This document shows positions 1-64,000 of a DNA stretch of 64,000 nt, one piece after another. The stretch lies in NCBI GenBank assembly GCA_030524105.1, contig JAUNHE010000004.1, positions 1 to 64,000 of the forward strand, in the 5' to 3' direction. A model generated the notes under the pieces. The model ran no database searches. It worked only from the letters and a program-made list of their open reading frames with translations, and was not told the origin of the DNA. Source of the stretch: Rothia sp. (in: high G+C Gram-positive bacteria). GTDB taxonomy: Bacteria > Actinomycetota > Actinomycetes > Actinomycetales > Micrococcaceae. Both the position numbers and the translations under genes were made by a program. Every line of letters starts with the position of its first letter. The stretch's first letter is position 1.

Positions 1-53
1 CCGATGACATCCACGGTGTAAACGTGGCGCTCTACCAGCTGAGCTAAAGACCC
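1..53 (-). tRNA. tRNA-Val (anticodon TAC), cut by the left window edge
   Basis: Read on the minus strand, the sequence starts GGGTCTTTAGCTCAG, a standard tRNA 5' end and D-arm, and continues with a 5-bp anticodon stem (CCACG/CGTGG) around the loop TTTACAC. Loop positions 34-36 are TAC, which decodes GTA valine codons. The variable region, T-arm and 3' end lie beyond position 1. Confidence 0.9.
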
Positions 54-201
54 GTTGTCAATCAGTAAAAGCAATCATGCCCTCACGGCGACAAGAAAAT
101 ACTTTACACAGACTTTTGTGCATGTGCAACTTAGTCAGCTGGGTTTTGTCCATTTTCTTCCAGGCAGGCCGGCAGACAGAACCATCAGGGGTAGTTTTCC
201 G

Positions 202-225
202 CCTCTCAGCCTAAACACTGAGGGG
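202..225 (-). terminator. candidate hairpin terminator after the DUF3052 gene
   Basis: CCTCTCAG (202-209) and CTGAGGGG (218-225) form an 8-bp stem with one G-U pair and an 8-nt loop, 29 nt past the stop of the minus-strand DUF3052 gene. There is no T-run, so termination is only an inference. Confidence 0.35.
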
Positions 226-254
226 CAAGTCACCTTCTTCTCTGTGCGGAAGGA

Positions 255-671
255 CTACTGCACCTGCTTCATGACCAGACGTGTAGCTGCCCACTCAGAA
301 CTAGCAGCAGCCGTCGTTGTGACATGTAAACCAGCAACGGGCGCTGCCTGCTGTACATCAAGCGGGGAAACATAACCTTCACGGCCAGACTTAGGGGTCA
401 GAAGCCAAATTACTCCTCCCTCGTCAAGGCCAGAGAGGACGTCCATGAGACCATCCACTAAATCTCCGTCCTCCTCACGCCACCACAGCAGCACTCCGTC
501 AACAACCTCTTGATCATCCTCATCGAGCAGCTCCGAGCCTACCAAATCGCCGAGGGCTTCCCGCAGATCAAAATCAACGTCATCGTCGTAGCCAAATTCC
601 TGGATGAGATCCCCATCCTTGAAACCAAATTGGACTGCCGCTTGATCCGCAGCGGTCTTGGTCTCGCTCAC
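255..671 (-). CDS. DUF3052 family protein
   Basis: This small acidic protein of 138 residues is rich in Asp, Glu and Leu, with a central block WWREEDGDLVDGL. It resembles DUF3052, an actinobacterial family of unknown function whose gene commonly lies divergently next to aceE, as it does here. The GTG start at 671 was chosen because a perfect AGGAGG lies 6 nt upstream; an in-frame start at 689 would put that ribosome binding site inside the gene. There is no signal peptide or membrane segment, so it is probably cytoplasmic. The family assignment is from recalled family features, and no function can be read from the sequence. Confidence 0.8.
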   Translation of the reverse strand: MSETKTAADQAAVQFGFKDGDLIQEFGYDDDVDFDLREALGDLVGSELLDEDDQEVVDGVLLWWREEDGDLVDGLMDVLSGLDEGGVIWLLTPKSGREGYVSPLDVQQAAPVAGLHVTTTAAASSEWAATRLVMKQVQ

Positions 672-692
672 TGAATTCCTCCTGAACATAAG

Positions 693-720
693 AAAATACT
701 CTCTGAAGATAATGATTCAA
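693..720 (-). promoter_or_regulatory. candidate promoter of the DUF3052 gene
   Basis: On the minus strand TTGAAT (720-715) and TATTTT (698-693) are separated by 16 nt, placing transcription start shortly before the AGGAGG of the DUF3052 gene. The match to the sigma-70 consensus is moderate. Confidence 0.35.
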
Positions 721-937
721 ATTCCTAGCAGCAGGCCTTAAACCATCAACTCCCCTTATAAGATAACTGAACACCCCGAAAGCGACTGACGCAACTAAAC
801 ACGACGATTTTGAGACATGTTTCTTACCAGAAGTCCTTAATGTGATTTAAAGAACCCCAGATATTCCGGTGATTGCTAGCAGCGCCAGTACCCCAAACTT
901 GCCTCAATATGACAACATAGGAAACGATAGCGTAAGG

Positions 938-955
938 GTGACCTTTAAAGGTCAC
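938..955. promoter_or_regulatory. perfect 18-bp palindrome upstream of aceE, likely operator
   Basis: GTGACCTTTAAAGGTCAC is identical to its reverse complement over all 18 positions. It has no spacer, so as RNA it would make a poor hairpin, but it suits a dimeric DNA-binding protein. It lies 78 nt before the aceE start and about 265 nt before DUF3052. The regulator is unknown. Confidence 0.55.
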
Positions 956-1033
956 TATTTAGACATGCAGTCATAGAACCCCAGCAAGCTCTTTGACTGC
1001 TCCCATCACAAGCAATCAAAGAGAGGTTGGCTA

Positions 1034-3769
1034 GTGGGACCCTCCGATACCAATGACCACGTCTTAAGTGCTCTAACCAATAGCTTCAAAGACACCGATG
1101 TCGAAGAAACCGCCGAGTGGCTAGAATCGTTTGACCAACTGATCGACGCCCAGGGAACCGAACGGGCACAGTTTATTGTGCGTTCCATCCTGCAGCGGGC
1201 AGGCAACCGCAGTGTTGAGGTGCCCATGGTAACGACCACCGACTACGTTAATACCATCCCCGTTGATCAGGAACCCGAGTATCCCGGCGATGAGCAGATG
1301 GAACGTCGCTATCGGGCCTACCTGCGCTGGAACGCAGCTATTATGGTGCAACGAGCACAAAAATCAACCATTGGTGTTGGTGGCCACATTTCTTCCTATG
1401 CGGGAATCGCCACCCTCTACGAGGTGGGCCTTAACCACTTTTTCCGCGGCCCGGAGCACCCCGGCGGCGGTGACCAAATTTTTTGGCAGGGTCACTCCTC
1501 CCCCGGCAACTACGCCCGGGCTTACTTAGAGGGGCGCCTGAGCGAAGACCAGCTGGATGGGTTCCGCCAGGAAAAGACCAAAGGCGCTGACGGCATGCCC
1601 TCTTACCCGCATCCGCGCGGCCTGCCTGACTTTTGGCAGTTTGCCACCGTCTCGCTGGGTATTGGCCCCATCAATGCTATTTATCAGGCCCAGTTTAACC
1701 GCTACCTGCATAACCGAGGCATTAAAGATACTTCTGAACAGCATGTTTGGGCTTTTCTGGGTGACGGTGAGCTGGACGAAGTGGAGTCACGCGGTGCCCT
1801 CCAGCACGCTGCCAACGATAAACTGGACAACCTTACTTTTGTGGTTAACTGCAACCTGCAGCGTCTGGACGGACCGGTACGCGGCAACGGCAAGATTATC
1901 CAGGAGCTGGAATCCTTCTTTAGAGGGGCCGGCTGGAACGTTATCAAGGTAGTCTGGGGCCGCGAGTGGGATAGCCTGCTTAACAAGGATAAATCCGGTG
2001 AACTTGTACGGATTATGAACGAAACTCCCGACGGGGATTACCAGACTTATAAAGCCGAAGACGGCGGATTCATTCGGGAACACTTCTTTGGCCGTTCTCC
2101 CGAAACTAAAGAGCTCGTTGCCGATATGAGCGACGATGAGATCTGGGCACTCAAGCGGGGCGCCCACGATTACCACAAAGTTTATGCGGCCTATAAGGCT
2201 GCTCTGGAGCACAAGGGTAGACCAACCGTCATCCTTGCCCAGAGTATTAAGGGCTACGGCTTAGGTACTCACTTTGAGGGCCGCAACGCTACCCACCAGA
2301 TGAAGAAGCTGACCATGGATGACCTCAAAACCTTCCGTGATCACTTACGCATACCTATCTCAGATGAAGAACTTGAAAAAGATCTTTACAACCCCCCTTA
2401 CTACCACCCCGGCCCCGACGCTCCCGAAATTAAGTACATGTTAGAACGTCGGGCAGAATTGGGTGGCTTCTTGCCGGCTCGCAAGAATACCCAGCCTGAA
2501 ATTGAGCTGCCCGACCAGAAGGTCTACAAGAGCCTCAAAAAGGGTTCGGGCAAACAGATGGCCGCCACAACCATGACCTTTGTACGGCTCATGAAAGATC
2601 TCATGCGGGAGAAGGACTTTGGCCGGCGGATTGTTCCTATTGTCCCCGATGAAGCCCGCACTTTTGGCATGGACTCCTTCTTTCCTACGGCTAAGATCTA
2701 TAACCCCAGTGGGCAAAACTATTTATCGGTGGACCGGGAGCTCATGCTGGCCTATAAGGAATCCCCCGCCGGTCAGATTCAGCATGTCGGTATCAACGAG
2801 GCCGGTGGTACTGCTGCTTTTACAGCGGCCGGAACCTCCTACGACACGCATGCTCTTCCCATGCTGCCTATTTATATCTACTATTCCATGTTCGGTTTTC
2901 AGCGCACCGGTGACGCTTTCTGGGCAGCTGGAGATATGTTAACGCGTGGCTTTATTGTTGGTGGAACTGCCGGGCGCACCACCCTGACCGGTGAAGGCCT
3001 GCAGCACATGGATGGCCACTCGCCTATCTTGGCCTCAACGAATCCGGCTGTTATCCACTATGACCCCGCCTATGGATATGAAATAGCTCATATTGTAGAA
3101 CGCGGTATTGAACAGATGTACGGCCAAAAAGATGAAGACCACAACGTTATGTACTATCTGACTGTTTATAACGAACCCATCTTGCAGCCCGCTGAACCCG
3201 AAGACCTTGATGTTGCCGGAATTATTGGCGGTATCTACCGGGTAGAAGAGGCTGAAGTTGATGGGCCCCGGGTCCAACTCTTAGCTTCAGGCGTAGGTGT
3301 TCCTTGGGCCCGCCAGGCTGCCCAGCTCTTAGCTGACGACTGGGGAGTCTCGGCCGATGTCTGGTCAGTAACCTCCTGGACTAAGCTGCGCCGGGACGCC
3401 CTAGCTGCCGAACGGGATTACTTCCTATCCGGTGGTAAAAACTCCAGAAAGCCCTTTATTAGCAAGCAGCTTGAAGGGGCGACCGGTCCGATAGTAGCCG
3501 TATCCGATTATTCCTCCGATCTCATGGACGGCATTCGCCAGTATGTGCCTAACGAATTTGCCACCCTGGGTACCGATGGCTGGGGTTTTTCTGATACACG
3601 AGCCGGAGCCCGCCGTTTCTTTAAAGTAGACGCACCCTCAATCGTCGTTCGGGCCCTGCAGATGCTTGCCCAACGCGGTGAAGTAGATGCTCAGCTACCG
3701 GCCCAAGCCTTTGCCCAATACAGATTAGATGAAAATAAACCCGCTACTGAACCAAATGGTGAAGAGTAG
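1034..3769 (+). CDS. aceE: pyruvate dehydrogenase E1 component, homodimeric type
   Basis: AceE decarboxylates pyruvate on thiamine diphosphate and passes the acetyl group to the E2 lipoyl domain, giving acetyl-CoA. The 911-residue length fits the single-chain E1 of Actinobacteria and Proteobacteria. The thiamine diphosphate motif is visible as GDG at 243-245 followed by NCN at 272-274 and the conserved [11 protein letters not shown]. The start is GTG with GAGAGG 7 nt upstream. It leads into fabD, so the order couples acetyl-CoA supply to fatty-acid synthesis. In Mycobacterium a FasR-type regulator gene lies between aceE and fabD; only 106 nt separate the genes here and no such gene is present. 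Confidence 0.97.
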
Positions 3770-3792
3770 TCCCGGCTAGTGTTACTGGATTT

Positions 3793-3830
3793 GAGCCTGC
3801 TGTCTATCTGCTAGGATAAGCAGCAGGCTC
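3793..3830 (+). terminator. 10-bp inverted repeat between aceE and fabD
   Basis: GAGCCTGCTG (3793-3802) and CAGCAGGCTC (3821-3830) are perfectly complementary around an 18-nt loop. It follows the aceE stop by 23 nt and precedes fabD by 45 nt. There is no T-run, so it may be a weak terminator, an attenuator or an mRNA-processing hairpin. Confidence 0.45.
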
Positions 3831-3875
3831 ATGCTATACCCCCTGAGCACCCGCAAAACTCTTCAAGGATAGTTA

Positions 3876-4793
3876 ATGATCAGCATTGTTTGCCCCGGGC
3901 AAGGATCGCAAAAACCCGGTTTTCTAACCCCCTGGCTAGAATATGAAGGAGTTAAGCAGCACCTTGAGAGGCTCTCGGAGGCTGCTGAGCTTGACCTAGG
4001 CTACTACGGTACACAGGCTGATGAGCAAACCATTAAGGATACGGTTATAGCCCAGCCGCTCATCGTTGCTGCCGGTCTTATTGCCGGCCGGCTCCTGCAA
4101 AAGTCACCGGCCTACCAGCCGGCAGAAATCATTTTTGCAGGCCACTCGGTAGGAGAAGTAACAGCTGCCGCCCTAAGCGGTGTCCTAAGTGACCAAGACG
4201 CTTTAAGGTTTATTAAGGTGAGAGCCCAGGGCATGGCTGCCGCAGCCCAGGATAAGGCAAGCGGAATGTGCGCTGTGCTAGGTGGTGAGCAGAGCGAAGT
4301 TTTAGCCGCTATCCAGGAAGCAGGCCTGACTGCAGCCAACTTTAACGGCCCCGGTCAGATTGTTGCTGCCGGTAGCACGGATAAGCTGCAGGAATTTGCT
4401 GCCCAACCACCCCGCAAGACTCGAGTTATTAGCCTTAAGGTTGCCGCAGCCTTTCACACCCCTTTTATGGAGGCCGCCCGCCAGCCCTTAGCCAGCTTTG
4501 CAGCCGGCTTAAAGGTGGAAGATCCTAACAGCCTTTTACTGGCAAATTCAGATGGTAAGGCCGTCCAATCCGGCCGGGACTTTGTGGATGGCTTGGTCGA
4601 TCAGGTAGTCAAACCGGTTCGGTGGGATCTGTGTATGCAAACTCTTGCCCAAAGTCAGCTAAGCACTCTACTGGAGGTCTGCCCCGCTGCCACCCTGATC
4701 GGGCTGGCTAAACGTTCCCTTAAAGGCCTGCCAACTATCGCAGTCAATACTCCGGCAGATCTGCCGGCAGCCAGCCAAGCCCTTGCAGCTTAA
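3876..4793 (+). CDS. fabD: malonyl-CoA:ACP transacylase
   Basis: FabD moves malonyl from CoA to acyl carrier protein to feed type II fatty-acid synthesis. The 305-residue protein shows the GQGSQ motif at 8-12, the nucleophile elbow GHSVGE with Ser91, and the catalytic His194 in AAFHTPFM. AAGGAT upstream of the ATG serves as ribosome binding site. It is the first gene of a fabD-fabH-acpP-fabF set, the usual actinobacterial order. All active-site residues are present and the length is normal. Confidence 0.96.
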   Translation: MISIVCPGQGSQKPGFLTPWLEYEGVKQHLERLSEAAELDLGYYGTQADEQTIKDTVIAQPLIVAAGLIAGRLLQKSPAYQPAEIIFAGHSVGEVTAAALSGVLSDQDALRFIKVRAQGMAAAAQDKASGMCAVLGGEQSEVLAAIQEAGLTAANFNGPGQIVAAGSTDKLQEFAAQPPRKTRVISLKVAAAFHTPFMEAARQPLASFAAGLKVEDPNSLLLANSDGKAVQSGRDFVDGLVDQVVKPVRWDLCMQTLAQSQLSTLLEVCPAATLIGLAKRSLKGLPTIAVNTPADLPAASQALAA

Positions 4794-4837
4794 ATAAGCC
4801 CCTTACTGCTCCCACCCTACGTATTTGAAGGATAGCC

Positions 4838-5863
4838 ATGACAACCCTCAAACAGCACCAAGCAACGCAGGCCTCCCGCATTCTAGGCTACGGTGCATCT
4901 CGGCCAGATCTACGGGTCAGCAACGACGATATTGCCGGACCCATCAACTCTTCGGACGAGTGGATCCGTCAACGCACCGGAATTGTTACCCGTCAGCGGG
5001 CCAGCGAAAAAATTTCGGTAGCAGACATGGCTATTGAAGCAGGCCAGGATGCCCTGAAGGCTTCCGGAGTTAAGGGTTCTGAGATAGACGCTGTTATCCT
5101 AGCAACCATCTCCCACCCTTATGCCACGCCCTCACTGGCTTCCTTGGTGGCCGCTGCCCTGGGGAGCAAGTGTGCTGCCTACGATATTTCTGCAGCCTGC
5201 GCAGGCTTCTGCTATGGGATAGCCCAGGCTGACGCCCTGATCCGAGCCGGTCTGGCAGAGCACGTGCTGGTTATTGGGGTAGAGAAGCTCAGCGATCTTA
5301 TTGACAATACGGAACGCAGCATTTCCTTCCTCCTCGGTGACGGCGCCGGTGCAGCCCTTCTTGGTCCTTCCTCCACTGCCGGTGTAGGACCGACCGTATG
5401 GGGTTCAGATGGTGACCGCTGGGATGCCGTCGGGATGTCCCACTCTCTGCTGGACATTAAAAATCGAGATTTTGTGGCAAACCCCGTCACCGAAGGGGAA
5501 AAGATTTGGCCTACCCTGCGCCAGGATGGCCAGGCTGTTTTTCGTTGGGCGGTCTGGGAAATGGCTAAAGTTGCCCAGGAGGCTATTGCTCAAGCCGGTA
5601 TCACCGTTGATGAGCTTGCCGCTCTTATACCCCACCAGGCCAATGAACGCATCATTGATCAAATGGTTAAAACTCTTAAACTACCTGACAGGGTTAAGGT
5701 AGGTCGCGATATCGTAGAGGCCGGTAACACTTCTGCTGCCTCCGTTCCCTTGGCTGCCCACCGGCTCCTGCAAGAAAACCCAGAGCTGTCGGGTCAGTGC
5801 GCCCTGCATATCGGTTTTGGGGCGGGCTTAACCTACGCAGCTCAGGTGGTTATTCTTCCCTAA
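4838..5863 (+). CDS. fabH: beta-ketoacyl-ACP synthase III
   Basis: FabH starts fatty-acid synthesis by condensing an acyl-CoA primer with malonyl-ACP. The 341-residue protein has the full Cys121-His266-Asn297 triad in the contexts SAACAGF, PHQAN and AGNTSAAS. AAGGAT lies before the ATG, as for fabD 44 nt upstream, suggesting one transcript. In Gram-positive bacteria FabH selects branched or straight primers, but primer choice cannot be read here. It is related to OleA at 38379 but lacks the OleA-specific glutamate context. Confidence 0.96.
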   Translation: MTTLKQHQATQASRILGYGASRPDLRVSNDDIAGPINSSDEWIRQRTGIVTRQRASEKISVADMAIEAGQDALKASGVKGSEIDAVILATISHPYATPSLASLVAAALGSKCAAYDISAACAGFCYGIAQADALIRAGLAEHVLVIGVEKLSDLIDNTERSISFLLGDGAGAALLGPSSTAGVGPTVWGSDGDRWDAVGMSHSLLDIKNRDFVANPVTEGEKIWPTLRQDGQAVFRWAVWEMAKVAQEAIAQAGITVDELAALIPHQANERIIDQMVKTLKLPDRVKVGRDIVEAGNTSAASVPLAAHRLLQENPELSGQCALHIGFGAGLTYAAQVVILP

Positions 5864-5961
5864 TTTTGATTAAGCACCGTGGCTAGCCAGTAGTTTTGAA
5901 ATCTGCTGCACTATTTTTCAAATCTACACGTCACGGCCATAAGTGAAGCCTAAAAAAGGAT

Positions 5962-6020
5962 ACACTCTAACGCGGGAGTCTTTTACCTCCAAAAGACGGT
6001 GCACCCCGGTTTAGGAGTGT
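5962..6020 (+). promoter_or_regulatory. structured leader upstream of acpP
   Basis: ACACTC (5962-5967) pairs with GAGTGT (6015-6020), TAA with TTA, and CGGG (5973-5976) with CCCG (6005-6008). Inside is a perfect 7-bp hairpin, GTCTTTT/AAAAGAC (5978-5997), with loop ACCTCC. The loop bases CTCC could pair with GGAG of the acpP ribosome binding site (AAAGGAG, 6047-6053). The fold suggests an RNA control or stability element. TACACT at 5961-5966 also resembles a -10 box, which would be an alternative reading. Confidence 0.45.
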
Positions 6021-6058
6021 GACACAGTATCCACCATTACACAAGCAAAGGAGCCGGC

Positions 6059-6301
6059 ATGGCTAATAAGGAAGAAATCCTTGCGGGATTGGCAGAAATT
6101 GTTAACGAAGAAACCGGTGTTGAAGTCGAGGACGTTCAGCTGGATAAATCTTTTACCGAAGATTTGGATATTGACTCCATCTCGATGATGACCATTGTTG
6201 TTAATGCCGAAGAAAAGTTTGAAGTAACCATTCCCGATGAAGAGGTTAAGAACCTGCGTACCGTAGGAGATGCCGTCACCTTTATTGAGAAGGCCAGCTA
6301 A
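6059..6301 (+). CDS. acpP: acyl carrier protein
   Basis: AcpP carries growing acyl chains on a 4'-phosphopantetheine arm. The 80-residue acidic protein has the attachment serine Ser40 in the DIDSISMM motif (consensus DSL; here DSI). The ATG is preceded by a strong AAAGGAG at 5-nt spacing. Unlike fabD and fabH it is set apart from its upstream neighbour by 195 nt with a folded leader, which could allow the high, separate expression typical of acpP. Confidence 0.96.
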   Translation: MANKEEILAGLAEIVNEETGVEVEDVQLDKSFTEDLDIDSISMMTIVVNAEEKFEVTIPDEEVKNLRTVGDAVTFIEKAS

Positions 6302-6395
6302 GGTATAGCCCTCACCCTTGGGCGCGGTACCGGCAGATGGTCAACCGCGCCCAATACCTTTTTCACCCGCATCACCGACACAAGAAAGCGTCACT

Positions 6396-7664
6396 ATGAC
6401 TACAAAAGTTGTTGTAACAGGACTTGGAGCAAGCACACCCTTAGGAGGGGACGTTTCGACGACCTGGGCGCAGGCCCTCAAAGGGGTATCTGGTGTCCGT
6501 TACCTTGATGATGCCTGGGTGGAACAATACGAGCTACCGGTAAAGTTTGCCGCTAAAGCGGCTGTTCAGCCGGTAGACTCGGGACGGCTCAGCAAGGTTG
6601 AAGCTAAACGTCAGGACCCCTCTGCCCAATTTGCCCTGGTTGCTGCCCGAGAGGCCTGGGAGGATGCCGGCCTGGGGGCCGATAATGCTGAAGATGCCCC
6701 GGGGCTGGATCCTGAACGTACTGCGGTTGCCTTCGGTACCGGAATTGGTGGGGTCTGGACCCTGCTAGACTCCTGGGATACCCTGCGTGAAAAGGGGCCC
6801 CGAAGGGTGCTTCCTCTCACGGTTCCTATGCTTATGCCTAACAGCTGTGCTGCCGCTGTCTCTATGTCTCTCAAAGCACGTGCAGCTGCCCAAACAGTGG
6901 TTTCTGCCTGCGCTTCTTCGACAGAAGCTCTGGACATTGGGCTAGGTTTAATCCTCTCCGGCAAGGCTGATCTGGTGATTGCTGGCGGTGCGGAGGCGGC
7001 TATTCATCCCCTGCCTATTGCTGCTTTTGCAAAAATGCAGGCCCTCTCTACTCGCAATGATGATCCTCAGGCTGCCTCTAGGCCCTATGACCTAGACCGC
7101 GACGGTTTTGTCATGGGTGAGGGTGCGGCAGCACTCATCCTAGAATCCGAGGAGCATGCCCTGGCCCGAGGAGCCCATATTTATGCAGAGCTGGCTGGCA
7201 GTGGTGTTTCAGCCGATTCTTACCACATCACCGCCCCAGACCCGCAGGCACTGGGCGCAGTCCGTGCCCTCAAAGAGGCCCTATCTGCTGGCGGCATTGA
7301 CCCCAGCAGTGTTGTCCACATCAATGCGCATGCAACCTCTACCCCGGTAGGAGACAGCCCAGAGTCGCTGGCCCTGCACCAGGTTTTTGCTGAACATACC
7401 GGTAATATTGCTGTTTCTGCTACCAAGTCAATGACCGGGCACCTGCTGGGTGCGGCAGGCGCCTTAGAGGCAGTGCTGACCGTTAAAGCCCTTGAGGACC
7501 GCATGGCCCCCTGCACCATTAACTTAGATAGGCAGGATCCGGCCATCGATCTAGATATTGTTACTCAGGCCCGCAAGCTGCCCGATGGAGATATCGTTGC
7601 CCTGTCTAATTCTTTTGGTTTCGGCGGCCACAACGCGGTTGTTGCTTTTAGAAGTAGCAGGTAA
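6396..7664 (+). CDS. fabF: beta-ketoacyl-ACP synthase II
   Basis: FabF extends acyl-ACP by two carbons during fatty-acid synthesis. The 422-residue protein has the Cys172-His312-His349 triad (VVSACASS, INAHATSTP, SMTGHLLGA) and the C-terminal NSFGFGGHN loop. The ATG at 6396 was chosen because homologues begin with MTTKVVVTG. The frame is open to an ATG at 6318, which would add 26 low-complexity residues. The ribosome binding site is weak (AAGAAAG). It ends 12 nt from the convergent DUF3145 gene. Confidence 0.95.
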   Translation: MTTKVVVTGLGASTPLGGDVSTTWAQALKGVSGVRYLDDAWVEQYELPVKFAAKAAVQPVDSGRLSKVEAKRQDPSAQFALVAAREAWEDAGLGADNAEDAPGLDPERTAVAFGTGIGGVWTLLDSWDTLREKGPRRVLPLTVPMLMPNSCAAAVSMSLKARAAAQTVVSACASSTEALDIGLGLILSGKADLVIAGGAEAAIHPLPIAAFAKMQALSTRNDDPQAASRPYDLDRDGFVMGEGAAALILESEEHALARGAHIYAELAGSGVSADSYHITAPDPQALGAVRALKEALSAGGIDPSSVVHINAHATSTPVGDSPESLALHQVFAEHTGNIAVSATKSMTGHLLGAAGALEAVLTVKALEDRMAPCTINLDRQDPAIDLDIVTQARKLPDGDIVALSNSFGFGGHNAVVAFRSSR

Positions 7665-7676
7665 AACAGGAAAGAG

Positions 7677-8213
7677 CTAGGCCCGGGAGGATGCCTGGAT
7701 TGGGATAACCTTGTGCTGGCCTCCTTGCGCTGACCGCAAGGGTTCAAGCTCATCATTCCAGGCCTCCCCCAAGGCAAGAGAAAATTGTTTCAGCAAGATA
7801 TCGGGATCACCTAAAGACTTTTCATAGGCTGCTCGTACCCTGTCTTCATTGATTAAAAAATTTCCGGCATGGTCGGTTGCTGAATAAAAGATTCCCAAGC
7901 GTGGGGTGTACATAAACCAGCCGGGAAGATCCTGGCTGCTGCCCTCTTCGCTGATTTCAAACCAGATATTGGGAATCTGTCGCAGGGCAGAGGCTAGCAG
8001 AGCAGCTGTCCCCGCCTTTGCCTGCCAGGTTAGTCTGGCGCAAACAAAACCTTGCATGTGCTCCTGGGCTTGCCAGGAAATTTTTGGCTGCTGGTTTAGG
8101 ACATCCTTCAGGACCCAGGCCAGGTGAGGAAGCATGGCCTGCTGCACGGCATGGATATAAAGCATGCCGCCGGACTCGGTTAAATCTTGTGAATCCTTTT
8201 GATTCTGGTGCAC
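7677..8213 (-). CDS. DUF3145 family protein
   Basis: This 178-residue protein resembles DUF3145, an actinobacterial family of unknown function often found beside fabF. Conserved-looking stretches include MLYIHAV, a W-rich middle, FMYTPRLGIF and the end block EAWNDELEPLR. The start is uncertain: a GTG at 8213 gives the length used, while an ATG at 8165 begins exactly at MLYIH; neither has a clear ribosome binding site. It lies 20 nt after xerC on the same strand, so the two may share a transcript. It may act in lipid metabolism, but that rests only on context. Confidence 0.75.
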   Translation of the reverse strand: MHQNQKDSQDLTESGGMLYIHAVQQAMLPHLAWVLKDVLNQQPKISWQAQEHMQGFVCARLTWQAKAGTAALLASALRQIPNIWFEISEEGSSQDLPGWFMYTPRLGIFYSATDHAGNFLINEDRVRAAYEKSLGDPDILLKQFSLALGEAWNDELEPLRSAQGGQHKVIPIQASSRA

Positions 8214-8233
8214 ACTGTTAGATTACCCTGTGT

Positions 8234-9184
8234 TTATGCACGTGGGTGTGCATTTTTATAGGTTAAAGCCAGTCTTTCAACAGAAACATGGGTGTAAATC
8301 TGAGTTGTGGACAAAGAAGAATGGCCTAGTAGCTCTTGTACGGCCCTGATATCTGCTCCAGCATCAACCATGTGGGTGGCAGCGCTGTGGCGTAGGACGT
8401 GGGCGCCAGAAGCCTGAGTGTTAGGTAGCTGCTGCATCCTTTGGGTCAGTGCTGCCCGTAGCTGGCGAGGATTTGCCCTCCCCCCACGCGGCCCAATAAA
8501 AAGTGCCTCCTGCAGGCTGGCAGCAGCCTTAAACCATTGAGGTCGGCCCCGGGTGACCCACAGGTCAAGGGCACGCATGGCCGGCTGTCCAAAAGGGACC
8601 GTTCTTTCTTTATTGCCTTTTCCCAGTACCCTAATACTGTAATGATCACGATCAATGCTGGACAGGTTGAGACTACATAACTCAGCAATGCGGATTCCAC
8701 TTGCGTAGAGTAGCTCCATCACAGCTAAAAGCCTCATGAGGTGAGCATTGCTAGGGTCCTCCTTAAGATCGGCATAAACTAAATCCAGCAAGGTAACCAT
8801 TTGCTGCTGGCTTAAAACCGTCGGCAGGTAACCTTCCTTTTTAGGTACAGCCAAAGTCAAAGCGGGGTTAAGATCCAGCAACCCTTCTTCAGTGGCCCAG
8901 GCAAAAAATGACCGTAGGCTGGAGCTGCGCCGAGCCAAAGATGATTTGCTGCCTTGTTGGGTATGCAAGCTTGCTAACCAGGACCGGATATGGTTGATAT
9001 TAATATCGGCAAGGTGTTCTGTGCCCGACTTAAGGAGGTAGGAGAAAAAAGCTGACAGGTCAGACCGGTAGGCCTCTACGGTAGCCGGCGCCCGAAACTT
9101 TTCGTAGCGCAAGTAACGCAGATAGTCCTCAAGAACCTGAACAAATTCCTTCTTACCGCCGCTACCTTTTGTCTGTGGCACCAT
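8234..9184 (-). CDS. xerC: tyrosine recombinase XerC
   Basis: This site-specific recombinase resolves chromosome dimers at dif, normally with XerD. The 316-residue protein has the SAM-like DNA-binding N-terminal domain (about 15-105) and all six catalytic residues: Arg165, Lys189, His262, Arg265, His288 and Tyr297. GGGAGGG lies about 7 nt before the ATG. Its place downstream of dprA matches xerC in other Actinobacteria, which favours XerC over XerD. No att sites, phage genes or integron features are nearby, so it is a housekeeping recombinase rather than an integrase. Confidence 0.9.
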   Translation of the reverse strand: MVPQTKGSGGKKEFVQVLEDYLRYLRYEKFRAPATVEAYRSDLSAFFSYLLKSGTEHLADININHIRSWLASLHTQQGSKSSLARRSSSLRSFFAWATEEGLLDLNPALTLAVPKKEGYLPTVLSQQQMVTLLDLVYADLKEDPSNAHLMRLLAVMELLYASGIRIAELCSLNLSSIDRDHYSIRVLGKGNKERTVPFGQPAMRALDLWVTRGRPQWFKAAASLQEALFIGPRGGRANPRQLRAALTQRMQQLPNTQASGAHVLRHSAATHMVDAGADIRAVQELLGHSSLSTTQIYTHVSVERLALTYKNAHPRA

Positions 9185-9216
9185 CGCTTTACCCTCCCGA
9201 ACACTAGCCTATCAAG

Positions 9217-10488
9217 TTATCTCTTCTGGCTTACTCCTAGACTGGCCTTGCTTTTACGCCAAGAACCCTCTAGCTGCTCAGCTAAATTAAGTTGTGCTAG
9301 CTCAGAGAGGCCTCTCATCAGAATCCTTATTTCTAAGCCAAGGCTGGCAGCAAGACTCTCTAGAGAGGAAAATTTACCGACTGGAAGTCCGTCCCATATG
9401 CGAAAAGTAAGCTGATCCAGCTGATCAAATATATCAGCTTGCTGCTGACCAAAGAGGCTCAGCTCCTGCTGTTCAGGTTGCAGCCACTGACCGAGGTCTG
9501 TCAAAATTTTTTCTGCATGGGTGGCAATCCGGGCCTGACCTTGATCGATGAGTCGATGGCAGCCCTCAGAGCTGGGGCTAAAAATTTGTCCCGGTACTGC
9601 ATAAACTTCCCGCCCAAGTTCTAAGGCGTGGTGGGCCGTATTCAAAGCGCCGGAGCGCCAGCGAGCCTCTATCACCAAGGTAGCGCTGCTTAAGGCGGCA
9701 ATGAGCCTGTTACGCTGTAAAAACCTCCACCGGGTGGGGTGAGAACCTAAGGGAACTTCACCTAAGAGCAACCCTTGCTCGATAATCTGCCCCAAAAGCT
9801 GCCGATTCTGCTGAGGGTAAGGTTTATCTAAGCCACAGGCCATCAAGGCTAGGGTAGGCAGCCGGGCTTGCGCTGAGGCTAGAGCCCGCTGATGGGCAAT
9901 AGCGTCAATGCCAATAGCACCACCAGAGACCAGGGTTTTACCGGCCTGAGCTAGATCTGTGCAGAGCTGCTGGCCAGCTGCCTGCCCATAGTTGCTGATT
10001 TCCCGGGAACCAACAACAGCAAGCCCCGCCCCAGCCTTAAGCTCAGCCAGGAGGTGACGCTGGCCCCGCCCCCACAGGGCATAGGGCTCTCTTTGCCCCA
10101 AATCCCCCAGCTGCTGGGGCCAGTCCGGATCCTCAGGGATAGCCAACCAGGCCTTAATACGCCTGCCCACGGCAAATTCCTGTTCCAGCTGGACAAAGCG
10201 CCCCCGGCCAGACCAGCGCTTAATGCGTTCAGCTAGGGCAGCACCAAGTTTTTCTTCTGGATATTCTGTAAAGTCTGCCCCTTCAGCCCTTGCCAGCAGT
10301 TTTTTGGTCAGCTCCTGCCGGCCGGCCAGTAAGTCTGCCGTCATGATGGGCCCTAAATACCGGATAGCCCAGTGAATGTAGGGGTCTTCCGGTTCGGCAT
10401 AGTGCAGTATTTCTGCCCGGGCCTGACGAATCTTCCCAAGCTGCGCTTGAGAGTAGTGTGCAAAAGATTGCTGCTTGTCCTGAGTCAC
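9217..10488 (-). CDS. dprA: DNA-processing protein DprA
   Basis: DprA loads RecA onto incoming single-stranded DNA during natural transformation. The 423-residue protein has a Rossmann-like fold with GSRE at 160-163 and the SGGAIGIDA motif at 188-196; the C-terminal 100 residues fit the winged-helix DprA tail. The GTG start at 10488 shares its G with the TAG stop of comM, so translation is probably coupled. With comM next to it, transformation genes are present, although the DNA-uptake pilus genes are not in this window. Confidence 0.93.
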   Translation of the reverse strand: MTQDKQQSFAHYSQAQLGKIRQARAEILHYAEPEDPYIHWAIRYLGPIMTADLLAGRQELTKKLLARAEGADFTEYPEEKLGAALAERIKRWSGRGRFVQLEQEFAVGRRIKAWLAIPEDPDWPQQLGDLGQREPYALWGRGQRHLLAELKAGAGLAVVGSREISNYGQAAGQQLCTDLAQAGKTLVSGGAIGIDAIAHQRALASAQARLPTLALMACGLDKPYPQQNRQLLGQIIEQGLLLGEVPLGSHPTRWRFLQRNRLIAALSSATLVIEARWRSGALNTAHHALELGREVYAVPGQIFSPSSEGCHRLIDQGQARIATHAEKILTDLGQWLQPEQQELSLFGQQQADIFDQLDQLTFRIWDGLPVGKFSSLESLAASLGLEIRILMRGLSELAQLNLAEQLEGSWRKSKASLGVSQKR

Positions 10489-12029
10489 TAGTTTTTTCCT
10501 TGAGCCATGTCACGAAAATAGAGAGCAAAGTCTATATGTTGTTTCTGAGGTGAGGATGCACCCTCTAAATCTGCTAAAGTCCAGGCCGTCCGCAAGACCC
10601 GGTCGTAGCCTCTAGCCGTCAGCCAACCGGCATCAAGGGCCTTGTTAAGCTGGCTTGTCAGCTCCTGCGGAAGTTTAAGAGGCCCCCGTAAAATGCTGCC
10701 CTGAGCCTGTGCATTGTTTTTTATGCCGAAAGGAGCCAATCTTTCTTTTTGGGCTGCGCGGGCAGCAATAACCCGTTTGCGGATGCTAGAGCTTGCTTCA
10801 TTAACCTGTTCTTGGCCTAGCTCGCGACCAGTTATGTGAGGGACTATCACCTGAAGGTCAATCCTATCCAGTAGGGGTCCCGAAAGCCGGGCGGCGTAGT
10901 TCCGGCGCTGCTGAACACTGCAGGTGCACTCCAGGCCCCGGCCAATATTCATGCCACAAAGGCAGGGGTTGGCTGCAAGAACCAGCTGAAAAGAAGCCGG
11001 ATACTGGGCAGAAGCAGCCGAACGATCAATAAGGATCGTCCCGGTTTCCAGTGGCTGGCGCAGGGCATCAAGGACGTGGCGTTTAAATTCCGGTGCTTCA
11101 TCAAGAAAAAGCACTCCCCGATGGGCCCGTGAAATAGCCCCCGGACGAGGAATGCCGGAGCCACCTCCCAATATAGCCGGCGCCGAGGCGCTGTGGTGAG
11201 GAGCTTCAAAGGGAGGCAGCCGAATGAGCTGACGACGCTGAGCACCACCGGAGCATAAGGAATGAATAGCGGTTACTTCCATGGCTGCCTGGTCATCGAG
11301 AGCAGGCAAAATACTGCACAGCCGCTCTGCTAGCATGGTTTTGCCCGAACCAGGGCTGCCCTTAAAGATGATATGGTGGCCACCCGCAGCGGCAATCTCT
11401 AAAGCAAATCTGCCTTCAGCCTGACCGGCAACATCGGCCATATCTTTTTCAAAAACCTGTACCTCTTCCTGCTGCAAACTCGGGTTTTGGCTGGGCTGGC
11501 TGGGGTATTTGAGATCTTTCTCTTCTGCTCCGCAGGAAAGCAAAACCTGGGCCAGGCATGAGAAACCCAAAACCTGAGCACCGGGAACCAGGCTAGCTTC
11601 GGCAGCATTTTGCTCCGGCACAATAATCCGCTGGAAACCGGCGCTGACAGCGGTGTGTACCGCGGGCAGCACTCCGACGATAGGGCGTAAACTGCCGTCA
11701 AGACCAAGCTCGCCCAGAAAAAGAGTTGAGGCAGGTACCTTAATGTTTCCGGCAGCCTGGAGGGCCGCCATCACCATAGCGACATCGAAGGCTGATCCTC
11801 TTTTGGGCAAGGTAGCCGGGGTGAGGTTAATGGTCAGTTTCCGCTGCGGTAGGGGTAGGCCAGAGTTTTTGGCGGCAGAGCGCACCCGGTCTTTTGCTTC
11901 ACTCAGAGAGGTATCGGGTAAACCCAGCAAAACAAAGCCTGGAAGGGCCTGCGATATGTCCGCTTCTACCTCAACAATATGTCCTTTGATACCCACCAAA
12001 GCTACGGAGAAGGTTCTGGCAAATGCCAT
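10488..12029 (-). CDS. comM: ComM/YifB family AAA+ helicase (Mg-chelatase-like)
   Basis: ComM is a hexameric AAA+ helicase that promotes branch migration during recombination of transformed DNA. The 513-residue protein shows an N-terminal Lon-like ChlI domain (about 20-140), Walker A GSPGSGKT at 224-231, Walker B LFLDE ending at Asp310-Glu311 and a C-terminal Mg-chelatase domain. Four cysteines near CLCGMN and LECTC are typical of the family. Its ATG overlaps the TAA of yraN by one base and its stop overlaps the dprA start by one base. Older databases call it magnesium chelatase; that function is not expected. Confidence 0.92.
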   Translation of the reverse strand: MAFARTFSVALVGIKGHIVEVEADISQALPGFVLLGLPDTSLSEAKDRVRSAAKNSGLPLPQRKLTINLTPATLPKRGSAFDVAMVMAALQAAGNIKVPASTLFLGELGLDGSLRPIVGVLPAVHTAVSAGFQRIIVPEQNAAEASLVPGAQVLGFSCLAQVLLSCGAEEKDLKYPSQPSQNPSLQQEEVQVFEKDMADVAGQAEGRFALEIAAAGGHHIIFKGSPGSGKTMLAERLCSILPALDDQAAMEVTAIHSLCSGGAQRRQLIRLPPFEAPHHSASAPAILGGGSGIPRPGAISRAHRGVLFLDEAPEFKRHVLDALRQPLETGTILIDRSAASAQYPASFQLVLAANPCLCGMNIGRGLECTCSVQQRRNYAARLSGPLLDRIDLQVIVPHITGRELGQEQVNEASSSIRKRVIAARAAQKERLAPFGIKNNAQAQGSILRGPLKLPQELTSQLNKALDAGWLTARGYDRVLRTAWTLADLEGASSPQKQHIDFALYFRDMAQGKN

Positions 12030-12412
12030 TATGCCACCGCCAGTAGATGTTCCCAGCTAAAGCTAGCAGCGCTGCCGGTAATGGCAACAGCGTCAATGCG
12101 CAGTGAAGCCTGCCGCTGCCCCTGCTGGTTTATCCAGGCGTAGGCTAGGCTCCTGAGCCGCTGTGCTTTTGCTGGGGCAATAGCTTCTAAAGGGTGGCCA
12201 TACGCCTGCGAAGAACGCGTTTTAACTTCAAGAAAAACCAGCTGCTGTGCAGCAGGGTCCAGCAAAATAGCATCAATTTCTCCCGTGAGCCTGTGGCCCA
12301 AATCCTGGCTTTTTGGGCGCCAGTTTCTTTGCAGTAGCTGATAACCCTGGGCTTGCAGGACAGCGAGTGCTAGGTCTTCACCCCAGCGGCCTAGCTCAAG
12401 ATTCTGGCTCAT
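12029..12412 (-). CDS. YraN family (UPF0102) endonuclease-like protein
   Basis: This 127-residue protein belongs to the YraN family, with a restriction-endonuclease-like fold. The signature is GEIDAI followed by VFLEVKTR, giving the D-ExK nuclease core. Its cellular role is not established; in many bacteria it lies between rnhB and comM/dprA, as here. The ATG is preceded by GGGG, and the TAA stop overlaps the comM ATG by one base. A role in DNA processing is inferred from neighbours and fold only. Confidence 0.88.
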   Translation of the reverse strand: MSQNLELGRWGEDLALAVLQAQGYQLLQRNWRPKSQDLGHRLTGEIDAILLDPAAQQLVFLEVKTRSSQAYGHPLEAIAPAKAQRLRSLAYAWINQQGQRQASLRIDAVAITGSAASFSWEHLLAVA

Positions 12413-12580
12413 GGTACCCCGCTTAGATAGCTTGTCGGCAAATACATCAGCACAAGCTTGTTCTAAGGCTTGAAAAAAATCTACCGGGGGTTCTTCCTGT
12501 GAATAACTAAGCTCTCTTTTTCCAGGTCACGCTTTTTATCCACAGCCATACGGTAAGGACCTCATCGAGGCGGCTGAACT

Positions 12581-12898
12581 TTAAGGACCAAGATCTGGAA
12601 CCAGTAAGTCCTGCTGGCTGGCCCGCTCTTCTACGTTAACGTCTTGGCGTGAATAGACCTCTACCTTTTTAACAAAACGGCTCTTACGAAAGACATCCCA
12701 AACCCAAACGTCGGTAAGCTCCACCCGAAAATACAGGTTAGCTCCCTCCTGCATGGGTGTGACAACAACGGCATTAGCCAGGTAAAAGCGCCTGTCTGTC
12801 TCTACCGAATAGGTAAAAAGATCACAAACAGTTTTGTACTCCTGGTAGAGGCTTAGCTGGGCCTGGGCTTCAAACTGATCAAGTTCTTCGCTACTCAT
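12581..12898 (-). CDS. DUF2469 family protein
   Basis: This 105-residue protein resembles DUF2469, an actinobacterial family of unknown function always found near rnhB. Conserved-looking blocks are LSLYQEYK, ETDRRFYLAN, VWVWDVFR and RFVKKVEV. The ATG at 12898 was chosen since AAGGA lies just upstream and family members begin near MS(S/A)E; the frame continues to an ATG at 12922. The first 8 nt overlap the 3' end of rnhB, which suggests coupled translation. There is no signal peptide. Confidence 0.87.
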   Translation of the reverse strand: MSSEELDQFEAQAQLSLYQEYKTVCDLFTYSVETDRRFYLANAVVVTPMQEGANLYFRVELTDVWVWDVFRKSRFVKKVEVYSRQDVNVEERASQQDLLVPDLGP

Positions 12899-13682
12899 GC
12901 TTCCTTCTCTGCTTGGCTGCACCAGTATGGGTCGGGGCAGGATCTTTCTCTACTCCAGCGCCTATCTTCCAGCTCAGTCGATGCTGCGGACTTGGCCCCC
13001 GCTCAGCAAGCTGCCTCCGGTGTGCAGCGGAACCGTACCCCTTATTTTTATCCCAGTCATAGCCTGGATATTCCCGGTTTAAATCGGTCATGAGCTTATC
13101 CCGATCTACCTTGGCAACAATAGAGGCAGCCGCGATAGAAGCACAGCTTTGGTCACCTTTCACAATGGTTTGCACCGGCCCAAACCAGGGTTCTTGGCTA
13201 GCCCAGGCCTCTTCTAGCAGACGGGTATAAAGCTGCTGCCGGCTATCCAGGGTAGGCAGCAGTTCAGCGGCAGGTTCAGAAAGCCAGTTGTGTTTGCCGT
13301 CAAGCAGAAGTAAATCGGGCCTAGTCTGTCCGGCCTGTCGGCAAGCCTGGGCTAAGACCCGTTGACCGGCTAGACGTAAAGCAAGGATGATGCCCAGTTG
13401 GTCAATTTCTGCTGCACTAGCATAGGCAACGCTGGTAAAAATCCAGGATTGAATGTCCGGAAGAAGGAGCTGACGCTGTCTGGCCGTCAGAAGTTTGGAA
13501 TCTTTTAAGCCCAAGCAGCCCAGACCGGTTCCTGCCCTAAGCAAACTTAGCCCAACACCAACCGGTCCGGCCAAGGCACCGCGCCCCACTTCGTCCATGC
13601 CGGCAAGCACCGCTACTCCGGAAGAGAAGTATTGCTCTTCGCGCTCCAGATTTGCTGCTAAGGCCATAGCTCCGATTCCCAT
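12891..13682 (-). CDS. rnhB: ribonuclease HII
   Basis: RNase HII cuts RNA in RNA-DNA hybrids and starts removal of misincorporated ribonucleotides. The 263-residue protein has the acidic active site Asp30-Glu31 (GMDEVGRG), Asp128 (LLLDGKH) and Asp177 (VKGDQS), plus the IAAASIVAKV helix. Two starts are possible: ATG at 13682, used here, or ATG at 13667 (MALAANLE) with GGAG close upstream; neither ribosome binding site is strong. The gene is in a run with lepB upstream and DUF2469 downstream. Confidence 0.93.
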   Translation of the reverse strand: MGIGAMALAANLEREEQYFSSGVAVLAGMDEVGRGALAGPVGVGLSLLRAGTGLGCLGLKDSKLLTARQRQLLLPDIQSWIFTSVAYASAAEIDQLGIILALRLAGQRVLAQACRQAGQTRPDLLLLDGKHNWLSEPAAELLPTLDSRQQLYTRLLEEAWASQEPWFGPVQTIVKGDQSCASIAAASIVAKVDRDKLMTDLNREYPGYDWDKNKGYGSAAHRRQLAERGPSPQHRLSWKIGAGVEKDPAPTHTGAAKQRRKHE

Positions 13683-13738
13683 AAAAGGTGGGGGCTGCGG
13701 TTAGTGGGATGCCTCCTAGAGGCCCGATTAAAGCTCAT

Positions 13739-14521
13739 TTATGACTCGGGTACGTTGGCAAAGGTATCTTTTGAACCCGTAATCCAGGTAAAGTGCGATA
13801 GTGGCCAAGCAATAACAAATACCTCACCTTCCACATCTGCATCACTAATAAACTCTTTATTCTCCTCAATGTGATACCTTGAGTCAGCAGAGTTATTGCG
13901 GTGATCCCCCAGGACAAAATAAGAATTCTCTGGCACGATAACGTCAAAGTCAATATCCGATGGACTGGCACCGGGATAAATATAGTCCTCAGTTATCTCT
14001 TGGCCATTAACCAGGATTTTGCCGTTATCTGAACAGCAGACAACGTGGTCTCCCCCCTTGCCAATAACACGTTTAACCAAGTAATTATTGGAAGAATCTG
14101 GCATAACCCCAATAAAGGATAGGGCGTCTCGAATAGGATTGCTTGCCTGGGCTGTTGAATCTACCCAATTTTGTGAATCCTTAAAAACAATAATGTCACC
14201 ACGATCTGCTTGACCAAACATAGACCCAGCAACGTTAACAAAAACTCGGTCGTTAACCTCTAGGGTATTTTCCATAGAGCCAGAGGGTATATAAAAACCA
14301 CGCAAAACAAAGGTCTTAAGAATAAAGGCTATGAGTAAGGCATAAAATATGATCAGAAAAAATTCTGATATTTGGGCAGTAAAGCTGTTCTTTTCTTTTT
14401 CTCGCAGTGCCCTGCGGGTGGAAGGCTGTGCTCTACCGCTTCGTCTAGGTTTACCTTCGCCTGACTCTGTTTCCTGCTCAGCCAAGGAGTTATCGTCATC
14501 AGCAGTGTATCGCTCAACCAT
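13739..14521 (-). CDS. lepB: signal peptidase I
   Basis: Type I signal peptidase removes signal peptides of secreted proteins on the outer face of the membrane. The 260-residue protein has a charged cytoplasmic N-terminus, one membrane helix (about 53-72), the catalytic Ser82 in IPSGSM, the general base Lys150 in YLVKRVIG and the box E-like GDHRNNSADSR. AAAGGG sits 6 nt before the ATG. A second signal peptidase gene follows the same pattern 129 nt upstream; tandem lepB genes near rplS and rnhB are known in Actinobacteria. Confidence 0.94.
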   Translation of the reverse strand: MVERYTADDDNSLAEQETESGEGKPRRSGRAQPSTRRALREKEKNSFTAQISEFFLIIFYALLIAFILKTFVLRGFYIPSGSMENTLEVNDRVFVNVAGSMFGQADRGDIIVFKDSQNWVDSTAQASNPIRDALSFIGVMPDSSNNYLVKRVIGKGGDHVVCCSDNGKILVNGQEITEDYIYPGASPSDIDFDVIVPENSYFVLGDHRNNSADSRYHIEENKEFISDADVEGEVFVIAWPLSHFTWITGSKDTFANVPES

Positions 14522-14650
14522 GTGCGACCCTTTCCTTCTTCTCTTACAGCCCGGACTCTATTGTATTCACTCTAGCTACAAAGTTCGAAAGTTTATAGCA
14601 AGCATAGGGCAGTTAATCTTCGGCAGCTTCATCTACAAGGCTACTGGAGG

Positions 14651-15295
14651 TTAGTCAAAATATTCCCAGCGTTCACTAGGCCATATACGAAGCTGTACCT
14701 TACCGAGCACTTTATCTTGACGAATCATGCCTCCTCCAGGAGCCCCCAGTAAAGCCCGTGAATCTCTGGAGACAGAGCGGTTATCCCCCATCAGCCAGAT
14801 GCGCCCCTCCGGTACCACAACGTTAAACTCCAGTTCTGAAGCAGGTTCTGCCTCTAAGAGGTAGGGCTCCTCCTGAACCTGCCCGTTAAGGAGCAGCTTA
14901 CCGTCCCGGCAGCAGCTCAGGCTGTCCCCTGCCACCCCAATCACCCGCTTAACATAAATTGTTTCTGGGCTAGCCACACCTAACCACTGTCCAAGGGCCT
15001 GTAAAGGATGCCTGGACCACAGGGAGCCAGATTGATAGGGATCAAAAGAACCCTGACCATCAAAAACCACCAGATCTCCCCGTGAAATATGGGCCTGACG
15101 GCTAATCACAATACGGTCGCCGACCTCTAAGGTGGGTCGCATAGACTCGGAAGGAATCAGGTAAACGTCATAGAAGAACTGGCGAATAAGGATGGTAAGC
15201 AGCAAGGCCAGGCTTAAGCAGAGGACAAGCAGGCGTCCTACCCGTAACCGGGCAGGACGCCTGCTGCTGGACTTAAGCTCCACGGTCTCATCCAT
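14651..15295 (-). CDS. lepB: signal peptidase I, second copy
   Basis: This 214-residue signal peptidase is a shorter paralogue of the neighbouring gene at 13739. It has one membrane helix (about 20-42), catalytic Ser51 in IPSESM, Lys116 in IYVKRVIG and the GDNRSVSRDSR box. It starts 11 nt after rplS. The two copies differ beside the nucleophile (SES here, SGS in the other), which might tune substrate choice, but that is an inference. Both appear active. Confidence 0.93.
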   Translation of the reverse strand: MDETVELKSSSRRPARLRVGRLLVLCLSLALLLTILIRQFFYDVYLIPSESMRPTLEVGDRIVISRQAHISRGDLVVFDGQGSFDPYQSGSLWSRHPLQALGQWLGVASPETIYVKRVIGVAGDSLSCCRDGKLLLNGQVQEEPYLLEAEPASELEFNVVVPEGRIWLMGDNRSVSRDSRALLGAPGGGMIRQDKVLGKVQLRIWPSERWEYFD

Positions 15296-15306
15296 TCAGG
15301 AAAAAC

Positions 15307-15663
15307 CTAGGATGCTTTATGGTCACGCTTTTCACGAATGCGGGCAGCCTTACCGTGACGCTCACGCATGTAGTAGAGCTTGGCCCGACGAACACGGCCG
15401 CGGGAAACAACCTCAATCTTGTCAATAACCGGTGAATGCAGGGGGAAGGTACGTTCTACACCTACGCCAAAGGAAACTTTACGCACGGTAAAGGTTTCGC
15501 GGACACCGCCGCCCTGCCGCCCTACAACAAATCCTTTAAAGACCTGCACACGGGAACGGTTGCCTTCAACGATGTTAACGTGAACGTTGAGGCTATCACC
15601 GGGGCCAAAATCGGGAATATCGTCCCGCAGTGACTTATTATCAATAAAGTCAAGAGTTTGCAT
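15307..15663 (-). CDS. rplS: 50S ribosomal protein L19
   Basis: L19 sits at the interface of the ribosomal subunits near bridge B6. The 118-residue basic protein has the usual L19 core: a [10 protein letters not shown]-terminal block, VKVFKGFVV-like segment, [20 protein letters not shown] and an Arg/Lys-rich C-terminus ending with [16 protein letters not shown] lies 9 nt before the ATG. It heads the rplS-lepB-lepB run. Confidence 0.96.
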
Positions 15664-15827
15664 TAGTCAATCTCCAGAGGTACCAGCCGCAGGTCTAATA
15701 CGCTCACCTTACCTTGGCTACAGTAGCCTGCTCCCTGGATCACCGGGTTGCCACTGTGCTCAAGAAACGATACAAGATGGCCAGCATAGCTGAAGGCCAC
15801 AGCTCACACTGTTAAAGCAGGCACGTC

Positions 15828-15842
15828 CCCCTGCGGCAGGGG
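15828..15842 (-). terminator. GC-rich hairpin downstream of the 203-residue orphan gene
   Basis: CCCCTGC (15828-15834) and GCAGGGG (15836-15842) are perfect arms around a single G; as RNA it would fold with a 5-nt loop. It lies between the orphan gene and rplS on the minus strand and could end the upstream transcript. No T-run follows. The rest of 15664-15925 shows nothing else I can support. Confidence 0.35.
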
Positions 15843-15925
15843 CCTTACCCAGTGCAAGCACAAGTACATATTATGGCAGTTTCTGAGCCATAAGGCCAGC
15901 ACCAAGCTGCCTGCTAACCCTAATC

Positions 15926-16537
15926 TTAATCACGAAATTTTATGGTCATAGGGCAGGAGGTGAGCATAGGCTCCGATTGGCCATCAGAAGCCTCTACTTT
16001 AATATTGGCTGCGCTAAAGAGAGTACCCAAATTAATAGATAACTGGTCTAAAGTGCATTTGACGGTATTACGGTGAGTTTTGGCCGGGGCTAGCTGCTCT
16101 ACCCGCAGGTCTTCCGCAAAAATAGGGGAAAATTGCTCGCTAAGTTTAACCTCAATATCAACTTCATAGTCGTTAGGGTTTTGTAACTCAATATCAATCA
16201 AAACCACATCACCTTCAACCGGTTCTTCCCGCACTGGCCAGTGGTTGCAGGTAAAAACAATCTCCGGTTTGGGCAGCTGCTCCTGGGCCTCTTGCTGATC
16301 GGGGCTATCCTCAGCCTGCTGCTCCTTAGGTGGTTTAGTGTAGGCAGGAAACTGCAAAAGCTGCTCCCGATCCTCGGCAGGAGGCTGCTGTGCTCCCTCG
16401 GCCTTAGCGGAAGGTCTGTCGTCCTTGCCCTGCTCCCTACCTTCTGCCGGCGAACTAGGCTGAGGAAGGGCTGCTTCTTTGCCGTCTGAGTCAACCCCAA
16501 AACTACGCTTAGCACTGTGTCGGGGAATATAGGCCAT
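15926..16537 (-). CDS. hypothetical protein, disordered N-terminus with C-terminal beta-sandwich-like domain
   Basis: I do not recognise this 203-residue protein. Residues 1-95 are rich in Gln, Glu, Pro, Ser and Lys and look disordered. Residues about 100-203 have alternating hydrophobic residues typical of an immunoglobulin-like or CARDB-like beta-sandwich, including DVVLIDIELQNPND and VDIEVKLSEQF, with cysteines near 105, 171 and 195. There is no signal peptide or membrane helix, so it is predicted to be cytoplasmic, which is odd for such a domain. AAAAGGAAAA precedes the ATG. It stands alone between trmD and rplS, with about 260 nt free on each side. Confidence 0.7.
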   Translation of the reverse strand: MAYIPRHSAKRSFGVDSDGKEAALPQPSSPAEGREQGKDDRPSAKAEGAQQPPAEDREQLLQFPAYTKPPKEQQAEDSPDQQEAQEQLPKPEIVFTCNHWPVREEPVEGDVVLIDIELQNPNDYEVDIEVKLSEQFSPIFAEDLRVEQLAPAKTHRNTVKCTLDQLSINLGTLFSAANIKVEASDGQSEPMLTSCPMTIKFRD

Positions 16538-16753
16538 GCGAGCGTTTTCCTTTTCAGGTTTTGCGTGTGCTACCCAAAGTTGAGTCTGTTAGCTGATCAA
16601 AAGACAGCCTACGGTCAATATAAATCTGTTACTAGCCCTGAAAATGACTACAAACTACCCGCAAAACATATGGTCAGCACACATTTTTGCAGATAATTAC
16701 CCTCCAGTAATGACCGCAAGACTCCGGCTAAGCCTCAGCAAGACCTTGGGTTA

Positions 16754-16776
16754 ACCCCGCAGATAATGGGCGGGGT
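16754..16776 (-). terminator. candidate terminator of the rpsP-khpA-rimM-trmD operon
   Basis: ACCCCGC (16754-16760) and GCGGGGT (16770-16776) form a perfect 7-bp stem with a 9-nt loop, 31 nt past the trmD stop. There is no T-run, as is common in actinobacterial terminators. The remainder of 16538-16807 has no visible gene. Confidence 0.45.
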
Positions 16777-16807
16777 CTTAGCCTTTAGACCTTCAATAAA
16801 GCCAGCA

Positions 16808-17605
16808 TCAAAGGTGGTCACCAGAATCTCTGATCTCCTTTAAGATCTTCTGATCGTCAGCATCCCAGGCGGAATCTGCTAAGGCAGCTATCATGTCCGG
16901 TCTTTGCTCGAAGGTACGCTTAAGCTGCTGTTCTCGCCGCCAACGGGCAATAGCTCCGTGATCTCCCGAACGCAAAACCTCCGGTACCGAAAACCCCCGC
17001 CAGATAGGTGGTTTAGTGTAAACCGGGTACTCTAGAAGCCCGCCTGTGTGAGACTCTTCCGCCAAAGATTGGGGATTGCCCATGGCACCTGGAATCAACC
17101 TGCAGATTGCTTCAACCATGACGAGCACAGCTGCCTCACCACCGTAGAGAACGTAGTCCCCTAAGGAAAGAGGCAGAACCCTAAAAGAATTCTGAGCCCA
17201 GTCAAAAACTCGCTCGTCGATGCCCTCATAACGGGCGGGAGCAAAAATCAGATGGTCCTGTCGGGAAAGCTCATAAGCTAGCTCCTGGCTAAAGACCTGC
17301 CCTGCAGGCGAAGGCACCAATAATAGTGGCCGCTGGGCAGCCTGCTGCGCTTGGTCTAGTTTACTGTCCTTTGCCGCTTCTGCCAGGACCTGCTCCAAAG
17401 CCAAAGCCCAAGGTTCAGCCAGCATCACCATACCGGCGCCACCACCGTAAGGAGTATCATCCACGCTGTGATGGCGGTCAGAGGTAAAACTGCGTAAATC
17501 AAAAACTTTAAGGGAAAGCAGGCCGTCACGTTGAGCCTTGCCGAGGAGGGAAAGCTGCAACGGGGCCAGGTATTCAGGAAAAATTGAGATTATATCTAAG
17601 CGCAC
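16808..17605 (-). CDS. trmD: tRNA (guanine-N1)-methyltransferase
   Basis: TrmD methylates G37 of tRNAs next to the anticodon and prevents frameshifting. The 265-residue protein has the SPOUT trefoil-knot segments YEGIDERV (127-134) and [10 protein letters not shown] (148-157), and the catalytic Asp214 in LRSGDH. The GTG start at 17605 gives the family N-terminus [12 protein letters not shown]; the frame stays open 22 codons further into rimM. It begins 13 nt after rimM ends, in the conserved rpsP-khpA-rimM-trmD operon. Confidence 0.94.
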
Positions 17606-17618
17606 ATCACAAACTTTC

Positions 17619-18191
17619 TTAGGAACTTGCGCTGCCCAAATCCAGTAAACCTGGTGGCGGATCCAGCACAATCAAACCCTGCTCAAGATCAATAACTGGA
17701 ACAAGCTGCTCAACAAAAGGCACCATAGCCTGGCCACCCTGACTAAGCTTAACAACCAGGAGGTCCTGGGCGGGCATCGTTATCAGACTCTCTATGTGGC
17801 CAATACTTTTTTGGGCAGCTAAATCCTGCTGCTCTTCTTCTTTAAGATAGACCGCTAAACCTACAAGATCTTCTTCATAGTAGCGGTCCTCTTCCTTTTG
17901 GTCCGCACCTTCTGCCGTTAAGCGAAAGTTCCGAAGCAGCTCAGCATCATTACGATTCTTAATTTCTTCAAAACCAACAACAAAAATTTTTTTATTCCAG
18001 CGAGCGCTAGAAACGGTCAAGGCGGCGCCCTCTAAGCGTTCTGCTAAACCTTGATTCAGCTGATCGATCCGGTCAATCTCTACCTTTTGACCCAGGGCAA
18101 AACGGGTGTGCGGTGAGTCCGTTAACAGTTCTAGGGTTACCTCTCCGCGAATCCCATGAGGTTTACCAATACGGGCAATAAGAACCTGCAC
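17619..18191 (-). CDS. rimM: ribosome maturation factor RimM
   Basis: RimM assists assembly of the 30S head by binding S19. The 190-residue protein has the N-terminal RimM barrel ([14 protein letters not shown] at the start) and a PRC-barrel half with EDLVGLAVY and [12 protein letters not shown]. The GTG start has AAGGAG 8 nt upstream. Here it lies 104 nt after khpA, a somewhat wider gap than within the rest of the operon. Confidence 0.93.
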
Positions 18192-18295
18192 CTAGCTACT
18201 CCTTGTATTTATTAGATAAGCGCTTATAGTAATGGCCCCGCACCTACATGCGGGGCCAAAACGTTCTAAGCTTAAGAGGTAAAGACCAGTAAGCC

Positions 18296-18538
18296 TCAGC
18301 GTTTACGGTCCGTATCGACAACATCAACACGTATGTTTTCACCGTCGTTAAGGGCATCAATTACCATGCGAATGCTATTTGCAGTGCGCCCCTGCCGGCC
18401 AATAACCCTGCCAAGATCATCTGGGTTAACCCTGATCTCCAGCGTATCTGCACGGCGACCACTACGAGAACGAACCTTAACATCCTCAGGATGATTAACA
18501 ATGCCCCGAACAAGGTGTTCGAGTGCATCGGCTAACAT
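18296..18538 (-). CDS. khpA: KH-domain RNA-binding protein KhpA
   Basis: KhpA is a small single-KH RNA-binding protein; with KhpB it binds many RNAs in Gram-positive bacteria. The 80 residues cover one KH domain with the GRVIGRQG loop (GxxG, about 43-50) that contacts RNA. It follows the rpsP stop by 2 nt, so the genes are likely coupled. The position between rpsP and rimM is conserved in Actinobacteria and Firmicutes. Confidence 0.92.
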   Translation of the reverse strand: MLADALEHLVRGIVNHPEDVKVRSRSGRRADTLEIRVNPDDLGRVIGRQGRTANSIRMVIDALNDGENIRVDVVDTDRKR

Positions 18539-18540
18539 AA

Positions 18541-18948
18541 CTACTCAGCTACCTCTTCGCTAGCCTCGGTCTCAGCCTCTGTAGCTTTCTCTTCCTTAGG
18601 CGTAATAGCCTCCGGAAGAATAACTGAACCTTTTTGTGGTGCAACAAATTCTGGTTTTGCTTCCACGGGTTTAACGGCCGACTCGGCCTTTTCACCCTTA
18701 AAGCTAGCCCAGTCACCGGTCAGTTTAAGCAAGGCCAGTACCTGCTCGGTTGGCTGAGCACCCACAGATAGCCAGTACTGAACGCGCTGGGAATCAATCT
18801 GGATGAGCGACGGATTTTCCGTCGGCTGGTAGATGCCAATTTCTTCAATGGCACGGCCGTCACGTTTGGTCCGTGAATCCATGACAACAACGCGATAGCG
18901 GGGATCGCGAATTTTACCCATCCGCTTCAGACGAATTTTAACAGCCAC
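18541..18948 (-). CDS. rpsP: 30S ribosomal protein S16
   Basis: S16 is an assembly protein of the 30S body. The first 80 residues are a standard S16 domain ([20 protein letters not shown], then YQPTENP and [12 protein letters not shown]). The protein then has a 50-residue acidic, Ala/Glu-rich tail, giving 135 residues against about 80-90 in Proteobacteria; such tails occur in Actinobacteria. The start is GTG with AGGAG about 11 nt upstream. In many Actinobacteria ffh lies next upstream, but here an accessory block of about 11 kb intervenes. Confidence 0.95.
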
Positions 18949-19152
18949 TTTTGTGGACTCTCCTGTATCTACAATTAAGCGAAACCGCAGCGATTAGCTC
19001 GTGGGGCGGGCCGTCCCTACAGTCTCTAATGAACACCATGATCCGCGGTGAGAGGGACCGCGCCCATCGAGTACCCGCAAAATTATGCCAAACCTCCAGC
19101 AAAGAATCCAGTGAAACCACAAATTTTAAGCTGTGTTCTGCACTATGACGCC

Positions 19153-20334
19153 CTAGGAACCCTTCAGGGACTGCCGCCAGGAAACGGCACTGCCACTACG
19201 CATAATGTTTCTACTGTAAATTTTTGCTCCCAGAATGGTCAGTAGATAAACAGCCAGCAGCGTTAAGGCCAAAGATAGGCAGGGCTGCCATAAAGGTAGC
19301 TCCTCTTCTAGCAGCCTAAGGGGCATGGCAATAGAAGAAATAATAGGAACAAAACTTGAAATGACTAGCACGGTTCCCTTGCTCCACAGCCCAAGGACAA
19401 GAGCAGCTAAGGTGATTATCATCAAAGGCATTGACAGAGAACCAAGGTCTTCCATTCGGGAAGCCATGGCCCCCACAGCGGCCCAGATAACAGCAAGAGC
19501 TGTAAAACCAAAAATATAAAAGGCTAAAAACCAGCCAATATCTACAAATAACCAGCTAAAGTCGGTGAGTATCCCTAAGGAGTAGGCCAGGCCCAGGCCG
19601 GTTAGTACATAAAGCAAAAGCTGGCCTATGAACAAAACAATATTACCGACAACCTTACCCAGTAGCAGCTGCCTCACTGGAATAGCAGAGGCAATAATCT
19701 CCACAATCCGATTTTGTTTTTCTTCTACCACACTCATCGAAATAAGCTGACCAACAGTAAGGGAGGTCAGATAAAAGAGCGTGGCAAAGACAATACCCAA
19801 TATCCTAGCTGCTGCTTGTGCCTGCGTATCCTCCTGGATCACTCGGCTAGAAAGCTGACTACCTGCCGTTAAGCGGGCCAGATCAACCCCCTGTTCCTGT
19901 GCGTTAGCAGCCAGTGTATAGCTTGTGCTAGCTTGCTGCATCAGATTAAAAAGATTCTGACTGACATCTTGTTCAAAGACCAGCTCCCAGCCCTGCTGCC
20001 TAGGGGCAAAATAGGCATCTACTTCCCCTTCTTCCAGGGCGGACTGGGCCTCTTGCTCACTAGCAAAAGTCTGTGTACGCAGGCTTAGTCCTGCTCCGGC
20101 CAACTCAAGTTGATCCTGTGCGGCCTGGGCAATCTGCTGGCCCTGGGAACCTGACATGAGGCCAAGGGAATATTCATTTGTTTTATTATTACTATTCATC
20201 CAAAAGGGAATAAGAATAGAAGCCACAATCAAAACTACCGTCAGGATCGTTGATGAAACAAAGACCTTGTCGGTAATTTTACTGGCAATTTCACGGACAC
20301 AAACTATCCGCCAGGCGTTCTTAACCGGTTTCAT
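19153..20334 (-). CDS. ABC-2 type transporter permease (NatB/YhaP-like)
   Basis: This 393-residue permease has one N-terminal membrane helix (about 24-46), a large extracytoplasmic domain rich in Gln and Ala (about 50-180) and a cluster of five or six helices from about 185 onward. This is the NatB/COG1668 layout of exporters for sodium, drugs or antimicrobial peptides. The ATG directly follows the TAA of the ATPase gene with no gap, so the two form an export pair. Substrate is unknown. A 204-nt region without a recognisable gene separates it from rpsP. Confidence 0.85.
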   Translation of the reverse strand: MKPVKNAWRIVCVREIASKITDKVFVSSTILTVVLIVASILIPFWMNSNNKTNEYSLGLMSGSQGQQIAQAAQDQLELAGAGLSLRTQTFASEQEAQSALEEGEVDAYFAPRQQGWELVFEQDVSQNLFNLMQQASTSYTLAANAQEQGVDLARLTAGSQLSSRVIQEDTQAQAAARILGIVFATLFYLTSLTVGQLISMSVVEEKQNRIVEIIASAIPVRQLLLGKVVGNIVLFIGQLLLYVLTGLGLAYSLGILTDFSWLFVDIGWFLAFYIFGFTALAVIWAAVGAMASRMEDLGSLSMPLMIITLAALVLGLWSKGTVLVISSFVPIISSIAMPLRLLEEELPLWQPCLSLALTLLAVYLLTILGAKIYSRNIMRSGSAVSWRQSLKGS

Positions 20335-21270
20335 TTATTTGGTCACCTCTCGATAGATATCCCCTAGGCTAGGAAGTAGGCGATAAAATTCCTGCATACC
20401 CCGCTGCAGCCCTTCCTCAAGAATCCGCTGCCGAATAGACTCCAGCTCTTGTTCCGCCTTGATCTGAATAAGAGCCTCACCTGCCTCAAGCTCAAGAACC
20501 TCAGCCAGCTCTCTTGGCAAGAAATCCTGGAGCCAGGCAGCATCCTGGCTGGCTCGGTACTGAAAACGAAGAGGGCCCAGCTGGCGCAGGTCGGCGGCGC
20601 TACCGGCAGCTTTGATCTTGCCGTCGGCCAGAATCACCACTCTGTCGCAGAGCCGATCAACTAAATCTAGCTGGTGAGAAGAAAAAAGAACCGGAACTCC
20701 CCGCTCTAAGAACTGCCCCAGCATACCCACCATGGTATCGACGGCCTGGGGGTCTAAACCAGAAAAAGGCTCATCTAAAATGAGGGCCTTAGGCTGGTGC
20801 AGCAAGGCGGCAACAATTTGTACCCGCTGCTGGTTACCCAGAGACAAAGACTCAAGTTTATGGCTCAGCCTATCCCCTAGTCCCAGCTCAGTCAGATAGG
20901 CAGCAGCACGCTCCTTGGCCAGGCTCTTGCTGAGCCCCCTGAGCTGGCCTATGTAGACCAGCTGGGAGAGGATACCTTGTTTAGGGTAGAGGCCCCGCTC
21001 TTCGGGCATATAACCAAAACTCACCCGATCGGCCCAGCTTAGGGGCCGGCCCTGCCAGAGGACCTGCCCCCTATCGGCCTCCAGCAGACCCATGATCATC
21101 CGCATTGTTGTTGTCTTACCGGAGCCGTTGGCTCCCAAAAAACCGGTCATAGAACCCGGTTCTACGGTAAAACTAGCAGCATCAACCGCCGTAAAGTCAG
21201 CATAGGTTTTAGTTAATTCTAAAACTTCAAGCTGTATAGGCTCAGTAGTTTGCTCAGAGGGTGGTCTCAT
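20335..21270 (-). CDS. ABC transporter ATP-binding protein (NatA-like)
   Basis: This ATPase powers the adjacent ABC-2 permease. The 311-residue protein shows Walker A GANGSGKT (46-53), the signature LSLGNQQR (142-149), Walker B ending at Asp166-Glu167 and the switch His199. A C-terminal extension of about 80 residues matches the DUF4162-type tail of NatA-like ATPases. AAGGAT lies 7 nt before the ATG. The two genes form their own operon at the edge of the accessory block. Confidence 0.92.
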   Translation of the reverse strand: MRPPSEQTTEPIQLEVLELTKTYADFTAVDAASFTVEPGSMTGFLGANGSGKTTTMRMIMGLLEADRGQVLWQGRPLSWADRVSFGYMPEERGLYPKQGILSQLVYIGQLRGLSKSLAKERAAAYLTELGLGDRLSHKLESLSLGNQQRVQIVAALLHQPKALILDEPFSGLDPQAVDTMVGMLGQFLERGVPVLFSSHQLDLVDRLCDRVVILADGKIKAAGSAADLRQLGPLRFQYRASQDAAWLQDFLPRELAEVLELEAGEALIQIKAEQELESIRQRILEEGLQRGMQEFYRLLPSLGDIYREVTK

Positions 21271-21463
21271 AGAAAAATCCTTACGTTTTAACTTTTCTTG
21301 ATTCTAACTTTGAGGTGCAGCAATATAAAAAATATGACCTAAAGAATACTTCATTATAAGTAATAGTACGTTTGTCAGCTTTGCCGCTAATTAATCGCTA
21401 TGAGCAGCTGGAGAGACTAGTATTTATATAAAATACAGCAGCCAGCAGAGAGAGCACTAAGCC

Positions 21464-22567
21464 ATGAGTAATACTGAACCTAACCCGCAAGAACGAGTCT
21501 GCGATTCATCATCTGGCTTATCCGATGGTGTTGAGCTGCGACAGTGTGAGCAGGGTCCGCTGGAGTTATTAGAACCTCGGGCTGTCCCCCTTGGCGGACC
21601 ACGAGCCATGACCGTTTACCGGGCCTTACCTCAAAAGGCTCGCTCACTCATCGGTGCCTGGTGCTTTTGTGATGCTTTTGGCCCAGATACCGTAGCCAAA
21701 ACACAGGGAATGAGGGTACCTCGCCACCCCCATACCGGACTAGCCACCGTTTCCTGGTTATTTGCCGGAGGTATTGACCATATCGATTCAGCCGGTCATT
21801 GGGCCAAGGTTCTACCAGGGTGGGTAAACCTCATGAATGCTGGCAGCGGTATTACCCACTCTGAGTTTTCCTCTGCCGACACCGAAACCCTGCACGGCCT
21901 CCAGCTCTGGTACGCCCTGCCAGCCTCCGCCAGATTTAGCCAACCCGGCCTGCAATCTTTTCAGCCCCAACCCATCCAAGGTAAGGGATTTACCGCCAGA
22001 GTCTTCTTAGGATCCTTGCTGGGTTACGATTCTCCGGTTCAGACCCCTATCGGCTTAACCGGTGCCGAGTTACGCCTTGCCGCCAATGCCCGCCTGGAAG
22101 TTGAGGTCCCGGAAGACTATGAGCATGGATTAGTCCAGGTTAGCGGTCCCATCTCCTTGGATGCCGTCCAGGTTCCGGACAATGCCATTGCCTTTACACC
22201 CAGGGGGCGCAAGAAGTTAACCATAGCTGCCGGCAACCGGCCTGCCCTGGCCGTTCTCTTAGGAGGAGAACCTCTTGAGGAAGAGATCCTCATGTGGTGG
22301 AACTTTGTGGGGCGCTCCCATGAGGAAATAGCTCTGTGGCGCTCACGCTATATGCAAGAAATGGGCTTTGAGCCGGCAGGCGCAGGCTCTGCCCTCCAGG
22401 AACAAGCAAACCAGCCGCCTGGGCCCAAGGAGAGCCCTCAGGCCAGCTATGAGGACGGCACGGTTTTTCCACAGTTTGGACAGTTTCCGCCCCAGCAGCC
22501 TGCGCCCCTACCAGCTCCTCCCCTGCCGCAGGTACGTCTGCGGCTCAGAGGGCCTAAGATCAGCTAA
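21464..22567 (+). CDS. pirin family protein
   Basis: Pirins are bicupin metalloproteins; some bacterial members have quercetinase activity or bind partner enzymes. The N-terminal cupin has all four metal ligands at family spacing: His88, His90, His132 and Glu134 (HPHTG and THSE). At 367 residues it is longer than usual pirins (about 230-320), with an N-terminal extension of 30 residues and a C-terminal Pro/Gln-rich tail from about residue 315. The ribosome binding site is weak (GAGAG). Its substrate is unknown; it lies next to an oxidoreductase module. Confidence 0.88.
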   Translation: MSNTEPNPQERVCDSSSGLSDGVELRQCEQGPLELLEPRAVPLGGPRAMTVYRALPQKARSLIGAWCFCDAFGPDTVAKTQGMRVPRHPHTGLATVSWLFAGGIDHIDSAGHWAKVLPGWVNLMNAGSGITHSEFSSADTETLHGLQLWYALPASARFSQPGLQSFQPQPIQGKGFTARVFLGSLLGYDSPVQTPIGLTGAELRLAANARLEVEVPEDYEHGLVQVSGPISLDAVQVPDNAIAFTPRGRKKLTIAAGNRPALAVLLGGEPLEEEILMWWNFVGRSHEEIALWRSRYMQEMGFEPAGAGSALQEQANQPPGPKESPQASYEDGTVFPQFGQFPPQQPAPLPAPPLPQVRLRLRGPKIS

Positions 22568-22727
22568 GCATTAGCAGCAAGATGCCTCAATCTAGACTGT
22601 GATTATGCTGTGATCCTTGCAGGCTTATATAAAAGGTCCTAGTAAATCGACAAGAAGGCCAGCCCTGCCAGGACAGGTAGCTAGGCCTCGTTTTACCCAT
22701 TTTAGGCAGGCAAATCCAGAATAAATA

Positions 22728-22741
22728 CTTTACATGTAAAG
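22728..22741. promoter_or_regulatory. 14-bp perfect palindrome upstream of the YcaC-like gene
   Basis: CTTTACATGTAAAG equals its reverse complement. The spaced TACA/TGTA halves resemble sites of MarR- or HxlR-type regulators. It lies 104 nt before the hydrolase start, in a 278-nt gap that otherwise holds no visible gene. It may control the hydrolase and the oxidoreductase genes beyond. No MarR-type gene is in the window. Confidence 0.45.
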
Positions 22742-22845
22742 CAAAATCACAGCAAGGTAGACCCTACCCATGCTTGTCAAAGAAGGTTTTCAGGCGTACT
22801 GTTATGACTGCCAGAATGAAGAGATTGTCACGAAAGGAAAAAATA

Positions 22846-23523
22846 ATGACTAATCCGGCAAACTTTGGACCCCAGGAAACACCGACCATTAAGGCAGACC
22901 AGGCAGCCCTACTGCTGATTGACCACCAAAGTGGTCTCTTCCAGGTTGTTGAAGATCTTGACCTGCCCACCCTACGTCGCAACGTTGTCGTGCTTTCCAA
23001 GATCGCAACCTTAGCCAATATTCCTGTGGTAACCACAGCATCGGTACCCCAGGGCCCTAACGGTCCCCTGATTCCTGAAATCCATGAAAATGCACCCCAT
23101 GCCCAGTACGTTGCCCGTAAGGGTGAGGTAAATTCCTGGGACTGTAAACCTTTTGTGGATGCGGTCAAGGCAACCGGTAAAAAGCAGCTTATTATTGCCG
23201 GCACCATGACCAGCGTTTGCATGGCTTTCCCAGCAATTTCAGCTATCGCAGAGGGATTCCAGGTTTTTGTTGTTGTCGATGCGTCCGGAACCTACTCTAA
23301 GATGGCCCAGGAAATCACCATGGCCCGCGTGGTACAAGCCGGGGCGGTGCCCATGGATACGACCGCTGTTGTCTCCGAAATCCAGCACACCTGGCACCGT
23401 GATGATGCCCTGGACTGGATGAATGTCTGGGCAGAGATGCTTCCAAAATATCGGCTCCTGATCGAAAGCCACTCCCGTGCGCAAGAGGCAGAGCGTAACC
23501 ACGAACCTCTTGACTCCGAGTAA
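22846..23523 (+). CDS. YcaC-like hydrolase, isochorismatase superfamily
   Basis: The 225-residue protein resembles E. coli YcaC, an octameric cysteine hydrolase of unknown substrate. Expected catalytic residues are Asp26 (LIDHQSG), a lysine at 112 or 113 (TGKKQLIIAG) and the nucleophile Cys125 (TSVCMAF). The block VDAVKATGKKQLIIAG is nearly the same as in YcaC. The ATG at 22846 was chosen because AGGA lies 7 nt upstream; the frame continues to 22774 without a ribosome binding site. A double hairpin follows the gene, so it may be transcribed alone. Confidence 0.9.
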   Translation: MTNPANFGPQETPTIKADQAALLLIDHQSGLFQVVEDLDLPTLRRNVVVLSKIATLANIPVVTTASVPQGPNGPLIPEIHENAPHAQYVARKGEVNSWDCKPFVDAVKATGKKQLIIAGTMTSVCMAFPAISAIAEGFQVFVVVDASGTYSKMAQEITMARVVQAGAVPMDTTAVVSEIQHTWHRDDALDWMNVWAEMLPKYRLLIESHSRAQEAERNHEPLDSE

Positions 23524-23535
23524 AGCATCCAGCGA

Positions 23536-23600
23536 GCGCTAAGTTTTAGCGCCTAGACGGTGCGGTTACTCTCTGTCAAGGGAGGGTAACCGCACCGTCT
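23536..23600 (+). terminator. two tandem hairpins after the YcaC-like gene
   Basis: The first is GCGCTAA/TTAGCGC (23536-23552) with a 3-nt loop. The second has a perfect 15-bp stem: AGACGGTGCGGTTAC (23555-23569) and GTAACCGCACCGTCT (23586-23600). They start 13 nt past the stop. A short TTTT lies 12 nt after the second. A strong terminator is likely, and it would separate the hydrolase from the monooxygenase gene. Confidence 0.7.
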
Positions 23601-23660
23601 AACTTACTGCCCTTTTACTCCTACAACTCCCTCATTTTTTTCTCTTCTAAAGGTATAGAC

Positions 23661-24830
23661 ATGGAATTTGGTATCTTCACCATCGGGGACCTTACCCCAG
23701 ACCCTCTCACCGGAAAGACCGTGAGCGAAAACGAACGCATCAAAAACACCATCGAGATTGCGCGTAAAGCCGAAGAAATTGGCATGGATGTTTTTGCCAC
23801 TGGCCAGCACCACAATCCACCCTTTGTGGCACCGGCTAATCCACCGGTTCTCCTGGCCTATCTGGCAGCCCAGACCTCACGGATTAAGCTTTCGACCTCT
23901 ACCACCCTTATTACTACTACTGACCCGGTTCGGATTGCCGAAGACTACGCCTATCTTCAGCACCTGGCTGAGGGCCGCATAGACCTCATGCTTGGCCGCG
24001 GTAACACCGGCCCCGTCTACCCCTGGTTTGGTAAAGATATCCGTGAAGGTATTTCTCTTGCCGTAGAAAACTACAGCCTGCTGCGCCAGCTCTGGTCTGA
24101 AGAAAATGTCAACTGGCAGGGCCGCTTTCGCACTCCCTTGCAGTCTTTTACTTCTACTCCCCGCCCTCTTGACGGGGTAGCGCCCTTTGTTTGGCACGGT
24201 TCTATCAGATCTCCAGAGATTGCCGAGCAAGCCGCCTACTACGGTGACGGGTTCTTTCATAACAACATTTTCTGGAATAAAGAATTTACCGGTCAGATGA
24301 TTGAGCTCTACCGGCAACGTTACGAGTATTATGGGCACGGCTCGGCCCAGGAGGCTTATGTCGGTTTAGGAGGCCACGTCTTTATCAGTAAAAATTCGCA
24401 GGATGCTAAGAAGCGTTTCCGTCCTTATTTTGATAATGCCCCTGTTTACGGTCACGGACCTTCGCTCGAAGAATTTATGGATCAAACTCCCTTAAGCGTT
24501 GGTTCTGCCCAGGAAGTTATCGAAAAGACTCTTTCCTTTAAGGACTATGCCGGTCACTACCAGCGCCAGCTCTTTTTGATTGATCATGCTGGTTTACCCC
24601 AAAAGGATGTGCTGGAGCAGCTGGATTTTCTGGGCCAAATTCTGCCAACTCTGCGACGGGAATTCGCCCTGAGCAGGCCCAGCAATATTCCTGAAAGCCC
24701 CAGCCACCAGGATCTGCTTGCCCAAAAGGCTGCCGGGCAAGAGCCTGTAGCCGGTGGCGGACCCGGCTCTAGGGCCTATCGGGATCGGCTAGAGCAAGAG
24801 GCAAAGAAGTCTAACGAATCAAAAGGATAG
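23661..24830 (+). CDS. LLM class flavin-dependent oxidoreductase (CE1758-like)
   Basis: Luciferase-like monooxygenases use reduced FMN and oxygen to oxidise organic substrates. The 389-residue protein has the bacterial luciferase TIM-barrel pattern: EFGIFTIGD at the start, FATGQHHNPP near residue 46, RIAEDYAYLQHLAEGRIDLMLGRG-type core near 92-115 and a C-terminal Gln/Gly-rich tail. AAAGGT lies 7 nt before the ATG. The next gene, 6 nt downstream, encodes a matching FMN reductase, as in the CE1758/CE1759 pairs of corynebacteria, which supports that assignment. The substrate is not known. Confidence 0.88.
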   Translation: MEFGIFTIGDLTPDPLTGKTVSENERIKNTIEIARKAEEIGMDVFATGQHHNPPFVAPANPPVLLAYLAAQTSRIKLSTSTTLITTTDPVRIAEDYAYLQHLAEGRIDLMLGRGNTGPVYPWFGKDIREGISLAVENYSLLRQLWSEENVNWQGRFRTPLQSFTSTPRPLDGVAPFVWHGSIRSPEIAEQAAYYGDGFFHNNIFWNKEFTGQMIELYRQRYEYYGHGSAQEAYVGLGGHVFISKNSQDAKKRFRPYFDNAPVYGHGPSLEEFMDQTPLSVGSAQEVIEKTLSFKDYAGHYQRQLFLIDHAGLPQKDVLEQLDFLGQILPTLRREFALSRPSNIPESPSHQDLLAQKAAGQEPVAGGGPGSRAYRDRLEQEAKKSNESKG

Positions 24831-24836
24831 GCTGCG

Positions 24837-25571
24837 ATGACAAAACATTCTATTACGGTTGTTTCTGCCGGTCTTTCCGAACATTCTGCCTCAAGCCTGC
24901 TGGCTCAGCAGCTTCAGGCATCTGTAGCCTCTGCTTTGGCAGGCTACGGTCAGCAGGCTGAATTCGAAGTCTTTGAGCTGAAACGGCTCATACCTCAGAT
25001 TGGAAACCAGCTGGTGACAGGCTTTCCCCAGGGGGAATTAGCTCAAGCCTTAGGCTCTGTTCGTGAATCCGCTGGCATTATTACCGTAACGCCGGTCTTT
25101 AAAGCCAGTTATGCTGGACTCTTTAAATCTTTTTGGGATCTGGTAGAGGAGGACAGTATTCGGCATAAACCGCTTCTTCTTGCGGCAACCGGCGGTACTG
25201 CCCGCCATTCTCTGGCTTTAGAGTTTGCCTTGCGCCCGCTTTTTGCCTATTTCCAGGCAGATATTGTTCCTACAGCTGTCTTTGTGGCCACCGATGATTT
25301 TGGTGCTGAAAGTGCCATGCAAACTCGTATTGAACGTGCCGGCCTTGAGCTTGCGCAAAAACTGCTTGGGGCCTCCTTTGGTCAGGAACCTTCCGCTGCT
25401 AAAGTTCCTAGGGAAACTGCCCAGCCGGGAAAGTCACCTATTCCTCTTGAGCAGGCAGAGCAGGTAGATGTTGAGCTTATGGACCGCACCGGTAAGGTAC
25501 AGCGCTCGGGCTTAGCAGAGCTAAAAATTACTCCTTTTGATCAACTGTTAAAAAAGACACAGGTAAAATAA
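24837..25571 (+). CDS. FMN reductase, CE1759 family (LLM partner)
   Basis: This 244-residue flavodoxin-fold protein should supply reduced FMN to the monooxygenase encoded 6 nt upstream. The N-terminal 180 residues have the NADPH-dependent FMN reductase pattern, including TPVFKASYAGLFKSFWDL, which lines the flavin in the family. The C-terminal 60 residues (Pro-rich, ending in ITPFDQLL) are an extension seen in this subfamily. Its ribosome binding site lies within the end of the upstream gene (AGGATAGG), so the two are probably translated together. Confidence 0.87.
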   Translation: MTKHSITVVSAGLSEHSASSLLAQQLQASVASALAGYGQQAEFEVFELKRLIPQIGNQLVTGFPQGELAQALGSVRESAGIITVTPVFKASYAGLFKSFWDLVEEDSIRHKPLLLAATGGTARHSLALEFALRPLFAYFQADIVPTAVFVATDDFGAESAMQTRIERAGLELAQKLLGASFGQEPSAAKVPRETAQPGKSPIPLEQAEQVDVELMDRTGKVQRSGLAELKITPFDQLLKKTQVK

Positions 25572-25587
25572 GAGAAAGAGATTGACC

Positions 25588-26139
25588 ATGAAGATTGGGA
25601 TTATTCTGGGTTCTACTCGTGAGGGTCGGGTTGGCCAGCCTATTGCAGACTGGGTTTTAGCCCAAGCTCAAAGCCGGCAGGGCTCAGCAAACTATGAACT
25701 TATTGACCTCAAAGCCTTTGATCTGCCTTTCTTTACCGGTGCCGTTGCGCCAAGAGCTTTAGAAAAAAAGTATAAGGATCCCAAGGTAAAGGCCTGGTCA
25801 GAGAAAATTGACTCTCTGGATGGGTTCGTTTTTGTGACAGCTGAATATAATCGCTCTCTTCCAGCCCCCTTTAAGAATGCCTTTGATACTTTGGCCTCTG
25901 AATGGCAGCAAAAGCCTCTTGCTTTTGTTGGATACGGTTATGGTTCCAGCGGTAGGGACGCGGTAGCTGCCTGGCGTCAGGTGGTGACAGTCATGCAGAT
26001 GCCCGCCGTGGACACCCAGCTTGCCATAAATCTAAGAAGCGAACTGCTTGAAGGAAACTTTGTTCCTGCACAAGGCCAAGATGCTAGTTTGGGTTCGATT
26101 CTTGAGGAGCTGGAAGAATTAGTGCTTAAAAATAAGTAG
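25588..26139 (+). CDS. NADPH-dependent FMN reductase
   Basis: This 183-residue protein is a second flavin or quinone reductase of the azoreductase type. Visible marks are MKIGIILGSTREGRVGQ at the phosphate-binding loop, TAEYNRSLPAPFKNAFD at the flavin site and GYGYGSSGRDAV near 110. ATG at 25588 was chosen with AGAAAGAG upstream; a TTG two codons earlier is possible. It begins 16 nt after the CE1759-type gene, so the LLM gene and both reductases likely form one operon. It may reduce quinones or support a different partner enzyme. Confidence 0.88.
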   Translation: MKIGIILGSTREGRVGQPIADWVLAQAQSRQGSANYELIDLKAFDLPFFTGAVAPRALEKKYKDPKVKAWSEKIDSLDGFVFVTAEYNRSLPAPFKNAFDTLASEWQQKPLAFVGYGYGSSGRDAVAAWRQVVTVMQMPAVDTQLAINLRSELLEGNFVPAQGQDASLGSILEELEELVLKNK

Positions 26140-26179
26140 GCTGCCTGTATCTTCTGGATTCAGAAGCTTAAATACCTTG

Positions 26180-26215
26180 CTCGTGGGTGCTGGAGAAGGA
26201 TCTAGCACCCACGAG
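26180..26215. terminator. bidirectional hairpin terminator
   Basis: CTCGTGGGTGCT (26180-26191) and AGCACCCACGAG (26204-26215) form a perfect 12-bp stem with a 12-nt loop between two convergent genes, 40 nt after the reductase stop and 17 nt before the HXXEE stop. It probably serves both directions. Confidence 0.75.
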
Positions 26216-26232
26216 TTCTATCAAGAATTTAC

Positions 26233-26922
26233 TTATTGTGCCCCATCATTTTTGCTTGTTCGGGGGCCGGGTAGCAAGGCAGCAAAGCTGTTCCAGCTAG
26301 GAATCTTTAGTTGGTAGGGCTGAGCTTTATAGACAGAGTCCTTTAAGTTCAGCTTTTTCTGGGGAAGGATAATGCCGCCCACTATATAGGCGCTAACATA
26401 AGCTGCGGTTTTAGCAAGATCAGAGCGGGTGAAGCCCCCATTGTCCTTTTCCTCTTTAATCCAGGCAGCTCCGATCGGGACATAGAGAAGGACAGTGGTT
26501 ATCGCACCCGGAACATAGGGAGTTTTGGCGCGTAAAGGCATGGCCAGGCAATGCCCTAGAGCTTGGCTAAAACCGAAGAGTACCGGCGCCAGCCCAAGCC
26601 ACTTCTTTTGCGGCCACACAACCGGGGCCAGGTTAAAGGGATAGGCTAAGGCGGTATTAATCAGCATTGCAGTACGGGCGTTTGTAGGGTAGTTTTCCGG
26701 GGTTTGGCTCTGCGCTATACGTTGGTTAAAGACGCCGGTGAAATAACCCGGAAAGACGTGCTCTTCAAACTGATGTGCGCCAAGGGTTGCCAGGTTAGCC
26801 AAGGCAAGTGCCCTACTTGAGGAGGTGGATTTTCCCTTCACTGCTAGCCAGCCAGCAATCCCCGTACTAGCAACAATGCCAATTTTTGGCCAGTTTTTGA
26901 TGTACCAGTTAAGTGCACTCAT
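26233..26922 (-). CDS. HXXEE domain-containing membrane protein
   Basis: The 229-residue protein has the HXXEE signature at His50-Gln-Phe-Glu53-Glu54, followed by HVFPGY, and five or so hydrophobic segments (about 14-30, 36-50, 90-105, 120-140, 175-195). The family is small, membrane-embedded and of unknown biochemical function. GGAAGGA lies 7 nt before the ATG. It is transcribed divergently from a TetR gene across an 84-nt gap with a strong palindrome, so TetR very likely controls it. Its product may respond to a small hydrophobic compound. Confidence 0.82.
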   Translation of the reverse strand: MSALNWYIKNWPKIGIVASTGIAGWLAVKGKSTSSSRALALANLATLGAHQFEEHVFPGYFTGVFNQRIAQSQTPENYPTNARTAMLINTALAYPFNLAPVVWPQKKWLGLAPVLFGFSQALGHCLAMPLRAKTPYVPGAITTVLLYVPIGAAWIKEEKDNGGFTRSDLAKTAAYVSAYIVGGIILPQKKLNLKDSVYKAQPYQLKIPSWNSFAALLPGPRTSKNDGAQ

Positions 26923-26954
26923 GATATTTCCTTCCGTTGACTTCTCCCCCCATT

Positions 26955-26978
26955 ATATTCCAACAACTGTTGGAATAT
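26955..26978. promoter_or_regulatory. TetR-type operator with 11-bp perfect arms
   Basis: ATATTCCAACA (26955-26965) and TGTTGGAATAT (26968-26978) are exact inverted repeats with a 2-bp centre. It lies midway between the divergent HXXEE and TetR genes. Such a site next to a TetR gene usually binds that TetR; here it would control both promoters. Confidence 0.75.
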
Positions 26979-27006
26979 TGGTTGTGCTAGAAGGTAGACT
27001 ATAAAA

Positions 27007-27603
27007 GTGATTCAAAACAAAAAAGACGCAGACATGACAAGCAGCAGACCTCAGGGACGTCCCAGCGGTAAAGAGTCCACCAAAACTGTTATTATCCAAA
27101 CCGCACAAAAGGTTTTTGCAGAAAACGGCTACAACGGCAGTGGGCTACGGGCCATCGCCCAGCAAGCAGGTGTTGACCCTAGCACAGTCCTATATTTTTT
27201 TAAAACAAAATTAGGACTCTTCCAAGAAGTAGCTCAGAGGGCAAGCAAAGCCTTACTCCCGGTCTTTGCTGCACTCGCAGCGGAAAAACCTGGCAAGGAT
27301 ATTGCCCGTATCTACCTGTCCATCTGGGAAAGTGAAGAATACGGTGCCAGCCTTAAAGCCCTGGTTAAAACCACCCTTGGCTCTAACCAGGCCCGCAGCG
27401 TCCTGCAAGAAATTCTTACCGACAGGCTGAGCAGTAGCTCAGGTCCAGAAAACCAGCTAGCAATCGAGCTATGTATGGCCCATCTGCTGGGCATAGCAAT
27501 CGCTCGTTACCTTACCGAACTGCCCATCATCAGCACAATGAGCCTAGAAGAGAGCATCCAGGAAGCCGGTAGCATTTTGGATGCCATCCGCCACCTAGCA
27601 TAA
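27007..27603 (+). CDS. TetR/AcrR family transcriptional regulator
   Basis: The 198-residue protein has an N-terminal TetR helix-turn-helix (about 25-70: IIQTAQKVFAENGYNGSG and GVDPSTVLYFFKTK) and an all-helical ligand-binding half. The start is either GTG at 27007, used here, or ATG at 27034 (MTSSRPQGRP), which is closer to typical TetR N-termini. Neither has a strong ribosome binding site. The palindrome at 26955-26978 lies 29 nt upstream, suggesting repression of itself and of the divergent HXXEE gene. Confidence 0.9.
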   Translation: MIQNKKDADMTSSRPQGRPSGKESTKTVIIQTAQKVFAENGYNGSGLRAIAQQAGVDPSTVLYFFKTKLGLFQEVAQRASKALLPVFAALAAEKPGKDIARIYLSIWESEEYGASLKALVKTTLGSNQARSVLQEILTDRLSSSSGPENQLAIELCMAHLLGIAIARYLTELPIISTMSLEESIQEAGSILDAIRHLA

Positions 27604-27656
27604 GCTAAGAAAGCTTCTAGAGGCCCGCACAGACTAGGCCCACCACCAGAAGACCG

Positions 27657-29666
27657 CTAACCCTTACGGAAACGTTTACTAAATTTTTGGGCAATATCGC
27701 TAACAAACTGCTTAATATCCTCAGCGGCCAGGGCTGCAGGGGGGCGGTGCTCATCCAGGTGCCGAGGACTATGCGCCTGAGCCCGCTCGGCAGAAAAACC
27801 CAGTTCCTCCATCAAGGAAGCCTGCTGGCCCTTCTGCTCAGTTTTATGCTCATCCTGGGCGCTGCTGCCACCCCGGTACAGGTCCTTAAGCTTACGGTAG
27901 GCCCGTGATAAAGCCAGCTCCGTCACCCCGGAGCCCAAAAGAGCCACAGCTCCCATAGCGGCAACCTTTGATGAGTCGCCGCGCGCTTTACGTCGGGCAG
28001 CCCACAGGGCCAAAGCGCTTGAGGCGGTCAGCTGAACCATACCGTCCACAGCAAAAATCCAGGGACGCTCAATCAGCTCCCTATTAAGGGCAGAAAAAGA
28101 ATCCCGACCATTAGGGTAGGCTAAAGCAGACTCTGTCATAGCCCGCCCCAGACTCATATCCGGTGTAAAAACCCGGTAACCGTTGAGGGTCTCAAGATCC
28201 AAGGTTCCCAGGGCAATCTTAGCCAGCTCATCCGGTAGGGCCAGCAGCTGCAAGACCGACTCCATACCCAGCTCAGAATCAGAGGATTCTACGTAGTTAC
28301 GCAGCCTTTTAGCCGTGCTCTCATCCAGGCCGTAAACCCAGGTTAGATTTTCAATCTCATCGTTGATACGAACATAGTTAAGCGGATCTGGCAACACCCC
28401 AGGCAGAGCCCACAGGGTTTCCAAAGCATAAGAGTTCTGAGGCAGATAACGAGTAATGGTCTTGGGAGCCCCCCACACCAGATCAATCACGGCCCCGGAA
28501 TCTGTACTTTTAGGGTTAGGATCACCAACAACCCGGTGCATCCACTGACTCCAGGCAGGCTGCGAAGACTGAGCGGGCTGAGAGGACTGACCGGGCACAA
28601 TAAAGGATAAATGATGGTTAACCCCGTTAGACTCAGCCACAATTGCCGGCTTAGCCAGCTTCTGCAAGAGGTTAAGCATAGAAACCGGGTCTGTACTAAT
28701 TAAAGACCAGCCATTATCGGCAGGAACCGCCTCTACCGGGGTGGCCACCAGGGTGTCGGCCACCAGAAGCGGAACCTCAGGCAGCTCCAGCTCAATGAGG
28801 GCCGCAATTCTTGAATCAGCATCCAGGCTCAGTTCTTCGCCTAGCACAGTAACCGGAGCACTATAACGGTAAGAATCCTCCCCAGCGCAAAGACCGCCAC
28901 GGGTAGGTAGTTCACTCATTAATTCAGAGGCAAACTCTTCAAAGTCAATACCGGTTTCCAGCTTTCCCTGATCGTTCAGGCGGGCAGTAAGAAGCTGATC
29001 ATCTTCTTGGATACAGAGCACATAGACATCCACATGCTGCTCGTCTGATTCGTAGACCAGCACTTCCGGAAGATCAAGGCTGGCCAGTAAAAGAGACTGG
29101 ACAACATCATCGCTCGTTGCTTCCCTGACTCGCCGATCAAACTCCGAAGCCGGGTCTAGATCCTGATCTGCTGAGTGCAGATCGTTAAGATCATCAGGAG
29201 CAGGTTCACTAGCAGAAATACTCTCTTCCTGCTCTACGGTAGGAAGGTTAACGGTCGAGACATCATCGGTATCTAGCTCAAGGTCAAGGCTCAGGCTGTT
29301 TTCTTCAAGACGCTCAGCCTCAGGAATAGACCCAGTTTCTTTAATCTGCTGGGTTAACATCTTTTCAAGAAGATCAACAGACAGATCCATGCCCTTAATC
29401 CGAGCTAGCAGGGGATCATCTTGGTCCACTACTTCCTTTGAATCGTGCTCCGTGTCCTGGCCAGCCTGACGAATCATGCCAATCATCTGCTCAATTTCAA
29501 GGCGCAGACGATCAGCCGGCTCACCGGCCTCTTCCGGCTCCGGTTGAAGATCGGCTAAGTCAAAACCAGCCTGACCGTAATCTAAGCTAATTCGAGCCCA
29601 AGACGTAATAAATTGATCGTCCTTGGCGGAGCCGTTCCCCAGAAACTCGTGGGATGATTCAGACAT
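27657..29666 (-). CDS. large hypothetical protein, acidic N-terminus
   Basis: I do not recognise this 669-residue protein. Residues 1-180 are very acidic (Asp/Glu/Leu/Ser-rich) and probably disordered. About 190-330 looks like a folded alpha/beta domain with VLVYESDEQHVDVYVLCI. About 330-375 includes a short SQPAQSSQPAW duplication. About 385-530 is largely helical with WALPGVLPDP and LGTLDLETLNGYRVF. A hydrophobic segment near 545-590 (SSALALWAARR, AAMGAVALLGSG) may touch the membrane, and the tail is basic. There is no signal peptide. It converges with the TetR gene and lies upstream of no obvious partner. Confidence 0.75.
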   Translation of the reverse strand: MSESSHEFLGNGSAKDDQFITSWARISLDYGQAGFDLADLQPEPEEAGEPADRLRLEIEQMIGMIRQAGQDTEHDSKEVVDQDDPLLARIKGMDLSVDLLEKMLTQQIKETGSIPEAERLEENSLSLDLELDTDDVSTVNLPTVEQEESISASEPAPDDLNDLHSADQDLDPASEFDRRVREATSDDVVQSLLLASLDLPEVLVYESDEQHVDVYVLCIQEDDQLLTARLNDQGKLETGIDFEEFASELMSELPTRGGLCAGEDSYRYSAPVTVLGEELSLDADSRIAALIELELPEVPLLVADTLVATPVEAVPADNGWSLISTDPVSMLNLLQKLAKPAIVAESNGVNHHLSFIVPGQSSQPAQSSQPAWSQWMHRVVGDPNPKSTDSGAVIDLVWGAPKTITRYLPQNSYALETLWALPGVLPDPLNYVRINDEIENLTWVYGLDESTAKRLRNYVESSDSELGMESVLQLLALPDELAKIALGTLDLETLNGYRVFTPDMSLGRAMTESALAYPNGRDSFSALNRELIERPWIFAVDGMVQLTASSALALWAARRKARGDSSKVAAMGAVALLGSGVTELALSRAYRKLKDLYRGGSSAQDEHKTEQKGQQASLMEELGFSAERAQAHSPRHLDEHRPPAALAAEDIKQFVSDIAQKFSKRFRKG

Positions 29667-29743
29667 ATCCTCAGTTAAAAATCCTTATAACACGATTGAC
29701 AGAAAATAATAAGCCTCGCTGGCCACCCTCTGATGGCCCTCTC

Positions 29744-30232
29744 CTAATCCTGCCTTGAACTTGACTCTACCACCTGGCCGCTCTCCAAAGCCTGATAGCA
29801 CTGCTCTAGGCGCCCTACAAAAGACCGGTTAAAATAGCGTCCAGCCTCCTTGAGCTCCACCCAGCGATAGGCCAGCAGCTCTTCCTGCTGAAGACTGATC
29901 CCGGTAGAGGAATCAATCACTCCCCCATCGTATATATAAGAGGTCGAATCCCCCCAGATTCCCAGCTGCAAGCCGTGAAATATTAAGAGTAGACGACCCG
30001 GGTTAAGCTCTAAGCCTGTCTCCTCCGCTACCTCACGAAAGCAGGCCTCAACCGGTGCTTCCCCAGCCTCAACGGTTCCCCCTGGCAGGGTCCAGCCGTC
30101 ACGATAATTTGGTTGCACGGCAAGGAAACGCTGGGCAGGATCCCTAATCAGGGCGGCACTGGCCAAACGCCTTCTTGGCAAACCAGCAATAAAAGCGGAC
30201 AATTCCTCTTCTGATAGGTAACTATCGCTCAT
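29744..30232 (-). CDS. Nudix hydrolase
   Basis: Nudix enzymes hydrolyse nucleoside diphosphates linked to other groups, often for housecleaning. The 162-residue protein has a complete Nudix box: Gly52, Glu58, Arg66-Glu67, Glu70-Glu71 and Gly73 at canonical spacing. The ATG at 30232 was chosen because GAGGGG lies about 5 nt upstream; the frame extends to 30286 without support. The substrate cannot be deduced. It lies upstream of the 669-residue orphan on the same strand, 77 nt apart. Confidence 0.9.
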   Translation of the reverse strand: MSDSYLSEEELSAFIAGLPRRRLASAALIRDPAQRFLAVQPNYRDGWTLPGGTVEAGEAPVEACFREVAEETGLELNPGRLLLIFHGLQLGIWGDSTSYIYDGGVIDSSTGISLQQEELLAYRWVELKEAGRYFNRSFVGRLEQCYQALESGQVVESSSRQD

Positions 30233-30427
30233 GATCCCCCTCGTTCTCTTTACCCCGCACGCAAGCTCCTTAGGGAGGTACAGCACCCTAAAAGTTTGTC
30301 TTTTCCCCTGTAACCAACAGTATCGAAAATTTAGCCAAGACTCCCCCTTATCTGGCTGTGAACTCTCTTAGCACAATAGCTCGTCAATAACCCACAGAAG
30401 CAAGAAGAGAGCCTCCTGTGCTTAAGT

Positions 30428-32017
30428 CTAGTCATTACCTAAAAACTTTTCGAAACCCTTAGGCAGGTTGAGGTTATCCACCTTAAAATCCTGGTTCTCT
30501 TGCCGGCCAAAGGAAGAACCAGCTGCAGCTTTCTGCGGACTAGCCTGCAGCTGCTGTTCACGCTTGGCAGGATTACCCGAACGAGCTTTCCTATTTTTTG
30601 CCTTGCTAGCCTTGCCCTTTTTACTGTTCTTTTTAGCTGCTCCAGCAGCGGCGGCCATACCCGGCATCTGCATGCCCCCAGGAATACCGGCCATATTACC
30701 TTGTGCCAGTTTCTTCATCATCTTCTGAGCCTGGGCAAAACGTTCCATCAGCTGGTTAACTTCGCTAACGCTCACCCCTGAACCCCGGGCAATACGGGCC
30801 CGACGGGAACCATTGATAATCTTAGGAGCAACCCTCTCATGGGGAGTCATAGACCGAACAATGGCCTCTACCCGGTCTATTTCTTTATCGTCAAACTGGT
30901 CTAGCTGCTGACGAATCTGGGCGGCCCCGGGCATCATCATTAAGAGTTTTTTCATGGAGCCCATTTTGCGGATTTGCTGCATTTGAGCCAAAAAATCTTC
31001 AAAAGTAAAGTCTTCTTGGTCAACAAATTTTTGGGCCATGCGGTCCGCTTCAGCCCGATCCCAGCTGGCTTCTGCCTGCTCTATCAGCGTCAGTACATCA
31101 CCCATGTCCAGAATACGGCTTGCCATCCGGTCCGGATGAAACTGCTCAAAATCTGTCACGTTCTCGCCAGTTGAAGCAAACATGATGGGTTTTCCGGTAA
31201 CCGAAGCCAGGGAAAGAGCAGCACCGCCGCGGGCATCACCATCAAGTTTGGACAGCACGGCACCGGTAAAATCAACGCCCTGATCAAAGGCAAGCGCAGT
31301 GTTAACGGCGTCCTGGCCTATCATGGCATCAATAACAAAAAGAACTTCATGAGGCTTAATGGCAGAGCGAATATCGCTGGCCTGCTGCATCAGCTCTGCA
31401 TCCACACCAAGACGACCAGCCGTATCAACAATCACTACATCGTGTAATTTAGCCCGGGCCTGCTCCACGCCCTGGCGAGCCACCTCCACCGGATCTCCCG
31501 TGGGGCTGTCAAACTCAGAGGTAACCCCCGGGTGCGGAGCATAAACTGGCACCCCGGCCCGCTGGCCAACAAGAGTCAGCTGGTTGACAGCATTGGGACG
31601 CTGCAAATCCGAAGCAACCAGGAGAGGAGTATGGCCCTGGCCTTTAAGCCAGTAGGCCAATTTACCGGCCAGGGTAGTTTTACCGGCACCCTGCAAACCA
31701 GCCAGCATAATAATGGTTGGCCCAGACTTTGCCATGTTGATACGGCGGGTCTGCCCCCCCAAAATTGCTACCAGCTCTTCGTTAACAATTTTGACAATCT
31801 GCTGGCTGGGGTTAAGCGCCTGGGAAACTTCCTGGCCCAGGGCTCGCTCCTTAACGTGGGCTGCAAATTCACGAACCACAGGAACAGCAACATCGGCATC
31901 CAGCAGAGCACGCCGGATCTCCCGTACGGTTGCATCTATATCCGCTTCCGTGAGGCGGCCCTTGCCACGAAGGTTTTTGAAGGTGTTTGTCAGGCGATCT
32001 GAGAGTGAATTAAACAC
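30428..32017 (-). CDS. ffh: signal recognition particle protein Ffh
   Basis: Ffh binds signal sequences of nascent membrane proteins and, with 4.5S RNA and FtsY, brings ribosomes to the membrane. The 529-residue protein has the N domain, the G domain with GLQGAGKT (107-114) and DTAGR (198-202), and the methionine-rich M domain (about 300-450). The C-terminus is a Lys-rich extension of about 70 residues. GTG at 32017 gives the family start MFNSLSDRL; an in-frame TTG three codons earlier is less likely. ftsY lies next upstream. Confidence 0.95.
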   Translation of the reverse strand: MFNSLSDRLTNTFKNLRGKGRLTEADIDATVREIRRALLDADVAVPVVREFAAHVKERALGQEVSQALNPSQQIVKIVNEELVAILGGQTRRINMAKSGPTIIMLAGLQGAGKTTLAGKLAYWLKGQGHTPLLVASDLQRPNAVNQLTLVGQRAGVPVYAPHPGVTSEFDSPTGDPVEVARQGVEQARAKLHDVVIVDTAGRLGVDAELMQQASDIRSAIKPHEVLFVIDAMIGQDAVNTALAFDQGVDFTGAVLSKLDGDARGGAALSLASVTGKPIMFASTGENVTDFEQFHPDRMASRILDMGDVLTLIEQAEASWDRAEADRMAQKFVDQEDFTFEDFLAQMQQIRKMGSMKKLLMMMPGAAQIRQQLDQFDDKEIDRVEAIVRSMTPHERVAPKIINGSRRARIARGSGVSVSEVNQLMERFAQAQKMMKKLAQGNMAGIPGGMQMPGMAAAAGAAKKNSKKGKASKAKNRKARSGNPAKREQQLQASPQKAAAGSSFGRQENQDFKVDNLNLPKGFEKFLGND

Positions 32018-32173
32018 GAGCCGCAAGCTACTTTCGGTTTGGAGGTCACAGGGTAAAAACCCATTATTACTAAATCAACTTCTAAGGATAACCTATCAAG
32101 CTAGCCAGAGTTAAAGTCTTAACCTTGTGTAAGATTCAAGGGTAGCAAGCAAGAGTAGGGGCAGGCTGCAGGG

Positions 32174-33271
32174 TTAATCAAGCAAGGCTTCAACAAAAGT
32201 TTCCACTTCAAAGGGTGCTAAATCGTCGGGACCCTCACCTAGACCAACCAGCTTAACGGGAACACCCAGCTCTTCCTGAATGGCAACCACAATGCCACCT
32301 TTAGCGGAACCATCCAGCTTGGTTAGTACAATACCGGTGATATTAACAACCTCTGCAAAAACTTTAGCCTGCAGCATTCCGTTTTGACCGGTGGTAGCAT
32401 CAAGCACCAGCAAGACTTCCGTCACCTGCGCTTCTTTTTCTACAACCCGCTTAATCTTGCCTAGCTGATCCATCAAACCGGCCTTATTTTGTAGCCGGCC
32501 AGCTGTATCAATCAAGACGGTATCAACTCCTTGGGCTTTTCCCTCCTTAACGGCGTCAAAGGCAACCGAAGCGGGATCAGCACCGTCTAGCTCAGAACGA
32601 ACCGTAGGTACCCCTACCCTATCCCCCCAGGTCTGGAGCTGGTCAGCGGCGGCAGCTCTAAAAGTATCGGCCGCTCCCAAAAGCAAGTCCTTGTGCTCAG
32701 CTACCATCAGCCTGGCCAGCTTACCCACCGTCGTTGTTTTACCAACACCGTTAACACCAACGACCAGCACCACGCCGGGGTTTCCTTCTGCTCCGTCCAG
32801 CTGTAAAGATCTCTCCAGCTGCGGGTTAACGAGTTTAACAAGCTCCTCTTGAAGCATGGCCTTAACCTGAGCCTGATCAGCCGCACCCTCTACCCTGACT
32901 CGCTGCTGTAAGGCTGCCAGCAAGTCTTGAGTAGGACCGGCTCCCAGGTCTGCCATAAGTAAGGTTTCCTCTACCTGGTCCCAAACATCCTGGTCGATCC
33001 TATCCCGGGACAGGAGGCTGAGCAGCCCCTTGCCTAAAAGATTATTGGAGCGCGCCAGACGTTCACGTAAGCGAGCCATGCGACCAGCAAGAGGGGCCGG
33101 CCTATCGAGGCTTGGCGACACAGCCCCTTCTGGGGCAGGATCGTTAGGATCACGCCTGGAATCGTAGCCGTCCTTAGGTGCCTTTGGCCCCCGCAGCAGC
33201 ACGGCCAGCACCCCACCCAGTACCAGCACACCCAGTAAAATATAGACAAGAAGAGTCAAGGTATCGTTCAC
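32174..33271 (-). CDS. ftsY: signal recognition particle receptor FtsY
   Basis: FtsY is the membrane receptor for the SRP-ribosome complex. The 365-residue protein starts with a membrane helix (about 5-26) and a short charged linker, a form common in Actinobacteria, then has the N domain and G domain with GVNGVGKT (172-179), DTAGR and TKLDGSAKGG. The GTG start has AGAAGG upstream. It precedes ffh on the same strand with 147 nt between, and diverges from the MFS gene. Confidence 0.95.
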   Translation of the reverse strand: MNDTLTLLVYILLGVLVLGGVLAVLLRGPKAPKDGYDSRRDPNDPAPEGAVSPSLDRPAPLAGRMARLRERLARSNNLLGKGLLSLLSRDRIDQDVWDQVEETLLMADLGAGPTQDLLAALQQRVRVEGAADQAQVKAMLQEELVKLVNPQLERSLQLDGAEGNPGVVLVVGVNGVGKTTTVGKLARLMVAEHKDLLLGAADTFRAAAADQLQTWGDRVGVPTVRSELDGADPASVAFDAVKEGKAQGVDTVLIDTAGRLQNKAGLMDQLGKIKRVVEKEAQVTEVLLVLDATTGQNGMLQAKVFAEVVNITGIVLTKLDGSAKGGIVVAIQEELGVPVKLVGLGEGPDDLAPFEVETFVEALLD

Positions 33272-33376
33272 CCTTCTAGCTTCTCACAGCTGAGCACAAC
33301 TTGCAGTCACTCACAAGCAATCACTTTCAAAGAAAAGGCTTTAAAGGGTGACCGGGGCCCAGTAGACTGTTTTCCT

Positions 33377-34762
33377 ATGGCCAAAGATTACCCGCAGCTA
33401 GCACCGGATACCGGTGCTATACCGGTGAGTGCACCGCTTGCTCACACTGCCCAGCAATACCAGCAGCTGTCCCAAAGACATCAGCGCCAGAAAAAGAAGG
33501 CAGCACAGCCTCTCAATAAAGAGCCCATCCCGGTACAGCTTAAAGTACTCATTGCAGCCTCCTTTGTGATAGCCCTAGGCTTTGGCCTGATTGCACCGGT
33601 ACTGCCCCGCTATGCCACCAGCTTTGATGTTGGTGTCACCGCAGCCTCAGCCCTCATCTCCATTTTTGCGGTAACCCGGCTCATCTTTGCACCGGCCTCG
33701 GGACGGTGGGCCTCCCGCTACGGTGAACGGCCCACCTATATTACGGGGCTAGTCATTGTCGCTCTCAGTTCTCTGGGCACGGCCCTAGCCTGGGATTATC
33801 TGAGCCTGCTCTTGCTGCGGGGCTTAGGCGGTATCGGCTCGGTTATGTTCACGGTCTCGGCTATGGGTCTGCTAGTTAAACTCTCTCCGCCAAACCTACG
33901 AGGTAGAATCTCCGGCCTCTACGCCACCTCTTTCCTGCTGGGTAATATCTTGGGTCCGGTCTTAGGCTCTGCCCTCTCAGGCCTGGGCATGCGGCTGCCT
34001 TTTGTTATTTATGCGGCGGCGCTCTTTGTGGCCGCACTCCTTGTTTTTTTCTACCTCAAAGATCCAGCTGCAGAAGATCCAGCTGCTAGAGTTTCCCACC
34101 AGCAAGAGGAACTAAGCCTTAAAGAGGCGCTCAGTTTCTCGACCTACCGGGCTGCACTCACCACAAATTTTGCTCTGGGCTGGGCAGGGATGGGTATACG
34201 AATCTCCCTCCTACCCCTTGCTGCCCTGGCTCTGCTGGCCCACTATCACGGCCACGATGGAGCTGATGTGCAAACCCAAGCGACTGCCTTATCCGGTTAT
34301 GCCCTAGCCTGCTATGCCACCGGCAATGCGCTGACCCAAAATATTTCTGGCCCGCTCTCCGATCGTTACGGCCGCCGGCTACTGATCTTTGCAGGTTTGC
34401 TGCTGGCCGCTACTTCTACAGCAACGGTTGGCTACCTCACCCATCCACTACTCTTTGTAGTCATGAGTACTCTCACCGGTATTGGGGCCGGATTTTTAGC
34501 GCCACCACTGCAGGCTTCTGTAGCAGACATTATTGGCAGCTCCAGACCCGGCGGTAAAATGCTGGCCAGTTTTCAAATGACCCTTGACCTAGGTCAAATC
34601 CTTGGGCCCATCTTGGCCGGCTTACTAGCCGACCATTGGGGGTTCGGGCCGGCTTTTGCCCTTTCTGCTGCACTCTTGCTTATCTCAGCCTTGGGTTACC
34701 TGCCCTGGCGCAAACCAAAGTTTCCAGCTGAGCTGGCTGAGCCAGGCTATACGGGACGCTAG
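33377..34762 (+). CDS. MFS transporter, DHA1-like
   Basis: The 461-residue protein has a 50-residue hydrophilic N-terminus and about 12 membrane helices, with RWASRYGERPTY between helices 2 and 3 and GPLSDRYGRRLL in the second half, which are the two MFS loop motifs. The pattern is that of drug:proton antiporters, but the substrate is unknown. It is the only plus-strand gene between ftsY and smc, and its last 4 nt overlap the 3' end of smc tail to tail. Confidence 0.88.
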   Translation: MAKDYPQLAPDTGAIPVSAPLAHTAQQYQQLSQRHQRQKKKAAQPLNKEPIPVQLKVLIAASFVIALGFGLIAPVLPRYATSFDVGVTAASALISIFAVTRLIFAPASGRWASRYGERPTYITGLVIVALSSLGTALAWDYLSLLLLRGLGGIGSVMFTVSAMGLLVKLSPPNLRGRISGLYATSFLLGNILGPVLGSALSGLGMRLPFVIYAAALFVAALLVFFYLKDPAAEDPAARVSHQQEELSLKEALSFSTYRAALTTNFALGWAGMGIRISLLPLAALALLAHYHGHDGADVQTQATALSGYALACYATGNALTQNISGPLSDRYGRRLLIFAGLLLAATSTATVGYLTHPLLFVVMSTLTGIGAGFLAPPLQASVADIIGSSRPGGKMLASFQMTLDLGQILGPILAGLLADHWGFGPAFALSAALLLISALGYLPWRKPKFPAELAEPGYTGR

Positions 34763-37700
34763 CGGCCACCCGCTTGCTCCAGTAGCTGTTTCAACTTCTG
34801 TAAGTCCTGGCTGATAACCTGTGATACCCCCTGATTCATGCTGATCCCATACAGGGAGTCTGCAATCTGTACCGTGCGCGGTTTGTGGGTAATCACCAGC
34901 AGCTGGCTGCTTTGACTGAGCTGCTCCAAGAGGCCAAGAACCCTGCCAAGATTACGGTCATCCAAGGCAGCCTCTACCTCATCAAGCAGGTAGAAGGGGG
35001 CCGGACGGGCCGCAAAAACTGCCGTCAAAAAGGCCAGCGAGACCAGGGCGCGTTCTCCGCCAGAGAGCAGAGAAAGCCTCTTTATTTTTTTGCCAGCCGG
35101 CCTCACCGTCATTTCAATGCCCTCCTGAAGCGGCTGCTCCGCTTGAGTGAGAAGGAGCTGACCCTGGCCGTCAGGAAAAAGAATGGCAAAGTTTTTCTGG
35201 AAATGACGGGCAGTCTCTTCAAAGGCAGCCTCAAAGGATTCCTTAATGGCCTGGTTAAGCTCCTTAACCAGGGCCCGCATATCTGCCCGGGACTTTTTAA
35301 GGTCCAGGATCTGCTGGTGTAAGTAACTGTGCCGTTGTTCTAGAGCCCGGTACTCCTCTAAGGCCAAAGGGTTAACAGTACCCAGTTCTGCCAGCTTTTT
35401 TTCCTGAGTCCTCAATTGGTTGCGGACTTCTTCTGCCTCAAAATTCTGAGCCGAGTTCTGCCAGCTAGCTAAAAATTGCTCTGTAAGAGTTTTGAGGTGG
35501 CTGGCTAGTTCGAGCTGTGCCCTTTGCTCCAGGTTTTCCTGCTGGGCCTGTAGCCGGGCCTGCTCAATATTAACTTGGGCTAGCTGCCGACTCAGCCTAT
35601 CTAGCTCTTTCGTCAGTTCTGCCTGCTCTTCCCGAACTTCCTGGGTTTTAACGCCTAGATTGTGTAAGGCGTCTTTGTGGGCTGTGACTGCGGCAGTTTG
35701 CTCTTGGATATCCGCTTTAACATGGGTAAGGAGGGGGCTTGTTTTTGCCAGGGTCAGGCGGGCCCTCTCTCTTGCCTTTTGTTCTTGCTCTGCCAGCTTT
35801 TCTGCCAGCCTAGCCCTGTCCTCTAGCTGATTCAGACTTCTTTGGGCCTGCTCAATTTCTTGAGCTTGCTGGTCTAGGTGCCCACTAAGGCTGGCCTGCG
35901 TGGCCCTGAGGCCAGCTATTTTTTGCTGAATACTGCTGTGCTCTGCCTGAACCTGACTGAGCTGCTCTAGCAGCGGTTCCAGCTCTTCTGCTGCTGGCTT
36001 CTGCGCCTGGGTCTGGGCAAGTTCCTGGCTGATCAGTGCTAGCTCTTGCTGGCTTTCTGCCAGCTTCTGAGCTGTCTTTTCTTGTTTGGCTTTTCGGCGC
36101 TCCAGCTCAGATTGTGAGTAGTCTTTTTTACTGGTTATGCTTGCCTCTTTGGCCTCTAAGAGATTCAGTTCTGCCTGGGCTTTACCGCTGGCCCGAGCTG
36201 CAGCCTGTTCCTGGCTCCGGCTCAGCTGCAGCTGCTGACTCAGCTGCTCCAGCGCCTGCCTTGCCTGCTCAACTTTTTTGCTGGCCATACCCAGCTGGGC
36301 TTCAACTTTTTTGAGTTCAGCCGCATCCTCCAGAGAGGAAGCCTGAAGCAGCTGCGGGTAAATACGGCTGTAAGAGTTATGGGCAGTACCGTCGGCCCTA
36401 ATAATTGTGCAATCCGGATTTTCTTCCAGAAAGTTTTGAATCTGATCCACCCCGGTGGCGCTAGGGGCAAAGTAGGTTTTGCTCACAGCCTGCCTAAGAA
36501 TAGTCTGCAAGGGTTCACCAGCAGTAATAAAAGCTGCTGCCGGTTCAAAAGGTCCCCTAGTTTTAAGCTGGGTTACCGGAGGAAAACCTAGACTGGGCTG
36601 GTAAACCTGAGAAACAGCCCGACTGCTAACCTTTTCTGTAAACCAGGCCCTGGCCAGAAAGGCTAGGGCCGTATTTGCTGCTTTTTCCCAACCCGGTTTA
36701 ACAGTTATTTCTTGATAAACCGGCCGACTGCCCACCGGCGGATCTTCTTCTGTTACGCTGTGCAAGTTTTTGACCAGTAAACTCTGGCGAACCTTAAGAG
36801 TCTGACGGTTAAGCTCCAGGCTGTTTAGCTCCTTGTCAGCTTGCTCTTTCTGTGCAGCCTGCTCTTGGCCTTGGTCATGAGCTTTTTTCTCTGCCTCAAC
36901 AAATTCCTGATGTTCAGCCCGTTTTTTATGGATTTGAACTGCTACTTCCTGGGCAAGAAGACCGGACTGTTTCCAGGCTGCCTCTATATTTTTTAGTTCA
37001 CTGCCCTGCTCTTGAAAATCTTTGCTGTTACGTTCGTAGTGGGCTCTGGCAACGGCTAACTGCTCTGTTTGCCTGGCTTCCCGCTGCCGGTGCTGCCTGA
37101 CTGCTTCTTCTGCTTCTTGCCGGGCAAGAGATAAATCGGCCAATTTTTGCTGACAGTCCTGGGCCTGCCTGCCATAGTCGGCAAGTTCGTGAGCTAACTT
37201 CTCACTTTCTAGCTCCCCCTGCCGCTGGGACTCTTTCCTGGCAGCAAGTTGCTTTTTGGCAGCCGCCAGTTCCAGGGGGTTGACCTTGGGTGGAGCCGGC
37301 CGAGACCGATACCGTTCTTGGGCAACTGCAGCAATAGCTTCTAGTTGTGCCCGTGTTTTTTCTAAACTATCGAGCACCTGCTGGGCCCGCCGATAGGCTT
37401 CTTCCTGCTCTTGCTGATCAGCTACCTGCTGCTTACTTTTTTCTTGCCGAACAGCCACCTGCTGCCTTAAAGATTCCTGCTGCTGCTGCAGTTGCCTCAC
37501 GAGAGAGCAAACCTTTTGCTCTTCTGCGGCCAGCTCAAGCGCCTGATAGGCAAGTAGGTCTGCCTTGTACTGGCGAATCTGCGCCTGAAGCTGCTGCGCC
37601 TTACCAGCTGTTTTTGCCTGGTCCCCCAGGGGCTTAAGCTGGTCAGTAAGGTTTGCCTGCATATCTTCCAGCCGGTCAAGATCAATCTTAAGCGCCTGGA

Positions 37701-38241
37701 GTTTTTGTTCTGTTTTGTCAATTCGCCGCCGGTATTGGTGGATGCCGGCAGCCTCCTCCAAGAGCAGGCGCCGCTCCAAGGCACTAGAGCGCATAATCCG
37801 GTCTATTTCGCCTTGGCTCATCAGGGAATGCTTACTTTTACCGATACCGGCCTGAGCCAGCAGTTCTTGCAGCTCACTGAGCTTAACGGACTCCCCGTTT
37901 AAGCTGTATTCGGAATAACCATTGCGGAAAATTGTTCGGCTTATCTCCACCTCAGCCGCAGCTAGCTTTAGAGCAGCATCCGAGTTGTCAATCACTAGGC
38001 TAACTTTTGCTCTGCCCAGCGCAGCTCTTTGCTGGCTACCGGAGAAGATCAGATCCTCCATGCTGGCGCCCCGAAGGGACTTGGCACCCTGTTCACCAAC
38101 AACCCAGCTTAAGGCATCCACGATATTTGATTTACCAGAACCATTAGGCCCAACAATGGCAGTAATACCCGGGCTAAATTCAAAGTCTGTTCGGGAGGCA
38201 AAGGATTTAAAGCCGCGTAGAGTTAAACTTTTCAGGTACAC
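34759..38241 (-). CDS. smc: chromosome segregation protein SMC
   Basis: SMC forms ring-shaped dimers with ScpA and ScpB that compact and segregate the chromosome. The 1160-residue protein has Walker A GPNGSGKS (31-38), long coiled coils rich in Gln, Ala and Glu (about 165-480 and 650-1000), a hinge near 500-630, and the C-terminal head with LLSGGERAL and LLDEVEAALDD. The start is GTG. It is shorter than many actinobacterial SMCs because of slightly shorter coils. The gene is flanked by the MFS and ole insertions. Confidence 0.95.
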   Translation of the reverse strand: MYLKSLTLRGFKSFASRTDFEFSPGITAIVGPNGSGKSNIVDALSWVVGEQGAKSLRGASMEDLIFSGSQQRAALGRAKVSLVIDNSDAALKLAAAEVEISRTIFRNGYSEYSLNGESVKLSELQELLAQAGIGKSKHSLMSQGEIDRIMRSSALERRLLLEEAAGIHQYRRRIDKTEQKLQALKIDLDRLEDMQANLTDQLKPLGDQAKTAGKAQQLQAQIRQYKADLLAYQALELAAEEQKVCSLVRQLQQQQESLRQQVAVRQEKSKQQVADQQEQEEAYRRAQQVLDSLEKTRAQLEAIAAVAQERYRSRPAPPKVNPLELAAAKKQLAARKESQRQGELESEKLAHELADYGRQAQDCQQKLADLSLARQEAEEAVRQHRQREARQTEQLAVARAHYERNSKDFQEQGSELKNIEAAWKQSGLLAQEVAVQIHKKRAEHQEFVEAEKKAHDQGQEQAAQKEQADKELNSLELNRQTLKVRQSLLVKNLHSVTEEDPPVGSRPVYQEITVKPGWEKAANTALAFLARAWFTEKVSSRAVSQVYQPSLGFPPVTQLKTRGPFEPAAAFITAGEPLQTILRQAVSKTYFAPSATGVDQIQNFLEENPDCTIIRADGTAHNSYSRIYPQLLQASSLEDAAELKKVEAQLGMASKKVEQARQALEQLSQQLQLSRSQEQAAARASGKAQAELNLLEAKEASITSKKDYSQSELERRKAKQEKTAQKLAESQQELALISQELAQTQAQKPAAEELEPLLEQLSQVQAEHSSIQQKIAGLRATQASLSGHLDQQAQEIEQAQRSLNQLEDRARLAEKLAEQEQKARERARLTLAKTSPLLTHVKADIQEQTAAVTAHKDALHNLGVKTQEVREEQAELTKELDRLSRQLAQVNIEQARLQAQQENLEQRAQLELASHLKTLTEQFLASWQNSAQNFEAEEVRNQLRTQEKKLAELGTVNPLALEEYRALEQRHSYLHQQILDLKKSRADMRALVKELNQAIKESFEAAFEETARHFQKNFAILFPDGQGQLLLTQAEQPLQEGIEMTVRPAGKKIKRLSLLSGGERALVSLAFLTAVFAARPAPFYLLDEVEAALDDRNLGRVLGLLEQLSQSSQLLVITHKPRTVQIADSLYGISMNQGVSQVISQDLQKLKQLLEQAGGR

Positions 38242-38292
38242 ATCTGTGACATTACCCCAAGAGTGAAATCAAAGAAACTACCGCTAGCCACA

Positions 38293-38343
38293 TTTACAAT
38301 TGATGTTCAAGCCATAAATTTTGAACTTTATTGGCCTGCCAAT
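38293..38343 (+). promoter_or_regulatory. candidate ole promoter with adjoining palindrome
   Basis: TTTACA (38293-38298) and TAAATT (38315-38320) are 16 nt apart and fit a sigma-70 promoter for oleA. Just downstream is the inverted repeat ATTGGC/GCCAAT (38330-38343, 2-bp centre), which could be an operator over the transcript start. The smc promoter must lie in the same 137-nt gap. Confidence 0.35.
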
Positions 38344-38378
38344 AGGCGACCCTGTGGCATCACAACAATTGAAAGCTA

Positions 38379-39419
38379 GTGTTTTCCTTGAGTGCTAACT
38401 CCGATATTCGTCACCGTAACGTCTCTTTGCTCTCCATCGAAAAGGAGCTACCAACAGAGATTGTCTCGTCAGCATTTTTTGATGAGAAACTGGCTACTAC
38501 CTACAAACGCCTACGGATGCCCAAGGGTCTTTTGGAGCGTCTTGCCGGAATTAGCGAACGCCGTTCCTGGGCCAAAGGAGTCACCTTTGAGGACGGTGCC
38601 GCCGCCGCTGCCCGTCAGGCTATGCGCCAGGCACAGGTAGAGCCTGAGCAGATTGGTCTGCTGATCAATGCCTCCGTTACCAGAGATAATTTTGAACCCG
38701 CTGTGGCTGTTAATATCCACGATAAGCTAGGACTTGGCCGGCACACGCTCTGCTTCGATATCACCAACGCCTGCCTGGGGTTTGTCAATGCTATGACGGT
38801 GGCTGCCACCATGATTGATTCGGGCGCTATTGACTATGCGCTGATTGTTGCCGGAGAGGATCCTTCACCCTGGCACCGAACTGCTCTGAGAATCCTAGAT
38901 AGCGCCCAGACCACCCGGGACGATGTACTGGCACAGTTTGCCACCCTCACGCTGGGCTCCGGCGCTGCCGCTGCAGTTTTGGGCCGGACCGATCTGCACC
39001 CGCAGGGGCACCGGATTAAAGGTTCTGTTTCTCGGGCAGGGACCGAACATCGTCACCTGTGTATTGGTGGTGAGGCTGATCGGGGTATGAATACAGATGC
39101 CGCCGGTTTGCTTAAACACGGTCTTGAGTTGGTCGCTGAGGCTTGGGAGGAAGCTCACCAGCAGGGCTGGCAGTGGGCCAATATGGATTCTTACGTAACG
39201 CATCAGATTTCTAACGCACATACAAATGCCATTATTGAGGCCGTTGGTTTGGATCCGCGTAAGATTCCCATGACCTTCCCTTATTGGGGTAATGTGGCTG
39301 CGGCTGCCTTGCCCATGACCCTGGCCCAGGAGGCCAGCAGGTATAACCGGGGAGATCGTATTCTCTGCCTGGGAGTAGGCTCTGGTTTGAATACAACCTT
39401 GCTTGAAATTTTGTGGTAG
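38379..39419 (+). CDS. oleA: OleA, long-chain acyl-CoA head-to-head condensing enzyme
   Basis: OleA joins two acyl-CoAs head to head to form a beta-keto acid, the first step of olefin or beta-lactone synthesis. The 346-residue thiolase-fold protein has Cys132 (TNACLGF), His275 (VTHQIS) and Asn305 (YWGNVA), plus Glu106 in RDNFEP. Glu106 lies exactly 26 residues before the cysteine, as Glu117 does before Cys143 in the Xanthomonas enzyme; this glutamate separates OleA from FabH. The start is GTG at 38379, or TTG three codons later. oleBC and oleD follow directly. Confidence 0.92.
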   Translation: MFSLSANSDIRHRNVSLLSIEKELPTEIVSSAFFDEKLATTYKRLRMPKGLLERLAGISERRSWAKGVTFEDGAAAAARQAMRQAQVEPEQIGLLINASVTRDNFEPAVAVNIHDKLGLGRHTLCFDITNACLGFVNAMTVAATMIDSGAIDYALIVAGEDPSPWHRTALRILDSAQTTRDDVLAQFATLTLGSGAAAAVLGRTDLHPQGHRIKGSVSRAGTEHRHLCIGGEADRGMNTDAAGLLKHGLELVAEAWEEAHQQGWQWANMDSYVTHQISNAHTNAIIEAVGLDPRKIPMTFPYWGNVAAAALPMTLAQEASRYNRGDRILCLGVGSGLNTTLLEILW

Positions 39420-39500
39420 CAAGATAATTTACCCAGCCGGGTTAGCTCTTGCTAGGCTGTTGGCAACAGGTTATTGTGGTTTTAGATCTGAAAGATATTG

Positions 39501-42203
39501 ATGGCTCCCTACACGCTTAATCCTGATCCTTCTGCTTGGCCCGGCGTACTGCCCGAGTGGTCTCACCGGTTGGATGTTCCTTCTTCTGCTAGCTGCGATA
39601 CCGCTTGCAGCTACTCTTGGCATTATTTAGATAATGAGGCCAGCTTACGTCAGAAGGGCTTGCGGCCCTTAGGTAGCATCCTTGCTGTGCACGGTAACCC
39701 CACCTGGTCTTATGTCTGGCGTTCGCTGCTGGCCGCTGCTTCTGAGCCAGAGAACCCCTGGCGGGTTATTGCTGTTGACCAGCTTGATATGGGCTTTTCT
39801 ACCCGCACCGGAAAGGTCCGGGGCCTGGCTGATAGGGTGCAGGATCTGGCCGATTTTACAGCTGCCTTAGGTTTGGATGAGACCGAGCTGCCGCTGCTGG
39901 TTGCAGCCCACGATTGGGGTGGGCTTATTTCTTTGGGCTGGGCCTTAGAGCATCAGCAGATTCTTTCGGGGATTTTGTTAACCAATACCGCTGTTTTTCA
40001 TGATCAGCACCGGAAGATTCCGGCTCCGCTTCGGCTGGCTTTACACCCCGCTGTTCATTCCTGGGGCACCCAGTCTACTAGCGCCTTTTTAGATGTTACT
40101 CTGGGGCTGGTGCAGGCCGGTGGTTTGGATCCCGCTGTTCGCCGGGCCTATAAGGCTCCTTATCGCAGCCCTGAGGACCGGGCCGGTATCAGAAATTTTG
40201 TGGCCGATATCCCCGTTTCTTCTCAGGCGTCCTCTTATGCCAGCATGCAAGAGATTGCCCAGGGCATAAGCAAGCTGCAGGTGCCGGCTTTTATTCAATG
40301 GGGGGTCAAGGATCCTGTTTTTCAGCTTTCCCATTTAGCAGATTTACAGGAGCGCCTGCCCCAGGCTCAAGTACACCGTTACCAAGAAGCATCGCATCTG
40401 CTGGCTGAAGATGTTGATATTGCCCAGCCCATTATTGACTGGCTGGAAGAGAAGTTTTTGTGGAATCAGGATGGCAGGCAGGCCCAGTCTGCTGCCCGGC
40501 AGCAAGTTCAGACCTTGAGGGAGTTTGAACCTCTGATTGAAGGCTTGCGCTCCAGGGCCCAGGATCGGTCGCTGGCTGTTGTCGATATGGATGCTAAAGA
40601 CCCAAACCGGGTTGCTGCCCAGAGATCCTGGCAGCAACTTGCCGGTGATGTTAACAAAGTGGCTTATGGGCTGGAAAAATTAGGGGTTGGCCCCGGAGAT
40701 CGGGTTAATCTTTTGCTTAAACCCGGAGCCAAGTTAACCACTCTTATCTATGCCTGCCTCAGTATCGGGGCTGTCATTGTTGTGGCAGATAGTGGCCTGG
40801 GGCCTCGTGGTTTAACTCGGGCTCTTAAGGGGGCTCGTCCTGCCTACCTGATAGGAGATAAGACAGCTCTTCTTGCGGCAAAAACGCTGGGCTGGCCTGG
40901 AAAAGCTATCGCTAGCCAGCCTCTGGCAAAGCCGGTGAGGCGGGCCTTGGGGGTCATTGCTGAGCTGGACGATTTTACCCAGGATTCTCCTGGCTCTTCC
41001 TACCAGCCGGCGGCTGATGATCTGGCTGCCGTCCTCTATACGTCCGGTTCTACGGGTCCGGCTAAGGGTGTGGTCTATACCCAGGGGCAGCTTGCTGCTA
41101 TGCGGGACACCATTGCAGCAAGCTACGGTTTGCAGCCCGGTGCTGGTCTTGTGGCTGGGTTTGCACCCTTTGCCTTGCTAGGGCCGGCCTTGGGGGTTAC
41201 GTCGGTGACTCCCTCCATGGATGTTACCCGGCCCAAGACTTTAAGCGCTCAGGCTCTTGCCAGTGCTGCGGCAGCCATTGATGCCAGTACGGTTTTTGCC
41301 TCACCAGCAGCCTTGCATAATATTGTGCGTACTAGCTCTGACTTAAGCAGCCAGCAGCTTCAGACCTTAAAGAAGATACAGACTGTGCTCTCGGCGGGAG
41401 CTCCGGTGTCGGTTTCGCTCTTAGAGGCGGTGGCTGCTCTGATGCCGCAAGCTAGTATTCACACCCCCTACGGGATGACAGAAGCCCTGCCGGTAACCGA
41501 TATTAGTTTGGTGCAGATCAAGCAAGCTCTTGAGGATGCAGGGGTACAGGGCCAGCCGCCGGCTGTGATCGGTGCCGGTGCCGGGGTTTGTGTTGGTTTA
41601 CCTCTTGCCGGTGCCCAGCTAGCTATTGCTGCTCTTGATGAGAAGGGGGTAGCAGCAGAGACTCTCAGCCAGCAGCCGGCTGTGACTGGAGAGATTGTGG
41701 TTCGTGCAGCTCATGTGAAGGATCACTACGATGGGCTCTGGGTAACTGAGCGGCTTTCAACCAGGAATCCTGGCTGGCATCGAACCGGCGATGTTGGCCA
41801 TTTGGATGGCGCTGGCCGACTTTGGGTGGAAGGCAGGCTGGATCATGTCATGCTGACTAGTCAGGGTGTCTTAACTCCGGTAGCAGCGGAGCAGGCTGCC
41901 GAGCTACTGCCGGATGTTAGGCGCGCTGGCCTGGTTGCTGTTGGCCCGGCTGGTTCTGCGGTACCGGTTCTTGTCATAGAAACCGAACCGCGTGCCCGCC
42001 ATGACGGTAGGGTTGCGCCTCCTTTGGCTGCGCGGATCCGGCAGCAGGTAGCGGATAGGACAGGGATTGAGCTAGCTGCTGTTCTAGTGGTCCGTGAGCA
42101 TCCTACCGATATTCGCCATAACTCTAAGATTGACAGGAAGCGTCTTGCTGTTTGGGCAGAGCAGCTTCTGAGCGGTAAGAAGGTGGGCTTTAAGAAATGC
42201 TGA
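39501..42203 (+). CDS. oleBC: OleBC fusion: beta-lactone decarboxylase and beta-lactone synthetase
   Basis: This 900-residue protein joins two enzymes. Residues 1-320 are an alpha/beta hydrolase of the haloalkane-dehalogenase type (OleB) with HGNPTW (64-69), nucleophile Asp138 in HDWG and His299. Residues about 340-900 are an AMP-forming ligase (OleC) with YTSGSTGPAKG (513-523), YGMTE (657-661), TGD (762-764) and the C-terminal Lys876. OleC closes a beta-hydroxy acid to a beta-lactone, and OleB removes CO2 to leave a cis-olefin. The same fusion is known in Micrococcus. The ATG at 39501 follows GAAAG. Confidence 0.92.
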   Translation: MAPYTLNPDPSAWPGVLPEWSHRLDVPSSASCDTACSYSWHYLDNEASLRQKGLRPLGSILAVHGNPTWSYVWRSLLAAASEPENPWRVIAVDQLDMGFSTRTGKVRGLADRVQDLADFTAALGLDETELPLLVAAHDWGGLISLGWALEHQQILSGILLTNTAVFHDQHRKIPAPLRLALHPAVHSWGTQSTSAFLDVTLGLVQAGGLDPAVRRAYKAPYRSPEDRAGIRNFVADIPVSSQASSYASMQEIAQGISKLQVPAFIQWGVKDPVFQLSHLADLQERLPQAQVHRYQEASHLLAEDVDIAQPIIDWLEEKFLWNQDGRQAQSAARQQVQTLREFEPLIEGLRSRAQDRSLAVVDMDAKDPNRVAAQRSWQQLAGDVNKVAYGLEKLGVGPGDRVNLLLKPGAKLTTLIYACLSIGAVIVVADSGLGPRGLTRALKGARPAYLIGDKTALLAAKTLGWPGKAIASQPLAKPVRRALGVIAELDDFTQDSPGSSYQPAADDLAAVLYTSGSTGPAKGVVYTQGQLAAMRDTIAASYGLQPGAGLVAGFAPFALLGPALGVTSVTPSMDVTRPKTLSAQALASAAAAIDASTVFASPAALHNIVRTSSDLSSQQLQTLKKIQTVLSAGAPVSVSLLEAVAALMPQASIHTPYGMTEALPVTDISLVQIKQALEDAGVQGQPPAVIGAGAGVCVGLPLAGAQLAIAALDEKGVAAETLSQQPAVTGEIVVRAAHVKDHYDGLWVTERLSTRNPGWHRTGDVGHLDGAGRLWVEGRLDHVMLTSQGVLTPVAAEQAAELLPDVRRAGLVAVGPAGSAVPVLVIETEPRARHDGRVAPPLAARIRQQVADRTGIELAAVLVVREHPTDIRHNSKIDRKRLAVWAEQLLSGKKVGFKKC

Positions 42204-43282
42204 CCAAGGCTTTTTCTCTTCACGGGTTAGCCCGGGAAGATTTTGCCCCTCCTAATGGCCAGCATCTGCTGGTGACGGGGGCTTCGGGGATGCTGGGTAG
42301 AGAGCTTGCCCTGCACTTGCTGCGGCAGGGCTATCATCTTACTCTCATGCAACGGTCGGATTCGGGAATTAGCCAGCTGCTGCCGCAGAGCCTAGGCTCT
42401 AGGGTCAGGCAGGTGCAAGCCAGCATCACCGATCGGCAGGCTGTTGCAGAGGCTGTTCAGGGGGTTAATGGCCTCATTCATTTGGCGGCTAAGGTCTCTA
42501 TGACCGGTCACTGGCAGGATTTTTTTGCTGTCAATGTCACCGGGACTCAACTGCTGGTGCAGGCTGCTGTGGAGCAGGATGGCTTAAAGGATTTTCTTTT
42601 TATTTCCTCTCCTTCAGTTGCCCATTTTGGTTCAGCTTTTATGGGTCAGCCGGCCTTACCGGCACAACCTGAGCTGGCGAGGGGAAACTATGCCCGTTCT
42701 AAGGCTATGGCGGAGCAGCTTGTCCTGGCTGCCGATGGCCAGTCCTTAAGGGTTGGGGTCTTGAGGCCCCATATTGTGTGGGGTCCCGGTGATACGCAGC
42801 TGGTTGAGCGGATTTTAGCCAGGGCTAGTCAGGGCCGGCTACCCTTGCTTAATGAGGGTAATGCCTTGATCGATACCACCTATATTGATAATGCGGTTGC
42901 AGCTATTTTTGCCGGTTATACCAGGCTTGATAAGATTCATGGCCAGCCTTTGGTGGTCAGTAATGGCCAGCCCCGTCCGGTAGCTGAGATTATTGCCGGC
43001 ATGTGTGAGGCTGTTGGTATTCAGGCTCCCCGGCGTTCTATACCTGCCGCTGCTGCTACTCTTGCAGGTTCAGTCATTGAAAAGGTCTGGCAGTTTGGTT
43101 TCAGCCAGGATGAGCCGCCCATGACTCATTTTCTTGCAGAGCAGCTTTCGACATCCCACTGGTTTGATCAGCGGCTTACCCGGGAGCTTTTGGATTGGAC
43201 TCCGGACATAAGTTTGGAGCAGGGTTACCAGAAGCTTGCTGAGTTCTACGGATCCAATACTTGGCAGCGGGGGCAGCGGTAG
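42197..43282 (+). CDS. oleD: OleD, NAD(P)H-dependent beta-keto acid reductase
   Basis: OleD reduces the beta-keto acid made by OleA to a beta-hydroxy acid for OleC. The 361-residue short-chain dehydrogenase (extended type) has TGASGMLG (27-34) for cofactor binding and the catalytic Tyr165-x3-Lys169 (NYARSK). Its ATG overlaps oleBC by 7 nt, so translation is likely coupled. Its last 37 nt overlap the 3' end of mutM on the other strand, so the two transcripts are partly antisense. Confidence 0.9.
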   Translation: MLTKAFSLHGLAREDFAPPNGQHLLVTGASGMLGRELALHLLRQGYHLTLMQRSDSGISQLLPQSLGSRVRQVQASITDRQAVAEAVQGVNGLIHLAAKVSMTGHWQDFFAVNVTGTQLLVQAAVEQDGLKDFLFISSPSVAHFGSAFMGQPALPAQPELARGNYARSKAMAEQLVLAADGQSLRVGVLRPHIVWGPGDTQLVERILARASQGRLPLLNEGNALIDTTYIDNAVAAIFAGYTRLDKIHGQPLVVSNGQPRPVAEIIAGMCEAVGIQAPRRSIPAAAATLAGSVIEKVWQFGFSQDEPPMTHFLAEQLSTSHWFDQRLTRELLDWTPDISLEQGYQKLAEFYGSNTWQRGQR

Positions 43283-44190
43283 GAGCTACGGTTCATGAAG
43301 GGTTCGCGCTGGATGAGGCTGGTCTGTCCCTCGCTTAAGCAGCGTGAGCAGGGCTTGCCTTGCTGGCTGTAGGCCTGCAAGGACCGGTCAAAGTATCCCG
43401 ATTGGCCGTTGACGTTGACGTAGAGGGCATCAAAGCTGGTTCCTCCAGCCTGGAGGGCTTTAAGCATGACCGTTTTTACTGCCGTTAGCAGCAGCTGGCA
43501 TTGCTCTTTGCTTAAGCTTTTTCCTGGCCGGCCGTAGTGCAGCTTAGCCTGCCATAGGGCCTCATCAGCGTAGATATTTCCCACCCCAGAAAGCAGGGAC
43601 TGGTCAAGGAGTAGCCGTTTGATAGCTGATCGGCTCCGCAAAACTTTTTGACAAAATTCTTCCAGCGAAAAGTAGGGGTCTAAGGGGTCCCTGCCCAAAT
43701 GGCTGAGGGATGCGGGCAGTAAGGCCCGATTTGTTTGAGACTTTGAAGCTCCGGGGCAGGGCTGGCCCTGCCGGTCTTTAACCGGGAGCAGGGGGTCCAG
43801 GTACATGCCACCAAAAATACGCTGATCTATGAAACGTAGCTGGATTGACCGGCCTTGAGTTAGGGTGAGGTCGCAGAAAATTTTTTGGTGCTTCTCTGGC
43901 GGAAAGTCTTTCTTTTTAAGCAGGAGCTGCCCGCTCATGCCCAGGTGCATGACCAGGGCTGTGTCTTTAAGCTGCTGGTGCTGGTCGGCAAGGAGCAGCC
44001 ACAAGTATTTGCCCCGTCGGCAGATATCTACAATTCTGCTTTCGGTTAAGTAGTCTATAAAGCTGTTTGCTGAACCCCGGTAACGGCGTAGGGAACGCTG
44101 ATCTTTAACCCTTACTGTTTTGATCTGGCAGGGTAGTATATTCTGAGCCAATCCGGCGCGAACAACCTCAACCTCGGGTAATTCTGGCAT
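43246..44190 (-). CDS. mutM: formamidopyrimidine-DNA glycosylase
   Basis: MutM removes 8-oxoguanine and cleaves the DNA backbone. The 314-residue protein has the catalytic Pro2-Glu3 (MPELPEVE), the conserved Lys61, the H2TH segment SLLSGVGNIYADEALW and a zinc finger with Cys281, Cys284, Cys306 and Cys309. It is slightly longer than typical because of an insert near 135-165. The gene follows rnc on the minus strand, an arrangement common in Actinobacteria, and its 3' end overlaps oleD. Confidence 0.95.
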   Translation of the reverse strand: MPELPEVEVVRAGLAQNILPCQIKTVRVKDQRSLRRYRGSANSFIDYLTESRIVDICRRGKYLWLLLADQHQQLKDTALVMHLGMSGQLLLKKKDFPPEKHQKIFCDLTLTQGRSIQLRFIDQRIFGGMYLDPLLPVKDRQGQPCPGASKSQTNRALLPASLSHLGRDPLDPYFSLEEFCQKVLRSRSAIKRLLLDQSLLSGVGNIYADEALWQAKLHYGRPGKSLSKEQCQLLLTAVKTVMLKALQAGGTSFDALYVNVNGQSGYFDRSLQAYSQQGKPCSRCLSEGQTSLIQREPFMNRSSYRCPRCQVLDP

Positions 44191-44223
44191 GCCGTTTTCT
44201 TACTTTTTCTTCCGGAAGCTGGC

Positions 44224-44904
44224 TTATGTTAAGGCCTGGTAGGCGTTTTTGGCTGCTAGACGTTCTGCTTCTTTTTTGGACGATGCCTCCGCAGCTGGGA
44301 AGGAACGTTGCCCTACCTGGGCTATGGCGTAATACTGGCGCTGGTGGTCCGGGCCATCAGCGGTGACCGCGTAGCTGATGCTGCCAAGCTTTTTACCTTG
44401 GGTAACTACTTGGAGGTCTGTTTTCCAGTCCCGGCCAGCTTCGAGGATTTCTTGGTCAGCAAGCATGGGCCCTACCCAACGTAGAACTAGCTGACGGGCA
44501 GCTTCTCGGCCGGCAGAGAGGTAGCAGGCACCAAAAATTGCTTCCATGGTGTCGGCCAGAATATTGTCCTTATCGGCTCCACCAGATTTGGCTTCTCCTT
44601 TGCCCATGCGGATGCAGGGACCAATCTCTAGCTGGCGGGCTAGCTGGGCTAGGGCCCAGGCTGAAACCACAACGTGATGCCGTTTAACTAGCTCTCCCTC
44701 GGCAAGGTCGGGAAAACGCCGGTAGGCTTCTTCGGCAATGGCCAAGGAGAGTACGGAGTCACCTAAAAATTCCAGTCTTTCGTTGTTGGGTTCGTCCGGG
44801 TGCTCAAAGGAGTAGGAGCTGTGGGTCAGTGCGTGCTGAAACGTCTCGGCGTCGATATTGACGCCGAGACGTTTTTGCAATTCTGATAGATCAGATTTTT
44901 TCAT
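44224..44904 (-). CDS. rnc: ribonuclease III
   Basis: RNase III cuts double-stranded RNA, including rRNA precursors. The 226-residue protein has the signature NERLEFLGDS (41-50), the second acidic cluster ADTMEAIFGA and a C-terminal double-stranded RNA-binding domain ending in KEAERLAAKNAYQALT. It starts 9 nt after rpmF. The order DUF177-rpmF-rnc-mutM is standard for Actinobacteria. Confidence 0.95.
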   Translation of the reverse strand: MKKSDLSELQKRLGVNIDAETFQHALTHSSYSFEHPDEPNNERLEFLGDSVLSLAIAEEAYRRFPDLAEGELVKRHHVVVSAWALAQLARQLEIGPCIRMGKGEAKSGGADKDNILADTMEAIFGACYLSAGREAARQLVLRWVGPMLADQEILEAGRDWKTDLQVVTQGKKLGSISYAVTADGPDHQRQYYAIAQVGQRSFPAAEASSKKEAERLAAKNAYQALT

Positions 44905-44913
44905 GCCCGCTGA

Positions 44914-45117
44914 TTAAGCGTCAGCAACCTTACGGCCCTTGTACTCGTAGAACAGGGCCTGACCTGCTGAGTCAGTAACTAGCTTTGCCTGGTGTGGCAA
45001 AGAGTAGGTTACCCGGCCATTTTCAACAGTCTTAACCAGCTGAGGCACAGAAGCCTTCCACTGGGAACGACGTGCACGGGTATTAGCACGGGACATTTTC
45101 CGTTTAGGAACAGCCAC
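44914..45117 (-). CDS. rpmF: 50S ribosomal protein L32
   Basis: L32 is a small protein of the large subunit near the peptidyl transferase base. The 67-residue basic protein starts at GTG 45117 with [19 protein letters not shown], the usual L32 N-terminus. The frame is open 32 codons further into DUF177, but those are not L32-like. There are no paired CxxC motifs, so it is the zinc-free form. GAGAGA upstream is a weak ribosome binding site. Confidence 0.94.
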
Positions 45118-45154
45118 AGCTATCTCTCTTCTCTCGAACGAATAATCTATACGT

Positions 45155-45631
45155 TTATTTATCCTCGTCGAACATGCCAGCCAAGGCTTTCCAACGGGGA
45201 TCAAGCACCTCATGGTGATGCCCCGGATCTTCTTCTAGGCGGATTCCGCAGTGGGAACACAAACCTTGACAGGAGTCCTTACAGAGGGGCTGGAACGGCA
45301 GCTGCGTAATAACTGCGTCCCGCAGTATCGGCTCAAGATCAATATAATCGTCTTCTACCAGATACTGTTCTTCTTCGTCTTCGGTTTTGCTTTCGAAGGC
45401 CCGCTCAAAAACGAAGAGCTCTTGAATATCTGCTGATACGGCTTGCCTTACCGGATCAAGGCACATGCTGCATTCACCGTTAACATCAAGGGCAGCAGTG
45501 CCGCTTACCAGAATACCATCAACAAGGGATTCGAGCCGAAGATTAAGACTGATCAGGTCTCCTTCTTCTGCTCCAATCAGAGCATTGCCAAAATCTTGTG
45601 GTGCAGGCACCGTATTTTTAAGGGTCTCCAT
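45155..45631 (-). CDS. DUF177 (YceD) family protein
   Basis: The YceD family lies next to rpmF in many bacteria; in E. coli and plants it has been linked to 23S rRNA accumulation. The 158-residue protein has an acidic N-terminal half, cysteine pairs in CSMC (near 75) and [13 protein letters not shown] (near 117-129), and the ending RWKAL. The cysteine cluster suggests metal binding. rpmF starts 37 nt downstream, so both are likely on one transcript. A 7-bp inverted repeat (TTATTTC/GAAATAA, 45684-45699) lies just upstream. Confidence 0.88.
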
Positions 45632-45833
45632 GCTCCCAGGCCTACGCCGTAGGTCCCGTACCGAGACCTTCAGGGGCCATGAATTATTTCGTGAAATAAC
45701 GAACTCCCTCGCAAAAGCTACAACCAGCTATAAACTTTACTGGCAGTTTGGCAACTATTCAACTATTCCATGCGTTAGCTGTGATTTCAACCCTAAGCGG
45801 ATGTGACCTAGCTTGCCACGGGGTCGCTGCCGT

Positions 45834-46301
45834 TTATGCCTCCAGCCTGCGCTGAACTGGCCGGGGCACAAAGGCTTTGAGGTCCCCGTTATAGCGGGAA
45901 ACTTCGCGAATGAGGGTTGACGAAAGCTGCGAATACTTTACATCAGAGGTTAAAAATACGGTTTCGACACCGGTCAGGTGACGATTCATGCTAGCCATCT
46001 GGGCTTCGTATTCCCAGTCTAGGCAGTTGCGAACTCCCTTAACAATAATATTGGCCCCTTTAGTTTTAGCGTAATCAGCTACTAGCATGTTAGGCATCAG
46101 CTCTACGTTAACACCGTCTAAAAATTCAAAGGTCTCTTCTGCCATTGCAACCCGCTCCTGCAGCGAAAAAGAATACTTCTTGGACGAGTTATGGGCCAGG
46201 GCAACAATAACAGAACCATAGAGTTTAGCGGCGCGCGTAATGATGTCAACATGACCATTGTGTATGGGGTCAAAGGAACCCGGGCAAACAACAAGCTGCA
46301 T
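45834..46301 (-). CDS. coaD: phosphopantetheine adenylyltransferase
   Basis: CoaD makes dephospho-CoA from 4'-phosphopantetheine and ATP, the fourth step of CoA synthesis. The 155-residue protein begins MQLVVCPGSFDP with the HNGH motif (14-17), and has YSQLSSTLIREV near the C-terminus, the second nucleotide-binding motif. ATG at 46301 was chosen as the family start; the frame continues 10 codons further. It follows rsmD, with which it is commonly paired. Confidence 0.95.
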   Translation of the reverse strand: MQLVVCPGSFDPIHNGHVDIITRAAKLYGSVIVALAHNSSKKYSFSLQERVAMAEETFEFLDGVNVELMPNMLVADYAKTKGANIIVKGVRNCLDWEYEAQMASMNRHLTGVETVFLTSDVKYSQLSSTLIREVSRYNGDLKAFVPRPVQRRLEA

Positions 46302-46382
46302 AAAAACTAGCCTAACAGGCACAGTTGCCAAGCCTCAGCAAGACCCCGCACCGCAATGCCTCTTGGCGCAACGACACCCGAA

Positions 46383-46967
46383 CTAAGAAGCCTGCTGCTC
46401 GGTCACAGGCTGCAAAAAGTACAGCTGAGTTTGACCATACTTCTTATGAGCAAACTGCTCCAGGGCCTGCGGCCACTGCGCTTGCGGGGTAAAGGCAGAA
46501 CGCTCAACAACCAGGACGGCACCCGGCGTCAGGCAGCTGAGCAAAAGGTCAAGCACCAGCAGCAGCTTATCGTTAGCGTAATCATAGGGAGGATCCAGAA
46601 AAACAAGATCCCAGCCCTGCCCCGAAGAGCACTGGCCCAAAAAACTAGTGGCAGACGCGGTATAGACCCGAGCCCTACCTACAGCACCAGCCCCCTTAAG
46701 GCCGGCAATATTTTTTTCAATAACAGGGCGGGCCTTAGCATAGGAGTCCACAAAATCAGCACTGGCTGCACCCCGGCTTAAAGCCTCACAACCCAAAGCC
46801 CCCGACCCAGCAAAAAGATCCAAAACCCGAGCATCGGCCAAAACCCCGTAGGCATCTAAACGGGAAAAAAGCGCCTCTTTAACCCTATCGGTAGTAGGAC
46901 GGGTGTTGTTCCCGGGCAAATTAGCCAGCCTCATTCCCTTAGAAACACCGGCAATAATACGAATCAC
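46383..46967 (-). CDS. rsmD: 16S rRNA (guanine-N2)-methyltransferase RsmD
   Basis: RsmD methylates G966 of 16S rRNA. The 194-residue protein has the SAM-binding motif VLDLFAGSGALGCEAL (about 44-59) and the catalytic LDPPYD (near 126), with a family-typical N-terminus RIIAGVSKGMRL. The start is GTG. It lies 81 nt from coaD; the rsmD-coaD order is widespread. Confidence 0.94.
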   Translation of the reverse strand: MIRIIAGVSKGMRLANLPGNNTRPTTDRVKEALFSRLDAYGVLADARVLDLFAGSGALGCEALSRGAASADFVDSYAKARPVIEKNIAGLKGAGAVGRARVYTASATSFLGQCSSGQGWDLVFLDPPYDYANDKLLLVLDLLLSCLTPGAVLVVERSAFTPQAQWPQALEQFAHKKYGQTQLYFLQPVTEQQAS

Positions 46968-47029
46968 CAGTAGTCACCACCCTCCATAACAGCCTAGGCC
47001 TCGTCGGTTACCGGCCCAACAATGCAACC

Positions 47030-47605
47030 CTACTGCATTTGATCAACAAGTTCGGCAACAGCCTCATGCATTTTATCAGCCCTCATCTCATCCGCTATAT
47101 CCGCCTCAATCATCAAGAAACCGCCGTCGGCCAAGGCAAAAAGGCAGGTTTCACGGTGGATATTAAGCGAAGGGGAAGAATCACCGCAGCTACCGCTGCC
47201 AATTTTAGTTTGCCGTCCCTCAAAACTATTAACCCTGCTATCCATACTGTCATGCCCAGGACGATAAGAAACATACATTTCTGAATAATCCGGGTAGGCA
47301 GGATCAGCACTATAGACAGTGGTCGGCTCCTCGCCGTCCTTCATAGACTTTAAAGTCTCTTGATAGCTAAAAATACCCAGGGTCCGTGGCCTAACCTCTT
47401 GAGCCTTATCCGGCTTAATAACCAGATCAGACGGGAGGGAACTGGGAATAACCTTGGGCTGCGCGGCTGAGGCCACAACTGAAGCGCTCGGGCTCTGGCG
47501 CTGGCTACTAGAAGCGGCCCCTGGCTGGTCTTTATTGTTGTAGGAGCAGGCCGAAGCAAACAGACCTAAGAGCAGGACACAGGCAGTAAGCAGCAATCTT
47601 TTCAT
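47030..47605 (-). CDS. hypothetical lipoprotein
   Basis: The 191-residue protein starts with a lipoprotein signal: MKRLL, a hydrophobic stretch and the lipobox ASAC, with the modified Cys near residue 20. The mature part has a Ser/Gln/Ala-rich linker of about 40 residues, then a small domain with paired cysteines (SGSCGDSSPS and ETCLFAL) that may form a disulfide. I cannot assign a family. TATACT (47618-47613 on the minus strand) ends 7 nt before the ATG, so the message may be leaderless; a TTG two codons earlier is the alternative start. Confidence 0.75.
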   Translation of the reverse strand: MKRLLLTACVLLLGLFASACSYNNKDQPGAASSSQRQSPSASVVASAAQPKVIPSSLPSDLVIKPDKAQEVRPRTLGIFSYQETLKSMKDGEEPTTVYSADPAYPDYSEMYVSYRPGHDSMDSRVNSFEGRQTKIGSGSCGDSSPSLNIHRETCLFALADGGFLMIEADIADEMRADKMHEAVAELVDQMQ

Positions 47606-47612
47606 AGACAAA

Positions 47613-47618
47613 AGTATA
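47613..47618 (-). promoter_or_regulatory. -10 box for a leaderless lipoprotein message
   Basis: TATACT on the minus strand is followed by 7 nt and then the ATG of the lipoprotein gene, and there is no ribosome binding site. This spacing puts the transcript start at the A of ATG. No good -35 is visible. Confidence 0.4.
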
Positions 47619-47744
47619 AAATCCTAAAACTGCCATAAATAACCAGATAAAACCTATATGACAGAGGCCTAGGGTCACTAGCTAGTTTGCCGCCTGCCTC
47701 ACGTCATTTTAAGCAGAAGCCGGCCCACCACCTAAATAAAATGC

Positions 47745-50135
47745 TCACCCTCGGCCCAAAAAAGCCTGCCGATCAGGATCAAGATCCTGCGCCAAAGCCT
47801 GGGCAAGCTCAGGATAGTTGGCCAGCTGGCTATCCTCAGCAAATAAGGCCCTGGCGTCTTCACGAGCTTTCTCAATAAGAGGGGCGTCAGCAAGGGCACG
47901 CAAAAGTTTAAGCCTAGACTTTTTACCCGACTGGGCAGCACCCAAAATATCACCCTCACGCCGTTGCTCAAGATCAATACGGGCCAGCTCAAAACCATCG
48001 GCCGTCTGCGCCACAGCATCGAGCCTCTGCCGCGAAACACCCTGGGCAGGCTGGGCAGTTACCAGCAAACAGGTGCCGGGCAGACTCCCCCGGCCAATAC
48101 GCCCACGCAGCTGATGCAAACCAGAGATGCCAAAACGATCCGCATCCATAATGATCATCAAGGTAGCATTGGGCACATTAACACCCACCTCAATAACGGT
48201 AGTGCAGACCAATAAATCTATGCTTCCAGCAGTAAAGTCATTCATGACCCCGCTCTTTTGGCTAGATTCCATCCGCCCGTGCAAAGAAGCAATTCTCACC
48301 CCCGCCAGCTCAGTCCTCCCCTTAAGCTGCTCCGTTAAGCCATGAACAGAGTGAAGAACCCGGCTATCCTCCTCCACCGGCTCAACCTCCCGAGCCGTAA
48401 AAAACTCAGCCTGCTCCCCGGCGCAGTTCTCTTCCTCACCATCAGTAATTTTAGGGACCACCACATAAACCTGGTGGCCGGCATCAATTTCTTCCCTAGC
48501 TCGCTGCCACAAACGCTGCTCCCAGCTAGGATGCTCAGCTAAAGGAACCACATAGCTCTTTATTTTCTGGCGGCCAGCCGGCAACTGATCGAGCACCGAA
48601 AGATCAAGATCTCCAAAGGCAGTCATAGCAACCGTACGCGGAATAGGAGTTGCCGTCATAACAAGCCGGTGCACCAGGCTATTCTGGGGTCCGCGCAAGG
48701 CGTCCCGCTGCTCAACACCAAAACGGTGCTGCTCATCAACAACAACCAAACCTAGCTGGGCAAAGCGAACAGACTGAGAGAGCAAAGCATGAGTACCGAT
48801 CACAATATGGGCACCCTGACTAGCGATTTCGAGCAGAACCTGCCTTTTATCGGCTGCCGGCATCAAGGACTTAAGCAAAACAACCCTCACCTTTTGAGGC
48901 TGCTGCCCTAGATCAGCCTGGGCCACATCCGCCGGCTTCTGCCCCGGCTGATCAGCCAGTAAATCCCCCAAGGCAGTACAAACAGAACGGTAGTGCTGCT
49001 CAGCCAGGACCTCCGTGGGAGCCAGCAGAGCCGCCTGCCCTCCCCCGTCCACAACCTGCAGCATAGCCAAAAGAGCCAGCACCGTTTTACCCGAGCCCAC
49101 ATCCCCCTGAAGCAGCCGGTTCATAGGAGAAGTGGCCGCTAAATCTGCCGAAATTTGGGTGCTAACCCGCCGCTGCCCCTGAGTGAGTTCAAAAGGGAGC
49201 CTGTCCAGAAGCTGGTCAGCCAAACCCTGGCTACGGTAGGGCCGGGCCAAAGCGTGCTGACTAGCCCGGGCGGCACTCATCTGGGCTAAAGCACTTTGTA
49301 AAATAAAAGCCTCTCGGTAGCGCAAAAAATATTGGGCAGCCCGCCAACTCTCCTCTGTATCCGGCCTATGGATAGCAGAGTAAGTCCAAGCCAACCCCGG
49401 TATTTTTCTTTTCTTTCGCACGGTTTGGGGTAGCGGATCAGGCAGGTCTTCTAAAGGCAGCCGCTGCAAAAGCTCTGCTATAGCTGCCTCAATACGATCC
49501 GTAGGAAACCTGCCAGTGGCCCTATAGACCGGAATCGGGGCAGCCGCCTGAGACTGGGCCTGCGAGAGCTCTGCAGCTGAAAGCGACCTATCCCGGTTTT
49601 CGGCAAGAACAGCGTAGTGGGGATTGGTGAGAGTAAGTTGTCCACGGTAACTGCTCACTTTGCCAGAAAACATAACCTGATCCCCGGGATGAATCTGCCT
49701 AGCTGCCGTCCAAGCATTAAAAAAAGAGAGGGTCATGGTATGCGGCTCCTGCTCTAGCAGGCTGCTATCCTGCCAAAGCCCGGCTAAAGGAGCATAGCTG
49801 CCAACCGACTCAGCCATAAGCTGCTGGTCAGGGTCAGTATCGGCCAGCTGGTCGGTAATAGTGACATCAGTAATAGACCCCCGACGCGAGCGCAGCTTAC
49901 GGGTCTGCACGTTAAGTACCCGGGCTAGGATAGTTACCTCCTGATCGGGCAGCAAGTCTGCAAAGGAAGTTAGCTGACCCCGCGGCAGGTACTTACGCGG
50001 ATAGTATTCCAAGGCCTGACCAACCGTTGTTAGACCCAGATGTTTACTCAAGGCAGCGGCTGTAGCGGCCGGCAGATAGCTGGCTAAACTGTGCTCGGCT
50101 AGGCTCAACTGATCCTGAGAACTAGCCTGACTCAC
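47745..50135 (-). CDS. recG: ATP-dependent DNA helicase RecG
   Basis: RecG drives regression of stalled replication forks and branch migration. The 796-residue protein has the N-terminal wedge/OB domain (about 55-180), Walker A GDVGSGKT (344-351), the DEQH box (467-470) and the C-terminal helicase motif HQLRGRIGRG. It is about 100 residues longer than E. coli RecG through inserts around 95-130 and 390-415. The GTG start overlaps the upstream DAK2 gene by 14 nt. Confidence 0.94.
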   Translation of the reverse strand: MSQASSQDQLSLAEHSLASYLPAATAAALSKHLGLTTVGQALEYYPRKYLPRGQLTSFADLLPDQEVTILARVLNVQTRKLRSRRGSITDVTITDQLADTDPDQQLMAESVGSYAPLAGLWQDSSLLEQEPHTMTLSFFNAWTAARQIHPGDQVMFSGKVSSYRGQLTLTNPHYAVLAENRDRSLSAAELSQAQSQAAAPIPVYRATGRFPTDRIEAAIAELLQRLPLEDLPDPLPQTVRKKRKIPGLAWTYSAIHRPDTEESWRAAQYFLRYREAFILQSALAQMSAARASQHALARPYRSQGLADQLLDRLPFELTQGQRRVSTQISADLAATSPMNRLLQGDVGSGKTVLALLAMLQVVDGGGQAALLAPTEVLAEQHYRSVCTALGDLLADQPGQKPADVAQADLGQQPQKVRVVLLKSLMPAADKRQVLLEIASQGAHIVIGTHALLSQSVRFAQLGLVVVDEQHRFGVEQRDALRGPQNSLVHRLVMTATPIPRTVAMTAFGDLDLSVLDQLPAGRQKIKSYVVPLAEHPSWEQRLWQRAREEIDAGHQVYVVVPKITDGEEENCAGEQAEFFTAREVEPVEEDSRVLHSVHGLTEQLKGRTELAGVRIASLHGRMESSQKSGVMNDFTAGSIDLLVCTTVIEVGVNVPNATLMIIMDADRFGISGLHQLRGRIGRGSLPGTCLLVTAQPAQGVSRQRLDAVAQTADGFELARIDLEQRREGDILGAAQSGKKSRLKLLRALADAPLIEKAREDARALFAEDSQLANYPELAQALAQDLDPDRQAFLGRG

Positions 50136-51036
50136 AGCCGCTGCCTAACTGCTCCTGCCCAGAAAAAAGAGGGGTGATTCTCAGATTTTTGGGGCTCCCA
50201 TAAGCCTGTATGCGAGCTAAAGCCTGCTCAACTTTGATTGTATGCAGGTGAATACCCCATTCTGTGGGAGCCTGCCCCTGCTCAAGCTCACCCAGGCAGA
50301 CAACCGATAAAGAATCGTAGCCGGCTAGATCTGCCCGCAGCTGAGCCATGAGTGCGGCCTCTAATTCCAGCTGACACATGAGCTCAAACCCTTTATCTGA
50401 CTCAGTCTTTAGCTGCTCGGAGGGGTCTGCCGCTTTAAAAAGATCGGCATAATCCTGATCGCTGACGCCCAGGCCGCTGTAGCTCAGGCTCAGAGCATTC
50501 ATGACCAAAAAAAACCCGGCCGCGCCCGCATCTTTTGTAGCAGCTGCTTGTGCGGCAGCTAGTAGCTGCTCTGATGCTGCAACAGCTTGAGCTGCCCGGT
50601 AAGCCAGGTGCAGCAGATGCTGATCAAGTTCGGGCAGAAGGGGAGCTTGGGCAACCGCGTCCATGGCCGCAAGGATAGTACCTTCCACCGGTTTTTCAAG
50701 GGATTGGCGGGCTTGGGCTGCTGCCTGCCACAGGGCCAAGTGCAGGGCTTCGGGGGTCAGCTGGGCAGAGGGACCCAAGGATGTGGTCAAGGCACCCAGC
50801 CAGGCAGAGAGTATCATGCCAGAATTACCTTGTGCCTGCCGGTAGGCGGCCTGCACGCCAGCCCGGGGCTGGCTCTGACAAGCAGCAGAAATGGTAGCCA
50901 GCATGTTGCTGCCGGTATCCGAATCTGCAACCGGAAAAACGTTCATAGCGTTAAGCTGATCAGCATAGCGCTCAAGATCCTGCCTGGCTTGTAGCATCCA
51001 AGGCAGCCACAGGTGGTCAAAATTTGAGTCCTTCAT
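50122..51036 (-). CDS. DAK2 (DhaL-like) domain protein, short FakA relative
   Basis: FakA is the ATP-binding kinase of the fatty-acid kinase system, with an N-terminal DAK2 domain. This 304-residue protein keeps the metal-binding motif NVFPVADSDTGSN (Asp38, Asp40, Asn44) and GNSG (70-73), but the usual PDGDTG is altered to ADSDTG. FakA proteins are about 550 residues with middle and C-terminal domains; here only about 90 residues follow the DAK2 domain. Actinobacterial homologues also sit next to recG. ATG at 51036 has AAGAAGG just upstream; a TTG at 51066 is also open. Confidence 0.75.
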   Translation of the reverse strand: MKDSNFDHLWLPWMLQARQDLERYADQLNAMNVFPVADSDTGSNMLATISAACQSQPRAGVQAAYRQAQGNSGMILSAWLGALTTSLGPSAQLTPEALHLALWQAAAQARQSLEKPVEGTILAAMDAVAQAPLLPELDQHLLHLAYRAAQAVAASEQLLAAAQAAATKDAGAAGFFLVMNALSLSYSGLGVSDQDYADLFKAADPSEQLKTESDKGFELMCQLELEAALMAQLRADLAGYDSLSVVCLGELEQGQAPTEWGIHLHTIKVEQALARIQAYGSPKNLRITPLFSGQEQLGSGCESG

Positions 51037-51126
51037 AGCCTTCTTAGCTGTTCTTCTCTCTGGCAACGCTTATGCTGGCGTCTCTAAAGACCTAGTTTAT
51101 ACTCTTGGCTCACTGGCCAGAAAATA

Positions 51127-52185
51127 TTAGCGGGCAAAATGGTCCCAGCCTAGCTGGCGGGGCTGGAGCCCATCCAAGAGGACGCCGGCGCTGGCCTCGG
51201 TCTTATGGCAAACCCCCAGCGGCCAAAAGCCTTCCGCCAGCTCTGCCGGTGCAAAGCATGCCAGCATAGCGTGGTCCTCACCGCCGGTCAGTGCCCAGGT
51301 TAGACACTCTTGTTCTAGTTCTTCTGCTCCGGCCTCGGGTAGCAGCCAGCGGGCCACCGGTTTGAGCAGTTCAAGAGCAGCTGCTAGCCGTGAACTCTCT
51401 ATGCTGATGGTCAGGCCGCTGGCTTGAGCGAGCCTGTCGGCATCACGGAGCAAACCGTCCGAAATATCGAGCATGGCGTGGGCGCAGCTGCCTGCAGTCT
51501 GGCCGGCTAGGATAGCTGCCTGCGGGCGTAGCTGCTGTTCGATGGCCCTTGTAAGAACCGGCTGATTTTTATCAGGTTCTTTTGGCTGTTCCAGCAGGGC
51601 TAGGCCGGCAGCAGCCAGCCCCAGGTGGCCGTTAAAGGCTAGGATGTCCTTGTCCCGGGCAGCAGAACGAGTAATGGGCCGGCCTAGCACACGGCCAAGG
51701 GCTGTGGCTGTGGCAGAGATTTCCCGGCTTTTGCCCAGGTCCCCACCGGATACTGTACAGCTAGTAGCGCCCTGCTGCCAGCAGGAATCTACCAGGCCTT
51801 GCGCAAAATCACAGAGCCAATCCAGGGGTTGCTCTGCTGGCAATCCCAGGCTGACCAGTAAAGATACCGGCTGGGCCCCCATGGCTGCAAGGTCAGCTAG
51901 GTTTTGGCTGGCTAGCTTCCAACCCAGATCGTAGCCTCGTGTTACCTGCCCACAGGGCCAAACCTGCCTAAAATCCTGGTTTTCTGTCAGGCTGTCAATG
52001 GTTACTGCCGTGCTGGCCTCTGTCAAGTCAAGCAGGGCACAGTCGTCGCCCGGTCCCAGCTGCAGCGAGGGTTTATTCTGCTGCCCCTTAGCTAGTACCC
52101 GTTTGTTGTGTTGGTCAATAATGGGCAGAAAAGAAGCCAGCAGTTCTGCCTCACTCAACTGCCCTATGGGTCTAGAATCGGCCAC
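51127..52185 (-). CDS. thiL: thiamine-monophosphate kinase
   Basis: ThiL phosphorylates thiamine monophosphate to the coenzyme thiamine diphosphate, which AceE in this window uses. The 352-residue protein has the PurM-like fold with the ATP and Mg motif GPGDDCA (44-50), SGGDLGKS and LDISDGLLRDA. The start is GTG with AGGTAAAGG upstream. It lies 11 nt after the upstream surface-protein gene on the same strand, an unusual pairing. In other Actinobacteria thiL often lies near ddl, as here. Confidence 0.93.
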   Translation of the reverse strand: MADSRPIGQLSEAELLASFLPIIDQHNKRVLAKGQQNKPSLQLGPGDDCALLDLTEASTAVTIDSLTENQDFRQVWPCGQVTRGYDLGWKLASQNLADLAAMGAQPVSLLVSLGLPAEQPLDWLCDFAQGLVDSCWQQGATSCTVSGGDLGKSREISATATALGRVLGRPITRSAARDKDILAFNGHLGLAAAGLALLEQPKEPDKNQPVLTRAIEQQLRPQAAILAGQTAGSCAHAMLDISDGLLRDADRLAQASGLTISIESSRLAAALELLKPVARWLLPEAGAEELEQECLTWALTGGEDHAMLACFAPAELAEGFWPLGVCHKTEASAGVLLDGLQPRQLGWDHFAR

Positions 52186-52196
52186 ACCTTTACCTA

Positions 52197-53225
52197 TCAG
52201 CTCGATGAATCCCGTAGAAATTGCCGGGCTACATAAAAAATAACCCCAAACCCAGCCACAGAAAAAATCAGCAAGGGTGCCCGGCCGCCTATCAGCGACT
52301 GGCCTAGCTGACGTATCTTGGCCTGTTTACTCTGATCAGAGTTAGCAGCCTGGGCTTCGGCGCCACTGACGCCAATGCTATCTAGATTTTCATCGCTGGC
52401 CACCCTGGAACTTCCGGACTTAATAAAGTCATTGATCCAGCCAGAAGCTTGGTCTACTTGGTTACTTTTTGGGGACTGGGTGCTTGGACTGCGCGGAGAG
52501 TAGTGATCTAAAGAAGAACTCCACTGCTGCTTATCCGAAGAGTCCTGGCTGGACTGCTGGCCGGGAAGCTTGCCCCAAAAACCCTGGAAATCCCTAGCGG
52601 ACATAGAAGAGTTAGCAGCCTGATCCCAGGCCTGGGAGGGAGCAGAAGAAACCGGGCTCAGCGGCTGCTGCCAGCGTCCAGCTGCCTCGCCCTGGCCAGT
52701 ATTAATCTGTTGAGACCGGTCAGCAGGGCTGCTTTGCTCAGGCTGTGGGTCCGGAATGGGCACTAGAGTGGGTCCGCCTGTTGGTAGCGGAGCCGGGCTG
52801 GGGTTAACGGGTGTGCTTGGCTGAGGTTGTGGGCTGGGTTGATCGGAAGGACTGGGCTCAGGTTCCACACTTGGATCTGGCTGCTGGCTCGGCTGCACCG
52901 GAGAAGTCGGATCTACCGGTAAAACAGGGTCGGCACTGGCATCCTGGCTAGCTTCCGGTAGAGCAGAAGCCGATGATTCGGGCTGCGGTTCGGTGGCAGG
53001 AAGCTGCGGAATATTTGGGTCCACCGGGGTTTCTTGCTGTGGATCAGTTTCGGCCTCAGTCAGAGCCGACGGCTGCTGGCTTGGGCTAACCTCCTGCGGC
53101 TCGGCGCTAGAGCTGGCCTGTTCACTAGGTGAGGCAGGCTCAGCATATGCAAGGGACAGGCAGGGCAGACAGAGGAGGGCACTACAAAAAACCAGCTGCA
53201 TCAAAAACTTAAAACGATCCTGCAC
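52197..53225 (-). CDS. hypothetical surface protein with Pro/Ser/Gln-rich stalk and C-terminal anchor helix
   Basis: I do not recognise a family in this 342-residue protein. It starts with a signal peptide (about 1-28, ending near AYAEP). Residues 30-175 are Pro/Ser/Gln/Glu-rich with short repeats such as PSPQPQPSTP. Residues 175-300 are Ser/Gln-rich with some Trp. A C-terminal membrane helix (about 312-332) is followed by a short basic tail, RQFLRD. There is no LPXTG, so it is anchored by the helix and not by sortase. It is upstream of thiL by 11 nt, probably on one transcript. Confidence 0.75.
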   Translation of the reverse strand: MQDRFKFLMQLVFCSALLCLPCLSLAYAEPASPSEQASSSAEPQEVSPSQQPSALTEAETDPQQETPVDPNIPQLPATEPQPESSASALPEASQDASADPVLPVDPTSPVQPSQQPDPSVEPEPSPSDQPSPQPQPSTPVNPSPAPLPTGGPTLVPIPDPQPEQSSPADRSQQINTGQGEAAGRWQQPLSPVSSAPSQAWDQAANSSMSARDFQGFWGKLPGQQSSQDSSDKQQWSSSLDHYSPRSPSTQSPKSNQVDQASGWINDFIKSGSSRVASDENLDSIGVSGAEAQAANSDQSKQAKIRQLGQSLIGGRAPLLIFSVAGFGVIFYVARQFLRDSSS

Positions 53226-53373
53226 GAGCCGCCGCTCCTAACCCCCATGACACAAGCGATACAAAGAACTAGACACAAGACTACCAGTTTTGAGTTAACA
53301 TAGGCAGATTTTCTTACTGGCGGGCAGCCGCTAGCCCAATCCGGGCGGCAGACAATTGGCTAAAATAGGTGCT

Positions 53374-53904
53374 GTGCACGGACAAAAGAAAACCCAGAAA
53401 CACCCTAAAATTCTAGCCTTGCTGGCCCTAGGAGCCCTCCTGACCCTCAATGGCTGCGGGCCCGCTGCCCTCCAGCTAGAGCCCGCCCCCGATGCCACTA
53501 ATCCAGGCTGCGCCTACGCCCTTGTCGCCATGCCACAAGAATTAGCCGGCTTGCAGCAACGCGAAACAACAGCCCAAGCCACAACAGCCTGGGGCGAGCC
53601 GGCCAGCGTCATCCTCAAATGCGGGGTAGAAATCCAAGAGCCGGTTGCCGATCCCTGCGTTTCAGTTAACGGCGTTGACTGGATCCTTAAACCCGATGCC
53701 AGCAATGATCAGGCAGACCAGCAGGAACAGGCTGCCGCCGGAACCTGGCAGGCCAGCACCTACGGACGCTCACCTGCCGTGCAGGTAACCTTTGATGCAG
53801 ATCGCATTAGCAGTTCCACCCTTCTGGTAGAGCTTAACTCCGCCGTCAGCCAGCTGGAACAGGTAAAAAAATGCTCAAAGGTCAGTGAAAGCCTGGGCCT
53901 CTAA
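53374..53904 (+). CDS. DUF3515 family lipoprotein
   Basis: DUF3515 is an actinobacterial family of unknown function whose gene often lies between ddl and thiL, as here. The 176-residue protein has a signal peptide with lipobox LNGC (Cys near residue 28) and the family blocks CAYALVAMPQEL, TAWGEPASVILKCGV, VNGVDWILKPD and TYGRSPAVQV. GTG at 53374 was chosen because TAAAAT ends 7 nt upstream, compatible with a leaderless message; TTG at 53356 is also open. Its last 4 nt overlap the 3' end of ddl. Confidence 0.85.
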   Translation: MHGQKKTQKHPKILALLALGALLTLNGCGPAALQLEPAPDATNPGCAYALVAMPQELAGLQQRETTAQATTAWGEPASVILKCGVEIQEPVADPCVSVNGVDWILKPDASNDQADQQEQAAAGTWQASTYGRSPAVQVTFDADRISSSTLLVELNSAVSQLEQVKKCSKVSESLGL

Positions 53905-55034
53905 CGTAAACCCAAGGGACGGGCCAGGGCTAGCTGGATGAGCTGGTCTAAAAGATCCGAAAAGCTTAACCCGGACTTTTCCCACATCACCTTATACATG
54001 CTGATGGGAGTGAACCCCGGAACGGTATTTATTTCGTTAATGATGACCTTGCCTTGGTCCGTATAAAAGAAATCTGCCCGGCACATGCCCTCACCGTCAA
54101 GGGCTAAAAAGGCCTGAACAGCCTGCTGCCTGATTTTGGCCTCAATGTCCTGGGGAAGGTCAGCCGGACACTGGGTGTAAGCATCCGAGGTGGAGACATA
54201 TTTAGCCTCAAAATCATAAAAAGCAGCTGAATCCTTGTCAACCACGATCTCTCCCGGGTAGGAGGCGCGTGGCTGGCCAGAATGGGCAGAATCAAGCACT
54301 GCACACTCAATTTCTCTACCAGAAATTCCAGCTTCGACGATCACTTTAGGGTCAAACTTATGGGCAAGCTTGATAGCCTCTTCTAGATCCTGGAAGTTAT
54401 CAACCCGGGTAATACCAAAAGAAGACCCAGCCCGGGCAGGTTTAACAAAAACCGGTAAGCCAAGCTGCTCAACACCGGTCAGCGCCGCCTCTTTATCCTG
54501 CTGCCACTGCCGCCAGGTAATCACCCGGTAAGGCCCAACCTCCAAGCCGGCAGCTTCAAAGGCTAGTTTCATAAAATGCTTGTCCATGCCCATGGCCGAG
54601 CAGGCTACCCCGCAGCCGACATAGGGTAACCCTGCCATTTCTAGCAGCCCCTGCAAGCTACCGTCCTCACCAAAAGGGCCGTGTAGGAGCGGAAAAACCA
54701 CATCGATGCTAGGGCCCAGTTCCAGACTTCCGTCTTCATTAACCAGGCGGAGCCTGGAATCTGCCTCCCCCATCGGCAGGTAAATCTGCTGGCCGCCCCC
54801 TTCAAAATGGGCCATAGTTTGGTCCGCAGTTAAGCTCTGCAACTCTTCCAGACTAGTGAGATACCAGTGTCCGGCCGGGGTAATAGCGAGGGGAATAACC
54901 TGATATTTTTTTGCATCTAAGGCTTGCATCACGTTACAAGCTGTAATCAAAGAAATGGCATGTTCTGACGAACGACCACCAGCCAGGATAGCTACGGTCT
55001 TGTGAGCAGCTCTTTCAGGAGTGTGTGCAGTCAT
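53901..55034 (-). CDS. ddl: D-alanine-D-alanine ligase
   Basis: Ddl makes D-Ala-D-Ala for peptidoglycan, the target of vancomycin. The 377-residue ATP-grasp protein has GGRSSEHAIS near the N-terminus, PLLHGPFGEDGSLQG, VKPARAGSSFG and the metal-binding INEINTVPGFT. The length and motifs match the Ddl form of Actinobacteria, and SMYKVMWEKSGL near the end is typical. Sequence alone does not show the D-lactate-specific residues of VanA-type ligases. It follows gpsA with 57 nt between them. Confidence 0.95.
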   Translation of the reverse strand: MTAHTPERAAHKTVAILAGGRSSEHAISLITACNVMQALDAKKYQVIPLAITPAGHWYLTSLEELQSLTADQTMAHFEGGGQQIYLPMGEADSRLRLVNEDGSLELGPSIDVVFPLLHGPFGEDGSLQGLLEMAGLPYVGCGVACSAMGMDKHFMKLAFEAAGLEVGPYRVITWRQWQQDKEAALTGVEQLGLPVFVKPARAGSSFGITRVDNFQDLEEAIKLAHKFDPKVIVEAGISGREIECAVLDSAHSGQPRASYPGEIVVDKDSAAFYDFEAKYVSTSDAYTQCPADLPQDIEAKIRQQAVQAFLALDGEGMCRADFFYTDQGKVIINEINTVPGFTPISMYKVMWEKSGLSFSDLLDQLIQLALARPLGLR

Positions 55035-55091
55035 CTATCTTCTTCTGATCCCTTAGTTATCTAGGGGCATTGCAGGCAAATACAGCCCCAA

Positions 55092-56165
55092 TTAATGTTC
55101 ATTTTTCAGTGACCTGCCCAGTAGCCGCGGGGCTAGCTCATCAACGGTAAGCCTGTGCAATAATACCGCCACCACTGCTTCTGTGATAGGCATTTCAACC
55201 CCGTGTTTACGGGCAAGTTCAGCAACAACGGGAGCAGTTTTAACCGATTCTGCTGTCTGCTCCATTCGCTGGCTCAACTGACTGGGCTCCACCCCCTGAG
55301 CCAGCAGCCTGCCGGCCGTGTGGTTACGGGAAAGAGGTGAGGCGCAGGTTGCAATCAAATCTCCCATACCCGCTAAACCGCTTAAGGTGGCAGGCTCTGC
55401 TCCCAGGGCTAAGGCCAGCCTAGTCATCTCAGCCAAGCCCCTGGTCATCACCGAAGCCTTTGAGTTGTCACCGTAGCCCTTACCCTCACACATGCCAACG
55501 CACAGGGCTATCACGTTTTTAACCAGGCCACCAATTTCAACTCCTACTAGGTCTTCTCCTGTGTAGGGCCGAAAGTAGGAGCAGGCGCAGATCTTAGCTA
55601 CCCGCTCAGCCAGGCCTCGATCGGCCGCGGCAATAACCGAAGCCGTGGGCTGCTCGGCAACAATTTCTTTAGCCAAATTCGGACCTGACAAGACAGCAAT
55701 TCTGGCCCGGACGCTAGCTGGATCCTGTCCAGCCTGGCTTAAGAGAACCTCCTCTATGACCTCAGACATACGCAAACCGCTACCCTGCTCCAGGCCCTTA
55801 GCTAAAGAAACCAACTGGGCGGTGGGTTTAATCCAGGCAAGGCAGGCCATGAGCTGGCGCCGTAGCTCTTGGGCAGGCAAAGCCAGCACAAGGATGTCGG
55901 CCCCCCGTACACTGGCAGCCAGGTCCGAACTAAACTGGAGGTTATCCGGCAGGATGAGATCCGGAAAATATTTGCGGTTAATCCGATGCTCACGGCAGTC
56001 AGCCATGGCCTGGCTATTTCTACCCCATAAGACAACCTGCCGCTGGCTCTTATCCTCTCGAGCAGTATCGGCAGCAATCTTGGCAAAGGCTGTTCCCCAG
56101 CTACCGGCACCGAGCACCGTCACTTTTGCTGGAGGAGCAGCCACTTCTTCCTGCTGGGCTGCCAT
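55092..56165 (-). CDS. gpsA: glycerol-3-phosphate dehydrogenase [NAD(P)+]
   Basis: GpsA makes sn-glycerol 3-phosphate from dihydroxyacetone phosphate for phospholipids. The 357-residue protein has the NAD-binding GAGSWG (19-24), GGLVKNVIAL with the catalytic Lys, and the C-terminal helical domain. The ATG directly follows the TAG of plsC with no gap. gpsA and plsC supply successive steps: the backbone and its acylation. Confidence 0.95.
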   Translation of the reverse strand: MAAQQEEVAAPPAKVTVLGAGSWGTAFAKIAADTAREDKSQRQVVLWGRNSQAMADCREHRINRKYFPDLILPDNLQFSSDLAASVRGADILVLALPAQELRRQLMACLAWIKPTAQLVSLAKGLEQGSGLRMSEVIEEVLLSQAGQDPASVRARIAVLSGPNLAKEIVAEQPTASVIAAADRGLAERVAKICACSYFRPYTGEDLVGVEIGGLVKNVIALCVGMCEGKGYGDNSKASVMTRGLAEMTRLALALGAEPATLSGLAGMGDLIATCASPLSRNHTAGRLLAQGVEPSQLSQRMEQTAESVKTAPVVAELARKHGVEMPITEAVVAVLLHRLTVDELAPRLLGRSLKNEH

Positions 56166-56951
56166 CTACTCTCCTGGCTCCTGCCGTTTACCGGTTGCCG
56201 GATTGTAGAGGGAGGCCGGAGGCTGCTGTCCGCGAATATTAGCTAGTAGTTTGGTGATTTCCTGCAGCATGTGCTCGGTCAAAGCGGCTAACTGATCTCG
56301 GCTGGCAGGCCCAGAGCCCTGCTCTGACTGTTCTGAGCGGTAGGCGGAAAGATCCAGGGGTTTACCCACCCGAATAGTCACTTTTTTACGGGGCCAGATC
56401 CTGGGTTTTGCAGTGCGGGCCGGCAGGAACTCGTGATCGCCCCAGTGAGCAATGGGAACAAGGGGGGCACCGGTAGCCAGAGCCAGTCGTGCCGCACCGG
56501 TCCTGCCCTGCATAGGCCATAAGTCAGGGTCCTGGGTCAGGGTTCCTTCTGGGTAAATAACAACGGCTCCCCCAGCTTCAATAATATTTTGAGCTGTCCG
56601 CAGGGACTTTCGGGCATCTATTGACCCCCGGGCTACCGGAACATGGGCCAGCTTACGCAGGATAAAGCCAAGCACTGGCGCATGGAACAGTGATTCTTTT
56701 GCTAAAAACCTGGGTAAAGTGCCACTGATAAAGGATGGGTAGGCAACGGTAATAGGATCAATCTCGCTCAGATGATTAGAGACAATAATATAGCCCCCAT
56801 CCTGAGGTAGATTTTCTTTACCCTCGATACGCACTGACATCAAAAGCCGGTAAAGCAGGCGGGCAGCCTGGCCTAAGGCCCTGTACAGGGCGTCACCGGA
56901 GGCAGTCGGTTTTAAGTCCGGCAGGGTCTGCTGTCTTTTAGGCTGGTTCAT
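56166..56951 (-). CDS. plsC: 1-acyl-sn-glycerol-3-phosphate acyltransferase
   Basis: PlsC adds the second acyl chain to lysophosphatidic acid. The 261-residue protein has the catalytic HX4D box His60-LSEI-Asp65 and YPEGTLTQD (substrate phosphate binding), plus VARGSIDARKSL. The N- and C-terminal ends are charged and probably disordered. It lies 2 nt after murA and touches gpsA, so the three are likely co-transcribed. Confidence 0.92.
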   Translation of the reverse strand: MNQPKRQQTLPDLKPTASGDALYRALGQAARLLYRLLMSVRIEGKENLPQDGGYIIVSNHLSEIDPITVAYPSFISGTLPRFLAKESLFHAPVLGFILRKLAHVPVARGSIDARKSLRTAQNIIEAGGAVVIYPEGTLTQDPDLWPMQGRTGAARLALATGAPLVPIAHWGDHEFLPARTAKPRIWPRKKVTIRVGKPLDLSAYRSEQSEQGSGPASRDQLAALTEHMLQEITKLLANIRGQQPPASLYNPATGKRQEPGE

Positions 56952-56953
56952 GC

Positions 56954-58276
56954 TTAGTCCAGTGCCTCAAATTGGGCTCCCAGATCTTGAAGCTTATCCA
57001 CAAAATGCTCATAACCACGAGAGATAACGGAAACACCGGTCACATGCGAACTGCCTTCAGCGGTCAGGGCAGCAATAATATGCGAGAAACCTCCTCGCAA
57101 ATCCGGGACGTTAATATCGGCCCCCTTAAGCTGGGTTTTACCGGTAACAATAGCAGAATGCTGAAAATTCTTGTGGCCAAACCGGCAGACGGTTGGGCCC
57201 AGGCAGTCCTTGTGTACCTGGACGGTAGCTCCCATCCGAACCAGAGCATCGGTAAAACCAAACCGGTTTTCATAGACGGTCTCGTGCACCACCGAAACCC
57301 CTTTAGCCTGAGTCATAGCAACCACCAGGGGCTGCTGCCAGTCAGTCATAAAACCCGGGTGCACATTGGTCTCTACAAAAAGAGGGTTGAGGTCGGATCC
57401 GGGATGGTAAAAACGAATACCGTCATCTTGAATATCCAAGCCGCCGCCCATTTTACGGAAAACGTTGAGGTAGGTACTCATATCTTTTTGGTTGGCCCCG
57501 CGCACAAAAATATCCCCGCCGGTAGCTAAGGCCGCCGAAGCCCAGGAAGCGGCTTCGTTTCGATCCGGCATAGCCTTGTGGGTGTAGCCCTTAAGTTCCT
57601 TAACACCTTCGATAATAATTTGCCGGTCTGTTTCTACCGTGATAATAGCGCCCATCTTTTGCAAGATAGCAATCAAATCCATAATTTCAGGTTCGATGGC
57701 GGCACCAATAAGTTCCGTCTTACCTTCAGCCCGGGTTGCAGCCAAAAGCACCTGCTCAGTAGCCCCCACAGACGGGTACTCTAGATGGATTTTTGCCCCC
57801 TGCAAACCAGCAGAAGGAGCCTTCATAGAAATGCCGGTCGGCAACTTTTCTACTTTAGCCCCAAATTCTTCTAAAACGCGCAGATGATAATTGATGGGCC
57901 GGTCCCCAATACGGCAGCCACCAAGATCGGGGATAAAGGCTTCACCAATAGTGTGCAGGAGGGGCCCGCAGAGCAAAATTGGAATGCGAGAATCGCCGGC
58001 ATGGGCATCAATATCGGCGTGGTTTGCCTGCGATACCTTGGTTGGATCCATAGTCAGGTCTCCGGTTACTGGGTCGTTGTGAACGGAAACACCGTGCAGC
58101 TCAACCAGATCCGTGACAACCTTAACATCTTTAATTTCGGGAACATTGCGCAGCAGAGAAGGGCTAGATCCTAACAAGGCGGCAACCATTGCCTTGGGGA
58201 CAAGGTTTTTGGCTCCGCGTACCTTCACTTCACCGGTCAGCGGATTCCCGCCTTCGATTCGTAGTGCGCTGGTCAT
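56954..58276 (-). CDS. murA: UDP-N-acetylglucosamine 1-carboxyvinyltransferase
   Basis: MurA transfers enolpyruvate to UDP-GlcNAc, the first committed step of peptidoglycan synthesis. The 440-residue protein has the inverse alpha/beta barrel pattern with the Lys-Asn pair at 23-24 and the active-site Cys121 in LGGCRIGDRP. Mycobacteria have Asp at this position and resist fosfomycin; the Cys here predicts a fosfomycin-sensitive enzyme. It heads the murA-plsC-gpsA run, with a 207-nt gap upstream toward leuD. Confidence 0.95.
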   Translation of the reverse strand: MTSALRIEGGNPLTGEVKVRGAKNLVPKAMVAALLGSSPSLLRNVPEIKDVKVVTDLVELHGVSVHNDPVTGDLTMDPTKVSQANHADIDAHAGDSRIPILLCGPLLHTIGEAFIPDLGGCRIGDRPINYHLRVLEEFGAKVEKLPTGISMKAPSAGLQGAKIHLEYPSVGATEQVLLAATRAEGKTELIGAAIEPEIMDLIAILQKMGAIITVETDRQIIIEGVKELKGYTHKAMPDRNEAASWASAALATGGDIFVRGANQKDMSTYLNVFRKMGGGLDIQDDGIRFYHPGSDLNPLFVETNVHPGFMTDWQQPLVVAMTQAKGVSVVHETVYENRFGFTDALVRMGATVQVHKDCLGPTVCRFGHKNFQHSAIVTGKTQLKGADINVPDLRGGFSHIIAALTAEGSSHVTGVSVISRGYEHFVDKLQDLGAQFEALD

Positions 58277-58483
58277 ATGTTTCCAATCGTGTCGTCTGAG
58301 GACTCGGAATCTACAGGATGAGTTTACCGAGCAGTAGTAAAAGTAGTCTTTGCTGGCCCAATAAAGAGCTGCGTTAAAAAACGCACGCTCTACAAGGATA
58401 GTTCATCCCGGCAGGCTCAGCCTAGAACCCACCTAATATGGGTACATCGTAGTCTATACCTCTGGCTAGATTCCTCCCGACTT

Positions 58484-59071
58484 TTACCGAGTTTTTGGTA
58501 ACCAGGCCGGCCGCTGCCGCTCAAATTCAGTAATTTTATCCTCCTGCTGCAGGGTGAGGCCAATATCGTCCAAGCCCTCCATAAGACGCCAACGCACGTA
58601 GTCGTCAATGCTAAAAGGCAGGACCAAACTGGCGCAGCTGACCGTTTTACTCTCAAGATCAACCGTTAGCTCTATCCCGGGATTTTCTTCCATCTGCTTC
58701 CACAGCAAGTCAACATCGTCCTGCTTCATCTGGGCAGCAACAAGGCCCTGTTTACCGGAATTTCCCCTAAAAATATCGGCAAACCGGGACGAAATAACCA
58801 CCCTAAAGCCGTAATCCTTTAAAGCCCAGACGGCGTGCTCACGTGAAGAACCGGTCCCAAAATCCGGCCCAGCCACCAGAATAGAACCCTGCCGGTACAG
58901 GGGCTGGTTAAGCACAAAATTCTCATCTTTACGCCAGTTTGCAAAGAGGGCATCTTCAAACCCAGTTTTACTGACCCGTTTAAGATAGACAGCCGGGATA
59001 ATCTGGTCTGTATCCACGTTCGAAGCCGGTAAAGGTACACCAACTCCACTATGCCGTACAATCGCTTCCAT
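58484..59071 (-). CDS. leuD: 3-isopropylmalate dehydratase small subunit
   Basis: LeuD pairs with LeuC to isomerise isopropylmalate in leucine synthesis. The 195-residue protein has the swivelling-domain signature [10 protein letters not shown] and [12 protein letters not shown] near the N-terminus. ATG at 59071 was chosen because AAGGAG lies 8 nt upstream; the frame is open to 59125. It starts 32 nt after leuC. Confidence 0.95.
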
Positions 59072-59103
59072 CCGTTTACTCCTTACGCCAGGCGATAATT
59101 TTC

Positions 59104-60525
59104 TTAAAGGTCTGCCGGGGAGCAAAGCTTACCCCGGATCGCGGTAGCGGCAGCAACCAGAGGAGAAACCAGGTGGGTACGGCCGCCTTTACCCTGTCTG
59201 CCTTCAAAATTTCGGTTAGATGTTGAAGCGCAGCGTTCCCCGGGGGCAAGCTGGTCGGGGTTCATGCCCAGACACATCGAGCAGCCGGCATAACGCCAGT
59301 CAGCACCAAACTCTATAAAGATTTGATCCAAGCCTTCCTGCTCTGCCTGGGCCCGGACCCGCTGTGAGCCGGGTACCACCATCATGCGCACCCCGGGAGC
59401 AAGCTTGTTCCCGGCAAGGACCTGGGCCGCAGCCCGCAAATCTTCAATCCGGGAGTTAGTACAAGAACCCAGGAAAACCACATCAACCGGGATTTCCTTC
59501 ATAGGAGTTCCGGCGGTAAGATCCATGTATTTTAAGGCTTTTGCTGCAGCAAGCTGCTGATTTTCATCCCCAAAATCTTGTGGATCAGGAACCCTACCCG
59601 AGAGGGGAACACCTTGACCGGGATTAGTTCCCCAGGTGACGTAGGGTTCTAACTCATCTGCATTGATATAAATTTCGCGGTCAAACCGGGCCCCGGGATC
59701 CGTAGGTAGGCTCTTCCAGTAACTCAGAGCCTGCTCCCATTCTTCCCCGGTGGGAGCATGCTCCCTACCCTGCACATAGTCAAAGGTCTTTTGATCGGGG
59801 GCCACCATGCCTGCACGAGCTCCAGCCTCAATAGACATGTTACAGATAGTCATCCTGCCTTCCATAGACAGGCTTCGGATAGCTGAACCCCGATACTCTA
59901 AGACGTAACCCTGGCCTCCACCGGTCCCGATAGCAGAAATCACCGCCAGAATAATATCCTTAGCAGTAACGCCAGGCTTAAGCTGGCCCTCAACATTAAT
60001 GGCCATAGTTTTAAAGGGAGCCAAGGGTAAGGTTTGAGTTGCCATCACGTGTTCAACCTCTGAGGTACCAATCCCAAAAGCCAAGGCACCAAAAGCACCG
60101 TGCGTGGAAGTATGAGAATCCCCGCAGACAATGGTCATCCCCGGCATGGTTAAGCCCAGCTGCGGCCCTACCACGTGCACAATACCCTGTTCCTGGTCTC
60201 CTAAAGAGTGCAGGCGAACCCCAAATTCTTGGGCATTTTTACGCAAGGTCTCGATCTGGGTTCGGGACGTTTGATCTGCGATTCTGGAAAAAATATTTTG
60301 TGTAGGAGTGTTGTGATCCTCCGTAGCAATCGTCAAATCAAGCCGACGTAGGCGGCGGTTCTCTAGGCGAAGTCCTTCAAAGGCCTGGGGGGAGGTGACC
60401 TCGTGTACCAGGTGTAAATCAATATAAAGCAGATCCGGGGCGCCCTCGTGCCCGGGCACAACCGTATGTGCCTGCCAGACCTTCTCCGCTAATGTGAGCG
60501 GCCTCTCTGCTGCCCTAGCATCCAT
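59104..60525 (-). CDS. leuC: 3-isopropylmalate dehydratase large subunit
   Basis: LeuC carries the [4Fe-4S] cluster for leucine synthesis. The 473-residue protein has the cluster cysteines in GSCTNSR and CSMC, and [19 protein letters not shown] lies 5 nt before the ATG. The upstream region shared with the iclR gene has an LtbR-type operator, so leuCD is probably repressed by that regulator when leucine is plentiful. Confidence 0.95.
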
Positions 60526-60557
60526 CTTTCCTCCCTAACCTATGGTGTGCTTTACAT

Positions 60558-60568
60558 CTATAGTGACC
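60558..60568. promoter_or_regulatory. partial second LtbR-like site near leuC
   Basis: CTATAGTGACC shares ATAGTGA with the LtbR consensus (see 60607-60618) and is 33 nt before the leuC start. The match is partial, so it may be a weaker second site. Confidence 0.3.
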
Positions 60569-60606
60569 AGAAAACTCCAGACTTTCCATTAAATGAACTT
60601 GCATAT

Positions 60607-60618
60607 CATATAGTGAGA
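60607..60618. promoter_or_regulatory. LtbR/NdgR-type operator
   Basis: CATATAGTGAGA fits the published C. glutamicum LtbR motif CA(T/C)ATAGTG(A/G)GA at all 12 positions. It lies between the divergent leuC and iclR genes, exactly where such regulators bind. The role is inferred by homology. Confidence 0.75.
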
Positions 60619-60709
60619 ATGACACACTTTTTCTAGTGCTCAACCGGCTTGGCCTGCAAGCGGCAAAAACTGGCCGTGATCAGCGCATCAAAAATTCAGG
60701 AGGAAAGCC

Positions 60710-61444
60710 ATGACCAGCTCAGAGATAAAAACAGCTCAGTCCAGCTCAGGAGTTGGTGTTCTTGATAAGGCTGCCTATATTCTTAACTGCCTAGAAGCTG
60801 GGCCGGCTTCCCTCTCCCAGCTTGTGGAAGCCACCGGCCTAGCCCGGCCAACCGTCCACCGGCTGGCCGTAGCCCTGGCCCACCACCGCTTAGTCGCCCG
60901 CGATATTCAAGGCAGGTTTATGCTGGGGCCACGGCTGGGCGAGCTAGCCTCGGCAGCTGGCGAAGACCGACTCATTGCCGCTTCACGCTCTGTCCTTAAC
61001 CACCTACGCAACGCCACCGGTGAAAGCTCACAGGTTTATCGCCGCCAGGGCGACTGGCGAGTCTGTGTTGCCTCAGCAGAACGACCTATTGGTTTACGGG
61101 ACACCATCCCCGTAGGAACACAACTTTCCATGAAAGCCGGATCGGCTGCTCAAATTCTTACAGCCTGGGAGGACCACGCCCGCCTGGTCGAGGGCTTACG
61201 CAACGCCCGTTTTACAGCCACCATGCTGGCTGCTGTACGCCGTCGCGGCTGGTCCCAATCTGTTGGCGAACGTGAACGGGGCACCGCCTCGGTCTCTGCA
61301 CCGGTCCGTAGCCCCTCCGGTAAGGTCATTGCCGCCGTATCTATCTCCGGCCCCATCGAAAGACTGACCCGGCAACCGGGCCGGCTCCACGCTGAAGTTG
61401 TCTGCGAAGCCGCCTCCCAGCTCACCGATGCCTTACGCAGCTAG
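60710..61444 (+). CDS. IclR family regulator, LtbR/NdgR-like
   Basis: LtbR/NdgR regulators repress leucine and tryptophan genes in Actinobacteria. The 244-residue protein has an N-terminal winged helix (about 16-75: SLSQLVEATGLARPTVHRL) and the IclR effector domain with GDWRVCVASAERPIGLRDTIPVG and MKAGSAAQIL. AGGAGG lies 6 nt before the ATG. It diverges from leuC, and the gap contains a full LtbR motif, which supports control of leuCD and its own gene. Confidence 0.92.
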   Translation: MTSSEIKTAQSSSGVGVLDKAAYILNCLEAGPASLSQLVEATGLARPTVHRLAVALAHHRLVARDIQGRFMLGPRLGELASAAGEDRLIAASRSVLNHLRNATGESSQVYRRQGDWRVCVASAERPIGLRDTIPVGTQLSMKAGSAAQILTAWEDHARLVEGLRNARFTATMLAAVRRRGWSQSVGERERGTASVSAPVRSPSGKVIAAVSISGPIERLTRQPGRLHAEVVCEAASQLTDALRS

Positions 61445-61454
61445 CAGATCTTCC

Positions 61455-63179
61455 TTAAGAGGCTGAAGCAGCCGCCTCAAGGGCCTGGCAGTAAGCAGAA
61501 TACCGTTCCAGCTCTTCTTCTACCGGCTCAACAATATAGCCCTGGGCAACCTCTTTAATGTTCTCCCTAAGCCTGGCTCGGATTCTTGTGGCATAGAGCC
61601 GCTGCCCTAGGGAGACAAAAAAGCGTCCGGCCAGAGCCGTGACCAGGCCAAGCAAAAGCCCTGTGCACACCAGTAAGGTTGGCACAGGTAGGGGGAAACC
61701 TTCGACAGTGGGCGGCTCAGGCAGCATCAGCTGAAAATAGTCGGCCAGGGCCAGGGCCGTCAGCCAGAGTAAACCCACTAACCCAAGGAGCAGGCCCAAC
61801 CATTGCAGCCCGTTGAGCAGTAGCCACCACCATCTTTTTTTCTGAACCTTAAAATCTATGCTAGCCACCGCCCGTTCCAGGCCAGCAGCCAGCTGATCTT
61901 CGTGTAAACGGGCAGCCTCACGAATAGAGCGCGTCCACTCCTGGCCTAAGCCTTGGGAACAGTCCTGGCTAAACTGGCGGATAGCGGAGCTAGCTGTCGC
62001 TTTCTGGCCAGCATTTAAGGCAGGCAGGGAAGAACGAGTGATCTCTTTACCTTCATCCTCCCGATGCAAGTGCAGCCTTTTCAGAGGATCCTTACGGAAT
62101 TTGAGCAGCCACCGGCTTGCAATCCAACCCGTATGAGAAATAGCGTGTAAACGGTAGGAAGCCGCGGCAGCCTCAACCACCGCATCTGCCCCTGCCGCCC
62201 GGTAGAGGCCCTGATCTAGCTTAGCCAGAGCTTGATCCTGGATGCCGTCCGGCAGGTCTTGGCTACTGTAGTGGCCTAAATCGGCTGTAATACTGTCTAG
62301 GTCTGCCTCAATACGCTCACGAGCAGCAGATTTTTCTACCGCTACTCGGCCCAAAATGGAGCGCAGCTGCTCTATACCCTGGCCTGTACGGGCTGAAACC
62401 GCCAGAGGGGCAGCAAGCAAATGGGAACTGAGGCCATCCTGAGCAAGGAGGGCTTGCAGAGAATCCAGCACAGCAGCGCTCTCCCCCGCATCCAACCTAT
62501 CCACCTGGTTAAGAACGGCCAGAGTCACAGCTCCGTGTTGAGCCAGGGGGCTAATAAAGTCCTGGTGGATGATAGCATCAGCATATTTTTGCGGATCAAA
62601 AACCCACACCAGCACATCAACATAGCCTGCCATCCGTTCCACGATGGCCCGATTGGCCTTTTCTACCGAGTCAAAATCCGGCAGGTCCAAGAGGATGAGG
62701 CCGCCAGCCTGGTTATCTGTCTGCCCCTTACCCAGCATGGTCTTCATTTTTTGAACGATGCCGCCCCCGCCAGAGGCCTGCGCCCGGTTAAGGGCCTGGC
62801 CGGCTTCTTGACCGCTGTCATCCATATAGGTACGCTGATCAACCTGGAGCCAATCCAGCAGTTCCTGGCTACCCTCTTTACCCCAAATTCCCGCCTGGGC
62901 GCTGGCAGTGGTGGGCCGGCGGGCTGCAGAGCGGGCAAGGTTTTGCCCTATGACCGCGTTAAAGAGGCTTGACTTGCCAGAACCGGTTGCCCCAAAAAAA
63001 CCAATAACAGTGTGCTCGGCAGAAAGTTCTCGCCGCTGCTGGGTTCGTTCCAAAATATCGTGGGCCCGGTCCAGCAGATCCGGGTCCACCCGGCCACGGC
63101 CCAAATCCAGGGCTAGGGTTAGCTGATCAACCCGGTTGGCAAGCTGAGAAAAAGTAGCCCTGTTCTGTTTCTTAGTCAT
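61455..63179 (-). CDS. dynamin-like GTPase with two membrane helices
   Basis: This 574-residue protein has a GTPase domain with GATGSGKS (63-70), a switch I RPTTA near 88-92, DLPDFD (165-170; Asp replaces the usual Gly of DxxG) and NQVD (224-227). A helical region follows, then two membrane helices (about 450-478 and 499-524) and a basic C-terminus. ATG at 63179 was chosen since AAGGAG lies 7 nt upstream. It overlaps the next gene by 8 nt. The pair resembles the paired dynamin-like genes of Streptomyces (dynA/dynB), but orthology is not certain. Confidence 0.82.
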   Translation of the reverse strand: MTKKQNRATFSQLANRVDQLTLALDLGRGRVDPDLLDRAHDILERTQQRRELSAEHTVIGFFGATGSGKSSLFNAVIGQNLARSAARRPTTASAQAGIWGKEGSQELLDWLQVDQRTYMDDSGQEAGQALNRAQASGGGGIVQKMKTMLGKGQTDNQAGGLILLDLPDFDSVEKANRAIVERMAGYVDVLVWVFDPQKYADAIIHQDFISPLAQHGAVTLAVLNQVDRLDAGESAAVLDSLQALLAQDGLSSHLLAAPLAVSARTGQGIEQLRSILGRVAVEKSAARERIEADLDSITADLGHYSSQDLPDGIQDQALAKLDQGLYRAAGADAVVEAAAASYRLHAISHTGWIASRWLLKFRKDPLKRLHLHREDEGKEITRSSLPALNAGQKATASSAIRQFSQDCSQGLGQEWTRSIREAARLHEDQLAAGLERAVASIDFKVQKKRWWWLLLNGLQWLGLLLGLVGLLWLTALALADYFQLMLPEPPTVEGFPLPVPTLLVCTGLLLGLVTALAGRFFVSLGQRLYATRIRARLRENIKEVAQGYIVEPVEEELERYSAYCQALEAAASAS

Positions 63180-64000
63180 GCTTGACTCCTTTAAGAGAAC
63201 GGGCAAGGTCGGCCAGTAGCTGCCGATCTTGATCCAGCTGCCCTGAAGGGGGGCCAAGCTCTACCGTTGCCAAAATGTCCTTAAAAAGACTGGAATGCTG
63301 ATCAAGCAATTCCTGGATACGGGTTTCCAGGTTGCGGCGAGCACCTTGGGCCATTCTACGGACGGCGTCCTCACCAAAGACAGCCTCCAAGAGTTTTGTT
63401 CCCACAACCCCTGATCCGCCAGCTATGCCAACTTCAAGGCCGGTGAGTCCCCCGGTCATAGAGAAGACAGCTACCATAAGAATGACCGCTGCGGCGTTGA
63501 CACCCAGGGACATAAAACGTGCCCGCTGGCGTTTACTCGCTCCTTCTTGGCTGATCATAGTCAGCAAATCCTGCTGCCAGTCCCGGATGCCCTGGGCCAC
63601 GTATTCTGGAAAGTCCTCATCCAGCTGGCCTAGGTCGCGCCCAGCCAGCAGGGCTCGGCCGGCTTTCTCTTCTAACCAGAGCCCTTGTGTGTTTTCTGCA
63701 GCCTGAGCTGCCTGTTCAATAATGATCGAGTGTAGGCCTACCTCCAGGGCTTGTTCAACTTCTATTGCCTGGCTAGGCTGCCCTTTAAAGAAACTGGAGA
63801 TTCGATCCCTGATGCGGCCAATACCGGCTTCAATACTGCGAAAGAACTCGCCGGTTCCCACAAAATCCTGCCAGCGGGCCAGGACTTCCCCGCGCAGGAG
63901 GGCACCATCTTGAGTGGAATCGATGATGCTGGACTGGCCTTGCCGGTAGCTTTGGTTGACGGCAGCTAAGAGCCTCTGGTGTGTTTCTTCCTGTTCCTGC
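63172..64000 (-). CDS. partner dynamin-like protein, 5' part beyond the window
   Basis: This is the 3' part of a longer gene: the frame stays open from 63172 to the right edge, so the visible 275 residues are a C-terminal portion. It has a helical region and a hydrophobic pair (about 195-215 and 218-235 before the end of the visible part: AAVILMVAVFSM and LEVGIAGGSGVVG). The GTPase motifs should lie beyond 64000. Its stop overlaps the downstream GTPase gene by 8 nt, so they are co-translated. The role in membrane remodelling is inferred from the pair. Confidence 0.7.
   Translation of the reverse strand, partial: QEQEETHQRLLAAVNQSYRQGQSSIIDSTQDGALLRGEVLARWQDFVGTGEFFRSIEAGIGRIRDRISSFFKGQPSQAIEVEQALEVGLHSIIIEQAAQAAENTQGLWLEEKAGRALLAGRDLGQLDEDFPEYVAQGIRDWQQDLLTMISQEGASKRQRARFMSLGVNAAAVILMVAVFSMTGGLTGLEVGIAGGSGVVGTKLLEAVFGEDAVRRMAQGARRNLETRIQELLDQHSSLFKDILATVELGPPSGQLDQDRQLLADLARSLKGVKHD

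Follow-up and report, generated by a model that had tools for sequence, protein, structure and literature searches.

The window analysed here, a 64,000-nucleotide stretch of Rothia sp. DNA (contig JAUNHE010000004.1, positions 1 to 64,000), carries oleA, oleBC and oleD on the forward strand between smc and mutM. We are highly confident that these genes form the standard actinobacterial oleABCD operon, that this operon would make an internal olefin and that its position divergent from smc is ancient. Judged from its sequence, the cluster looks like an ordinary, intact three-gene set for long-chain membrane hydrocarbons. The unusual-looking placement appears to be old and shared, which would make the cluster a standing trait of the group and not a transferred novelty.

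As the first-pass annotation had it, the list of open reading frames places OleA at 38379-39419, OleBC at 39498-42203 and OleD at 42197-43282, all on the forward strand. The most likely start of oleBC is the ATG at 39501, as opposed to the listed TTG at 39498, giving a gene of 39501..42203 and a protein of 900 amino acids. For oleA (38379..39419) the true start is likely a TTG at 38388 (343 amino acids); this codon is present in five of five aligned oleA sequences, and OleA alignments to relatives begin at residues 3 to 6, with a partial match in one genome (G049) as the exception. The 7-nt overlap of oleBC with oleD (42197-42203) and the 37-nt overlap of oleD with mutM (43246-43282) are both real. 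Divergent from oleA on the reverse strand lies smc (34759..38241; TIGR02168, 726.5 bits, cut-off 567), and a promoter scan of the smc-oleA gap found one site where 0.6 were expected. Convergent with oleD (42197..43282) is the reverse-strand gene mutM, or fpg (43246..44190; NF002211, 285.6 bits, cut-off 212); beyond it, also on the reverse strand, is rnc (44224..44904; TIGR02191 RNaseIII, 202.5 bits, cut-off 166).

Family searches and motif residues agree that the ole cluster is complete and that its OleB and OleC are fused. OleA, the acyl-CoA condensing thiolase, contains ketosynthase-III and thiolase domains (Pfam) and scored 440.9 bits against NCBIfam NF006720, above the cut-off of 285. Its top match in the PDB was 3s21 (E = 1.3e-72), and relatives of 3s21 were among the best matches; we take 3s21, 3row, 5vxf and the other matched chains to be OleA of Xanthomonas campestris, with which the window protein shares its sequence family and its catalytic residues. 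OleBC combines an alpha/beta hydrolase (Abhydrolase_1), the N-terminal beta-lactone decarboxylase, with an AMP-binding ligase fold (AMP-forming), the C-terminal beta-lactone synthetase. Its best NCBIfam match was the fatty acid CoA ligase model NF006754, below that model's own cut-off, and the OleC models NF045786 and NF045785 ranked second and third at 282.7 and 258.6 bits, below their cut-offs of 900 and 850. The OleB half aligned with haloalkane dehalogenases across HGNPT(W), HDWG and the C-terminal His. OleD, an NAD(P)H-dependent 2-alkyl-3-oxoalkanoate reductase of the SDR type, has SDR-type domains (Pfam), and NF042422 (oxyalk_red_OleD) ranked first for it at 269.2 bits, below the cut-off of 580.

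To place the cluster among its relatives we searched 99 genomes, the window's own included: 35 from the genus, 26 from the rest of the family (one per genus) and 38 from other families (numbered G below, with loci numbered L). At a threshold of E <= 1e-40, OleA was found in 62 of them. Alignments were made of 62 OleA sequences (59 of the 62 OleA genomes and three named records, with G087, G090 and G098 left out), 56 OleBC sequences and 60 OleD sequences, low-coverage alignments being dropped. The role of each catalytic residue in OleA, OleB, OleC and OleD is general background, apart from the OleA signature and Glu117, for which sources are given below. Glu106, Cys132, His275 and Asn305 of OleA stand where the first-pass annotation had placed them, correspond by alignment offset to residues 117, 143, 285 and 315 of the 358-amino-acid PDB chains, and are invariant in all 62 aligned sequences. 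Glu117 of OleA is the subject of a title in the reference list of PMC7064751, part of which was available. By sequence, the window protein also carries the signature EPxx[AS]x(14,18)DxxNACL given for OleA in the available text of PMC7158056.

The other two proteins appear equally intact. The three glycines of GxxGxxG and the Ser, Tyr and Lys of OleD are present in the window and invariant in 60 of 60 sequences. All OleB and OleC residues that we checked are kept in the window, in agreement with the earlier description of the OleBC motifs; of 11 such sites in 56 sequences, seven are invariant, another shows a single substitution (W to Y in G070) and the remaining three are uncovered in G037. 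By sequence, the window has an OleA with the Cys/His/Asn triad and the Glu117 equivalent together with intact OleB, OleC and OleD. Among the relatives, one stop falls within the OleA match in G003, G006, G023 and G049, and one within the OleBC match in G007 and G087.

In the window, OleB and OleC share a single frame of 900 codons. Both halves lie in one frame in 58 of the 62 OleA genomes, as one match spanning both halves in 50 and as pieces within one open frame in eight more. In G001 and G049 the halves are in different frames; in G025 oleBC is interrupted by contig ends, and in G004, where OleA is at a contig end, OleBC was not matched. The oleBC alignments in G001 (L102) and G049 (L068) run through three reading frames, which could reflect a disruption or a sequencing error. 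On the evidence of its sequence the layout is one already known and standard for Micrococcales: an oleBC fusion has been seen before, typically in that order (available text of PMC7064751), and the arrangement oleA, oleBC, oleD is published for it (PMC7158056, seen in part). The cluster of Micrococcus luteus and other Micrococcales described there resembles the window's in gene order, OleBC fusion and OleA signature; the olefins were measured in that study, whereas the window cluster is known from DNA alone. Unlike the fusion found here, OleB and OleC of X. campestris are encoded by separate genes.

The predicted pathway would begin with OleA joining two fatty acyl-CoAs head to head into a beta-keto acid, which OleD would reduce, giving a beta-hydroxy acid. 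Closure of the beta-lactone would fall to the OleC half, and the OleB half would then remove CO2 from the lactone to leave an internal olefin. This matches the published order, in which OleA condenses two acyl-CoAs, OleD reduces, OleC makes the lactone and OleB decarboxylates (PMC7158056, available part). The resulting internal olefin probably measures about C27-C29 and has branched ends. Olefins of Micrococcales measured by GC/MS average 27-29 carbons with iso and anteiso ends, those of Kocuria are shorter, and OleA largely determines the profile, according to the same partly available source.

The first-pass annotation had allowed for either an olefin or a beta-lactone, and the first of these is well founded from the sequence. 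A beta-lactone as the end product would find a precedent in oleACD clusters without oleB, which yield beta-lactones (available text of PMC7064751). The absence of oleB that marks those natural-product clusters is not seen in the window: the OleB half exists and is fused to OleC, and its nucleophile Asp, base His and HGNPTW motif are all conserved. With OleB in place and intact, we consider a beta-lactone end product very unlikely, and the olefin remains the predicted product.

The location of the operon was compared across the same genomes, which was the check suggested for the earlier proposal that the genes had been inserted locally between smc and mutM. OleA was found in 32 of the 35 genus genomes, and in every one of these 32 oleA and smc share a contig and diverge from each other (29 measured rows, with G000, G004 and G025 added from separate OleA and smc searches). 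Counting the window and G025, 26 of the 32 have mutM within 4 kb past oleD; in G003, G013, G023 and G031 islands or a contig end separate mutM from oleD, and in G004 and G033 it is on a different contig from oleD. Three genus members gave no OleA match. In G016 (65% complete) oleD adjoins mutM at a contig end; in G024 (72% complete) smc is adjacent to mutM; in G015 (99% complete) neither OleA nor MutM was matched, and smc is near rnc (L081).

Elsewhere in the family OleA was present in 18 of 26 genomes. It is divergent from smc in nine (G037, G038, G040, G048, G050, G051, G057, G058 and G060), lies about 6 kb from smc on its other side in G055, and is not beside smc in eight, two of which (G047 and G054) yielded no smc match. 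Of the 38 genomes from other families 12 had OleA, and in none of these was it seen next to smc. No smc was matched in G070 and G087; the fragmented assemblies G073, G090 and G098 might still have the two genes side by side. Measured between alignment ends, the smc-oleA gap is 195-557 nt (37 rows, G055 left out). Arthrobacter sp. 260 (NZ_JABFOE010000008.1, L031) has the same order as the window, namely smc on the reverse strand, oleA, oleBC and oleD on the forward strand, and mutM and rnc on the reverse strand, with an MFS gene beyond smc as in the window. It differs in having 2.7 kb between oleD and mutM and an OleBC that is about 50% identical to the window's.

These distributions bear directly on the possibility of a recent local insertion in this lineage. 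In its favor, a gap of no more than about 200 nt separates smc from mutM in four of the eight family genomes that lack OleA (G039, G044, G052 and G059), and the site can also lack ole within the genus, as in G024. Against it stand the divergent placement in 32 of 32 OleA-bearing genus genomes and in nine other genera, the ordinary GC content of the operon region (38-43 kb falls inside the range of the whole window) and a repeat scan of 37900-44300, in which short imperfect matches were found but no repeats flanking the operon as a pair. The window's sole PF00589 match is a XerC-like gene at 8234-9184, and no PF00239 match was found in it. The 37-nt overlap of oleD with mutM had been read as a sign of insertion; oleD overlaps an intact mutM in only one of 34 rows from relatives (G011, about 43 nt), while in G038 it overlaps a mutM fragment. 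Since the overlap is not conserved, it is uninformative on insertion. Recent insertion is therefore rejected on the location in relatives and the lack of a framing repeat, and we regard it as extremely unlikely. A placement shared by relatives is also what the first-pass annotation had named as grounds for calling the insertion ancestral.

The sharing of one position by nearly all the genus members sampled argues instead for old inheritance, and the sequences say that the placement of ole beside smc is old. The operon would have taken up its place between mutM and smc, on the strand opposite to theirs and divergent from smc, before the genus split from at least nine other genera of the family. 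The earlier supposition that these two genes tend to sit close together in Actinobacteria holds in part: the gap is <200 nt in four of the eight family genomes without OleA. An ancient entry of ole into a mutM-smc operon is therefore possible.

A quick OleA tree (62 rows, SH-aLRT support only) gave four changes for the label "linked to smc", compared with a mean of 17.1 after shuffling and with none of 500 shuffles as low, the node uniting the two linked groups being open. A single origin of the smc-linked operon is consistent with this tree, although not proven by it. G042, G055 and G056 are placed among the smc-linked rows and are likely relocations. Six unlinked family genomes (G035, G036, G045, G047, G049 and G054) fall in a separate OleA group that also takes in G065 and G083, which come from a different family; the window's family therefore contains two ole lineages. 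A literature search for oleA together with smc found no paper, and neither smc nor mutM occurs in the available text of PMC7158056.

The 3' end of mutM, beside the operon, is a possible docking site in relatives for islands that resemble defence and metal-resistance elements. Additional pieces of the MutM C-terminus occur downstream of mutM in G003, G013, G023, G031 and G038; in each of these five genomes one such piece adjoins oleD, at a distance of about 2 kb in G031. Weak second MutM matches were also obtained in G004, G048, G087 and G090. The window genome has one mutM match and none extra, and thus no such island. The islands were seen in loci L115, L052, L119, L117, L096, L080, L120, L107, L114, L123, L124 and L053, some of the islands being in tandem.

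Starting from the same mutM codon, the islands of G003 and G031 are 99.96% identical over 14.0 kb. Those of G003 and G038, which belongs to another genus, are 99.7-99.9% identical in the compared stretches. The flanks are 65-77% identical. By eye, the boundary GA(A/G)TC(C/G)GG is present in G003, G031 (left end) and G038, and the island supplies its own last mutM codons; the right ends of G013 and G023 fit this boundary, that of G031 does not, and the left island end of G013 looks native. The cargo includes type I and type III restriction systems and OLD/GajA-like and Abi_2 genes, along with SBF transporters, an LMW phosphatase, P-type ATPases, a multicopper oxidase and cation efflux genes, and we infer from these names that it serves defence and metal resistance.

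We tentatively suggest, as a rather doubtful reading, that a class of mobile islands carrying their own replacement mutM end integrates at the mutM 3' end, with oleD as the boundary gene, and that these move between genera by a recombinase of neither the tyrosine nor the serine type. PF00589 and PF00239 (tyrosine and serine recombinases) had no match within the islands of G003, G013, G023, G031 and G038. No recombinase or transposase was named among island ORFs in 38 scans against Pfam or PADLOC, in which some ORFs were entered twice, some were possibly out of frame and L122 (G060) came from a genome without mutM fragments. Among the literature matches listed, nothing described mutM as an island integration site, and the available part of PMC11706625 does not mention mutM.

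A gene next to the island ends, gene X, was a recombinase candidate that we discarded: it had no Pfam match above cut-off and no PADLOC or PDB match, and its relatives in G030 and G026 sit away from mutM. Divergent MutM paralogues of almost full length, sharing about 40-43% identity with the window MutM, were seen at L123:2846-3685, L124:1675-2514 and L114:3181-4083; each comes immediately after mutM or one of its 3' pieces. The paralogue in L123 is followed by a 324-amino-acid protein (L123:3781-4755) that begins with a Cys-rich stretch, shows a YHT..HVGT pattern and matched no family above cut-off. This protein was found in six of the 99 genomes, and in L131 a relative, as read from the ORFs, lies near a Phd/RelE-like pair.
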